DNA of 38,808 nt. It comes from a virus. Positions 1-38,808 of this stretch are shown here, one piece after another. The position numbers and the translations under genes were made by a program. The first letter of the stretch is position 1, and each line of letters starts with the position of its first letter. The notes below the pieces were generated by a model. The model ran no database searches, was not told where the DNA came from, and worked only from the letters and a program-made list of their open reading frames with translations. The stretch lies in the IMG/VR virus record IMGVR_UViG_3300026519_000027, positions 1 to 38,808 of that record, one strand, 5' to 3'.

Positions 1-14
1 GGTATCGCGGCCCC
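1..14. repeat. Left copy of the 11-bp terminal repeat; left half of putative cos site
   Basis: Bases 1-11 (GGTATCGCGGC) are repeated exactly at 38798-38808, so the window closes into a circle of 38797 bp. The CGGCCCC at 8-14 pairs with GGGGCCG at 38782-38788 when the ends are joined. This gives a dyad across the joint, as expected for a lambda-like cosN. The terminase genes lie just downstream, which fits. A chance assembly overlap is the alternative. Confidence 0.6.
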
Positions 15-163
15 GGATTTCGAGAGTTTTTTCTGCGCCTATAGGCCTTCCTATCCAATAGAATCAATGGCTTGCGGGTTAGTTGTCACTAACTTTTATG
101 TTTCAGCAGGCAAACTTGGCGCAATTTGTTGCCTATACACACTAGCAATGGTTTACTATAACG
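15..163. other. Non-coding leader between putative cos and the first late gene
   Basis: No open frame of note. It holds a perfect hairpin, GTTAGT (78-83), loop TGTC, ACTAAC (88-93). In lambda the terminase-binding cosB segment lies in this position, so short repeats and bends here may be terminase or IHF sites. I could not identify a lambda R-type consensus. Confidence 0.4.
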
Positions 164-796
164 ATGGAAATAGACCTGAAAATAGATGTTGAGCAAGCAG
201 CAAATAATTTGCTCAACTATCAAAGAAAGAAGCTTCCTACTGCCGTTACCAGAACGCTAAATAAAACAATTCGTGGCGTCTTGACTGACACAAAACGGCT
301 TATGGCTAAGCGTATTGGTATGACGCAAAAAGAGATCGCTGACCGTACAAAACTGACGTTCTCGACATCAACTAATTTAGTTGCTTCTATGGAGATTCGC
401 GGCGAGAGACGAGTTCCAAATATGTCTGCGTTCAGAGCAAGGCAGATGAAAAAGGGTGTATCTGCGCGCGTATGGGAAAGGCGTAGGGTTTATAAAGGGA
501 CGTTTATTGTACAGCGTAGAGGCGGGAAAAAAGATACTGTGTTCAAGCGTGTTCATGGGGCTAAGAAAGTAAGGCCAACGAAAGGTCGTTACGCTGGGAA
601 AGTTATAAAGCGTGGTCCTAGGAAAGGCCAACCAGTACTGCGTCAGCCAATAGCGCCAGTATTCGGAACGTCACTGCGTAGGGCTTTTGTTGCATTTCCA
701 CGTGACTATAGGCCAGCAAAGGAAGTTTTATATCCAATGGCAATTGGGCGGTTTGAAAAGGAATTTTCTAGACAAATCAACAGGATAACTAAATAA
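164..796 (+). CDS. Minor tail protein, lambda gpZ-like
   Basis: A 210-residue very basic protein. The N-terminal third has the typical pattern of prophage minor tail protein Z (LPTAVTRTLN, then a Lys/Arg-rich helix with MAKRIGMTQKEI). The C-terminal part carries RQPIAPVFGTS followed by an aromatic/basic stretch. In lambda, gpZ helps finish the tail so that it can join a head, and the gene lies between FII and U. Here it is the first gene after the putative cos, upstream of the terminase. The stop TAA shares its last A with the ATG of the next gene. No clear Shine-Dalgarno sequence precedes this ATG. Family assignment is from recalled motifs, not a search. Confidence 0.75.
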   Translation: MEIDLKIDVEQAANNLLNYQRKKLPTAVTRTLNKTIRGVLTDTKRLMAKRIGMTQKEIADRTKLTFSTSTNLVASMEIRGERRVPNMSAFRARQMKKGVSARVWERRRVYKGTFIVQRRGGKKDTVFKRVHGAKKVRPTKGRYAGKVIKRGPRKGQPVLRQPIAPVFGTSLRRAFVAFPRDYRPAKEVLYPMAIGRFEKEFSRQINRITK

Positions 797-1350
797 TGGC
801 AAGAACTGGCAAGATTGTTAACAAGGGTGAGCTCGCTGAGATATTTGGCGTCACAGACAGGTCTATAACACTATGGATGAGAAACGGCCTTCCGCCGCTT
901 ACAGAAACGAAACGTGGTCAAGCATCATCGTTTAACACAAAGGATGCGATAGCCTGGAAAATAAACGCAGAAATTCAGAAGATCCTACCTGAAGGAGCTA
1001 GGGTAACGGCTTTCGACCGCAATGCAGAAGATGCACGACTCAAGCGGTTTCAGGCAGATAAGGCAGAAGTAGAAGCACAGATAGCACGCAGGGAAGTAAT
1101 CAAGGTTGAGGATGTTCAGGATATACTTAGCGAAGTCGCCGTAATATACGGGACACAAGTTGACGCTTTGGGTGGCAGACTTGCCAACGATTTGTCCAGC
1201 ATTACAGATCCAGCAGAGATAAGGGCAAAAATCTTTGAAGAAAGCAGACGCATCAGGAATGAAACAGCTGACGCTCTCCAGGAGTTTGCTTCTGGGTTTA
1301 GTTCAGAAGTCGGCGATGCTGGTAAGGGCACCGAATCCGAGGACGGTTGA
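796..1350 (+). CDS. Terminase small subunit, Nu1-like
   Basis: A 184-residue protein with an N-terminal winged-helix DNA-binding segment (KGELAEIFGVTDRSITLWM, about residues 10-28), as in the phage DNA packaging protein Nu1 family. It then has a long Glu/Lys-rich region (about 60-110) likely to be a coiled coil, and a C-terminal part that would contact the large subunit. It recognises cos and positions the large subunit for cutting and packaging. Its ATG overlaps the preceding stop by one base, and its 3' end overlaps the large-subunit reading frame, indicating translational coupling. Confidence 0.88.
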   Translation: MARTGKIVNKGELAEIFGVTDRSITLWMRNGLPPLTETKRGQASSFNTKDAIAWKINAEIQKILPEGARVTAFDRNAEDARLKRFQADKAEVEAQIARREVIKVEDVQDILSEVAVIYGTQVDALGGRLANDLSSITDPAEIRAKIFEESRRIRNETADALQEFASGFSSEVGDAGKGTESEDG

Positions 1351-3259
1351 CGTATGGGCAGATGAAAATCGCGTATTGCCTGCTGGTTCTGCAGAACCAG
1401 GACGGTACAGATCATGGCGAACGCCATATATGATCCCGATAGTTCGCGCCTTTTCTGTCCCTGGCGTCAAGAAGATCCCATTTGTTATGAGCTCTCAGAT
1501 GGGCAAGAGTTTAAGCATGCAGAATATCATCGGAGCGCGCCTCGATGACGATCCAGCACCGATAATCTATGTGGCACCAACACAGTCAAATATTGACTCA
1601 GTTGTTGAGCCTAAAATTATGGAAATGTTCCGTGGATGTGAGTCATTATGGAACAAACTTGCGAAAGGGCATAAGAGTACGAAGCACCATAAGCGCGTAT
1701 CAGGCGTTTCGTTCCGTATGGCATGGGCAGGATCTGCAACTGAACTTGCATCAGACTCTGCGGTGCTAGGATTGGTAGACGAGGTTGACCGTATGGAGCA
1801 GGATGTAAAAGGCGAGGGATCGCCTGTAGAGCTTACTGAGGCGCGTACATCAGTCTATCCTGATGGCCGCATAGGCGTGACAAGTACACCAACAGAAGGA
1901 ACTGTAGATACATTTACGCATCCTGACACAGGACTTGATCACTGGTCTGTTGCGGACCCAAAACTGATTTTGTCAACTGTGTGGCGATTATGGCAAGAAG
2001 GAAGCCGCTATGAATGGGCCGTTCCATGCCCATCGTGCCGTGAGTATTTTATCCCAAGATTTTCATTATTGACGTGGCCTGAAAAGGCGACACCTGAGAT
2101 CGCTGAGGCTAAAGCCGGCCTTGCCTGCCCACATTGTGGAGAAATCCACAAGGATAGTTCAAAGGCATGGATGAACGCACATGGTTACATGTTAGCTCCG
2201 GGTCAACGTCCAGATGCTATAGGCGAAGATGATGGCCCCTGCATTATTCATGACTTTGAGCAGGAAAAGAGCGAGCTTGTAGAGTTTGGTGATTATCTCC
2301 ATCGCCCAACCAGTATTCACTCATTCTGGGTATCTGGTCTAATGTCATTCAGCCCGAAAAAAACTTACGGTTTCATCGCCAGTAAGTTCCTCCGCGCTAC
2401 GTTGTCCGGTGAATTTGAGAGACTTAAAGGTGTTCTAAACACAGATCTTGGCGAGCTTTTCCGCGTCCACGGTGAGGCCCCTGAGTGGCAGCGCGTTATG
2501 GATTGTTCATTAGGGTACGGCAGCGGTGAAGTTCCTGAAGGTGTGAACTTCTTGACTGCTGGCGTAGATGTACAAAAGAACCGCGTTGTTTACACAGTAA
2601 GAGGATGGGGTGAGGGGCTAACAAGCTGGAAGATTGAGCACGGTGAATTATGGGGTGAGACAGATAAAAATGATGTTTGGGATTCGCTTGGCGATTTGAT
2701 TTCCAAGGATTATAACGGCCTTTCAATATCAAAAATGGCAATAGATTCTGGTTACCGGCCTGATGATGTATACTCTTTTTGTAGACTTCATAGAGGAGTA
2801 GCAATCCCAACAAAGGGACATGACCAGATGGACAAACCTTACCGCGCGTCTATGGTTGATGTAAATGTTCGTGGTAAGACCGTCAAGAACGGCATCCAAC
2901 TCTGGCATGTTAATTCTGACGTAATGAAGTCATGGGTCCATTCGCGCGTTGAGTGGCCGAAAGATCAGAAAGGCGCGTGGTTTATATCGTCGGATACAGA
3001 CGAAGACTATTGCAAGCAGATTGTAGCCGAGCAAAGAGTATCAAAGCCAAGCGGGAAGATTGTTTGGGTTGCAGTGGCTACTGATAATCACTATCTTGAT
3101 GCTGAGTCTCTTGCATATGCTGCTGCAAGAATATTGGGAACTACCGCGCCACGCAGTAGGCCAAAGAAAGATGCAGTTCAAGATGAGAAGCATGGAGCAC
3201 AATCTAACCATGGATCTGGGTGGATGGGGCGTAGGCGTGGATCTTGGATGCGTAGGTAA
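1235..3259 (+). CDS. Terminase large subunit, lambda GpA type
   Basis: Packaging ATPase and cos-cutting nuclease. From the first listed codon, the Walker-A-like segment SSQMGKS is at residues 86-92 and the Walker B VLGLVDEVD at 177-185. A zinc-ribbon-like pair CPSC...CPHC is at 264-300, typical of the GpA family, and the C-terminal third carries the nuclease segment beginning GVDVQKNRVVY. The start is uncertain. TTG at 1235 has AAGGG nine bases upstream, ATG at 1259 is next, and ATG at 1316 overlaps the small subunit least but would remove residues present in homologues. Length (about 650-674) fits the family. Confidence 0.9.
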   Translation: MKKADASGMKQLTLSRSLLLGLVQKSAMLVRAPNPRTVDVWADENRVLPAGSAEPGRYRSWRTPYMIPIVRAFSVPGVKKIPFVMSSQMGKSLSMQNIIGARLDDDPAPIIYVAPTQSNIDSVVEPKIMEMFRGCESLWNKLAKGHKSTKHHKRVSGVSFRMAWAGSATELASDSAVLGLVDEVDRMEQDVKGEGSPVELTEARTSVYPDGRIGVTSTPTEGTVDTFTHPDTGLDHWSVADPKLILSTVWRLWQEGSRYEWAVPCPSCREYFIPRFSLLTWPEKATPEIAEAKAGLACPHCGEIHKDSSKAWMNAHGYMLAPGQRPDAIGEDDGPCIIHDFEQEKSELVEFGDYLHRPTSIHSFWVSGLMSFSPKKTYGFIASKFLRATLSGEFERLKGVLNTDLGELFRVHGEAPEWQRVMDCSLGYGSGEVPEGVNFLTAGVDVQKNRVVYTVRGWGEGLTSWKIEHGELWGETDKNDVWDSLGDLISKDYNGLSISKMAIDSGYRPDDVYSFCRLHRGVAIPTKGHDQMDKPYRASMVDVNVRGKTVKNGIQLWHVNSDVMKSWVHSRVEWPKDQKGAWFISSDTDEDYCKQIVAEQRVSKPSGKIVWVAVATDNHYLDAESLAYAAARILGTTAPRSRPKKDAVQDEKHGAQSNHGSGWMGRRRGSWMRR

Positions 3260-3304
3260 AAAACTAGCCAATTTACAAAGAAATATTTATGTAGGGAATC
3301 AACT

Positions 3305-3784
3305 ATGAATGTATTAACTGTCATCTTAATTGCTGTATTTTTATCGGCCTGTGATCTTGTCGGCTCTGGTAAGTCAGGGAACATTGAGGCCACGTTGAAT
3401 CCATCTCCGTCCAATCTGGCGGTCAATGGGAATCTGTATGATTACACGGTATCCGTGGCAATTTCAGATTTCCCTATCGCAGATATTGAGGACTTGTCGA
3501 GAATAGGCACGACGCCTAATGCTGCGTGTATGGTAATCTGGGAGCAGGCATTGATTTATTCTGCCTACTGTGTCCCGTTTCCGAATTACCCAGAAATGTG
3601 TACACCATCCGCCAGCGGTATAGATTGCCCTATCGGTGCCGGAACTCTGCGAGGCATGCTGGTCGATTTCTTCGGCCCAGCGCGGACACTGACCGAAGAA
3701 GAGACACAGCTTGTCGATGGCATCGTCAAGGCAACAATCTGCAACGCACCAAGAGCGAATGGCGATCAGTCGCCGTGCGTATAG
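3305..3784 (+). CDS. Putative lipoprotein
   Basis: A 159-residue protein with an N-terminal hydrophobic signal and lipobox (FLSAC, cysteine at residue 16). It would be exported and lipid-anchored in a Gram-negative host. The mature part has several cysteines and no domain I recognise. AGGGA lies upstream of the ATG. Phage lipoproteins often alter the cell surface, for instance in superinfection exclusion, but that role is only inference here. It lies inside the late block just after the terminase, and its end overlaps the next gene by 10 bases. Confidence 0.7.
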   Translation: MNVLTVILIAVFLSACDLVGSGKSGNIEATLNPSPSNLAVNGNLYDYTVSVAISDFPIADIEDLSRIGTTPNAACMVIWEQALIYSAYCVPFPNYPEMCTPSASGIDCPIGAGTLRGMLVDFFGPARTLTEEETQLVDGIVKATICNAPRANGDQSPCV

Positions 3785-4239
3785 ACGACAGTGATGTTGG
3801 CAGGCTGGCAGCAAAAGCGAAAAAGAAGTATGGCTCTTTGTTGTCAGACGACGAGTTGGAGCAAGAGGCTAGAATTGTTCTTTGGCAAGCGTCGGAAAAT
3901 AACGCCGGCAAATGGTCATGGATATGGCAGCGTTTCAATGGAGCGCTAATAGACTTACTCAGGAAAAATAAGCTTACTGGAAGAAATAAGACGCTGACAA
4001 GAGCAGATTACGATCTTGATCTTATACGCACAACGGATCAGGAAGTTGAGGTAGATGTAAGAAAACTCTTTGCACCGCTCACGCCAGCACAAAAAGAGGT
4101 TGCATTACTCATTTATGTGCACGGCTTAACAAGGTCAGAGGTAGCTAAGATATTAGGCAAATCTACCTTTGCTGTATACTTCCTGGACACTTCAGCTATC
4201 AAACGACTATCTAAGGTTCATGGTGTAAATAATGGCTAG
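3775..4239 (+). CDS. Sigma-70-family-like protein (regions 2 and 4)
   Basis: A 154-residue protein starting at GTG 3775, overlapping the lipoprotein stop. Residues 25-63 resemble sigma region 2 (LEQEARIVLWQAS, then a short helix ending GALIDLLRK). Residues 101-147 resemble region 4 with a helix-turn-helix (LTPAQKEVALLIY...LTRSEVAKILGKS...IKRLSKV). Between them is a charged linker. It would bind RNA polymerase core or DNA and redirect transcription. No Q-like antiterminator was found, so it could take part in late control, but its place inside the late operon is unusual. An upstream frame extension to 3526 is only a shadow of the lipoprotein gene. Weak Shine-Dalgarno. Confidence 0.6.
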   Translation: MRIDDSDVGRLAAKAKKKYGSLLSDDELEQEARIVLWQASENNAGKWSWIWQRFNGALIDLLRKNKLTGRNKTLTRADYDLDLIRTTDQEVEVDVRKLFAPLTPAQKEVALLIYVHGLTRSEVAKILGKSTFAVYFLDTSAIKRLSKVHGVNNG

Positions 4240-5104
4240 GGTATTACCGAGGACAAGAGAGACTCTTTCCGCAGGTGGGACTACGAGTGTAGCCCTCGGC
4301 GGTGCAGTCAGTGGTGCTCAGGCTTTTTCAGCCAACGCATCTGTTGGACAGAGACTTGCCGTTTGGTTCGAGGACGGAACTGCACATCAATGGGGAATAT
4401 GGTATCTCGACGGCTCTGGAAATCTAATCCAAGACAGATTTCTTGGTTCTTCTACTGGCAGCCAGCTTACTCTCAGTGCAAGCGCAGAAGCGTATTCAGC
4501 TGATTTGCCGATGGGGTATTCTGGATTAGGTCACACAGCGCAGAATACAGTTCAGGCGGTTGTAAATAAGTACACACCATTTTCTGATAACTGGAGCGGA
4601 GCTTATTTTAATAACTTATTATATTGTATTATTTCCCACTATCCTGGGCCAGTAGATGGTGTGGCAACTGGTATCAGGTTTCGGTTACGGTCTTCGGCAA
4701 GTGCAGGCTCAGGCGCAAAGATTCGGTGGGGCATTTATGAACTAGATGCCAATTACACACCAACCGGCCAGCCAATTGCAGAGACTGGAGACGTATCATT
4801 AGAACTTGCGCCCGGATATATAGTTGCTAATTTTGGTGCTCCTGTAGAAGGATTATTCAATCGTGACCTGGCCGTCGGCTATCTATGGAACACAAACGCA
4901 GGTGCAACGATACATAATTGCCGCAGACGCTATTGGACACCATTTGGTGTGGCTGGCGACACAACTAATATCGCTACAGCATTGCGCGACGGCACGAATA
5001 GAGTTGGGTGGACAACTATGCCAGATGCGGATACCGCTGTATGGAATGCGGCCCCTGAAAATGCAGATCAGGCAGCTTTCTTCACTTTGCTGGAGTTGCA
5101 ATAA
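4232..5104 (+). CDS. Putative virion/appendage protein
   Basis: A 290-residue protein rich in Gly, Ala, Ser and Thr, with the alternating pattern of beta-structured phage surface proteins. Residues about 45-90 (WYLDGSGNLIQDRFLGSS) resemble a short module seen in phage structural proteins. The rest has beta-sandwich-like periodicity. No function can be assigned. It overlaps the sigma-like gene by 8 bases and the next gene by one, so it belongs to the late operon. Position between terminase and portal is unusual for a tail or fibre protein. Confidence 0.6.
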   Translation: MARVLPRTRETLSAGGTTSVALGGAVSGAQAFSANASVGQRLAVWFEDGTAHQWGIWYLDGSGNLIQDRFLGSSTGSQLTLSASAEAYSADLPMGYSGLGHTAQNTVQAVVNKYTPFSDNWSGAYFNNLLYCIISHYPGPVDGVATGIRFRLRSSASAGSGAKIRWGIYELDANYTPTGQPIAETGDVSLELAPGYIVANFGAPVEGLFNRDLAVGYLWNTNAGATIHNCRRRYWTPFGVAGDTTNIATALRDGTNRVGWTTMPDADTAVWNAAPENADQAAFFTLLELQ

Positions 5105-5658
5105 TGGTTACACTGGCGAATAAATTCGGGCTTCCTGAGTACCTAGAAACTCTTGGCTACGAGGTGCACCAGGTTGTTGAGCCGGGCGGTAAAGTAAGTG
5201 TCCGCTATTCAGGCGGCACGGAGAGCGACATACAGGCAGCAATAGATGCTTACGACCCGCTAATTCCAGCCCAGACAGATGCAATAAAACGAGTAAAATC
5301 TGCCGCTGATGAAACTCGCCGACGTTACGCAAATCCAGAAAAAGATGGTATCTATCTCATTAAAGCACAGCAAGCAAAAGATTATTTGGCTGCAGTAGCC
5401 GCTAGTGGGGGAACTGAATTAACAGACACGTCTGGCTATGAGTTCGTGGTAAGTGAGCAGCATGCGAGTAATTTACCATCTGTGTCGGACGCAGCTAATT
5501 TCATTCTCGGTATGCGTGACAGGTGGCTGTCTATTATGCTGGCTATAGAAGACATTGCACGGCCAGCAGTGACTGAGATCAGTACGCTCACATATGGTGA
5601 ATGGAGACGTGCGGAAGTTATTGCAGATAGCGCTGTAACTAGGCTAGAGGCGATCTAA
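5104..5658 (+). CDS. Hypothetical protein, possible fibre-associated or chaperone
   Basis: A 184-residue, mostly helical-looking protein, unlike its beta-rich neighbours. It has an Arg/Lys/Glu segment around residues 60-85 and Trp-containing helices near the C terminus. The layout (structural protein, then a helical partner of this size) is like tail-fibre plus assembly-chaperone pairs, but no signature was recognised. GGAG precedes the ATG, which overlaps the upstream stop by one base. Confidence 0.55.
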   Translation: MVTLANKFGLPEYLETLGYEVHQVVEPGGKVSVRYSGGTESDIQAAIDAYDPLIPAQTDAIKRVKSAADETRRRYANPEKDGIYLIKAQQAKDYLAAVAASGGTELTDTSGYEFVVSEQHASNLPSVSDAANFILGMRDRWLSIMLAIEDIARPAVTEISTLTYGEWRRAEVIADSAVTRLEAI

Positions 5659-5659
5659 T

Positions 5660-6871
5660 ATGCCTGGTGCAGGCTGGGCCGAACTTGGCAAATACCCGCT
5701 TGGTGGGCCATATAGTGTAGCATCTGACACTACTCCGCCAGCGCTGTCTAACCCAGCAGCAACATCTACCGGAAGCACGACTGCAAGCGGTACTGTAACG
5801 ACAGATGAGGGAAATGGCACTCTATATTTTATTGCCACGACTAATGCCACAGAATCAGCTGCTACGATTAAGGCTGGAGGTAGCCAGGCTGTCACTGCAA
5901 CAGGTTCGCAGAGCGTTACGTTCTCAGGGCTGACGGCATCGACTACATATTACGCACACTATGTCCAGGATGATGCTGCAGGTAATGAGTCAAATGTCGT
6001 CACGAGCGCTAGCTTTACAACGGATGCGGCAACATTTTCAGGCAGCTTATCTGCTGGCAGCAGCGCAAGTGAATCGTTTTCTGCTGCAGCAACTACCATC
6101 TCAACGCTGTCTTCAGGGCTGTCTGTCTCCGCTGCAATTTCAAGTAAAGCCACAGCTTCAGCAAGCATAACAGAGGGCGCCGGAGCAGCGGACTCAGACG
6201 CCGGCGCCGCCGCTATCGTGGTGTCAACTACGGACGGAATGTCAGCTTCAGCCGCCCAATCGGCTTTGGCAAATGCTGTCGCAGCGATATCTGACGGGCT
6301 GGCGGCAGGTGAGGCTTGGGCATCGAGTGTGCAGGCAGTAGCTGACCTTGCAAGTGCAGTGCAGTTTGGGGACACATACGCAGGTAGTGTCACGATTCCT
6401 GGCGGACAAACTGGAGCAATGACGGCGGGGTCTTCGGCTTCGGATGCGTTCGCTTCAGCGGTGGCGGCGCTCACGTCTTTGACTGATGGGGTATCTATCG
6501 GTGAAATGTTTAGCTCGGCGGCGGCAGCCAATGCTAGCCTGTCTGCATCAACCGCACTTGGCTCGACATTCTCTGCGGCCGTCGGGGCCGGAATCTCTGC
6601 GGCAATATCCGCCGGGACTGCGAACTCAGAGAGTTTCGTTACGGCGGTCAAGGCGCTAGCGACACTTACTGCAGACTCTGTCTTGGGTGATGCTTACGTT
6701 GCTAGTTATGCGGCATCTGGTAATATTATGGGAGGCGCTGAGTTTGGCGCGACATTTTCATACGGAGGCAGCATAGGCTGTCTAGTTGCTGCAGTTTCAA
6801 TATCTGCGGCAGTAGGAGCAAGTATCATATTAGACCCTGCTGCAGATGGGACAATTACAGTCTGTCCATAA
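5660..6871 (+). CDS. Ala/Ser-rich repetitive virion protein with an Ig/FnIII-like domain
   Basis: A 403-residue protein. It starts with a short GAGWAELGKYPLGG segment. Residues about 22-120 look like an immunoglobulin/fibronectin-III-like domain (DTTPPALSNPAAT at the start, LTASTTYYAHYVQDDAAGN near the end). The remaining 280 residues are degenerate repeats of roughly 25-30 residues built mainly of Ala, Ser, Gly and Thr around a motif like LSAGSSASESF. Such repeats suggest a long fibrous or decoration structure. GAGGCGA precedes the ATG. The exact role is unknown. Confidence 0.6.
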   Translation: MPGAGWAELGKYPLGGPYSVASDTTPPALSNPAATSTGSTTASGTVTTDEGNGTLYFIATTNATESAATIKAGGSQAVTATGSQSVTFSGLTASTTYYAHYVQDDAAGNESNVVTSASFTTDAATFSGSLSAGSSASESFSAAATTISTLSSGLSVSAAISSKATASASITEGAGAADSDAGAAAIVVSTTDGMSASAAQSALANAVAAISDGLAAGEAWASSVQAVADLASAVQFGDTYAGSVTIPGGQTGAMTAGSSASDAFASAVAALTSLTDGVSIGEMFSSAAAANASLSASTALGSTFSAAVGAGISAAISAGTANSESFVTAVKALATLTADSVLGDAYVASYAASGNIMGGAEFGATFSYGGSIGCLVAAVSISAAVGASIILDPAADGTITVCP

Positions 6872-6882
6872 CGAGGTGAATC

Positions 6883-7443
6883 ATGGAATATAAGGGCGAA
6901 TTTGGGGATTCTATCTCCGCCAAAGTAAATAGCGTTTCCGGACTCAGTGGTGATGCGCAAGTAATCGGACACTGGACGGCCATCTGTCGTGGCCCAGATG
7001 GCAATGTAAAATGGAGAGATGAATGGGAGAACATCGTGGTTAATGCAGGCCTCGATCATCTTCTTGATGCGACGCTATCAGCAGGTACGCAAATCACAAC
7101 TTGGTATGTTGGATTGACAGACGGCACTCCTACCATTGCTGCAGGTGATACCATGGCATCTCATGCAGGCTGGGCAGAAGTCACATCCTACACAGAGGCT
7201 GCCCGTGTTACTTGGGTGGATGGAGGCGTCTCAAACCAGTCTGTCAGTAATTCTGCAAACACAGCTACGTTCTCCATAAACGCTACCGCAACAGTTGGTG
7301 GAGCGTTCCTTGTGTCTGATGCAACAAAGGGAGGAACAACTGGCATGCTGTATGCAGCAGGGGCATTTAGCGGTGGTGATAAGACCCTTGGCAGCGGAGA
7401 TACGCTGGACGTAACCGCCACCTTCACTTCTGCTGCGGTGTAA
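6883..7443 (+). CDS. Putative phage structural protein
   Basis: A 186-residue protein. The N-terminal segment (VIGHWTAICRGPDGNVKWRDEWENIVVNAGLDHLLD) followed by TTWYVGLTDG matches a pattern I recall in many phage virion proteins of unknown role. The C-terminal half is Gly/Ala/Thr-rich and likely beta-structured. GAGGTGA lies at proper spacing before the ATG. It stands in a run of appendage-like genes ahead of the portal. Confidence 0.6.
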   Translation: MEYKGEFGDSISAKVNSVSGLSGDAQVIGHWTAICRGPDGNVKWRDEWENIVVNAGLDHLLDATLSAGTQITTWYVGLTDGTPTIAAGDTMASHAGWAEVTSYTEAARVTWVDGGVSNQSVSNSANTATFSINATATVGGAFLVSDATKGGTTGMLYAAGAFSGGDKTLGSGDTLDVTATFTSAAV

Positions 7444-7447
7444 TCTT

Positions 7448-7756
7448 GTGGCTACGCTGACTTTATACGTCGGCAACGATAGTGTCTTGACGCTAAGTGG
7501 TCTCATTAATTCGGTGGACAGCACCTACATCAACTCTGCTACTGTAACGTATTCGTTGGTTGATTCTAACGGCGCGACAGTGGATTCAGGGTCAATGGCC
7601 TACGTTGCCTCGTCGAACGGAATCTACCGCGCCACGCTCGCCGATACACTCAGCCTTACAGCCGGTGACTCATATACGGTTATTGTGGACGCAGATGGTG
7701 GATCTGGCCTGAAATACCATAGTGAGTCAGCTGTAATCGCAGCAACGAGGACATAA
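7448..7756 (+). CDS. Small beta-rich phage protein
   Basis: A 102-residue protein with alternating hydrophobic residues suggesting a single Ig-like beta sandwich (TLTLYVGNDSVLTLSGL near the start, GDSYTVIVDADGG near the end). It begins with GTG four bases after the preceding stop. No family was recognised. By position it is likely a virion component accompanying the two proteins upstream. Confidence 0.55.
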   Translation: MATLTLYVGNDSVLTLSGLINSVDSTYINSATVTYSLVDSNGATVDSGSMAYVASSNGIYRATLADTLSLTAGDSYTVIVDADGGSGLKYHSESAVIAATRT

Positions 7757-7758
7757 TC

Positions 7759-7992
7759 ATGGCTGGGATAACACTCGCCCAAGCTGAGGCCGCTTTGGCA
7801 AATTGGATCGCAGCAGATACAGCGGTATCAAAAAACCAGTCATACACCATGGATGACAGAACTCTTACCCGCGCTCATGCATCTGAGGTCAGGGAAAATT
7901 TGCGTTTCTGGGAGAACAAGGTCGCTATCCTGCAGCGAGAAGCTGATGGTGCGCGTGGTATAAGCATGTCTACAGCGAGGTTCAACAAGTGA
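7759..7992 (+). CDS. DUF6148-like small head protein
   Basis: A 77-residue helical protein. The pattern LAQAEAALANWIAADTAVSKNQSYTM followed by RTLTRA and a second amphipathic helix is characteristic of the small DUF6148-type proteins encoded directly before portal genes. In lambda the comparable position is held by gpW, which completes the head-tail connector. Its stop overlaps the portal start (GTGA), suggesting coupled translation. Confidence 0.65.
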   Translation: MAGITLAQAEAALANWIAADTAVSKNQSYTMDDRTLTRAHASEVRENLRFWENKVAILQREADGARGISMSTARFNK

Positions 7993-9443
7993 AGGCCTTA
8001 GATTTATGGCTCGCTGGAACTTTCCCTGGTTATGCAATGCGCCGCATGAAGGCGCAAGCACTTGTGCGTGCTAAATATGAAGCTGCTACGCCAACACATC
8101 AAAGGAAAGCAACAAAGTCTTCAGGTAGCGCCGACACCGTGAACCGTGCAGCCATCCAAAGCCTGAGAGACCAAGCCCGCAACCTAGAAGAAAACTACGA
8201 CATAGCATCCGGTGCGCTTGACGTGCTGGTGGATAACGTCGTCGGCATGGGCATCCGCCCTGACCCGCAGATCAAGTCGCTGAACGGCGATTTATTGGAG
8301 GATGTCAATTCTAAGCTTCGCCAATTACACCGCGACTGGGTAAAGCGACCTGAAGTAACATGGGAGTTCGACTTCTACACGGCACAGCGTCTGCTCGCAC
8401 GTTCGCTGTATCGCGACGGTGAAGTATTGGCACAACGTCTACTAGGCAAGGTTCGTGGCCTAGACCACGGAACAATCGTCCCATTCTCAATCGAGATGAT
8501 GGAGGCGGACTTCCTGCCGATGACATTCGACGATGATGCAAAGGGTATCGTTCAGGGGGTTCAGAAGAACGCCTGGGGCAGACCAATAAACTATTACATC
8601 TACAAAACGCACCCCGGATCTTATGTTGGTTTCGGCGGGATGCTGGCCGAGACAAAGCGTGTCAAGGCGTCGGCTATCCTACATCCAAAGATGGTGAAGC
8701 GTATCGGACAAACTCGCGGCGTGTCAGTGTTCGCAACGGTACTCGGACGGTTTGAGGATATCAAAGAGATTGAAGAGTCTGAACGTGTTGCTGCTAGAGT
8801 AGCGGCGGCTATGACAGGCTACATCAAGAAAGGCAATCCTGATAATTACGTCTCCCCAAAAAGCGGAGAAAACTTCCGCATGATTGATTTTGAGCCAGGC
8901 ATAATCTTTGATGACCTGCGTGAAGGCGAGGATGTTGGCCTAATATCCAGCAATCGGCCTAATTCACAGGTTACTTTGTTTCGTGACGACAATATGCGGG
9001 CTGCGGCGTCAGGCATTGGCGCGGCTTTCTCAAGCATCGCCAAGAACTACAACGGCTCGTATTCCAGTCAGCGCCAAGAGCTTGTAGAGGCATATCAGCA
9101 CTACGGCCCATTATGGATGTATTTTGTACGGACTGTATGCCAGCCTATTTGGGAAGACTTCGTTTCTATGGCTTTCGCTTCTGGTGCGGTAGATACGCCG
9201 TCAGATCTTGACCGAGATACGATGTTTGACGTCGATCACTCGCGTCCAGCTATGCCTTGGATTGATCCCAAGAAGGAAGTTGAAGGCATAGAGAAGCGTC
9301 TGAACCTACGTCTCGTTGCCCGTAGCCAGGCTATCCGCCAGAGCGGTCAAGACCCTGATGAGGTGCGTGAGCTGGTCAAGCGTGAAAAGGCACAGGACGA
9401 GGAAGACGGATTTTCCTCTGATATTTCGCCTGATCCTAGTTAA
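7989..9443 (+). CDS. Portal protein, lambda gpB-like
   Basis: A 484-residue portal of the lambda B type. The family pattern is clear: an N-terminal Arg/Lys region, then LEENYDIASGALDVLVDNVVG (about residues 67-87), DWVKRPEVTWEFDFYTAQRL (about 116-135), an SSIAKNYNGSYSSQR segment (about 346-360) and a C-terminal charged tail. Twelve copies would form the DNA entry channel and dock the terminase. The GTG start at 7989 overlaps the upstream stop. The last eight bases overlap, in the opposite sense, the end of a leftward gene. Confidence 0.9.
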   Translation: MKALDLWLAGTFPGYAMRRMKAQALVRAKYEAATPTHQRKATKSSGSADTVNRAAIQSLRDQARNLEENYDIASGALDVLVDNVVGMGIRPDPQIKSLNGDLLEDVNSKLRQLHRDWVKRPEVTWEFDFYTAQRLLARSLYRDGEVLAQRLLGKVRGLDHGTIVPFSIEMMEADFLPMTFDDDAKGIVQGVQKNAWGRPINYYIYKTHPGSYVGFGGMLAETKRVKASAILHPKMVKRIGQTRGVSVFATVLGRFEDIKEIEESERVAARVAAAMTGYIKKGNPDNYVSPKSGENFRMIDFEPGIIFDDLREGEDVGLISSNRPNSQVTLFRDDNMRAAASGIGAAFSSIAKNYNGSYSSQRQELVEAYQHYGPLWMYFVRTVCQPIWEDFVSMAFASGAVDTPSDLDRDTMFDVDHSRPAMPWIDPKKEVEGIEKRLNLRLVARSQAIRQSGQDPDEVRELVKREKAQDEEDGFSSDISPDPS

Positions 9444-9633
9444 TTACAATAAAGGTGCCTCTGAGTTCACTTCGGCTAAAATCCGATGCAGAGTTTTTTT
9501 CGTCTAAGTCAACAAGATCTATTTCGTTTTGATTTGTATAAATCAGCAATTCTCTGTCCCAGAGGCACACGCCTAAGTCACCGTGCTTGTCGATGATCTT
9601 TTGAATCTCGCTTATTAGCTCACTAGCTTTCAT
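9436..9633 (-). CDS. Small leftward protein in the late region (moron-like)
   Basis: A 65-residue acidic protein (ASELISEIQKIIDKHGDLG near the start). This resembles a family of small phage proteins of unknown role that read M-x-ASELI...L-x-HGD. AAGGAGGG stands just ahead of the ATG. The ATG overlaps the stop of an upstream 19-codon frame as ATGA, so translation is coupled. It is the only leftward gene inside the late head genes and has its own promoter upstream. Confidence 0.75.
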   Translation of the reverse strand: MKASELISEIQKIIDKHGDLGVCLWDRELLIYTNQNEIDLVDLDEKNSASDFSRSELRGTFIVIN

Positions 9634-9689
9634 GGTTTTCCCTCCTTAGCGCGTTCTCCATTAGCTCGGCGTAAAGCGCTTTTGCTCAT
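9630..9689 (-). CDS. 19-residue peptide preceding the moron-like gene
   Basis: The frame MSKSALRRANGERAKEGKP starts at 9689 with AAGGAG six bases before the ATG and ends in a TGA that overlaps the next ATG (ATGA). It is basic. It may be a leader peptide that loads ribosomes for the 65-residue protein, or a functional micropeptide. A longer in-frame start exists upstream, but the Shine-Dalgarno sequence points to 9689. Confidence 0.5.
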   Translation of the reverse strand: MSKSALRRANGERAKEGKP

Positions 9690-9798
9690 TGTTTTCTCCT
9701 TCATCTTGTAAGTAAGCTGCTTAGTGGTCAGCGCTAAGACCACTCTAAGAATGGCCTTATAGCTTTGCCTTACACATCTATGAGATGAATTAGAAAAG

Positions 9799-9827
9799 AC
9801 TCTAGCAAGCGATTTTCGCCCAGTCAA
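9799..9827 (-). promoter_or_regulatory. Sigma-70-type promoter for the leftward moron-like unit
   Basis: Reading leftward: TTGACT (9827-9822), 17-base spacer, TAGAGT (9804-9799). Spacing is ideal and five of six bases match in the -35 box. It lies about 110 bases ahead of the 19-codon frame, with nothing else to serve. Confidence 0.65.
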
Positions 9828-9930
9828 CAACCTTTTTCAATATACTTGATTTGCTCGCCATGTTAGTGAATACTTAATTTACTACAAGGCCGCGTAATTG
9901 CTGCATTTATTCAAATTTGGGCAGGAAATA

Positions 9931-11913
9931 ATGCCAAAAAATAAATCTTGGTTTTCGATTAAAGCGCTTGGTAAAGGCGACGCTGAAGTCTCGATATATG
10001 ACGAGATTGGAGGCTGGGGCTTAACAGCAAAAGAGTTCAAAGATGACGTAAAAGCGCTTGGTGATGTCTCGAATATCACTGTAAAGATCAACTCGCCAGG
10101 CGGAAATGTGGCTGACGGGAACGCAATCTTCAACATCCTGAAGAAGCATTCTGCGCATATTTCTGTGGAGATCGAAGGCGTCGCGTTATCAATGGGCAGT
10201 CTTATCGCCATGGCTGGAGACACTATATCAATCGCCGAAAACGGCATGATGATGATCCATAACCCTTGGGGTGCAGCCGTTGGAGATGCCGAAGAACTAC
10301 GAAAGGCTGCTGAAGTATCAGATAAGTTCAAGGCTGGCTTAGTCCGCGCATATGCGGCAAGAACTGGTATGTCTGAAGATGAAATCAGCGCCATGATGGA
10401 CGATGAAACCTGGCTCGACGCAGAAGAGGCAGTTGAGTTTGGCTTCGCTGATGAAATTACTGACCGGGTTGAAATGGCCGCACATTTCGACCTTTCACGG
10501 TTCCAGCATGTGCCGGAGCCACTTTTGTCGTCGGGTAACAAGTCCGACATTATTAAGAGGAAAAATGTCATGCCTGATAAAAAGGTGGATACCAATGCCG
10601 GCGTCAGTGAGCCGGATATCGAAGAACTGAAAGCAAAGGCTGCTGAAGAAGCCTTGAAGGCAGAGGAAGAACGTCAGAATGCCATCAGGGGCTCATTCAA
10701 GCCTTACATTGAAGACCATCGAGACTTACTTGAAGCTTGCCTGAAGGACCGCTCTGTCGATGTTGCTACGGCTAACACGAAGCTCCTGGCCGCGCTTGGC
10801 GAAGGGCGTGAGTCTTTGGCCGGGGGCAGCAGGATCACCATGGGAGATCCAAGGGAAAGGTTCCGTGAGGGCGCTCTTAATGCATTGCTTATGAAAGCTG
10901 GTGTGATTGAGCATGACCCGAAGAATGAGTTTCGTGCATATTCGCTCTTCGAGATTGCTGCACATTCGCTGAGGATGAGCGGTGTAAGTCTCGCAGGCAA
11001 AAGTAGGATGGACATTGTTGGTGCTGCGTTTACCCATTCTACATCTGACCTACCATATCTCCTGGAAAATGTAATCGGGAAAAAGCTTCGAGCTGAATAT
11101 TCCGCAATGCAGGAGACGTGGAGGAATATTGCCGACGTCTCCAGTGTTCCAGACTTCAAGCAGAATAAGCGAATTTTGCTTGGTTCCTTTAGTGACCTTG
11201 AGACTATTAGTGAAGGCGGAGAATACACTAGCGGGACACTCGGCGAGGAATACTCGACTATCACAGCAGAAACTAAGGGACGCATGATATCTCTGACTCG
11301 CCAAATGATCATTAATGATGATCTTGGCGGATTGATGAGAAATACTAGCAAGCTTGCTAGAGCTGCTTCTAGGGCAGTTGGTAATGACGTTTACAATGTC
11401 ATTAACAACAACGCAAATATGGATGATGGAAATCCTATTTTCGGGACAGCGCATAATAACCTTGCAGGAACTGGTGCAGCTATTAGCGTATCTACTATTG
11501 GCGCAGGCAAGAAAGCGATGCGCACTCAGATGGACCCTAGCGGCAATGACTATCTTGATATTCGAGCGAAAACGTTGCTTGTTCCTGCTTCTCTCGAAGA
11601 TGAGGCACTGACGTTTGTGGCTTCTGAAACTGACTACAGTCAGGCTAACAGTAAGAAGCCAAATATTCATCGTAATACGCTTGATGTTGTCTCAGAAGTC
11701 AGGCTTGATGCGGCAAGTACTACTGCATGGTATCTGGTTGCCGATCAAATGGTTGCTCCTCTTATCGAAGTTGCATTTCTTGATGGTCAGGAGACTCCTT
11801 ATTTAGAGGCGGAAAACGGCTTTACGATAGACGGTGTAAGGTTGAAGGTTCGCCTTGATTATGGTGTTGCTCCGATTGAGTACCGCGGCGGTTACAAGAA
11901 CCCTGGCGCGTAA
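9931..11913 (+). CDS. ClpP-like prohead protease fused to major capsid protein
   Basis: A 660-residue fusion. Residues 1-200 are a ClpP/S14-type protease: oxyanion segment NSPGG at 54-58, nucleophile Ser87 in LSMG, His110 in MIHNPWG, and an acidic partner near 157-158. Residues about 215-290 are charged and scaffold-like (EEALKAEEERQN). The C-terminal part, about 330-660, is a major capsid protein (AETKGRMISLTRQMIINDD, ending PIEYRGGYKNPGA). The protease would remove the scaffold and free the shell protein. AGGA lies before ATG 9931; an upstream TTG at 9898 is less likely. Known phages also carry such fusions. The join is in one open frame. Confidence 0.88.
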   Translation: MPKNKSWFSIKALGKGDAEVSIYDEIGGWGLTAKEFKDDVKALGDVSNITVKINSPGGNVADGNAIFNILKKHSAHISVEIEGVALSMGSLIAMAGDTISIAENGMMMIHNPWGAAVGDAEELRKAAEVSDKFKAGLVRAYAARTGMSEDEISAMMDDETWLDAEEAVEFGFADEITDRVEMAAHFDLSRFQHVPEPLLSSGNKSDIIKRKNVMPDKKVDTNAGVSEPDIEELKAKAAEEALKAEEERQNAIRGSFKPYIEDHRDLLEACLKDRSVDVATANTKLLAALGEGRESLAGGSRITMGDPRERFREGALNALLMKAGVIEHDPKNEFRAYSLFEIAAHSLRMSGVSLAGKSRMDIVGAAFTHSTSDLPYLLENVIGKKLRAEYSAMQETWRNIADVSSVPDFKQNKRILLGSFSDLETISEGGEYTSGTLGEEYSTITAETKGRMISLTRQMIINDDLGGLMRNTSKLARAASRAVGNDVYNVINNNANMDDGNPIFGTAHNNLAGTGAAISVSTIGAGKKAMRTQMDPSGNDYLDIRAKTLLVPASLEDEALTFVASETDYSQANSKKPNIHRNTLDVVSEVRLDAASTTAWYLVADQMVAPLIEVAFLDGQETPYLEAENGFTIDGVRLKVRLDYGVAPIEYRGGYKNPGA

Positions 11914-11932
11914 TCAAAGTCATTAGTTAATC

Positions 11933-11950
11933 GGCCCGCTTCGGCGGGCC
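11933..11950 (+). other. GC-rich UUCG hairpin, copy 1
   Basis: GGCCCGC, loop TTCG, GCGGGCC: a perfect 7-bp stem with a highly stable tetraloop. It lies between the capsid stop and the Shine-Dalgarno sequence of the next gene. There is no U-run after it, so it is not a standard terminator. An identical 18-mer lies at 12340-12357, on the other side of the decoration gene. It may be an RNA processing or mRNA-stability element. Confidence 0.7.
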
Positions 11951-11970
11951 AAAATCAAGAGGAAAGTTAA

Positions 11971-12333
11971 ATGGCTACTAATTTTGTAAGTGATGCGACC
12001 ACCATCGAATACGCTAACACTGGTTCCGCAATCAGTTCTAATGACGTTGTTGCTATGAATGACGTGGTTGGTATTGCTGTGGTAGATATCGCCGCTACCA
12101 ATGGTATTGGGACAGTTATTATTGAAGGATCGTTCTCAGTTCCGAAAATCTCAGGCGTTGCCTGGGCAGTTGGTGACAAGGTTGATTGGGACGCTTCTGC
12201 ATCTGCATTCAGCAAGGGTATTACTACTGCTGCTGGAGACGTTACGAACTGTGGCGTGGTTACTGCCGCTGCGGCCTCTGCGGCAACCACTGGTGTGGTT
12301 AAGCTGACCCCCGGCACTGGTACCGGAATCTAA
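11971..12333 (+). CDS. Head decoration/stabilising protein, DUF2190-like
   Basis: A 120-residue protein rich in Ala, Val, Thr and Gly. The pattern (N-terminal MATNFVSDATTIEYANTGSA, then VVGIAVVDIAATNG, then WAVGDKVDWDASASAF) is that of DUF2190-type proteins. These sit after the major capsid gene and hold the place of lambda gpD. They are thought to trimerise on the shell. AGAGGAAAG precedes the ATG. Identical GC hairpins flank the gene. Confidence 0.8.
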   Translation: MATNFVSDATTIEYANTGSAISSNDVVAMNDVVGIAVVDIAATNGIGTVIIEGSFSVPKISGVAWAVGDKVDWDASASAFSKGITTAAGDVTNCGVVTAAAASAATTGVVKLTPGTGTGI

Positions 12334-12339
12334 GCTGGC

Positions 12340-12357
12340 GGCCCGCTTCGGCGGGCC
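12340..12357 (+). other. GC-rich UUCG hairpin, copy 2
   Basis: Identical to 11933-11950. It ends nine bases before the ATG at 12367, so it occupies the ribosome-binding region of the following gene, which has no other Shine-Dalgarno sequence. Stable folding would hinder initiation there and could set the ratio of decoration protein to joining protein. Confidence 0.7.
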
Positions 12358-12366
12358 ATCTATCAA

Positions 12367-12696
12367 ATGGCCAACGGCGTTGTTCAACCTGGTGACTTAG
12401 CAAGCGTATTTGCTGATTGGGATTCAGTTACCTATACCAAGAGCGGTGTTCCACATGGATCTAACCGCACTGTGTCAGTAAACGGCATTTTCAGTTCAAC
12501 GGCATTTGATGAAAATGGGATTGAAGTTTACGCCCCAATCTTCCGTTGCGAGAAATCTACAGTATCAGATATAACTCACGGAGCGAAAATTACTGTTTTT
12601 GCCGAAGACTTCGATTCAACAGGCCAAGAATTTAAGGTTGTTGGGGTTCAAGATAATCAACTTGGCACAGTTCGTTTGCAACTGGAGAAAGTCTAA
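12367..12696 (+). CDS. Head-tail joining protein, lambda FII-like
   Basis: A 109-residue protein, about the length of gpFII (117). A small beta-rich fold is suggested by the pattern GIFSSTAFDENGIEVYAPIF followed by HGAKITVF and a C-terminal strand (GTVRLQLEKV). gpFII forms the ring where the tail docks on the filled head. Position after the decoration protein and directly before the U-like gene supports this. Its stop shares one base with the next ATG. Confidence 0.65.
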   Translation: MANGVVQPGDLASVFADWDSVTYTKSGVPHGSNRTVSVNGIFSSTAFDENGIEVYAPIFRCEKSTVSDITHGAKITVFAEDFDSTGQEFKVVGVQDNQLGTVRLQLEKV

Positions 12697-13142
12697 TGGC
12701 CCTCCGTGTAGAACAGATCATGGTGGCGGTACTCGCCAATCTTACCGGCCTGGCAACTACCGGCGCTAACGTATTTCGCGGTCGAGTTTATGGCCTACAG
12801 GATACGGAAGTCCCGGCACTAACTATCTATCAGGGCGCTGATACTCCACTTGGTGATTATGGACTTGAGAATTACGCTTTCATCGACAGTGAGTTAACAA
12901 TCAAGGTAACGGCGCACGTCAAGACGGCAGACCAGGCTGAAACAGAACTGAACAAGATCCGCCGCGAGGTGCATGTGGCGCTCATGGCAGATTACCAGCA
13001 GGGGTTGTCATTCGTCATAACAACGATCCCGCAAGGGGCAACAGAGCCGCTTCTGTTATCCGATGGCGAGACCCCGACGGCAACGATGGATATGTACTGG
13101 CGGGTCCAGTATCGCTCATCTCAAACTGATCCAGGAGCCTAG
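12696..13142 (+). CDS. Tail terminator protein, lambda gpU-like
   Basis: A 148-residue protein. An N-terminal helix (ALRVEQIMVAVLANLTGL) precedes VFRGRVYGLQDTEVPALTIYQG and a strand-rich part (SELTIKVTAHVKT). This layout is usual for gpU-like proteins, which cap the tail tube and fix its length with the tape measure. It overlaps the FII-like stop by one base and precedes the tail tube gene as in lambda, where U is followed by V. Confidence 0.7.
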   Translation: MALRVEQIMVAVLANLTGLATTGANVFRGRVYGLQDTEVPALTIYQGADTPLGDYGLENYAFIDSELTIKVTAHVKTADQAETELNKIRREVHVALMADYQQGLSFVITTIPQGATEPLLLSDGETPTATMDMYWRVQYRSSQTDPGA

Positions 13143-13143
13143 C

Positions 13144-13275
13144 ATGAATCAACGTATAAAAACGAAAGTCCGCCACGGCGGTACAGTTATCGTGGACGAT
13201 AAGGACAAGCAATCTTCTTCCGCGAAGCAAAAACCGAAAGATAAAGAGGTGAACAGCAATGTTGGTCAATCGTGA
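13144..13275 (+). CDS. Small basic protein between U- and V-like genes
   Basis: A 43-residue, Lys-rich, probably disordered protein (MNQRIKTKVRHGGTVIVDD at the start). CAGGAG lies seven bases before ATG 13144, two bases after the preceding stop, and its end overlaps the tail tube start by 17 bases. Small proteins of this kind occur at this place in other phages, but I know no role for them. Confidence 0.65.
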   Translation: MNQRIKTKVRHGGTVIVDDKDKQSSSAKQKPKDKEVNSNVGQS

Positions 13276-14203
13276 AGTCATCCTTGTAAAGACACAGGCA
13301 GTCGCAGGAACCCCGGTTGTCCCATCGGCTAGCACAGATGCTGTATTAGTTGAGAGTCCTAACTGGGGGCAAGAAGGACTCCGCATGGTCGAAAGGCCTG
13401 CTATACGCGCAAATATTGGATCACTCCAACATATTTATGCAGGGTCACTTCGAACTGTATCATTCGATATAGAAATGAAAGGACCAGGGTCTGCTTATAG
13501 CGCTTCAGTTCTGCCTGAGATGGACGCTCTGCTAGGTGCCTGTGGTCTCGGTCGTACCGTCGTTACCACAGCTGGATCAGAGTCAGTGACTTACCAGCCA
13601 GCCAGCACAGGTCATGAACTGGTTACGATTTACTACTATCAAGACGGCACTCTGTATCAACTAACTGATGCGCGAGGAGATGCCGAATTTAAGCTTGAGG
13701 TAGGTGGTCGTGGAATTGTGTCATTTAAGATGACAGGACATAGCTCATCACCGACCGATGTATCGCTGGTTAGTCCTACTTATGATTCGACTATTCCCCC
13801 GCCAGTAATCGGCGCTTCGTTCTCTATTGACAGCTATTCAGCAGTAATTTCAAGCCTTGCTTTCTCGCTTGGCAACACCGTGGCAACGCCACCTGACATG
13901 AACCAATCAGATGGCTACTCAGTCCCGCAGATCACTCAGCGTGACGTAAATGGTTCTTTTGATCCAGAGGCCGTGTTGGTAGCCACTGAGGCATTCGAAG
14001 CTAATCTTCGCAGCGGCAAATCAATGGCATTGTCAACTGGCACTATCGGTTCAACCCAATATAACCGCTTCGCCATTAGTATGCCTGCTGTCAGTTATCG
14101 TTCTATTGCCCCTGGTGACCGTAGTGGCGTCAGGACGTATGATCTTGGGTTCGGAGCTGCTGAATCGAGTGGCGACGATGAAGTTTCTATTCAGTTCACA
14201 TGA
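13259..14203 (+). CDS. Major tail tube protein
   Basis: A 314-residue protein with the features of a phage tail tube subunit: N-terminal REVILVKTQAVAGTPVVPSA, alternating beta strands (LRTVSFDIEMKGPGSAYSA), a MDALLGACGLGRTV segment and a conserved-looking C-terminal sheet (YDLGFGAA). Stacked hexamers form the tube that conducts DNA. AGAGGTGA lies six bases before the ATG. It takes the place of lambda V, upstream of the frameshifted chaperone pair. Confidence 0.82.
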   Translation: MLVNREVILVKTQAVAGTPVVPSASTDAVLVESPNWGQEGLRMVERPAIRANIGSLQHIYAGSLRTVSFDIEMKGPGSAYSASVLPEMDALLGACGLGRTVVTTAGSESVTYQPASTGHELVTIYYYQDGTLYQLTDARGDAEFKLEVGGRGIVSFKMTGHSSSPTDVSLVSPTYDSTIPPPVIGASFSIDSYSAVISSLAFSLGNTVATPPDMNQSDGYSVPQITQRDVNGSFDPEAVLVATEAFEANLRSGKSMALSTGTIGSTQYNRFAISMPAVSYRSIAPGDRSGVRTYDLGFGAAESSGDDEVSIQFT

Positions 14204-14214
14204 TGGAGTAGTAC

Positions 14215-14556
14215 ATGGCAACTGCACGCAAGGTACTTGCCCCTAGTTGGGAAACTATTCACGATACTGATTGGCTGTTAAAGCCGCTTACGGGGTTAGA
14301 GATGGAAGAAGTCCGTGAGGGTATTACCATCGAGGACGATGGGTCAGTAACTATCGGAGCAAAAGGGTGCCGTGCTGCGTTATATTACGGCCTCAAGGGA
14401 TGGAGGAACTTTAAGGATGAAGACGGAAACGAAGTAGAATTCGTTAGCGCACAGTTACAAAACCTTGAGCGCATCCCGTTTGAATCTGTACAGGTTCTCA
14501 CCATTACTATTCTTGGGCTTAGTTCAGTGGGGGACGAAGACGCAAAAAAATCCTAG
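14215..14556 (+). CDS. Tail assembly chaperone, gpG-like
   Basis: A 113-residue protein ending at TAG 14554-14556. It lies between the tail tube and tape measure genes, where lambda G lies. It would coat the tape measure during tail assembly. A slippery run of seven A just before the stop allows a second, longer product. GGAG lies upstream of the ATG. Assigned mainly from position, size and the frameshift. Confidence 0.78.
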   Translation: MATARKVLAPSWETIHDTDWLLKPLTGLEMEEVREGITIEDDGSVTIGAKGCRAALYYGLKGWRNFKDEDGNEVEFVSAQLQNLERIPFESVQVLTITILGLSSVGDEDAKKS

Positions 14557-14864
14557 CCGCAGTCGAAGTAGCACGTAATGCAAAAGACTTTGACTGTGTG
14601 ACATGCAAATGGGGTCGTCATTGCAATAACGATAACCCGGCACCATTCCCGAAGTGGGTCGTCAAGTCGAGAGGGTCTATCGTATTTGAGAGCAAAGTTT
14701 GCTTGAAAGGGCTATCAGACTCGCGTGCAAATACTATGGTCCAATTGTATGGTGACTATTGTAAACAGATTCTCCCATTCGCCGGTGGCTCTATGGACCA
14801 GCCCAACTACTACACAGAATCAATGCGCATAATCGACGGGCATATAAATGGCGAAGAACAATAA
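14215..14864 (+). CDS. Frameshifted tail assembly chaperone, gpGT-like
   Basis: A -1 shift at 14544-14550 joins the first 112 codons to the frame ending at 14864, giving about 216 residues. The extension starts ILAAVEVARNAKDF and contains a cysteine group (CVTC...C). The downstream frame has no good start of its own, only an internal GTG at 14598 without a ribosome site, so frameshifting is the natural reading. In lambda the GT product is made at low level and contacts the tail tube protein through its T part. The end overlaps the tape measure start by 17 bases. Confidence 0.78.
14544..14550 (+). promoter_or_regulatory. -1 ribosomal frameshift site, A AAA AAA
   Basis: Seven A in the phase A AAA AAA relative to the upstream frame, three bases ahead of the zero-frame stop TAG. 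Both tRNAs can re-pair after slipping back one base. This is the standard heptamer form X XXY YYZ with X and Y both A. It explains the two overlapping chaperone frames. Confidence 0.8.
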
Positions 14865-17004
14865 AGATCCGAAGATTACACTGAAGGCCGAAGATAAAAC
14901 GGCTAAGGCGTTTAAGAGCGCACAAAATAACCTCCGCAATCTGGCGTCATCAGCAGCTGTCCTAGAAGGTCCTCTTGGCCAAGTAGCAGGCCGTATAAAT
15001 GCTGTTGGCGCAGCTATCGGCCGTATGAATCCAGCAGTTCTAATTGCCGGTGTTGGTCTTGCTTCACTCGCTGTAATACTTCAAAAATCAATATCTGCTG
15101 CTGGTGAATATGAAGCGGCAATGATACGCATAGACGGCGTACTAAAAGCCACAGGTAATTCAGCAGGTTTAACGGCAGACGCCATTGACGAAATGGCATT
15201 CTCAATTGCCAAGGATACCTTGGCGAGCCAAGAAGATACGCGCAGAGCAGCTACAGCGCTACTTACCTATGCCAATGTAGCAGGAGAGTCATTCGAGCGC
15301 ATCATGCGCTTGTCTCAAGATTATGCAGCAGTATTTGGCGGGAATCTTGTTCGTGCAACAGTTAAATTTGGTCGTGCATTTGATGACCCATCGCGTGGCT
15401 TAGAATCATTAGCTGAAAAGATTACTGCATTTGATAAAAAGACCCGCGACATGATTGTTGCAATGCAGCAGGCTGGTGACCTTGCTGGTGCACAGGCTGA
15501 AATATTCCGCGTACTTGATGAGACTATAGGCGGCGTTGGTGGTGGTCAGGGCCTTGCGTTTTCAATAGATACGCTAGGCGAGAACTGGACGAAACTACTT
15601 CAAGTAATTGGAGAATCTTCAGGCGCAAAAAGTATTGCTCAATCATTTTTTGATACTCTTGCACAGGGCGTTGAAAATGTAACTCAATGGATAGACCCAT
15701 CACTTGAACAGCAATTGATTGCTGTAAACCACCAGGTTCAGGCGCTTGAAAAAAGCATGAATCGTGTTGCCAGTCAGCCAGGTGGCGCTGAATCATCTGT
15801 ATTTGATCAGCTTCGTGAATCATGGCGCGAAGCAAAACAGGAGCAAGATAGACTTACAGCTTCAGTTCAGCGAATGAAGAAGGCTGAAGAAGAAGCTGAA
15901 GAAGCAGGGCGTAGAAAGCGGGCAGAAACAGAAGCAAAGAAGAAAGCTTATGAGCGCGAGACGCGAGCATTAGAAATTCTGCGTCAGCAGATGAAGGAAG
16001 GTGCGAAAGTAACACTTGCTTCAAGGGACGCTAACGATATATTTGAAGACGGAATTTACTCTTTAAATCGCTTGTTCCAGGTTGGCGCGGTATCTGTGGA
16101 AACTTACGAACGTGCTGTTGCAAAACTAAAGAAGGAATTAGACAAATCAAAAAAGACTCCTGGACTTGGCGAGGTAGATAGATTTTTACAGACAGAAGAA
16201 GAAAATATAAAAGCTTCTTATGATCGTCGTATGGCAATTGTCACAGAAGCTTATAAAAAGTTAGAGCCAACAGAATTAACTGCAATCAAATCTATCCTTG
16301 ATAAAGCTAAAGCTTTACGCGGAAAATATGTGCAAGATATGCGTATGTTACGCGTACAACAGGGGGTTGATATTGCGCAAGACCTTGCAAGTGTTATGTC
16401 ATCATTGGCGTCAATAGAGCAGACTAAATCACAGTCACGATTGGCACAAGTAGAAGAAGATGCAAGACGCCGTGCAGACATTGTTCAAGAACAACTTGAC
16501 AGTGGATTAATTTCTGAGGCTGAAGCAAATGCAAAGTTGAAGAAGATTGAGGCAGATCGCCAGCGTAACAGTGAGGCTGGAGCCAAGAAGAGCTTTGAAA
16601 ATTCAAAGAAGCTGCAGCGAGCAGCAGCCATAGTCAATACCGCAGCAGCAGTAACGCTTACATTGTCTGATATAAGCATACAACCGTTCTTCGCTAGGGT
16701 AGCAGCAGCAGCAGCCATTGCAGCATCTGGCGCTGCGCAGATCGCATCTATCAATGCGGCGAGTTTCAATGGCGGAGGATCGATACCAGGCGTTGGCGGT
16801 TCGTTCGGTAACACCCCTGGTCAATTGCCAGCACTCCCAAATGAAGATCGTGGTTCAGTAACCATACAGTTCATAGGCGATCAATATGGGTGGGATGAAT
16901 ACATGGAGGAAAAGGTAATCAATGGAATCCGTGATGCCGTAGATAACCGTGATGTGACAATTATTGGACGTAGTTCACGACAGTTCCAGGAGCTTCAAGA
17001 ATGA
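14848..17004 (+). CDS. Tail tape measure protein
   Basis: A 718-residue protein, largely helical, with a hydrophobic segment near residues 60-82 (AVLIAGVGLASLAVILQKS). It has long Lys/Glu/Ala coiled-coil regions (about 320-380 and 500-580) and a Gly-rich stretch near residue 645. An N-terminal KITLKAEDKTAKAFKSA segment is typical of tape measures of the prophage tail length type. It sets tail length and is ejected at infection. By length, the tail would be a little shorter than lambda's (gpH 853 residues). The stop overlaps the next ATG (ATGA). Confidence 0.88.
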   Translation: MAKNNKDPKITLKAEDKTAKAFKSAQNNLRNLASSAAVLEGPLGQVAGRINAVGAAIGRMNPAVLIAGVGLASLAVILQKSISAAGEYEAAMIRIDGVLKATGNSAGLTADAIDEMAFSIAKDTLASQEDTRRAATALLTYANVAGESFERIMRLSQDYAAVFGGNLVRATVKFGRAFDDPSRGLESLAEKITAFDKKTRDMIVAMQQAGDLAGAQAEIFRVLDETIGGVGGGQGLAFSIDTLGENWTKLLQVIGESSGAKSIAQSFFDTLAQGVENVTQWIDPSLEQQLIAVNHQVQALEKSMNRVASQPGGAESSVFDQLRESWREAKQEQDRLTASVQRMKKAEEEAEEAGRRKRAETEAKKKAYERETRALEILRQQMKEGAKVTLASRDANDIFEDGIYSLNRLFQVGAVSVETYERAVAKLKKELDKSKKTPGLGEVDRFLQTEEENIKASYDRRMAIVTEAYKKLEPTELTAIKSILDKAKALRGKYVQDMRMLRVQQGVDIAQDLASVMSSLASIEQTKSQSRLAQVEEDARRRADIVQEQLDSGLISEAEANAKLKKIEADRQRNSEAGAKKSFENSKKLQRAAAIVNTAAAVTLTLSDISIQPFFARVAAAAAIAASGAAQIASINAASFNGGGSIPGVGGSFGNTPGQLPALPNEDRGSVTIQFIGDQYGWDEYMEEKVINGIRDAVDNRDVTIIGRSSRQFQELQE

Positions 17005-18443
17005 CTTCCGTAACATACACCGCGACCAAGGGACTCAAGCTACTCGGCGACGAAAAGGGCGCGTGGCTTACTGATACCACAGAGGAAACGATCACAGGGT
17101 CGGAGCTGGTGACTAATGGTGACTTTGCGACTGATACCGATTGGGCGAAAGGCGCTGGGTGGACTATTGCGAGCGGCGTCGCTAGTAATTCTGGATCAAT
17201 CAGCGCATTACAGACAATTTCAAGTATTCCTATAACGCCAGGAAAGACTTACATCTGCAAGCTTGAAATTACAGCATATACATCAGGTAATTTAAGGTTT
17301 TCAAATTCTACAGGGATAACTGCAGGGTCGAATCCAAATTACAATGCTGCGGGAACTTATTTTATTACAATCACCCCGACCGCGAGTGATGTCCTAGAAA
17401 TTTATTCGGCTGCATTTGTCGGGAGCATCGACAATGTATCAGTCAGACTCGCCGACCCCGACCTATCGACTAGCAACAATGGACTTGGAGTTTATGGCTC
17501 TATCACCAAGTCAGCGGTTGCCCCTGGTTCTGGTTTGGTGGCGTATTCAGGATTTTCAGCGAGCAATTACCTTGAGCAACCATACAACGCTGATCTCGAT
17601 TTCGGGACTGGTGATTTCTGTGTTATGGGGTGGGTCAAACCTAGCAGTGTTAGCGGCGCGTATGATAACTTTATTGAGTTAGGAGGCCCGTCGTCCATAA
17701 ACACATACGCAGACAGCGGATTCTATATAGCAACTGGCGCAGACCCAAGCGTCTGGTATGTGGCCACACACATAACCGGCGCTGCATCGGAATTAAGCGC
17801 CGGAAGCTGGACTACTGACGAATGGCACTTCGTTGTCATGGTTAAAAGCAGCGGGAACCTTTACTCATATTTGGATGGTGCGCTGACAGCTTCAAAAGTT
17901 TCTACGCAAGATATAACTCTCGTTGGTACTGAGACGCTGATGATAGGCCGCAGGCATTCAACGTCAAACCCAAATTGGTCTGCTGCAAGCCAGGCACTTT
18001 TCCGCGTTCTGAACTACGCACCAACCGCTGCCCAAATAAAGGCGATATATGAATCAGAGAAGCATCTGTTCAAAAAGAACAGAATGTATACTCAGGCCGG
18101 TGAAGAATATTCATTGGACTTCGATTCAGTTTCAGTTCTTACACGTGGAGGGAACACCGTCGGGAAAGTTAGGCTATCGATTGATGGCACCCGTGAATTC
18201 TTGAAGCAGCGCGATGAAGTCATGTGGGATGTAACTACTGGAATTGTTGACCGTGATAATTTTGATCAAACTCGCAGGTTCTTGGAATCAGTTTCTAGCG
18301 GCGCACAGTTCACTTTCGACCCATATGGAACTATAGCATCGCCAGATGAACCGCGCACATGCACTCTTGAATCTAATAGCCACCAAGAACAGACGACTGG
18401 CCCAAGACATATAAGTACATCATTCAAGGTTCGTGAGCTGTGA
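17001..18443 (+). CDS. Tail tip protein with carbohydrate-binding-like and LamG-like domains
   Basis: A 480-residue protein with a composite build. Residues about 34-150 (ELVTNGDFATDTDWAKGAGW) look like a galactose-binding or jelly-roll module. Residues about 175-355 look like a concanavalin/LamG module (DFCVMGWVKPSS, WHFVVMVKSSGNLYSYLDG, QIKAIYESEKHLF). The last 110 residues (SLDFDSVSVLTRGG...FKVREL) are a separate conserved end that probably attaches to the tail, in the position of lambda M. AGGAG precedes the ATG. The binding modules suggest contact with host or environmental glycans, which is inference. Confidence 0.65.
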   Translation: MTSVTYTATKGLKLLGDEKGAWLTDTTEETITGSELVTNGDFATDTDWAKGAGWTIASGVASNSGSISALQTISSIPITPGKTYICKLEITAYTSGNLRFSNSTGITAGSNPNYNAAGTYFITITPTASDVLEIYSAAFVGSIDNVSVRLADPDLSTSNNGLGVYGSITKSAVAPGSGLVAYSGFSASNYLEQPYNADLDFGTGDFCVMGWVKPSSVSGAYDNFIELGGPSSINTYADSGFYIATGADPSVWYVATHITGAASELSAGSWTTDEWHFVVMVKSSGNLYSYLDGALTASKVSTQDITLVGTETLMIGRRHSTSNPNWSAASQALFRVLNYAPTAAQIKAIYESEKHLFKKNRMYTQAGEEYSLDFDSVSVLTRGGNTVGKVRLSIDGTREFLKQRDEVMWDVTTGIVDRDNFDQTRRFLESVSSGAQFTFDPYGTIASPDEPRTCTLESNSHQEQTTGPRHISTSFKVREL

Positions 18444-21400
18444 TCGACTACCCTGCAAACTTCGCCGCCAGCAACAACTCCTCCGTAAAAGAGCCACGGT
18501 TCACGGTCGAAATAGCCTTCGACAACGCTAACACTGATCTCTGGTATTTGACCAGTCACGCAGATTGCGAGGTACCTACTGGAGCTGCAAACGTTGTATA
18601 TGGATGTTTAAAGCAACCGTCCGGCACATCGCAGAAGCTCAACCCACTAAAAGCCGCAGCCACAATCGGCTCACTGACGATACCTGCCGTTGACGTTGGC
18701 GGATCACTGACAGCATATATAGGGTCAAAGCTTGGCGTCGTTGACGGCATCCCAACTGGCGATGGGCTGCGCGGAAAGCGCATACGCATTTACATCGGTT
18801 ACGCTGACCTTGCTTGGGCTGACTATGTTCTGCCCCCAGGTGGAACACAGCTGATACAGAAGATCACATACAATTCTGGGCTCTACACGTTTCTTTGCAA
18901 TGATGTTCAGCGTACAGCACGAAAGAATATATTTGTTCCACGTGAAACAACGCTCAAATCTAATGTCAGTGTAGGCGATACAACAATAACAGTTGCAGAT
19001 TCCTCTGCATTTGAAATGTTAGAGCATGACGCTTCTTATGGCGATGCTCCTAATTCAACAGTCGGATATATCAAGATCGAAGATGAAGTCATCCGCTATA
19101 CGGGGAAAATAACTGGTTCTGGTACTGAGCAATTCACAGGATGTACGCGCGGAGTTCTAGGAACGGTTGAAACGGATCATGAAGTTGATCTTACTGCAGA
19201 TGTAGACCGTAGGACGAAGGTCGAAGAATTCATTTATCTGCAAGGCCCAGTAATAAAGATTCTATATGCTGTGCTTACTGGTAATCTGTGGGGCCAGACA
19301 GGAAAGACTCTGCCATCGACGTGGCACCTCAACATCGATACAGCTTACATTGCAACTGCGCAGTTTACATCCATCGGCAATGACCTGTGGAACCCATCTG
19401 ACCCTACTGCCGGATTCCAGTGCAGGGGCGAAGGACTGTCCAAGGTTGATGGTAAGAAGTTTTATGAAACTGAGCTGGCTCTACTGGCTGGGTGCTTCCT
19501 TCCAGTAACGTCTACAGGTGAACTTGGCCTAAGACGGATGAGCAGTGTTTTGCACGATGCACCACATATTGCATTGCTTGATAATAGCAACATAGTAAGC
19601 GTTGGCGTTCTTACCCACGACATGACGCAAGTCCATAATCAGTTCAATATAGAATGGAATTGGGATCATAAAGAACGAAAATTTACGCGAGGATCGTCAT
19701 TAATAGACCAGGATAGTATTTCTACTCACGGGGCTGCCGTTCCATTTGAGATGAAGTTCAAAATGCTCCATGGTTCTACCAGTACCCAAGTTAACTTAGC
19801 CATGCTCCGTGACTCGGCGAGGGATCGTTACACAGGGCCACCTGAGCTAGTGACCGTTGAGTGTCTCCACAAGATGAACGGTATCGAGATAGGGGATATC
19901 GTTCGCCTTGAGACAGACCAGCTTCGTGACTATGTAAGCAGTTCTGATATCAGTCGGGCTTTTGAAGTACAGCAAGCACGCGTCAATTGGGGAACCGGAG
20001 AAGTTTCATTTGATTTGTTCGGGTCTTCTCAAAAGGCTGATTTGATTGCATCTAGTGAGTTATCGACTGTTCTTCCTAATTCGTTTTATGGCCCTGCCAG
20101 CGGTGGCATAGACATATCCACAGTCACTACTGGGACGCTCACTTCAGGTGTTTGGCACATCACGGCAGACGTGACGCTTGTAGGCGACGCAGATATGAAT
20201 TCGCCAGGGGCTATATTTTATTATGAAGGCGGCGTCCAAATTGATACTGGGGTAACTGTTGATATTGTTGACAATGTTCAATTTCGGTTCCGCGACTCAT
20301 TTACGCTTAATGGTGCTATAAATGGCGTTGGAGGATCAACTGCAAATTACACAGTTAATACTGGGATTGGTTCGACTGAATCAATGGGCGGCCTCAAATT
20401 CCATTTCGGCACATATGGATTATTTAATGAAGAACATGCGATAGGAATAAATTTACAGGGAAGCAGATCAAATGGAAATGGGAACGGCACTGGTAATATA
20501 AGGATTGCAAATGATGGCAGCCAATTAGTAGGACTGCCATCAGATTTAAGAGGCCAAACTAGCAACCCTGGAGGAAACAATTTCCTATGCGATAGTGTAT
20601 GGGATGAGTCAACGTGTACACTTAGCGCGCTTGGTGGAAATCCTGCTTCAGGTGGCTCAGGATTTCTTCTTATTACCAGGTCTGCGTTTGGTCAGCCTGG
20701 GTCGGCAATCAATATTTCTGGTGCTGATGGTGTTCTTGGTGGGAGTGACGATTCTCCAATAAATGGAGAAGTAAAATTATATGCTGGATCAAGTGGGGGT
20801 GGCGCTCCTGGTGCATTTCTAGTATTGCTAGATGGATCTTCTGCGATTGAAGCTGGATTAATTAAAGAGGTAGTTGCAAGGCAAGGCAATATGCCTATAG
20901 TTGGCACTCCAGCGCTTCAAACAAATGCTTTCCGTGTTACTAAAGGTGTATGGCGAAACAATGACATAGGTGCGTTATATTCTCCCATTGATCATTCATC
21001 AACAAACAGCAAGGTTATTAGCATACCTCCAGCTGAAACTCCCACTGAAGACGTTCCGAAAATCACCTCTGTTCCAGCTTCTGTAAACATTGCAGAGAGT
21101 GCAGCAACAAACAACACGCTCAACGTCACCGCGCTTGAGATATCAGTAACGCCTCCTTCTGACGGCAATTACTCCGGCGCGAACGTTGAGATAAAGGACA
21201 CCACTAAGGCTTCGTGGAAGCCTGTTGGGTTCGTCTCAGGTACCGAGGAGCTGGTTGTTTATGTCCCGAAGGCCGTAGCAACATATGAAGTACGTGCAAA
21301 GCCGGTATCTATCTTCGGCGTCGAGTCTGAGGAGTACGCAACCGCGTCAAAGACCCTCACCGCATCGGCTGGCCAGACTGTTATTGGATCAGGCAATAAG

Positions 21401-22609
21401 ATCACAACAAGCCCAACCACTGGAAATGCTGCCAATGGACAAGGCGTTGAGATCAGTACTGACGGCATCAAGGGCTATAATAGTAGTGGTGTAGCAAAGT
21501 TCACGCTAGACCCTGCCACGGGCCTCCTGACAGCTGTTGACGGCACGTTTAGCGGCACAGTCACTGCTACTGCTGGAGCGGTTGGCGGGTGGGCTATCGC
21601 TTCTGGATCAATGACTGCTGGCGGTCTTGTACTGGACTCAGGCAATACGCGGATTAGGGCCACGAATGGCGCAAATTACACTGAAATGAGTCCGGCAGGA
21701 ATGACAGGATTTGACTCAGTGTTAGGGATAACGTTTAATGTTCCTACGGACGGCAGTCCGCCGACATTTTCGTCAGGGATAATAAAGGAGACGCAATATG
21801 AAATACTATCTGCTGGGCACATTAAAACTGGTAGCGCTACTGGCTACCTTGTTGGTAACGGGATGTGGACAGGCATATCAGGAGGAGTCGCCAAATTTTC
21901 CGTAGGCGATCCAGCCAATGAAAAATATCTTGCCTTTGATGGTACTGATGTGGTGCTGGGTCGCAATTCACAGATTATTGGTGGAGACACGTTTAGTAAT
22001 GATTCTCTATTTAGGAGAGTATCATATGTTGATGGTGTATATAGAGAAAATGTCATAACTTCTGGAGTATCAATAAGTATAAGCAACGGAGGATACGTTG
22101 ATGCGCTTATTCCATCTTCTGCATCAGACACAGAAATATATCGCCGAGTACAATATACATCGCCACCGGCTTTATGGTCTAAGCGAAGGGGCTTTTCAAT
22201 GAAGTTGTATTTTGTGCCTGGCTATGACACTACAATGAGCGGGAAAACTATATTGTTAGGAGTTGGGAGATACACCACAGCATCAGGAGTATTTTTTGGG
22301 TTTAAAATTGTTGGTACTAAAATTTATGGAATATGGGCAAAAGCAGGAACATTATATGCAACAACTGGACTGGCATTTATATCACCTCCAATTGAAAAGC
22401 AGTTTAGGGTATTATTATATCCAGATGAAAAAATAGAATTTTTTGTGAATGGAGCGCTTGTTGGAACAACTAGCACAGCATCAACTATACCTGGATCAGC
22501 CGATATAAGTTACGATGATTATTTTTCGTATTTGAGGTTTACTGGAGATGCTTCCTCTCCTGATTATCTAAATGTATATTTTTCTGAGTCACTATTTTAC
22601 CAAGAATAA
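18440..22609 (+). CDS. Large tail hub/fibre protein (gpJ-position)
   Basis: A 1389-residue protein. The N-terminal 500 residues look like a tail hub (VEIAFDNANTDLWYLTSHA, then GYIKIEDEVIRYTGKITG, then ECLHKMNGIEIGDIVRLE). The middle, about 570-830, is Gly-rich and beta-helical in style. Residues about 850-970 look like an FnIII-type domain ending in SKTLTASAGQTV, and the last 180 residues resemble a LamG/concanavalin fold (GFSMKLYFVPGYDTTMSG). It probably carries receptor recognition. It starts at GTG overlapping the previous stop (GTGA). Confidence 0.75.
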   Translation: MIDYPANFAASNNSSVKEPRFTVEIAFDNANTDLWYLTSHADCEVPTGAANVVYGCLKQPSGTSQKLNPLKAAATIGSLTIPAVDVGGSLTAYIGSKLGVVDGIPTGDGLRGKRIRIYIGYADLAWADYVLPPGGTQLIQKITYNSGLYTFLCNDVQRTARKNIFVPRETTLKSNVSVGDTTITVADSSAFEMLEHDASYGDAPNSTVGYIKIEDEVIRYTGKITGSGTEQFTGCTRGVLGTVETDHEVDLTADVDRRTKVEEFIYLQGPVIKILYAVLTGNLWGQTGKTLPSTWHLNIDTAYIATAQFTSIGNDLWNPSDPTAGFQCRGEGLSKVDGKKFYETELALLAGCFLPVTSTGELGLRRMSSVLHDAPHIALLDNSNIVSVGVLTHDMTQVHNQFNIEWNWDHKERKFTRGSSLIDQDSISTHGAAVPFEMKFKMLHGSTSTQVNLAMLRDSARDRYTGPPELVTVECLHKMNGIEIGDIVRLETDQLRDYVSSSDISRAFEVQQARVNWGTGEVSFDLFGSSQKADLIASSELSTVLPNSFYGPASGGIDISTVTTGTLTSGVWHITADVTLVGDADMNSPGAIFYYEGGVQIDTGVTVDIVDNVQFRFRDSFTLNGAINGVGGSTANYTVNTGIGSTESMGGLKFHFGTYGLFNEEHAIGINLQGSRSNGNGNGTGNIRIANDGSQLVGLPSDLRGQTSNPGGNNFLCDSVWDESTCTLSALGGNPASGGSGFLLITRSAFGQPGSAINISGADGVLGGSDDSPINGEVKLYAGSSGGGAPGAFLVLLDGSSAIEAGLIKEVVARQGNMPIVGTPALQTNAFRVTKGVWRNNDIGALYSPIDHSSTNSKVISIPPAETPTEDVPKITSVPASVNIAESAATNNTLNVTALEISVTPPSDGNYSGANVEIKDTTKASWKPVGFVSGTEELVVYVPKAVATYEVRAKPVSIFGVESEEYATASKTLTASAGQTVIGSGNKITTSPTTGNAANGQGVEISTDGIKGYNSSGVAKFTLDPATGLLTAVDGTFSGTVTATAGAVGGWAIASGSMTAGGLVLDSGNTRIRATNGANYTEMSPAGMTGFDSVLGITFNVPTDGSPPTFSSGIIKETQYEILSAGHIKTGSATGYLVGNGMWTGISGGVAKFSVGDPANEKYLAFDGTDVVLGRNSQIIGGDTFSNDSLFRRVSYVDGVYRENVITSGVSISISNGGYVDALIPSSASDTEIYRRVQYTSPPALWSKRRGFSMKLYFVPGYDTTMSGKTILLGVGRYTTASGVFFGFKIVGTKIYGIWAKAGTLYATTGLAFISPPIEKQFRVLLYPDEKIEFFVNGALVGTTSTASTIPGSADISYDDYFSYLRFTGDASSPDYLNVYFSESLFYQE

Positions 22610-22621
22610 TTTTTCATCTAT

Positions 22622-22969
22622 ATGAAACAAAAACAACCAGCAACAGAATCACTACAAAGATGGTTGATATTCCTATCGACACTATTACTAGCTGTGTTGG
22701 GATATCAGAGCCAGCAATTAACGTATCAAAATCGCCAGATCACGGCTGTGCTTTCTACAGTTGCAACTCTTACAGAGAGGGTTGCAAACAATCAGGATCA
22801 TATAGAATCGATAATCCGCGATATTGATAGGCTGGAGAATTGGAGAAATTCTATTCCATTTCGCAAGCCAGACAAAACTGCATTTGTACCACGGTGGTTT
22901 TTATTGCCAGATCGTCGGATTGTTCATATGCCAGTTCGGCCTCCACTCAAACCAACAGAGAGGTTTTGA
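22622..22969 (+). CDS. Membrane-anchored lysis-region protein
   Basis: A 115-residue protein with one N-terminal transmembrane segment (WLIFLSTLLLAVLGY, about residues 14-28). A helical coiled-coil part follows (about 30-75) and then a Pro/Arg-rich tail. This build fits an inner-membrane spanin-like or holin-accessory protein. Location directly before the endolysin supports a lysis role, but no specific family was recognised. Shine-Dalgarno is weak. Confidence 0.6.
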   Translation: MKQKQPATESLQRWLIFLSTLLLAVLGYQSQQLTYQNRQITAVLSTVATLTERVANNQDHIESIIRDIDRLENWRNSIPFRKPDKTAFVPRWFLLPDRRIVHMPVRPPLKPTERF

Positions 22970-22970
22970 T

Positions 22971-23354
22971 ATGTTCAGATTCTCGCAACGATCACTCAAT
23001 CGAATGGAAGGCGTCGATGGTAGGTTGCAGCAGATTGCACATCGCGCATTGGCAATTTCAAAGGTAGATTTCGGCATCCCTGAATACGGCGGTGTCCGTA
23101 GTCAGCAGGATCAGCATTATCTTTACTCAACTGGCGCTAGTAGCGTTGACGGTATAACTAATATCAGCAGACATCAAGACGGGAAAGCTCTTGACGTGTT
23201 TGCGTATGTTAATGGAAAAGCATCATGGGAACCTGAGCATATGGCCATGGTTGCCGTAGCAATGATGCAGGCCGCAAGTGAGCTTGGACACAAGCTGGAA
23301 TGGGGAGGCTTGTGGAACAATTCAGACATGCCTCATTTCCAGCTAACTGACTGA
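22971..23354 (+). CDS. Endolysin, M15-type peptidase (L-alanyl-D-glutamate peptidase-like)
   Basis: A 127-residue zinc peptidase. The M15/VanY signature SxHxxGxAxD is present exactly (Ser66, His68, Gly71, Ala73, Asp75), and the last ligand is His122 in MPHFQL. An acidic residue in KLEWGG (Glu110) is the likely catalytic base. It would cut peptide cross-links of peptidoglycan at lysis. AGAGG lies eight bases before ATG 22971; the frame is open further up but that part is a shadow. There is no signal peptide, so it needs a holin, likely the next gene. Confidence 0.87.
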   Translation: MFRFSQRSLNRMEGVDGRLQQIAHRALAISKVDFGIPEYGGVRSQQDQHYLYSTGASSVDGITNISRHQDGKALDVFAYVNGKASWEPEHMAMVAVAMMQAASELGHKLEWGGLWNNSDMPHFQLTD

Positions 23355-23364
23355 GGGTGATGAA

Positions 23365-23568
23365 ATGAATCCAGTAATCAAACGCGTGTTATTATTCGTC
23401 ATGGGGCTGGTGATGGCTCTTGGCAGTTCTCTATCAACGATGGACGGCGGAGCACAGATTACGCCCAGTGATCTTGGTAGCATACCGCTCATGGCATGGC
23501 TATTCGCGGTCGGCGCTGGAATCAGTGGTGCAATGGGCAATCAACCGAAAAAGGAAGGTGAAAAGTGA
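23365..23568 (+). CDS. Holin-like two-helix membrane protein
   Basis: A 67-residue protein with two hydrophobic segments (residues about 8-23 and 41-58) and a charged Lys/Glu C terminus. That is the topology of a class II-type holin. It directly follows the endolysin, with GAGGGTGAT ahead of the ATG, and overlaps the next start. It would permeabilise the inner membrane to release the endolysin. Confidence 0.7.
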   Translation: MNPVIKRVLLFVMGLVMALGSSLSTMDGGAQITPSDLGSIPLMAWLFAVGAGISGAMGNQPKKEGEK

Positions 23569-23921
23569 AAATGAACATCAATCGCGCATATGGCTTCGTG
23601 ATCGTTATGCTAATCGTCGCGCTGTCTGGCTGCGCCAGCATGGCAACGCCACAGACACTTGGCGAGCAGATTTTCTATGCAAAGAGCACATTGGTCGCTA
23701 TCGATAACAGCGCCGCCGACTTGCTGGAGCGCAAACGGATCTCGAAAGCCGACGCCATCCGCGTCTGGCAGCGATCAGGCGAGGCTAGCACGTATCTAGA
23801 TATTGCCAGGCTTGCAGATGGTACTGTGGATATCGATGGCGCTCAGGAGGGTCTGCGGAAGGCGCAGGAAATCCTGTACGAACTTGAAAATTATTTGCGA
23901 CAACAGGAGGCATCGAAATGA
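23565..23921 (+). CDS. Lysis-region lipoprotein
   Basis: A 118-residue protein with signal sequence and lipobox (ALSGC). The mature part is helical with Lys/Glu/Arg (KAQEILYELENYLRQQ at the end). It may be an outer-membrane spanin or another envelope protein. The GTG at 23565 is at good distance from GGAAGG and overlaps the previous stop; ATG at 23571 is an alternative. No exact family was recognised. Confidence 0.65.
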   Translation: MKMNINRAYGFVIVMLIVALSGCASMATPQTLGEQIFYAKSTLVAIDNSAADLLERKRISKADAIRVWQRSGEASTYLDIARLADGTVDIDGAQEGLRKAQEILYELENYLRQQEASK

Positions 23922-24133
23922 GCACGATCAAAACAGTAGCGGCTGCTGGGGCCGTAGCCGATGCGCTCGGGGTTGTACTTGAGCTTACCCTACGCCTCCA
24001 ACAGGCTAGCCTTGTCATACAGCGTGCACAAGCCGCTGGAGAAGACATTCCGCAAGACGCGTGGGATGCGCTTAACGTCGATGCTACAGCAGCGCGCCTG
24101 CGACTCCAGCAGGCTATCGACGAAGCCGAGTGA
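23918..24133 (+). CDS. Small hypothetical protein at the end of the late operon
   Basis: A 71-residue Ala-rich helical protein (TIKTVAAAGAVADALGVVLE at the start). AGGAGG lies eight bases before the ATG, which overlaps the upstream stop by four bases. It is the last rightward gene before a convergent region. Function unknown. Confidence 0.65.
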   Translation: MSTIKTVAAAGAVADALGVVLELTLRLQQASLVIQRAQAAGEDIPQDAWDALNVDATAARLRLQQAIDEAE

Positions 24134-24140
24134 ACTTCCT

Positions 24141-24225
24141 GGCTGGTGGGGATAGAGTAAAAGACCAGGCCAACAAGCCGCGACCGCCTCTCTCTGATGC
24201 GCACCATCGTTGCCTGGCACCAGCC
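24141..24225. other. Nested inverted repeats; possible structured RNA
   Basis: GGCTGGTG (24141-24148) pairs with CACCAGCC (24218-24225). Just inside, CCAGGC (24165-24170) pairs with GCCTGG (24212-24217), and a small hairpin GATG/CATC lies within. The helices are perfect and nested, in the gap between two convergent operons. It may be a small RNA, a terminator-type structure or a processing site. Orientation is unknown. Confidence 0.45.
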
Positions 24226-24229
24226 ACAA

Positions 24230-24287
24230 TTTATTAAACAACAAAATCAATATGTTACGAACTATTGTTTAATTTGTGTTTAATAAA
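24230..24287. repeat. AT-rich inverted repeat between convergent operons
   Basis: TTTATTAAACA (24230-24240) and TGTTTAATAAA (24277-24287) are perfect 11-base inverted copies with 36 bases between. Convergent genes end on both sides (24133 and 24292). It could be a bidirectional terminator element or a protein binding site. Confidence 0.5.
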
Positions 24288-24291
24288 TTTA

Positions 24292-24510
24292 TTAGTTATT
24301 AATTGTTTCACTTTTGATCGCTAGCTCAGACACGCGGCTGAATGGAAATTCCAGCAGCAATTCAGCACACCGCGCAGCAGCAGGATGGACGCGCGTTTTG
24401 CCGCTTGCCCAATCGCGGTATGTTGTGTAGCTGACGCCAAGCGCCCGACTCATAGCAACAGGGCCAAGGCATAAGCGCTCGCGGATGTCGTTCAGTTCTT
24501 TAGCGGTCAT
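24292..24510 (-). CDS. Helix-turn-helix DNA-binding protein
   Basis: A 72-residue protein with a lambda-repressor-type helix-turn-helix over most of its length (LGPVAMSRALGVSYTTYRDWASG, about residues 15-37). AAGGA lies ahead of the ATG. It is the last gene of the leftward early operon, far from the early promoters, so it is not in the usual place for CI or Cro. It probably regulates some phage or host promoter. Confidence 0.75.
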   Translation of the reverse strand: MTAKELNDIRERLCLGPVAMSRALGVSYTTYRDWASGKTRVHPAAARCAELLLEFPFSRVSELAIKSETINN

Positions 24511-24568
24511 GGCTGTCCTTTTTCGCTCAATTATCGTTGTTACATCTCATTTTTGTCGCGGAATAGTA

Positions 24569-24575
24569 GTTAGGC
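24569..24575 (-). other. Core-site-like GTTAGGC directly after the 81-residue gene
   Basis: On the leftward strand this reads GCCTAAC, one base after the TGA of the gene at 24577-24822. GCCTAAC is the form of the inverse core (RYYYAAC) that begins an integron attC site right after a cassette gene. No attC-like hairpin follows here, so it is a bare core at best. Confidence 0.45.
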
Positions 24576-24576
24576 G

Positions 24577-24822
24577 TCAAGTAACGCCCTGTTCATAATC
24601 GTAATACAGTAGACCCGTATCAGTATAAATTTGAAATCTCCAATACGGATGGCAATTTCTAGTATTGCCATTATCGTCGAATTTAACATTAAAATTAGCA
24701 GATGAATTGCCACCGACAATCTTTCCGGCTCTGCCATCTACTGAACATGCCATACCCTTTTTAACTGGCGGAATATCTCGCTGCCTGCAAACTGCATCAA
24801 TATGTTTCTGTGTATTTGGCAT
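24577..24822 (-). CDS. Small phage protein in a cassette-like setting
   Basis: An 81-residue protein. The segment VKKGMACSVDGRAGKIVGG followed by NFNVKFDDNG and NCHPYW is a small beta-domain pattern I recall from phage proteins of unknown role. AGGAG lies six bases before the ATG. The 5' leader is only 13 bases from a GTTAGGC core, and a GCCTAAC core begins one base after the stop, the spacing of integron gene cassettes. Confidence 0.75.
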   Translation of the reverse strand: MPNTQKHIDAVCRQRDIPPVKKGMACSVDGRAGKIVGGNSSANFNVKFDDNGNTRNCHPYWRFQIYTDTGLLYYDYEQGVT

Positions 24823-24835
24823 ACTTATCTCCTGC

Positions 24836-24907
24836 GCCTAACAAGGCGCTCCAGTTGACGCTCAATACGCTGCGCTTCTTTCGCGCAACTGAGCTAAGTG
24901 GTTATTC
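24836..24907 (-). other. attC-like recombination site (integron cassette type)
   Basis: Read leftward: GAATAAC (24907-24901, degenerate inverse core), an unpaired spacer, then GCTC-AGTTG-CGC (24915-side to 24883; bases 24894-24883 complement 24883-24894 of the given strand). Next comes a terminal hairpin with GCGC ends, then GCG, extra T, CAACT, extra G, GAGC, spacer GCCTT and core GTTAGGC (24842-24836). So 12 stem pairs carry two extrahelical bases on one side only, with unpaired spacers next to the core boxes. This is the known attC plan, 72 bases long, within attC size range. The outer core is imperfect. It lies between two leftward genes, six bases after the stop of the upstream one. Confidence 0.5.
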
Positions 24908-24913
24908 ACGCAG

Positions 24914-25309
24914 TCATGATGTGTCTATTGTCATGTCCACGCGCGGCAACTTACCTTCCGGGTCTATTTTCTCATACATCAAAAGAAGGGCATTTATCCC
25001 ATGCCATGCTGCTAACTCATAATCACATATGCGTTCCTGGTCTCCCCAATATACGCCGTCTTCGTCGTCGCCATTCTCGTCGATTATGGCGTCTGCTGGC
25101 TTGTGTCTGATATTCACCGCTTTCGCAGATGCAGTTATGACGCCGACCACGATCTGGTCGGCAAGCTCGCTCCATACGCCATCCTCAAGGCTGTTATTAA
25201 TTGCCGCGCGTGCCGCTTGATCGCGCTCGTACTCAGTAGCGAAGTACTGCATACCGTCGCCTTCCGGGTCGTACAAGAAAAATCGCTCGCCCTTATAACT
25301 ACGATTCAT
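24914..25309 (-). CDS. Conserved phage early protein of unknown function
   Basis: A 131-residue acidic protein (FFLYDPEGDGMQYFATEYERD near the start, ICDYELAAWHG in the last third). This resembles a family common in enteric phages and prophages with no known role. AAGGAGG precedes the ATG, and the ATG overlaps the stop of the upstream frame as ATGA. The attC-like site follows six bases after its stop. Confidence 0.75.
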   Translation of the reverse strand: MNRSYKGERFFLYDPEGDGMQYFATEYERDQAARAAINNSLEDGVWSELADQIVVGVITASAKAVNIRHKPADAIIDENGDDEDGVYWGDQERICDYELAAWHGINALLLMYEKIDPEGKLPRVDMTIDTS

Positions 25310-25503
25310 TTCAAAACCTCCTTTATCGAATTAAGAGCGCCTTTATCGGTAGGGAAGCTCCACGGCACGGAGGTGATACTGGAACCCATGACGATCCCAA
25401 GCGGCACTATGACTGTTATACCGCCGACCCGCTCGCACTTAGAGCAATCAATCTCCAGCTTGACCTTCAGCTTTTTGACAGACTCGCGAGGGTTGAGTCT
25501 TAT
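25306..25503 (-). pseudogene. Small gene without a usable start codon
   Basis: A 65-codon frame that reads like real protein: RLNPRESVKKLKVKLEIDC, a CxxC (DCSKC), and a C terminus ending NSIKEVLK. Its TGA overlaps the next ATG (ATGA) as in a working operon. The frame opens after an in-frame TAG with ATA where a start is expected. No ATG, GTG or TTG occurs before codon 33. TTGACA, 16 bases, CACAAT (25529-25502) lies just ahead but would start RNA inside the frame. Either the start was lost by mutation, or a rare start is used. Confidence 0.45.
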
Positions 25504-25548
25504 TGTGGGCGGCTATCGCCTATTGTCAAGGGTTGCGTAAGAAAAAAT

Positions 25549-25842
25549 TCACGCACTGTCTTCTCCCGTCTCCAGAAAATGCAGGATCTGCCACTCAAGC
25601 GAGCTGTCGATATCATCCTCAGACAATCCAGTTACCACTGATAGCGTCTTCTCAGTAACAATATTCCCGTCTACACGCAACTCAGTGATATCGTAGTCAT
25701 CTTCGTCAAAATAACCTTGGTCCTCCGCCCAATTATTTCTTACCCAGTGATGTACGCCAGTAACATGGACGCGTATCTCTTCCCATACTCCGACGAGGCA
25801 GACACAATCGAAATCGTCTGAGCCGTATTTTATCTTTGTCAT
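25549..25842 (-). CDS. Hypothetical early protein
   Basis: A 97-residue acidic protein (MTKIKYGSDDFDCVCLVG at the start, with GLSEDDIDSSLEW near the end). It looks like a small phage protein of unknown function. GGATGGA lies before ATG 25842; the frame extends further upstream but without a ribosome site. It lies in the leftward early operon between a tRNA gene and the start-less frame. Confidence 0.7.
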   Translation of the reverse strand: MTKIKYGSDDFDCVCLVGVWEEIRVHVTGVHHWVRNNWAEDQGYFDEDDYDITELRVDGNIVTEKTLSVVTGLSEDDIDSSLEWQILHFLETGEDSA

Positions 25843-25868
25843 TATTCCATCCAAATAAAAAAAGGCGA

Positions 25869-25952
25869 TCAACCATCTGGCCAATTGCGGAACGGCACAA
25901 TAACCTCCGGATGGTCATTGTATTGGCAAAGCAGCATTTCAGACAGTTTCAC
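25869..25952 (-). CDS. Possible 27-residue peptide next to the tRNA
   Basis: From GTG 25952 the frame reads MKLSEMLLCQYNDHPEVIV and ends FRNWPDG at TGA 25869. The residue pattern looks like the N-terminal part of small phage proteins (KLSEML...HPEVIV). The ribosome site is poor and the peptide is very short, so it may be a remnant. It lies between the tRNA-Leu-like gene and the gene at 25549. Confidence 0.35.
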   Translation of the reverse strand: MKLSEMLLCQYNDHPEVIVPFRNWPDG

Positions 25953-25968
25953 GCCGTTACTTTGAAAT

Positions 25969-26054
25969 TGGTGCCAGCGGATTGATTCGAACCCGCAATC
26001 ATCTAGGGCGACAGATTTTAAATCTGCTGTATCGACAATTCAACCACGCTGGAT
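25969..26054 (-). tRNA. tRNA-Leu (anticodon UAA), with an abnormal T arm
   Basis: The leftward strand shows a cloverleaf with anticodon stem GCAGA/TCTGT and loop TTTAAAA, anticodon TAA. It has a D-arm with GG and a 3' end in CACCA. The acceptor is CCAGCG/CGCTGG plus an unpaired first base. Length fits a class II tRNA. The T region is odd: GATTG pairs with CAATC but leaves an 11-base loop with TTCGAAT, or GCGGG pairs with TCCGC using acceptor bases. The variable arm has no clear stem. It may be a decayed or unusual tRNA. Confidence 0.7.
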
Positions 26055-26066
26055 AAAATTTGTAAA

Positions 26067-26285
26067 TTAAAACTTATCGTCAAGCCCCAATACTTTTCTT
26101 GCAGTTCTTCCAAAATCGCCAAGAATTTTAGAAAAACAATTATTTACTGGGTGAAAATACTTGCTCCTGTCGGCATAATACTCCAGTGCGTCATACGCCT
26201 TCATTAGTTCTTTATATGCTGCTCTAGCTGCGTGCTCAGGATCTTGGTACGTGATACGCCAAGATTCATAAGATTGTCGCTTCAT
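26067..26285 (-). CDS. Hypothetical early protein
   Basis: A 72-residue mostly helical protein (KRQSYESWRITYQDPEHAAR near the start, then KELMKAYDALEYYAD). GGAG lies six bases before ATG 26285, which is preferred over a TTG at 26300. No family recognised. It is in the leftward early operon just upstream of the tRNA-Leu gene. Confidence 0.65.
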   Translation of the reverse strand: MKRQSYESWRITYQDPEHAARAAYKELMKAYDALEYYADRSKYFHPVNNCFSKILGDFGRTARKVLGLDDKF

Positions 26286-26315
26286 CGCAATCTCCAACAA
26301 TCACTTGCATAGCTT

Positions 26316-26531
26316 TTACCATAAAGTTACCTTCTTCTTTTTTGTGAATAAAACAAACGAATCAATGCGTTCTGGCATTTCATCAAACGGGCCAATGGTA
26401 GTGCCATTAACAGTGACTGCCTTGTTTAAACACCAGCGCTTCAATTCACTATTAGATGCGATGCCTTTTCTCTCTCTGCTAGTAAACTTACACACTTCGT
26501 GAAGACTTATAAGAAATTCCCAAGCAATCAT
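26316..26531 (-). CDS. Conserved small phage protein
   Basis: A 71-residue protein (MIAWEFLISLHEVCKFTSRE, then SNSELKRWCLNKAVTVNG, then FVLFTKKKKVTLW). This layout recalls a small family in early regions of enteric-type phages. The middle resembles the RNA-binding S4-like pattern (SN-x-ELKRW...AV-x-VNG), so RNA binding is possible but unproven. AGAGG lies eight bases before ATG 26531. Confidence 0.7.
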   Translation of the reverse strand: MIAWEFLISLHEVCKFTSRERKGIASNSELKRWCLNKAVTVNGTTIGPFDEMPERIDSFVLFTKKKKVTLW

Positions 26532-26583
26532 TTTTACCACCTCTTATTGTTAGCCTCCTATTATTTCTTGGAGTCCCCAAATC

Positions 26584-26793
26584 TCATGCGTCAAAAATTG
26601 CTTCAATTTCTCTTAAAATAGCCTTTATTGCGTGAATCTGTAACCGCCTAACATCTTCTGGGCAATAACCGCGCTTATTATTGTCCTCAACTATGTGGGC
26701 CGACAAATCATTTAAGCTCTTCCACAATTCACCAAGGTTTTTAACCCCTTCATTTCCAACTGTGAGTGCCAGTTTGCGCTCTGTGCTCATCAT
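26584..26793 (-). CDS. Hypothetical early protein
   Basis: A 69-residue helical protein (STERKLALTVGNEGVKNLGE near the start, ILREIEAIFDA at the end). AAGGAG precedes two adjacent ATG codons (26793 and 26790), either of which could be used. The frame upstream of this is open but overlaps the neighbouring gene. No function recognised. Confidence 0.65.
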   Translation of the reverse strand: MMSTERKLALTVGNEGVKNLGELWKSLNDLSAHIVEDNNKRGYCPEDVRRLQIHAIKAILREIEAIFDA

Positions 26794-26804
26794 AAGTCTC
26801 CTTC

Positions 26805-26981
26805 CTATTTCCCTATAGTCCAATATATGGCAACATCTTTCACGCCGTACTCCTCTTTCTTTCCGTTATCGAATGTAGCCACTAAAGCGAATACTTTAAA
26901 GTTCCTTCTACGCTCTTTGATGCTTTTGATTCCTTTTATTGTTTTAATGCTGCCGTCTTTATATGTCATGCAGAGTTTCAT
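26805..26981 (-). CDS. Hypothetical early protein
   Basis: A 58-residue basic protein (MKLCMTYKDGSIKTIKGIKS at the start, with VATFDNGKKEEYGVKDV later). It looks like a small beta-structured domain. AGGAGAGG lies before ATG 26981, and an upstream in-frame ATG lacks a ribosome site. Function unknown. Confidence 0.65.
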   Translation of the reverse strand: MKLCMTYKDGSIKTIKGIKSIKERRRNFKVFALVATFDNGKKEEYGVKDVAIYWTIGK

Positions 26982-27014
26982 TTTTGCCTCTCCTGAGATT
27001 GTATTTAAACACAC

Positions 27015-27230
27015 TTATTTTTGGTCATCGATTAAACTGTCCGTTAAATTCTTAAGTACTTGGCGCACATAACTTTGGTCAGTTTTTGACTCCATTCTAT
27101 ATTCGAAATAATCATCAATTTCGTTTATTGCTCTTTGGAATTTACTGAGCATTGAAGTTGTGCGACTTAGCTTTACTATTAGTTATTCGAGAGTATATTT
27201 TTCCTGCTCATTACTCGTGTATATACCCAT
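27015..27230 (-). pseudogene. Small early gene interrupted by an in-frame TAA
   Basis: AGGAGG lies ahead of ATG 27230. The frame reads MGIYTSNEQEKYTLE, then TAA (27185-27183), then continues in the same frame for 55 codons: LIVKLSRTTSMLSKFQRAIN, with YFEYRMESKTDQSYV and ending SLIDDQK at TAA 27017. Both halves look like one small phage protein with an Asp-Asp-Tyr-Phe-Glu-Tyr centre. The inner ATG at 27152 has no ribosome site. A nonsense mutation, a sequencing error or programmed readthrough could explain it. Confidence 0.6.
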
Positions 27231-27255
27231 TTCTTTTCCTCCTCGTTTTTAAAAG

Positions 27256-27330
27256 TGGTGCCCCGCCTCAGATTCGAACTGAGAATCCACGGATTATGAG
27301 TCCGCTGCTTTACCATTAAGCTAACGAGGC
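27256..27330 (-). tRNA. tRNA with anticodon CAU (Met, or Ile2)
   Basis: A complete 75-base cloverleaf including CCA on the leftward strand. Acceptor GCCTCGT/GCGGGGC (with two G-U pairs), D stem GCTT/AAGC, anticodon stem GCGGA/TCCGT with loop CTCATAA (anticodon CAT), T stem CTCAG/CTGAG with loop TTCGAAT. CAT in phages may be elongator Met or lysidine-modified Ile2; sequence alone does not settle it. Confidence 0.9.
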
Positions 27331-27333
27331 TTT

Positions 27334-27792
27334 TTAAAACGGAATATCGTCGTCGAAGTCTGAGGCAGTTTCTCGGCCACCAGGCTGTTTATTGCTGCTG
27401 CTCTCGCTTTCGACCCTAGTCTGACTATTCTGCGTGCCACAATGCTTGCTGCTGCTATCGTTGCGTGAATCAAGCATCTGCACCTGGTTGGCGATGACCT
27501 CTGTAGTATAGCGGTCGTTGCCGTTCTGATCCTGCCATTTCCTTGTCTGCTGTTTACCGCTAATAAACACGCGAGAACCCTTTGCGCAATACTCTGTAAT
27601 AATCTCTGCAAGCTTACCAAACGCAACAATGTTGATCCAGTTCATTTGTTCGATTACATGCCCGTCTTTTTTGTAGTCATCGCCACATGCAATGCTGAAA
27701 TTAACGACAGCGTTTCCGCTTGGCATATATTTAAGTTCCAGGTCTTTGCCAATACGCCCAATAAAATTGCACTGATTCAAATCTTTACCCAT
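27334..27792 (-). CDS. ssb: Single-stranded DNA-binding protein
   Basis: A 152-residue OB-fold protein: NQCNFIGRIGKDLELKYMPS near the start, NFSIACGDDYKKDG, WINIVAFGKLAEI, and SGKQQTRKWQDQNG, all in the order of bacterial SSB. A flexible Ser/Asn/Gln-rich tail ends in DDDIPF, the tip that binds partner proteins in E. coli SSB. It protects single-stranded DNA in replication and recombination and lies next to the YqaJ and RecT genes. AGGA lies seven bases before the ATG. Confidence 0.93.
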   Translation of the reverse strand: MGKDLNQCNFIGRIGKDLELKYMPSGNAVVNFSIACGDDYKKDGHVIEQMNWINIVAFGKLAEIITEYCAKGSRVFISGKQQTRKWQDQNGNDRYTTEVIANQVQMLDSRNDSSSKHCGTQNSQTRVESESSSNKQPGGRETASDFDDDIPF

Positions 27793-27832
27793 TATTAAAT
27801 CCTATTTTTTTGTATTTGTTTACGCAAAAAAA

Positions 27833-29452
27833 CTATGAAAAATAAACACGATCAATTTTACCATCAACGATAAGCTGAGCAACTGTGTTAGCGATAACTG
27901 AAGATATTCCATGCGCAGCAATACTTTTCATGATCTGTATCGTTGGGTCTTTCTCGATTGAGACATTATTTTCATTACAATTTTTTAAGGCAACTTTTTG
28001 TCTTCCGGCTGCTTCACCTTCTGCTACGGTAAGTTCCATGTATTCTTTTGCTGCACGGTCGCGCTCTTCAGCGGCTTTGCGCTTGGCCTCGGCTTGTTCC
28101 TCTGCAGCCTTCTTCTCAGCAGCCTTACGTGTAACATCTGCCTTGTGCTGTGCAACACGATCACGAACAAGCGCGCCAAAATCTTCAGTTTCTTTAAAAA
28201 TTATCTGCTTATAATCAGCAAACAAGAATTTAAATTCCTCAGCTTCTTCGCTTAACGTTTTCAGGTTGACACGAATCTTTCTGGCAATTCCGTCTGCTTC
28301 TATCTTCGCCCGTGCTAGCTCATCGTTTACGGCTGACTGAACAGACGACAGTTTACTTTTCCCTTTCGCCGCATTGATGAAGTTTCCGCTAATGCGACCT
28401 AAATACGGACCGCCATCCAACTCTGCATCCAATTTAGAGCAATAATCAGCAAGATCACGTTCGGCTTTCTTGATAATATCAAAACGCAACTGTTCTTTAC
28501 GTGCCTTAACCTGCTTTTCTCCGTTGAGCGCAGCCTGGCGAAGCATCTCACCTATGCTCATTAGATCGTCGCGGAATTTGGCGATATCAGAAACCTCGTT
28601 TATTACCCTGTCGCAGACTGCCTTTATATCCTTCACAGCCTTACGCAACGCCTTATTGCGCACCTCTGCGGTAGCGAATTCCTGATCTGTGGTCATTGGA
28701 AGCTTGCTTTCTTCAACTAGGCGCTCTGCAGCTTCCCTATACTCGTCAAGGTTCGACTTAATAGCCATGCCGTTAAGCTGGTACCTAATGGCAGGTAATG
28801 ACTCAACAGGCGCTGGCATAGCATCCACATCTGCCACAACTGGAACGTATGCATCAACGTCGGCCTTGAACTGTTTACAGGCCGCAATGATTTCATCCAT
28901 GAGTCCAGGGGTTGACTCATACCAGGTTGATACCATTGTTTCTTCGTTGCCGTTTTCTGACGCCATAAACAAGCATTTTTCTGCACCGGAAATAAATAAC
29001 TGAACCTCCATTTGAATTTTATGCATGTCGCAAATCGTTCCTTGTTGGACATTTGTCGAAAGATCGCAGTTTAGCCCTTTATGCTCCCATGAGATTGATT
29101 GATCAATGGTAAGTCCGTCGAAACTTGCTGAAAACTTCAATCCATCAACAACTATACTAATTGTTGCTGGGAACAGCTCTTCACCGACAATCTTTTCGGC
29201 AATAGGCCTGGCCAATCGTTCGTCTTTATGGCCTTTATCAAAGATACGTTTAAGGTACGTGCTAATTTCAGGGGTTTCACCTGTAGCACATTGCGCAATA
29301 AATTCGTCGCGCGTTGTGTATTTATCAACGCCCATAACCTTTGCGATATCTGACGCGTTAAATGTCGGCCACGCCCTGTGTGCGTGCCATTCTTGTGAGT
29401 TTTGCGCAAATTTGTGGTATGTTTTTTCAGTTATTTTTTCGTTGTTAGTCAT
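27833..29452 (-). CDS. YqaJ-type recombination nuclease with long C-terminal coiled coil
   Basis: A 539-residue protein. Residues about 18-200 fit the YqaJ/lambda-exonuclease fold: SQEWHAHRAW, FNASDIAKVMGVDKY, GHKDE (Glu78), SFDG (Asp112) and E-x-K in WEHKG (Glu123, Lys125), then HKIQMEVQLF. The remaining 330 residues are Lys/Glu/Ala-rich and helical (for example KKAAEEQAEAKRKAAEERD), resembling DUF1351-like parts. It would resect double-stranded ends for the RecT annealase. The fusion of both parts in one chain is notable. The start lies five bases after the upstream stop. Confidence 0.82.
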   Translation of the reverse strand: MTNNEKITEKTYHKFAQNSQEWHAHRAWPTFNASDIAKVMGVDKYTTRDEFIAQCATGETPEISTYLKRIFDKGHKDERLARPIAEKIVGEELFPATISIVVDGLKFSASFDGLTIDQSISWEHKGLNCDLSTNVQQGTICDMHKIQMEVQLFISGAEKCLFMASENGNEETMVSTWYESTPGLMDEIIAACKQFKADVDAYVPVVADVDAMPAPVESLPAIRYQLNGMAIKSNLDEYREAAERLVEESKLPMTTDQEFATAEVRNKALRKAVKDIKAVCDRVINEVSDIAKFRDDLMSIGEMLRQAALNGEKQVKARKEQLRFDIIKKAERDLADYCSKLDAELDGGPYLGRISGNFINAAKGKSKLSSVQSAVNDELARAKIEADGIARKIRVNLKTLSEEAEEFKFLFADYKQIIFKETEDFGALVRDRVAQHKADVTRKAAEKKAAEEQAEAKRKAAEERDRAAKEYMELTVAEGEAAGRQKVALKNCNENNVSIEKDPTIQIMKSIAAHGISSVIANTVAQLIVDGKIDRVYFS

Positions 29453-29456
29453 TTCT

Positions 29457-30242
29457 TCAGCCCTCTATCAATTCTCCATAGCACACTTCGCCTTTTACCA
29501 ATTTGCGACAGGTGATCTTTTTCTCATCTCCAATTGGCAGTCTATAAATACATAAACCTGCAAAAATCCTCAAACCGGATGAAAGGTTCTTGCCGCAATG
29601 AATACCATAGCCCGCTTCGATAACAAGGCCAGCTTCGATACACAAGCCAGCTTTGATACCATCGCCCGCTTCGATACCATAGCCCGCTTAGATACCAAAT
29701 CCCGCTTCGATACCATCGCCCGCTTCGATACCACGACCCGCTTCGATACCATAGCCAGCTTCTATACCATAGCCAGCTTCGATACCATAGCCAGCTTTGA
29801 TACCATAGCCAGCTTCGATACCATAGCCAGCTTTGATACCATAGCCAGCTTTGATACCTTCGCCAGCTTCGATACCATAGCCCGCTTCGATACCACGACC
29901 CGCTTGGATATCAAAGCCCGCTTCGATATCACAGCAAGCTTTGATACCTTCGCCAGCTTCGATACCACGGCCCGCTTTGATACCCCGGCCAGCTTTAATA
30001 CCACCGCCAGCTTCGATACCATCGCCAGCTTCGATACCCAAGCCAGCTTTGATACCCCGGCCCACTTTGATGCCGGTGCCCGCTTTTGCTAAAACGTAAC
30101 CTGTAACACTGATTCTTTTGAAAAACACACAACCAAGCGACTCTTCTATTTCGATAGAGCCATCAAAGTCACCGATGCATATATCGCCAATATAATTATT
30201 ATCAGCATCGAAATGTTCTTTGTTCAGTTTTAAGATTTTCAT
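29457..30242 (-). pseudogene. Hexapeptide-repeat protein interrupted by an in-frame TAA
   Basis: Begins MKILKLNKEHFDADNNYIGD, a non-repeat head with strands, then about 26 copies of a six-residue unit G-I-(E/K)-A-G-x. The unit continues past a TAA at 29690-29688, where GAA stands in most other units, into a non-repeat end (GLRIFAGLCIYRLPIGDEKK) finishing at TGA 29457 only five bases before the YqaJ start. Without the TAA it would be 261 residues. The isoleucine every six residues suggests a left-handed beta-helix. The stop leaves a 184-residue protein and cuts off the C-terminal cap. Its ATG overlaps the RecT stop (ATGA). Confidence 0.65.
29605..30080. repeat. 18-bp tandem repeat array
   Basis: About 26 units of a degenerate 18-mer, typically CCATAGCCAGCTTCGATA as written. 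They encode the hexapeptide repeats on the leftward strand. The array is so regular that all frames are largely open. Unit sequences vary at a few set positions (Tyr, Arg, Asp, Glu, Lys codons), the pattern of unequal crossing-over plus drift. It is not a CRISPR array because there are no spacers. Confidence 0.85.
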
Positions 30243-31021
30243 CGCTCTTCCTTATTCTCTGATTCTTGCGAGCCTACTTTACAGGCTTCTAATCTTAAGA
30301 GCTGCTCATCCGTCATCGTATAGCGCGATGACACCATGGCAATGATTTGCTGTGCCGTTTTGTTGCCTGTGTGGATCATGTTTTCCCACGCTGTAAAGTT
30401 CTTTTCGAATTTATCTGCCGGGTATTCAGGTAGCGCTTCGACAACACGCTCTTCGCTTTTAATTACTTTTGCCTGGCCCATGTCTATAGGCCGCATATCA
30501 CGTGCTTCTTCTGCTATCGAGATGCCTTTCAGCGCATCTGCGAATTTGTCACGCAACGCGAATGACCGCGCACGCATTTGCATCATCCGTTTTGGATACT
30601 GTTTCCATGGCCCAGGTTTCCCGAGAAGTCCAGCATCTTGGGCGTCGAGACGCGAAAATATTACTGTATGTGGCTCTTCTCCTCGTCGCACGATAGTGCA
30701 AATTGCGGCATCATTATCAGGGTCATAAGTCTCCGTGATACTTTCAAATTTCGGATGGCTTTGCACAACGGCAAGCGCAGCGTCGCCCCACAATGATGGA
30801 CGCCCGTTAATAACGGCTATGTTTTGCAGCGCCTGCGCAGGAGGCAGGCCGAGTTCTCCACCCATCTGGACTGCAACAAGAACGTTCCCAGGTTTCCCTT
30901 TGAAATCTTTCGGCACCATATCGCTGCTTGCCATAATCTCAGCCAGCTTCATCGCCTGTTCAAGATTTTCAGGCACTAATGAGAATGTTTTTCCGGTCTT
31001 TACTTCAGAAATTTCACCCAT
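30239..31021 (-). CDS. recT: RecT-family single-strand annealing protein
   Basis: A 260-residue protein with the RecT pattern: MVPKDFKGKPGNVLVAVQMG, then LGLPPAQALQNIAVINGRPS and WGDAALAVVQSHPKFES, then RRGEEPHTVIFSRLDAQDAG and KQYPKRMMQMRARSFALRD. It anneals complementary single strands made by the partner nuclease (29452 leftward), giving phage recombination. GGAG lies before ATG 31021; an upstream TTG is less likely. The stop overlaps the next ATG. Confidence 0.92.
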   Translation of the reverse strand: MGEISEVKTGKTFSLVPENLEQAMKLAEIMASSDMVPKDFKGKPGNVLVAVQMGGELGLPPAQALQNIAVINGRPSLWGDAALAVVQSHPKFESITETYDPDNDAAICTIVRRGEEPHTVIFSRLDAQDAGLLGKPGPWKQYPKRMMQMRARSFALRDKFADALKGISIAEEARDMRPIDMGQAKVIKSEERVVEALPEYPADKFEKNFTAWENMIHTGNKTAQQIIAMVSSRYTMTDEQLLRLEACKVGSQESENKEER

Positions 31022-31033
31022 ATTCTTCTCCAA

Positions 31034-31258
31034 TTAGTAATTGCTAAACATTTTTGCCCTAACCAATTCCCTTGCTTTTTCGCGCAACTCCTTCAGCAGA
31101 TCAGATGTATCTCCGTTAGTAGCCATTGCCGCACCATGGAGGTTATCAACTGCACATTGGCTGCCTGCTTTGGCATATTTGATCCAAGCCCTAAGTATTA
31201 CTTCAGGAACAGTATTTGTTTCCGCTATATCCTTTATTAGCGCTTCTATTTTGTCCAT
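31034..31258 (-). CDS. First gene of the leftward early operon, unknown function
   Basis: A 74-residue helical protein (MDKIEALIKDIAETNTVPEV at the start, KELREKARELVRAKMF later). GGAAG lies six bases before ATG 31258. As the first gene after the leftward early promoter, it stands where lambda N stands, but it lacks an Arg-rich N motif. Function unknown. Confidence 0.65.
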   Translation of the reverse strand: MDKIEALIKDIAETNTVPEVILRAWIKYAKAGSQCAVDNLHGAAMATNGDTSDLLKELREKARELVRAKMFSNY

Positions 31259-31295
31259 ATTAATCTTCCACTTGATTTGTCTGAATATGTGCACC

Positions 31296-31323
31296 ATAAT
31301 AGATTATATATAACGGAAGTCAA
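31296..31323 (-). promoter_or_regulatory. Leftward early promoter (PL-like)
   Basis: Leftward TTGACT (31323-31318), 16-base spacer, TATTAT (31301-31296). A perfect TATAAT lies in the spacer (31308-31303) but lacks a good -35. Copies of TGCACCAT at 31290-31297 and 31330-31337 flank the promoter and may be operators for the regulator at 31376. Divergent genes start on both sides. A weak rightward promoter (TTGCAC at 31329) would serve the other operon. Confidence 0.6.
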
Positions 31324-31375
31324 GCAAGTTGCACCATCAGACTTATATCAATAAATGATAATGATAGAGGTAAAT

Positions 31376-31636
31376 ATGGGAAAAATCAGAGAACCAAGAA
31401 ATTTCGTGAGAGATGAAAGGCTTAGGAATGTGCGGCCTGAATTCCGAAGGTTAATCAATAAATTCAAGACATTAAAAGCAATCACTGTTTTGACTCGCAC
31501 GACTCAGGAATCGTTATCAATGGCGATCACAAGGGGGGGGCTTTCACCTCTACTTGCCAGACGTGTCGAGGAAGCGACTGGCGGCGAGTTTAAGGCGCGT
31601 CTGCTTGTAAAAGAGGAGAAACTAGATAATGAGTGA
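31376..31636 (+). CDS. Cro/YdaS-like regulator
   Basis: An 86-residue basic protein. The C-terminal half (TTQESLSMAITRGGLSPLLA, then RRVEEATGGEFKARLL) matches the end of Cro/YdaS-type helix-turn-helix proteins, where the recognition helix is followed by E-x-A-T-G-G. AGAGGTAA lies before ATG 31376. As the first gene of the rightward early operon, facing the leftward promoter, it sits where Cro does. A run of eight G (31533-31540) lies in the turn region. No CI partner is seen. Confidence 0.65.
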   Translation: MGKIREPRNFVRDERLRNVRPEFRRLINKFKTLKAITVLTRTTQESLSMAITRGGLSPLLARRVEEATGGEFKARLLVKEEKLDNE

Positions 31637-31916
31637 GAAAAGAAGCTACATGAACGGCTGGACAATCAAGTCGCCAGGATCTCCAACAACAGCGATGAAA
31701 ATCGATCCAGAGTCAGAAGAGTATATAGATAGGACAATTTTGCGCCTAGAGATTTTCGCGGATCGTAAATTGCCAACTGATGATGATAAGTGGGACGCAC
31801 TCGCTGAATATGGGTATGCTCTTGCAAAGCGGCAATATGATTCAATGCTTAAATGGCTGCGAATGAGGAAGATAAAAGACACAATCGAAAAACATGGTGG
31901 ATATCATGCAGCATAA
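31629..31916 (+). CDS. Hypothetical early protein
   Basis: A 95-residue protein (SEKRSYMNGWTIKSPGSPTT at the start, then DPESEEYIDRTILRLEIFAD and a Trp/Tyr-rich helix). GAGGAG lies before the ATG, which overlaps the regulator's stop by eight bases. No family recognised. Likely an early operon accessory gene. Confidence 0.7.
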   Translation: MSEKRSYMNGWTIKSPGSPTTAMKIDPESEEYIDRTILRLEIFADRKLPTDDDKWDALAEYGYALAKRQYDSMLKWLRMRKIKDTIEKHGGYHAA

Positions 31917-32007
31917 TTATGTCAGTATACCAACACATCTTTTAGAAGCGCTTAGAAATATTGCTTCAGAATACTCTGCTCAGAATGAATGTAATCACGA
32001 TAACTGA
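31906..32007 (+). CDS. 33-residue peptide
   Basis: Starts at ATG 31906 inside the end of the previous gene, after GGTGG. Reads MQHNYVSIPTHLLEALRNIA and ends AQNECNHDN at TGA 32007. A helix-like pattern and operon position suggest a real small gene that fills an otherwise empty gap. No function known. Confidence 0.5.
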   Translation: MQHNYVSIPTHLLEALRNIASEYSAQNECNHDN

Positions 32008-32022
32008 GCAAAAAAAGACATT

Positions 32023-32487
32023 ATGAAATTGTCATTAGTAAAACACGGCCAGCTAGTCCTAATGCCGCTTGAAGGCGAAAGTACTGATTATGTTATAGGA
32101 ATAAAAGAAGGTGATGTAATCAGCGCAGAATTCAGCCAGATGCGGAATGGAAAGTTTTTCCGTAAGTGGTGGGCTCTGATCAACTACGCATACGAGCATT
32201 GGGAGCCACAGGAGGTCGAAGGAAACGACAGCAGGTTCACGCCTGAGAAGAACCTTGAGACGTTCAGGAAGCACATAACTGTTCTTGCAGGCCATTATGA
32301 CGCCCATTACGGTATCAATGGCTCTGTGAGGATCGAGGCGCGGTCAATCAGCTGGGCAAAGATGGGTGAATCAGAGTTCAAGGCATTCTACTCAGCAACT
32401 GTCGATGTAATTCTCAAGCACATTTTATCAGACTATTCGCGTCAAGATGTTGACATGGTTATTGATGAGTTGCTTGGATTTTTGTGA
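32023..32487 (+). CDS. DUF1367-like phage protein
   Basis: A 154-residue protein matching the recalled DUF1367 pattern: LVKHGQLVLMPLEGESTDYV, then GDVISAEFSQMRNGKFFRKW, with WALINYAYEHW and an RIEARSISWAKM segment later. The family is common in early operons of lambdoid phages before the replication genes; the role is unknown. Ribosome site is weak. About 37 bases to the next gene. Confidence 0.8.
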   Translation: MKLSLVKHGQLVLMPLEGESTDYVIGIKEGDVISAEFSQMRNGKFFRKWWALINYAYEHWEPQEVEGNDSRFTPEKNLETFRKHITVLAGHYDAHYGINGSVRIEARSISWAKMGESEFKAFYSATVDVILKHILSDYSRQDVDMVIDELLGFL

Positions 32488-32524
32488 TTTTGACAAGTAG
32501 GACACTTAAGTTGAGGGTTTTAAT

Positions 32525-32773
32525 ATGGATAGTCATGACCTACCTGTAGTCAGATTACCTGAGCAAAATGGAATACAAAGGCTCGAAACTGGTCCTTTAC
32601 AGGTCGGTGATGATTGGCCAGGCGTGTTTATTCGAGGCGATGCAGCTGCTTACTATGCAATAGAGATAAAGAGGGCGATAGAGATTGCTGAATGTAATGA
32701 TCCAGGAAATGCGTTTGTTTATCACGCATTACGTAAGCTTGCAGAGATTCTTCGTAGTTGTTTATGTAAATGA
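32525..32773 (+). CDS. Hypothetical early protein
   Basis: An 82-residue protein (DSHDLPVVRLPEQNGIQRLE at the start, GDDWPGVFIRGDAAAYYAIE in the middle). This resembles small phage proteins that carry DWPG-FIRGD-A. GAGGG lies eight bases before the ATG. The stop overlaps the next ATG (ATGA). Function unknown. Confidence 0.7.
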   Translation: MDSHDLPVVRLPEQNGIQRLETGPLQVGDDWPGVFIRGDAAAYYAIEIKRAIEIAECNDPGNAFVYHALRKLAEILRSCLCK

Positions 32774-33006
32774 ACAAGAAATTACGGCAATTGAGCAGTA
32801 TTGGAAATTGGCTAAAGACAAAGCCTGTCTGGAGAACTGACTTAAATCGTGTTGTGTACAGAATACAACCAAGAAATACAAAGAACTATATAAGATATAA
32901 GTATGGCGTCAAAATCACTAATCCATATATATATGCTGACAAATTTACCTGTGAGCACTGCGTTGGTGGGAAAAGGAAGAATAGAAAGGTGAAAAGAACC
33001 AGGTAA
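32770..33006 (+). CDS. Small basic protein with a CxxC
   Basis: A 78-residue, strongly basic protein ending KRKNRKVKRTR, with a single CEHC motif near residue 61. It could bind nucleic acid. The ATG overlaps the previous stop by four bases. It is followed by a hairpin with a U-run. No family recognised. Confidence 0.6.
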   Translation: MNKKLRQLSSIGNWLKTKPVWRTDLNRVVYRIQPRNTKNYIRYKYGVKITNPYIYADKFTCEHCVGGKRKNRKVKRTR

Positions 33007-33012
33007 AAGAAA

Positions 33013-33050
33013 ACCCCTCTTGAACATTGCGACCAAGAGGGGTATCTTTT
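33013..33050 (+). terminator. Rho-independent-like hairpin in the rightward early operon
   Basis: ACCCCTCTT (33013-33021) and AAGAGGGGT (33035-33043) form a perfect 9-bp stem with a 13-base loop, followed by ATCTTTT. It lies just before the replication genes. A second hairpin (CATTCGGG / CCCGATG, about 33054-33088) follows. Together they may form a regulated terminator. Confidence 0.55.
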
Positions 33051-33194
33051 ACTGCATTCGGGACTGGTTTGGCGACCCCCGATGGAATGAATTATAGCCA
33101 CACATTCATTCTTTCGCAACCTCGCCAATAAAATAATCCAGTAATAAATTCATCCTAATGACGCGTTAGTGTGCGTAAGTATAGGATAATTTAC

Positions 33195-34253
33195 ATGACA
33201 CTACCTACAAGGCTGTTAAACATCCAGGAATTTATCTGGTCATCAGATTTAAAATTACATGCAAAAATGGTTGCATTATTTCTTGCAAGGTGCGCTAACG
33301 GTGATGCAGATATAGCATGGCCTAGCCAGAAAAGAATAGCGGATGAAACAGGTATGTCTGAACGATCAGTCCGCAATCAAATTGACATTCTTGAGGACAG
33401 AGGGTGGTTAATTAGGACGCGTGGCGGCCTGTCTGCTGGAGAAAAAAAACGCGTTTCTACATACGATTTGACAGTCCCGAAAAGCGAAATCCCCACGGCA
33501 GGAGGTGCCGGTCTAAATTTTAAACCGGCAGGAGGTGCCGTGGGCCCCACGGCAGGAGGTGCCGACCATAAGGGGGGTTATAAAGAAAAAAATATCCATA
33601 GCCTTTCAAAAACAGAAAAAGTCCTGTCGGCAATTGAGTTAAACTTGCCAGCACACAGTCATCAGCATATTGCAGCCATTTCAGTCCTGCTGACAAACTA
33701 CGGCGAGAAGGGCGTTAAGGCTGTTACAGCTATAGGACCACGCCAATTCTCAGCAAGCTGGGCATTAAGTCTAAGTCAGTTTGATGATAACGTTGTTATG
33801 ATGGCGGTATATAAACACCTCGAAGAAAAGCCAGGTTATTGGCCGACTGTAGCCGAGATTCGTGCCAACTGTATCCACTACGCATCTCAAGAAAAACCAA
33901 AGGCATCAGCAAAGAGAAAAACATTCAAAAGACCTACGCTTGAAGACGTTTTTTCTTATTGTCGTGAGCGCAGCAATTCAGTAGACCCGCAACAATTCAT
34001 TGATTATTACGAATCGAATGGATGGAAGGTAGGGCGCAATGCAATGAAGGACTGGAAAGCGGCAATCAGGACATGGGAAAAATCAACGAATAGGGGCAAT
34101 AATCGTGAAGAAACTCAGCGAACTGGTAGGAAGCTATCAGCATCAGAAATCGGAGCAGATAACGCAAGACGCTTCGAGGAACAGTGCAGACGAGACAAAG
34201 AAGCGCTATATGGTGAGATTATGGCAAAGGATGGGCGAGATATACGGCCATAA
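33195..34253 (+). CDS. Replication initiation protein, lambda O-like
   Basis: A 352-residue protein. The N-terminal 95 residues form a winged-helix domain (LLNIQEFIWSSDLKLHAKMV, then WPSQKRIADETGMSERSVRN), as in O-like initiators. A Gly/Ala-rich linker follows, whose DNA holds three 15-bp iterons. The C-terminal part (about 150-330) would contact the P-like loader. AGGA lies upstream of ATG 33195; GTG 33171 is an alternative. It binds the iterons and opens the origin. Its end overlaps the next gene by about 150 bases. Confidence 0.8.
   Translation: MTLPTRLLNIQEFIWSSDLKLHAKMVALFLARCANGDADIAWPSQKRIADETGMSERSVRNQIDILEDRGWLIRTRGGLSAGEKKRVSTYDLTVPKSEIPTAGGAGLNFKPAGGAVGPTAGGADHKGGYKEKNIHSLSKTEKVLSAIELNLPAHSHQHIAAISVLLTNYGEKGVKAVTAIGPRQFSASWALSLSQFDDNVVMMAVYKHLEEKPGYWPTVAEIRANCIHYASQEKPKASAKRKTFKRPTLEDVFSYCRERSNSVDPQQFIDYYESNGWKVGRNAMKDWKAAIRTWEKSTNRGNNREETQRTGRKLSASEIGADNARRFEEQCRRDKEALYGEIMAKDGRDIRP
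33496..33564 (+). other. Origin of replication: three iterons inside the O-like gene
   Basis: CGGCAGGAGGTGCCG occurs exactly three times (33496-33510, 33526-33540, 33550-33564). Each is a dyad of CGGCA/TGCCG around GGAGG. Spacing is 30 and 24 bases. An AT-rich stretch lies between copies 1 and 2, and a CCGTGGG-C-CCCACGG inverted repeat joins copies 2 and 3. As in lambda, iterons within the initiator gene mark the origin. Confidence 0.78.
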
Positions 34254-34593
34254 GTGGGTTTCTGGATACGGCGAGGCGCTGACTAGCGCAGGTGATCTGT
34301 CGCAGACAGCAGAAACGTGGTTAATAGGACTTTCTGGAGTAACTGGCGAGCAGTTTGCAAGCGGCCTTGAAATATGTGTAAAGTCTGGCGAAGCATGGCC
34401 GCCGACTCTCCCAGAGTTCAGGGAAATGTGCCTCGGCAAGAAAAAAAACGAATTCGGCTTAAACTACGTTCCAGAATGCTACCGCAAACAGCCTGAGCGC
34501 AAGCGTGAGCGGCTTTTGTCATCAGATAGTAGGGACGCCAAGAGAAAGGAATTATCTAAGCGCATATGCGATTTGAGAGCTTTACTTAACTAG
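34105..34593 (+). CDS. Helicase loader-like protein, lambda P-like
   Basis: A 162-residue protein. The segment WLIGLSGVTGEQFASGLEIC followed by PPTLPEFREMC matches the conserved end of phage P-like replication proteins, which recruit the host DnaB helicase to the O-origin complex. The start is uncertain: GTG 34105 overlaps the O-like gene by 149 bases and gives a plausible helix, while ATG 34210 would leave the conserved part only. It directly follows O, as in lambda. Confidence 0.72.
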   Translation: MKKLSELVGSYQHQKSEQITQDASRNSADETKKRYMVRLWQRMGEIYGHKWVSGYGEALTSAGDLSQTAETWLIGLSGVTGEQFASGLEICVKSGEAWPPTLPEFREMCLGKKKNEFGLNYVPECYRKQPERKRERLLSSDSRDAKRKELSKRICDLRALLN

Positions 34594-34605
34594 CCAGAGG
34601 CCTAT

Positions 34606-34851
34606 ATGAAAAAATATAAACCAAGCAACGGCACAGAAGGATTGCTATTTTTTGAGCAGTGGTGTGCTAAATGTAGCAAAGATGCGGCTATGAATGGAAC
34701 TAAACAATATGATGAGTGCGACAACAGTGAGACGTGTAAAATCATTGCTGACACGTTCTTTTACAAAGTTGACGAAGATGAGTACCCGTCGGAATGGGTA
34801 ACAGAAGACGATGATCCAATGTGCACAGCATTCATTACCATTGAAAAGTGA
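34606..34851 (+). CDS. Conserved small phage protein
   Basis: An 81-residue acidic protein with three or four cysteines (YKPSNGTEGLLFFEQWCAKC at the start, EYPSEWVTEDDDPMCTAF near the end). This pattern (NGTEG...WC-x-x-C...YP-x-EW...CTAF) is familiar from phages of enteric type and may bind metal. AGAGGC lies before the ATG. Function unknown. Confidence 0.78.
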   Translation: MKKYKPSNGTEGLLFFEQWCAKCSKDAAMNGTKQYDECDNSETCKIIADTFFYKVDEDEYPSEWVTEDDDPMCTAFITIEK

Positions 34852-34856
34852 ATGAA

Positions 34857-35027
34857 ATGACAGCCTGGCCAGGTGGTAAGCCGCCAAGATATTACGCAGC
34901 GATAATTGTTAGGCTCAGGCCAGATTTGCGAGATAAGGCGATGAAGCGCGTTCCGGAAGAAATAAGAATGATTGTTAAAAGCCACGTATTTTCTTTTGAA
35001 AACAAGAGATTATGCCAAAAATCGTAA
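34857..35027 (+). CDS. 56-residue protein before NinG
   Basis: MTAWPGGKPPRYYAAIIVRL at the start, then RVPEEIRMIVKSHV and an end at RLCQKS. The pattern (YYAAIIVRLRPD...VPEE-x-R-x-IV) recalls a small family next to ninG in other phages. It begins six bases after the previous stop and its end overlaps the ninG start by 16 bases, typical of a tight operon. Confidence 0.72.
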   Translation: MTAWPGGKPPRYYAAIIVRLRPDLRDKAMKRVPEEIRMIVKSHVFSFENKRLCQKS

Positions 35028-35569
35028 AATGCCGTCAGCGCGGGTGTGGTAATGAGTTTGAGCAGTACAGCAGCTTGCAGACTCGGTGCTATGAGTGCCT
35101 GGTAAACACTGCCAGAAAGACGCGAAAGCGCGAAGAAGCAAAGGCGGCAAGAGAGGCTAAGGCAAAGCGCAGGGCAGAGCGAGATGCCGTAAAAACCAGA
35201 TCTGAATGGACAAAAGAAGCACAGCAGGCTTTCAATCGCTATATAAGATTAAGAGATAAGGGATTGCCTTGTATATCTTGCGACAAGATAGACGACGGAA
35301 GTCACCAGCGTCATGCCAGTCATTACCGTCCGGCTGGAATTGCGACTGCGTTAAGGTTCCACGAGCATAACGTCCACGCATCATGCGCGCAGTGCAACAG
35401 CCATAAGTCTGGCAACCTGGTCGAGTACAGAATCAGGCTTGTAAAGAAAATTGGAAAAGATGCGGTTAAGTATCTTGAGTCTCAAAACGCAACACATAAA
35501 TGGGATATCGATGATTTGAAAGAAATAAAATCGATGTATAAAGAGAAGGCTAAACTATTGACTGGCTGA
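35012..35569 (+). CDS. ninG: NinG/Rap-like recombination protein
   Basis: A 185-residue protein: paired cysteines at the N terminus (CRQRGCGNEF...CYEC), a Lys/Arg/Ala-rich helix (about 40-65), then LRDKGLPCISC, HRHASHYRPAG and ASCAQCNSHKSGN. This is the NinG order, with a His-Cys zinc centre like an HNH-type fold. Lambda Rap (NinG) aids recombination, acting on branched DNA. It is the last gene of the rightward early operon. Confidence 0.9.
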   Translation: MPKIVKCRQRGCGNEFEQYSSLQTRCYECLVNTARKTRKREEAKAAREAKAKRRAERDAVKTRSEWTKEAQQAFNRYIRLRDKGLPCISCDKIDDGSHQRHASHYRPAGIATALRFHEHNVHASCAQCNSHKSGNLVEYRIRLVKKIGKDAVKYLESQNATHKWDIDDLKEIKSMYKEKAKLLTG

Positions 35570-35570
35570 T

Positions 35571-35595
35571 AAAAAAGCCCGCCTTAGAGACGGGC
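35571..35595 (-). terminator. Leftward rho-independent terminator
   Basis: On the leftward strand GCCCG...CGGGC (35595-35591 with 35581-35577, plus inner CT/AG pairs) is followed by TTTTTT. It would stop leftward RNA before it runs antisense into ninG. On the rightward strand it lacks a U-run. Confidence 0.65.
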
Positions 35596-35803
35596 AACCA
35601 CAGGAGAAGGAGAGCAAATAGCCAACTTATCAAGGAAGGAGTAGCCTAAAGTTGACTAAAGGCAATAATGCACAATCCAGCTAAAAAATGCAATAATAGA
35701 ATAAAAACATCACCCCCCCCCTGCCTCATTGATGTAACAGAAGTTTATATTTCTTAAAGACTGCGACATAGTGGTTTGAATGTGATCTAATCGATTTCAG
35801 ATA

Positions 35804-35830
35804 TTGACATGCTTTTATGCCATATTTAAT
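35804..35830 (+). promoter_or_regulatory. Possible rightward promoter after ninG
   Basis: TTGACA (exact consensus), 15-base spacer, TTTAAT (five of six). The short spacer lowers confidence. It lies after the early operon, where lambdoid phages place the late promoter, with a weak hairpin terminator about 180 bases downstream. Confidence 0.35.
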
Positions 35831-36003
35831 AGATCAACGGATATGTAATGGACCTAAGGTAAGACAATCTACGCTGTTAGGAATATAGCCGCAATTACAT
35901 AAGAACCTGACATTGTGAGGCAGTCTGTTTGCTCTGGCAAATAATAAACAGTATCAAAGATATGCATATTGGTACAGACGAAGAACAGCTAATAAAAAAG
36001 GCG

Positions 36004-36021
36004 ATACCTAAAGGTATTTTT
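36004..36021 (+). terminator. Weak rightward terminator-like hairpin
   Basis: ATACC, loop TAAA, GGTAT, followed by TTTT. The stem is only five pairs, with possible A/U extension. It may act with the promoter-like site at 35804 to give a short leader RNA. Confidence 0.35.
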
Positions 36022-36058
36022 CTAGCTTACAAACGAAATTGATTTTTATTTTTTGATA

Positions 36059-36106
36059 CGGAAAAACCGAAAAGTGAAAACACTTTTTTCAAAAAAACAT
36101 TTTCCG
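36059..36106. repeat. A/T-rich nested hairpin
   Basis: CGGAAAA (36059-36065) pairs with TTTTCCG (36100-36106), and inside it AAAAGTG (36070-36076) pairs with CACTTTT (36081-36087) over a four-base loop. The flanks repeat the CGAAAA theme. It could be a cruciform, protein binding site or RNA element. Confidence 0.5.
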
Positions 36107-36388
36107 AAAAACGTTTTCTACAAAAGTTGTACCAGAATCGCTAATTCTTATTGGCTTAACGTAGGGAAAATATATCGAGAGGGTGGCGCCCGCCAAAATT
36201 CCGACTAATCATCAATAAGTTATAGAAATCAATGGCTTACAACATAATAGCAGAATCAATATTAAGATTCCGGCCAGAATAGATGGCTCTCTGAGGCGCC
36301 GTGTCAGGCCGTGTACAATGTACGCATATAGATATACCAATAAGCCGCTATCTCTGCTTATACGCGCTCTCAGGCTGTCATGCGGGAT

Positions 36389-36417
36389 ACTATAGCAGGC
36401 GCTAGCGTGGCTGTCGT
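36389..36417 (-). promoter_or_regulatory. Possible leftward promoter in the non-coding region
   Basis: Leftward ACGACA (36417-36412), 17 bases, TATAGT (36394-36389). The ten bases GCTATAGTAT are shared exactly with the promoter at 38503. Any RNA from here would be non-coding and would end at the leftward terminator at 35571-35595. Confidence 0.35.
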
Positions 36418-36508
36418 TGTACATCTGCGAGCGTAGCGCCGGCGCGGAGACCACCACGGACGATCGCGCATTCGGTGGTGTGGGTGTGAGGGGGAGGGAT
36501 CACCAGCC

Positions 36509-36532
36509 AAAAAAAAGCCCGCTGATGCGGGC
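36509..36532 (-). terminator. Leftward terminator, second of a tandem pair
   Basis: Leftward strand: GCCCGC, loop ATCA, GCGGGC (36532-36517), then eight T. A standard strong rho-independent terminator, directly after the first one. Confidence 0.85.
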
Positions 36533-36561
36533 AAAAAAAAGCCGGGGCGCGAGGCCCCGGC
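36533..36561 (-). terminator. Leftward terminator, first of a tandem pair
   Basis: Leftward strand: GCCGGGGC, five-base loop, GCCCCGGC (36561-36541), then eight T. It closes the second leftward operon, nine bases after the stop of its last gene. Doubling ensures very tight termination. Confidence 0.88.
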
Positions 36562-36570
36562 TTATGGTGG

Positions 36571-36819
36571 TCAGATCGTCTCGTGGATGATGTATGCTAT
36601 ATCATCATCCAACTGAGCGGCCGCATCGCTGTCATACCCATCAGGGTCGGCTTCTGACCAGTCGTCAAGGGCCTCATTGATTGAGGTCACCATGTCGCTC
36701 GTCAGCAGGTTGTCGTTGACCATTTCCAGGACATCCTCGCATGTCGAGAGTAGTCCTTGTGGGTCGATCTCGCGCATTCTCTCCAGCATGTTTACCTCGA
36801 CCGCGTAAGTAATGTTCAT
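36571..36819 (-). CDS. Small acidic protein, last gene of the right leftward operon
   Basis: An 82-residue, strongly acidic protein (MNITYAVEVNMLERMREIDP at the start, with DDWSEADPDGYDSDAAAQLD near the end). Such acidity could mean DNA mimicry or a regulatory partner, but this is only a thought. AGGAGGC lies seven bases before ATG 36819. Tandem terminators follow. Confidence 0.7.
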   Translation of the reverse strand: MNITYAVEVNMLERMREIDPQGLLSTCEDVLEMVNDNLLTSDMVTSINEALDDWSEADPDGYDSDAAAQLDDDIAYIIHETI

Positions 36820-36832
36820 TTTCTTGCCTCCT

Positions 36833-37033
36833 CTATGTATCGATATGGTCATGCACCCACATCAGCAGCAGATGCACGCGCTCAGGCCTTACACGTCGCC
36901 ACCCAGCGCTGCCGCGCGGCCTAAGCCATGATCTGACGGTGTGCACTGACACATAGCACCCTGCCGCCACCTGCTCGATAGTCAGGTCGTGCTGGCGCAT
37001 CGTCGCCGCCACCTGGTCATTATAGATAGTCAT
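36833..37033 (-). CDS. Helix-turn-helix protein
   Basis: A 66-residue protein whose middle (LTIEQVAAGCYVSVHTVRSW, about residues 16-35) is a clear helix-turn-helix of MerR/Cro kind, followed by an Arg/Pro-rich loop and a final helix. It likely binds DNA. AGGGGGTG lies before the ATG. It overlaps the upstream gene by 14 bases, so it is part of a compact operon. Confidence 0.68.
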   Translation of the reverse strand: MTIYNDQVAATMRQHDLTIEQVAAGCYVSVHTVRSWLRPRGSAGWRRVRPERVHLLLMWVHDHIDT

Positions 37034-37187
37034 GATACACCCCCTGTGTCATCGCCTCGCACTGCCTGGCGATACGATATAGCCGTGGGCTGACGCCGCG
37101 CCGCTTAGTATATCTGCGAGCGGCATAGCGTCCCCACTGTGTGATGTGCTGTGCGGCACGGATAGCGTGATATGCTCTATCAGTCAT
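37020..37187 (-). CDS. Small basic protein
   Basis: A 55-residue protein rich in Arg, Tyr and His (MTDRAYHAIRAAQHITQWGR at the start). GAGGG lies about eight bases before ATG 37187. The open frame extends far upstream but that part is a shadow of the next gene. It overlaps both neighbours (8 and 14 bases). Function unknown. Confidence 0.62.
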   Translation of the reverse strand: MTDRAYHAIRAAQHITQWGRYAARRYTKRRGVSPRLYRIARQCEAMTQGVYHDYL

Positions 37188-37686
37188 CGATATATCCCTC
37201 GTCGTCATCATCGTCAGATACAGACTCGACCCACTCCAGCGATGCGGAGTCTGGCTCTCGATACTCAGTAGCGTCGTAGTGACCGCCATAGCCATCATCG
37301 GCCCACGTGTCCTGCACACGATACCAGCCACAGTGACTGCACACCTCAGTGATAGTGACGCCGCCACCATGGCCGTACACGCCCGGACTCTCGCTGATAC
37401 CACCGACTACATTGATAGGCGATTGCCAGTCGTGCTTATCCTCAGTACATGGCGGCTCAGTCGGTGGGATAATGACATCGACCGTTGTTATGCGCGTATA
37501 ATCACCGTCTTCGCTATAAGGACAGCACAATACCTTGGTCATGGTAGACGCCAGCCCATTTGCGCAATTGGCGCCGGTTACATACTCCTGCGCCGCCTCG
37601 CTAGCCGACTCGGCGTCGGAGAAGAACGCAGGGCCAGTGCCGTCATCAGCCCACCACCCATTAGTCTTGCCAGTCTTGTCAGTCAT
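37180..37686 (-). CDS. Protein with a zinc-ribbon-like CSHC, unknown function
   Basis: A 168-residue acidic protein. The N-terminal part (TNGWWADDGTGPAFFSDAES) resembles small sensor or uptake modules. The middle holds PPCTEDKHDWQSPINVVGG, then GGGVTITEVCSHCGWYRVQD, where CSHC and the upstream Cys/His may bind zinc. It ends in a run of Asp/Glu. I recall similar proteins in plasmids and phages but no function. AGGAGG lies eight bases before the ATG. Confidence 0.72.
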   Translation of the reverse strand: MTDKTGKTNGWWADDGTGPAFFSDAESASEAAQEYVTGANCANGLASTMTKVLCCPYSEDGDYTRITTVDVIIPPTEPPCTEDKHDWQSPINVVGGISESPGVYGHGGGVTITEVCSHCGWYRVQDTWADDGYGGHYDATEYREPDSASLEWVESVSDDDDDEGYIDD

Positions 37687-37701
37687 TGTGTATTCCTCCT
37701 A

Positions 37702-37809
37702 TCATATTGAAAAATAAATGAAAATTCCGACAATCGTCCAAAAAGCGACGCCGAAGATAAGGGCCAGCAGAATGCCAGCGCCAGGGGGTAAGTCGCGCTT
37801 GTCAGTCAT
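37702..37809 (-). CDS. 35-residue single-pass membrane peptide
   Basis: Reads MTDKRDLPPGAGILLALIFG and continues with a hydrophobic helix (VAFWTIVGIFIYFSI). AAGGAGGAG lies seven bases before ATG 37809, and the ATG overlaps the stop of the upstream gene (ATGA). It probably sits in the inner membrane. Function unknown. Confidence 0.78.
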   Translation of the reverse strand: MTDKRDLPPGAGILLALIFGVAFWTIVGIFIYFSI

Positions 37810-38240
37810 TTGCTGTACTCCTCCTTGATCCTAGCCAGCTCCTCACGGCACAGGCGGGCGTGTCTGATGGCGCGTCTCCGCTCGTCTGAGATAGCCGCAG
37901 ACGTGATTCTAAAAGGATCTGCCGCGCTCATCGCAGACTTGAGCGCCTCCAGCGCTGGCTTTTTCTTGGCAAAACCGTCGTCGAGGTCAGGGCGATATAC
38001 GACGTTCCCAAAGGCGTCGAAGATAACGCCGCGATAGAGACGGCGATGCCCATACGGATCGGCCGCATATGACTCGACCAGCCCATACAGTAGTCCAGTC
38101 GGGTGGACTACTGTATGCAGGATTCGGGATCTGTGGAATCGCAATACATCGCTATCCACGTAGTGAGTGATGCGGCCAAGATTTTCCTGCGCGTCAGCTC
38201 TAGCAGACTTGTGTGATTTTCGTTCGAACCTGTTCAGCAT
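37806..38240 (-). CDS. Hypothetical basic protein
   Basis: A 144-residue protein rich in Arg and His. The middle (LHTVVHPTGLLYGLVESYAA, then RRLYRGVIFDAFGNVVYRPD) suggests a small beta domain, and the last third is helical (RRRAIRHARLCREELARIKE). AGGAG lies seven bases before the ATG. No family recognised. Confidence 0.68.
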   Translation of the reverse strand: MLNRFERKSHKSARADAQENLGRITHYVDSDVLRFHRSRILHTVVHPTGLLYGLVESYAADPYGHRRLYRGVIFDAFGNVVYRPDLDDGFAKKKPALEALKSAMSAADPFRITSAAISDERRRAIRHARLCREELARIKEEYSK

Positions 38241-38267
38241 TTTGTGTGCTCCTGTGGATGATATCGA

Positions 38268-38441
38268 TTAGCAGGCCTGCGCCTGTAGTAAAAGTGGGAA
38301 AGACAGCTCATATATCACATCGCCGTCCGGGTCAGTGATCACTGCCGTATCGTACTCGGCGGCCTGGCTGATCAGGATAGCCAGATCACGTCCGCAAAAG
38401 CGGAACGCCTTGCTGTCTCGTGTGACGGTTAGTGTGTACAT
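38268..38441 (-). CDS. 57-residue protein, first gene of the right leftward operon
   Basis: Starts MYTLTVTRDSKAFRFCGRDL and has EYDTAVITDPDGDVIYELSF near the end. GAGGAG lies six bases before ATG 38441. It is short but has an ideal ribosome site and lies between the promoter at 38503 and the next gene. It looks like a small alpha/beta domain; function unknown. Confidence 0.72.
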   Translation of the reverse strand: MYTLTVTRDSKAFRFCGRDLAILISQAAEYDTAVITDPDGDVIYELSFPLLLQAQAC

Positions 38442-38502
38442 GTGTAGCTCCTCATTTATATCAGGTGATCGTCTATGGCTGATATCGCCTATCGACGGTC
38501 AT

Positions 38503-38531
38503 ACTATAGCCATGGCGCGTACATAGTACAA
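38503..38531 (-). promoter_or_regulatory. Promoter of the right leftward operon
   Basis: Leftward TTGTAC (38531-38526), 17 bases, TATAGT (38508-38503). The -10 is good, the -35 weak. It stands about 60 bases ahead of the first gene. The -10 region GCTATAGTAT recurs exactly at 36387-36396. Confidence 0.5.
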
Positions 38532-38781
38532 ATAATAAATTCAGATATACAACTACAATCGATTCTTCCTCAACGCCATACCAAGGCAGCTATATTTAAA
38601 TCAACTGATCAGCAAGTTATTGTTTCTATTAGATTTTTTGGTTAGTAAGCGCTCACACATAACATTAAGTAGATTGCGCACACAGAACTATCAGCAGAAT
38701 GATCGAACAAGTGACTGATTTTGCTCGATTTAATTTCTTACTAATTTACTAAGCCAATAAATTGACGCGCGGGTCCTTCCT
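38532..38781. other. AT-rich non-coding right end
   Basis: No open frame with a ribosome site. Weak inverted repeats occur (ATCGA...TCGAT near 38700-38730). A rightward promoter for the late genes starting at 164 could lie here, as late RNA must cross the cos joint, but no good box pair was found. Confidence 0.45.
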
Positions 38782-38808
38782 GGGGCCGAACTGTGCGGGT
38801 ATCGCGGC
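38782..38808. repeat. Right copy of the terminal repeat; right half of putative cos site
   Basis: GGTATCGCGGC at 38798-38808 equals bases 1-11. GGGGCCG at 38782-38788 is the inverted partner of CGGCCCC at 8-14. An 11-base single-stranded cohesive end is of the same order as the 12 bases of lambda. The true cut positions cannot be read from sequence. Confidence 0.55.

Follow-up and report, generated by a model that had tools for sequence, protein, structure and literature searches.

Integron cassettes are mobilised by the integron integrase, whose substrate is the folded bottom strand of the attC site, and the selectivity for this strand fixes the orientation in which a cassette is inserted (PMC11023631). 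Secondary attG sites can likewise receive cassettes (Loot et al, 2024, as cited in PMC12444791). Clusters of attC sites (CALINs) have been described in integrase-less phage genomes, several of the sites being used by IntI1; the arrays of TJE1 and PH101 are termed typical there, and the polarity of gene versus attC is not discussed (Qi et al, 2023; PMC9892861). The locus described here lies in a 38,808-nucleotide stretch of DNA, referred to as the window, which is a single, complete 38.8-kb virus record (IMGVR_UViG_3300026519_000027). It very probably holds one complete integron cassette, positioned back-to-front between two genes of a phage operon, where we infer that it was inserted by the IntI of a host. 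In common with the cassettes of class 1 integrons, such as that of aadA7, and of environmental chromosomal integrons, it has the sequence and fold of the attC, the pattern of extra bases, a crossover at G^TT, a start box complementary to its own R'' box and a short promoterless gene, the stop codon of such genes often lying within the end box. It differs from them in that the hairpin is inverted and precedes the gene, that the cassette ends at the stop of the gene, and that it is carried by a phage with no intI (by TIGR02249 search), attI or Pc nearby. Compared with the phage CALINs of Qi et al (2023), most of the phage arrays found here are inverted and cassettes are exchanged at a single locus. 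As with attG insertion, in so far as that work is relayed in PMC12444791, entry is at secondary sites, distinct from both attI and attC, whereas here it concerns phages and ORF-inverted cassettes, often directly behind TAA stop codons.

The window encodes a head maturation protease, a tape measure protein, RecE-like and RecT-like proteins, a single-strand binding protein, a replication O-like protein and NinG. TIGR02249, at its family cut-off, detected no integron integrase in this record or in any of 26 virus records and, lacking such a match, the window is not a complete integron in the sense of an intI with an attI in the same element. Next to the gene for the single-strand binding protein is a tRNA-Met gene (anticodon CAT; 27256-27330, minus strand). 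Within overlapping ORFs at 29602-30056 there is a tandem array of approximately 25 copies of an 18-bp unit (82% matches), either a repeat protein or a coding repeat, which is also present in the relative L007. The features of the cassette and its surroundings are collected in Table 1.

Table 1. Features of the inverted cassette and the neighbouring genes, in window coordinates.
Feature	Position	Strand	Remarks
Complete integron cassette, 332 bp	24570..24901	+ (attC top strand)	start box complements own R''; homology of relatives breaks at the edges
Cassette edges	left crossover G24569^T24570, right crossover G24901^T24902		cassette = TTAGGC ... G
attC site	24836..24907	+	covariance model match; extra-base pattern like the aadA7 attC
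attC boxes	R'' GCCTAAC 24836-24842; R' hybrid GTTATTC 24901-24907	+	hairpin between, two extra bases in the left arm
Left edge box G^TTAGGC	24569..24575	+	flank common to L007 and L059 begins here
81-aa cassette gene P0002	24577..24822	-	homologues in phages without attC
Leader GCAGGAGATAAGT	24823..24835	-	between R'' box and start codon; Shine-Dalgarno-like AGGAG
131-aa gene P0001, upstream of insertion	24914..25309	-	homologues in L006 and L007
72-aa regulator-like gene P0003, downstream of insertion	24292..24510	-	homologues directly behind exchanged cassettes in L007 and L059

The hairpin had been picked out in the original prediction as attC-like, and this is borne out by a covariance model of bacterial sites and by homologous sites. 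The model was built from 16 bacterial attC sequences, 15 of them environmental and one the class 1 attC beside aadA7 and intI1, with no phage sequences in the training set. Its score, which had been proposed as a check, was strong: the single match in the window at E<=10 coincides exactly with the attC of Table 1, on the plus strand, at 63.6 bits and E=5.4e-15, the E-values of this model being rough on account of its short calibration. By DNA folding alone (z about -2), or by a loose hairpin scanner that finds approximately 0.8 equally good sites per dinucleotide-shuffled window, the hairpin is barely separated from chance. It is by homology that the attC is judged to be more than chance; two further viral contigs, whose surrounding genes are different, contain a 32-nt segment of the stem without a single change. 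The fold, the conserved boxes and the unpaired extra bases that define an attC are all seen. A DNA search of GenBank phages with the window locus found none. As the window holds one attC by the model, it is not a CALIN, for which at least two are required; relatives such as L072, L092 and L086 are.

The attC beside aadA7, whose gene runs with it from intI1, has its extra unpaired bases in the left arm in the pattern dddLddddddL, and extra bases are also in the left arm in most of the 15 environmental training sites. The window hairpin has the identical pattern when read on the plus strand, which is also the strand of the model match. The top strand of the attC is therefore the plus strand, whereas the 81-aa gene reads from the minus strand, and gene and hairpin consequently face opposite ways. 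The attC hairpin thus precedes its own gene, and the predicted recombining (bottom) strand is the coding strand. In the usual orientation, which is not strictly defining, the gene runs toward R'' along the top strand of the attC, and the window cassette departs from this. On the plus strand the order is G^TTAGGC, the antisense 81-aa gene, GCCTAAC, the hairpin and G^TTATTC. The start box TTAGGC is complementary to the R'' box of the same cassette, with the edge at G^TT, and the R' box is a hybrid, in which the cassette supplies the G and the phage target the TTATTC.

All of the elements listed in the original prediction are present on the gene strand: the 131-aa gene, GAATAAC, the hairpin, GTTAGGC, the leader, the 81-aa ORF and, one base past its stop, GCCTAAC. 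The reading of them has to be revised. They had been taken in the order gene, attC, core, next gene, but the model matches the plus strand and the hairpin belongs, inverted, to the 81-aa gene. Of the two cassettes that had been envisaged only one is present, the 131-aa gene most likely being a resident gene of the phage and not cassette cargo. The 'degenerate' core and the missing second hairpin, which had appeared as oddities, are expected features of a complete inverted cassette. The outer core looks degenerate because R' is a hybrid box at the insertion target, and no hairpin is expected past the last GCCTAAC because this box is the front edge of the cassette.

Comparison with related phages, suggested with the original prediction, gave breaks at the predicted crossover, with one other gene (L007) or two (L059) between the same boxes. 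In L007/L014 (contig 3300026519_000330) the downstream flank is shared with the window (GCCTAAC TAYTATTCC..., followed by the 72-aa gene), and a different gene, of 90 aa, follows an attC of the same type in place of the 81-aa gene. L059 (contig 3300026519_000032) has two other cassettes at this place. Between L007 and L059 the homology ends at TAA^C on one side and resumes at TAA^C on the other, while between the window and L007 the likeness begins at GCCTAA^C downstream; only this downstream break can be compared for the window because its upstream flank differs. The homologue of the 131-aa gene in L007 is separated from the attC by another gene. In a second group of phages, L086 and L094 are alike through a flank gene as far as ACATAAC, beyond which their first cassettes differ, the first cassette gene of L094 recurring at another position in the L086 array. 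From these two comparisons (window/L007/L059 and L086 versus L094) the cassette would appear to be mobile as a unit. Of the suggestion that the phage captures or donates cassettes, capture is supported by the model, the homologous sites and the exchange at the predicted base, while donation to chromosomal integrons was not seen. No relative with an empty site was found, including in searches with the flanks of L082 and L094 for cassette-free relatives; the flanks of L083 match Vibrio phages, of which the one retrieved has no cassettes and no base-exact empty site. In L127 (1361-1750) a homologue of the 81-aa protein is flanked by a decayed attC (box GTATGGC) and an end box GCCTAGC, with the stop codon TAG, and this cassette seems, from its boxes, to have become fixed in the phage.

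To look more widely, pattern scans neutral to gene direction were followed by the covariance model. This survey, based on a single family of attC sequences and drawn from metagenomic contigs, gave approximately 20 further viral contigs with cassettes of the inverted design, some as arrays, with seven model matches in L072/L101, seven in L092, and five each in L086 and L002. The 22-kb viral contig L072 has its seven inverted attC sites at 5333-8038 (the same array as in L101). Terminase genes are present in the records of L017, L068, L082, L083, L092 and L094, among others, the viral status of the remaining contigs being that of the IMG/VR classification. The large terminase matches in the records of L004 and L005 contain two in-frame stops (TAG in one, TAA in the other). 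Almost all of the cassettes are built as hairpin, GTTxxxx, Shine-Dalgarno, an ORF of 40-206 aa and xxxxTAA^C, with a leader like that of the window, in which the ribosome site lies behind the hairpin, in most of them. In many the end box complements the R'' box of the same cassette at 7/7 positions, even where the boxes are unusual. At the eight loci where the ends of the array could be inspected there is a hairpin before the first gene and none past the last box, and this absence is an independent test of the polarity.

Automatic calls of the ORF relative to the attC gave 42 inverted, 6 normal and 5 unclear for the phage sites, as against 47 normal, 6 inverted and 13 unclear for the bacterial ones. 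A noisier count based on the longest ORF, made as a check on these calls, gave inverted to normal ratios of 29:12 for phages and 6:53 for bacteria (Fisher p=4e-10, p-values being indicative only as sites within one array are not independent). TJE1, which was on the automatic list as inverted, is actually normal, as the stops of its annotated genes lie inside the attC matches. In Pseudoalteromonas phage H101 (L109) two attC sites (26529-26585 and 27931-27987) were matched weakly, on the strand opposite to the genes, and the H101 (PH101) array is probably also of the inverted kind. Among the sampled gammaproteobacterial genomes, 368 lacked the motif of the phage form, and the 369th is a MAG that includes the very L002 phage contig.

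Three other explanations of the locus can be weighed against these results. Read along the minus strand, the order gene, box, hairpin, box, gene looks canonical, and the 131-aa gene could then be a cassette of ordinary polarity ending in its attC, with the 81-aa gene a second cassette whose attC has been lost. The strand of the model match and the side of the extra bases contradict this; in addition, no matching start box accompanies the 131-aa gene, the homologue in L007 lies apart from the attC, and the eight loci without a hairpin past the last box would require eight independent losses, so that this arrangement is very unlikely. It could also be that the hairpin serves mainly as an RNA element of the leaders of small phage genes, acting in processing or translation control and attC-like by resemblance. 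A hairpin that lies 5' of a gene and is, in most copies, followed at once by a ribosome site would fit such a role, but the Rfam families gave no match to the hairpin, and both the boxes at the two ends of the cassette and the match to a model of bacterial attC would be left unexplained. We consider this possibility to be extremely improbable.

Homologous recombination between phages sharing hairpins or flanks, with no integrase and with the hairpins as relics of old attC sites, would be in keeping with the mosaicism of phages and with the RecE- and RecT-like proteins of the window phage, as well as with the lack of an encoded IntI and the decay of some sites (L127). Against this, the breaks are confined to a single base, TAA^C, within boxes that are not themselves alike, and the end boxes match their own R'' even if unusual, as would be expected from G^TT excision and insertion; this account would seem unlikely. 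The comparison of sequences shows that the hairpin is an attC, where the edges of the cassette lie and which way it points, and likewise that cassettes are exchanged among related phages and that the inverted design recurs in other phages.

Insertion of such a cassette back-to-front might occur as follows. A host integron integrase would act in trans on the folded hairpin, with insertion at short G^TTR secondary (attG-like) sites. Because the hairpin is inverted, the target would read TAA^C on the coding strand of the operon, with G^TTA on the antisense strand. Entry directly behind a TAA stop would add a hairpin, a ribosome site, a gene and a stop without breaking any gene, and the inserted cassette gene would be read from the phage promoter. 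A cassette of normal polarity that entered there would lie antisense and not be expressed, and the inverted form may be maintained by selection for sense expression in tight operons. Of the boxes that come first in an array, 9 of approximately 17 are the in-frame TAA stop of the preceding gene, as against 15% of all sense TAAC sites at these loci. In the window the stop of the upstream gene is a TGA that precedes the box by six bases, and the stop-codon idea does not apply literally.

No description of the inverted phage-specific form was found in the open-access literature, subscription papers and preprints being outside the search; phage-borne attC sites as such had already been published. 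It is conceivable, if rather short of probable, that phages hold a cassette pool of their own, mainly of phage genes, inverted so that the host integrase places them behind the stops of operons ready for expression, and that the cassette economies of host and phage share enzymes while being partly separated by polarity. With the inverted design, phages would gain site-specific swapping of small genes with no recombinase of their own, and the fit of such cassettes in tight operons would be explained. The locus also bears on the question of the origin of cassettes, the 81-aa gene being plain in some phages and a cassette here, and surveys of attC sites that are blind to polarity will misread phage arrays.

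The product of the 81-aa gene is a small phage protein with homologues, without attC, in phages of several hosts; the gene has a GC content of 39% compared with 47% for the window, and the protein has weak PHROG matches to families without assigned function. The product of the 72-aa gene also has weak PHROG matches, among them a transcriptional regulator. Of the other cassettes, the last in L072 encodes a Mom-like DNA modification protein (PF25680) and one in L059 a nucleoside deoxyribosyltransferase-like protein (PF15891), while the products of others belong to PHROG families without assigned function. With GCC-TAA or AGC-GCC-TAA contributed by the end box, many cassette proteins (in L002, L003, L007, L016, L076, L082, L083, L092 and others) finish in -Ala or -Ser-Ala, and this ending could possibly serve as a signature for finding more cassettes.
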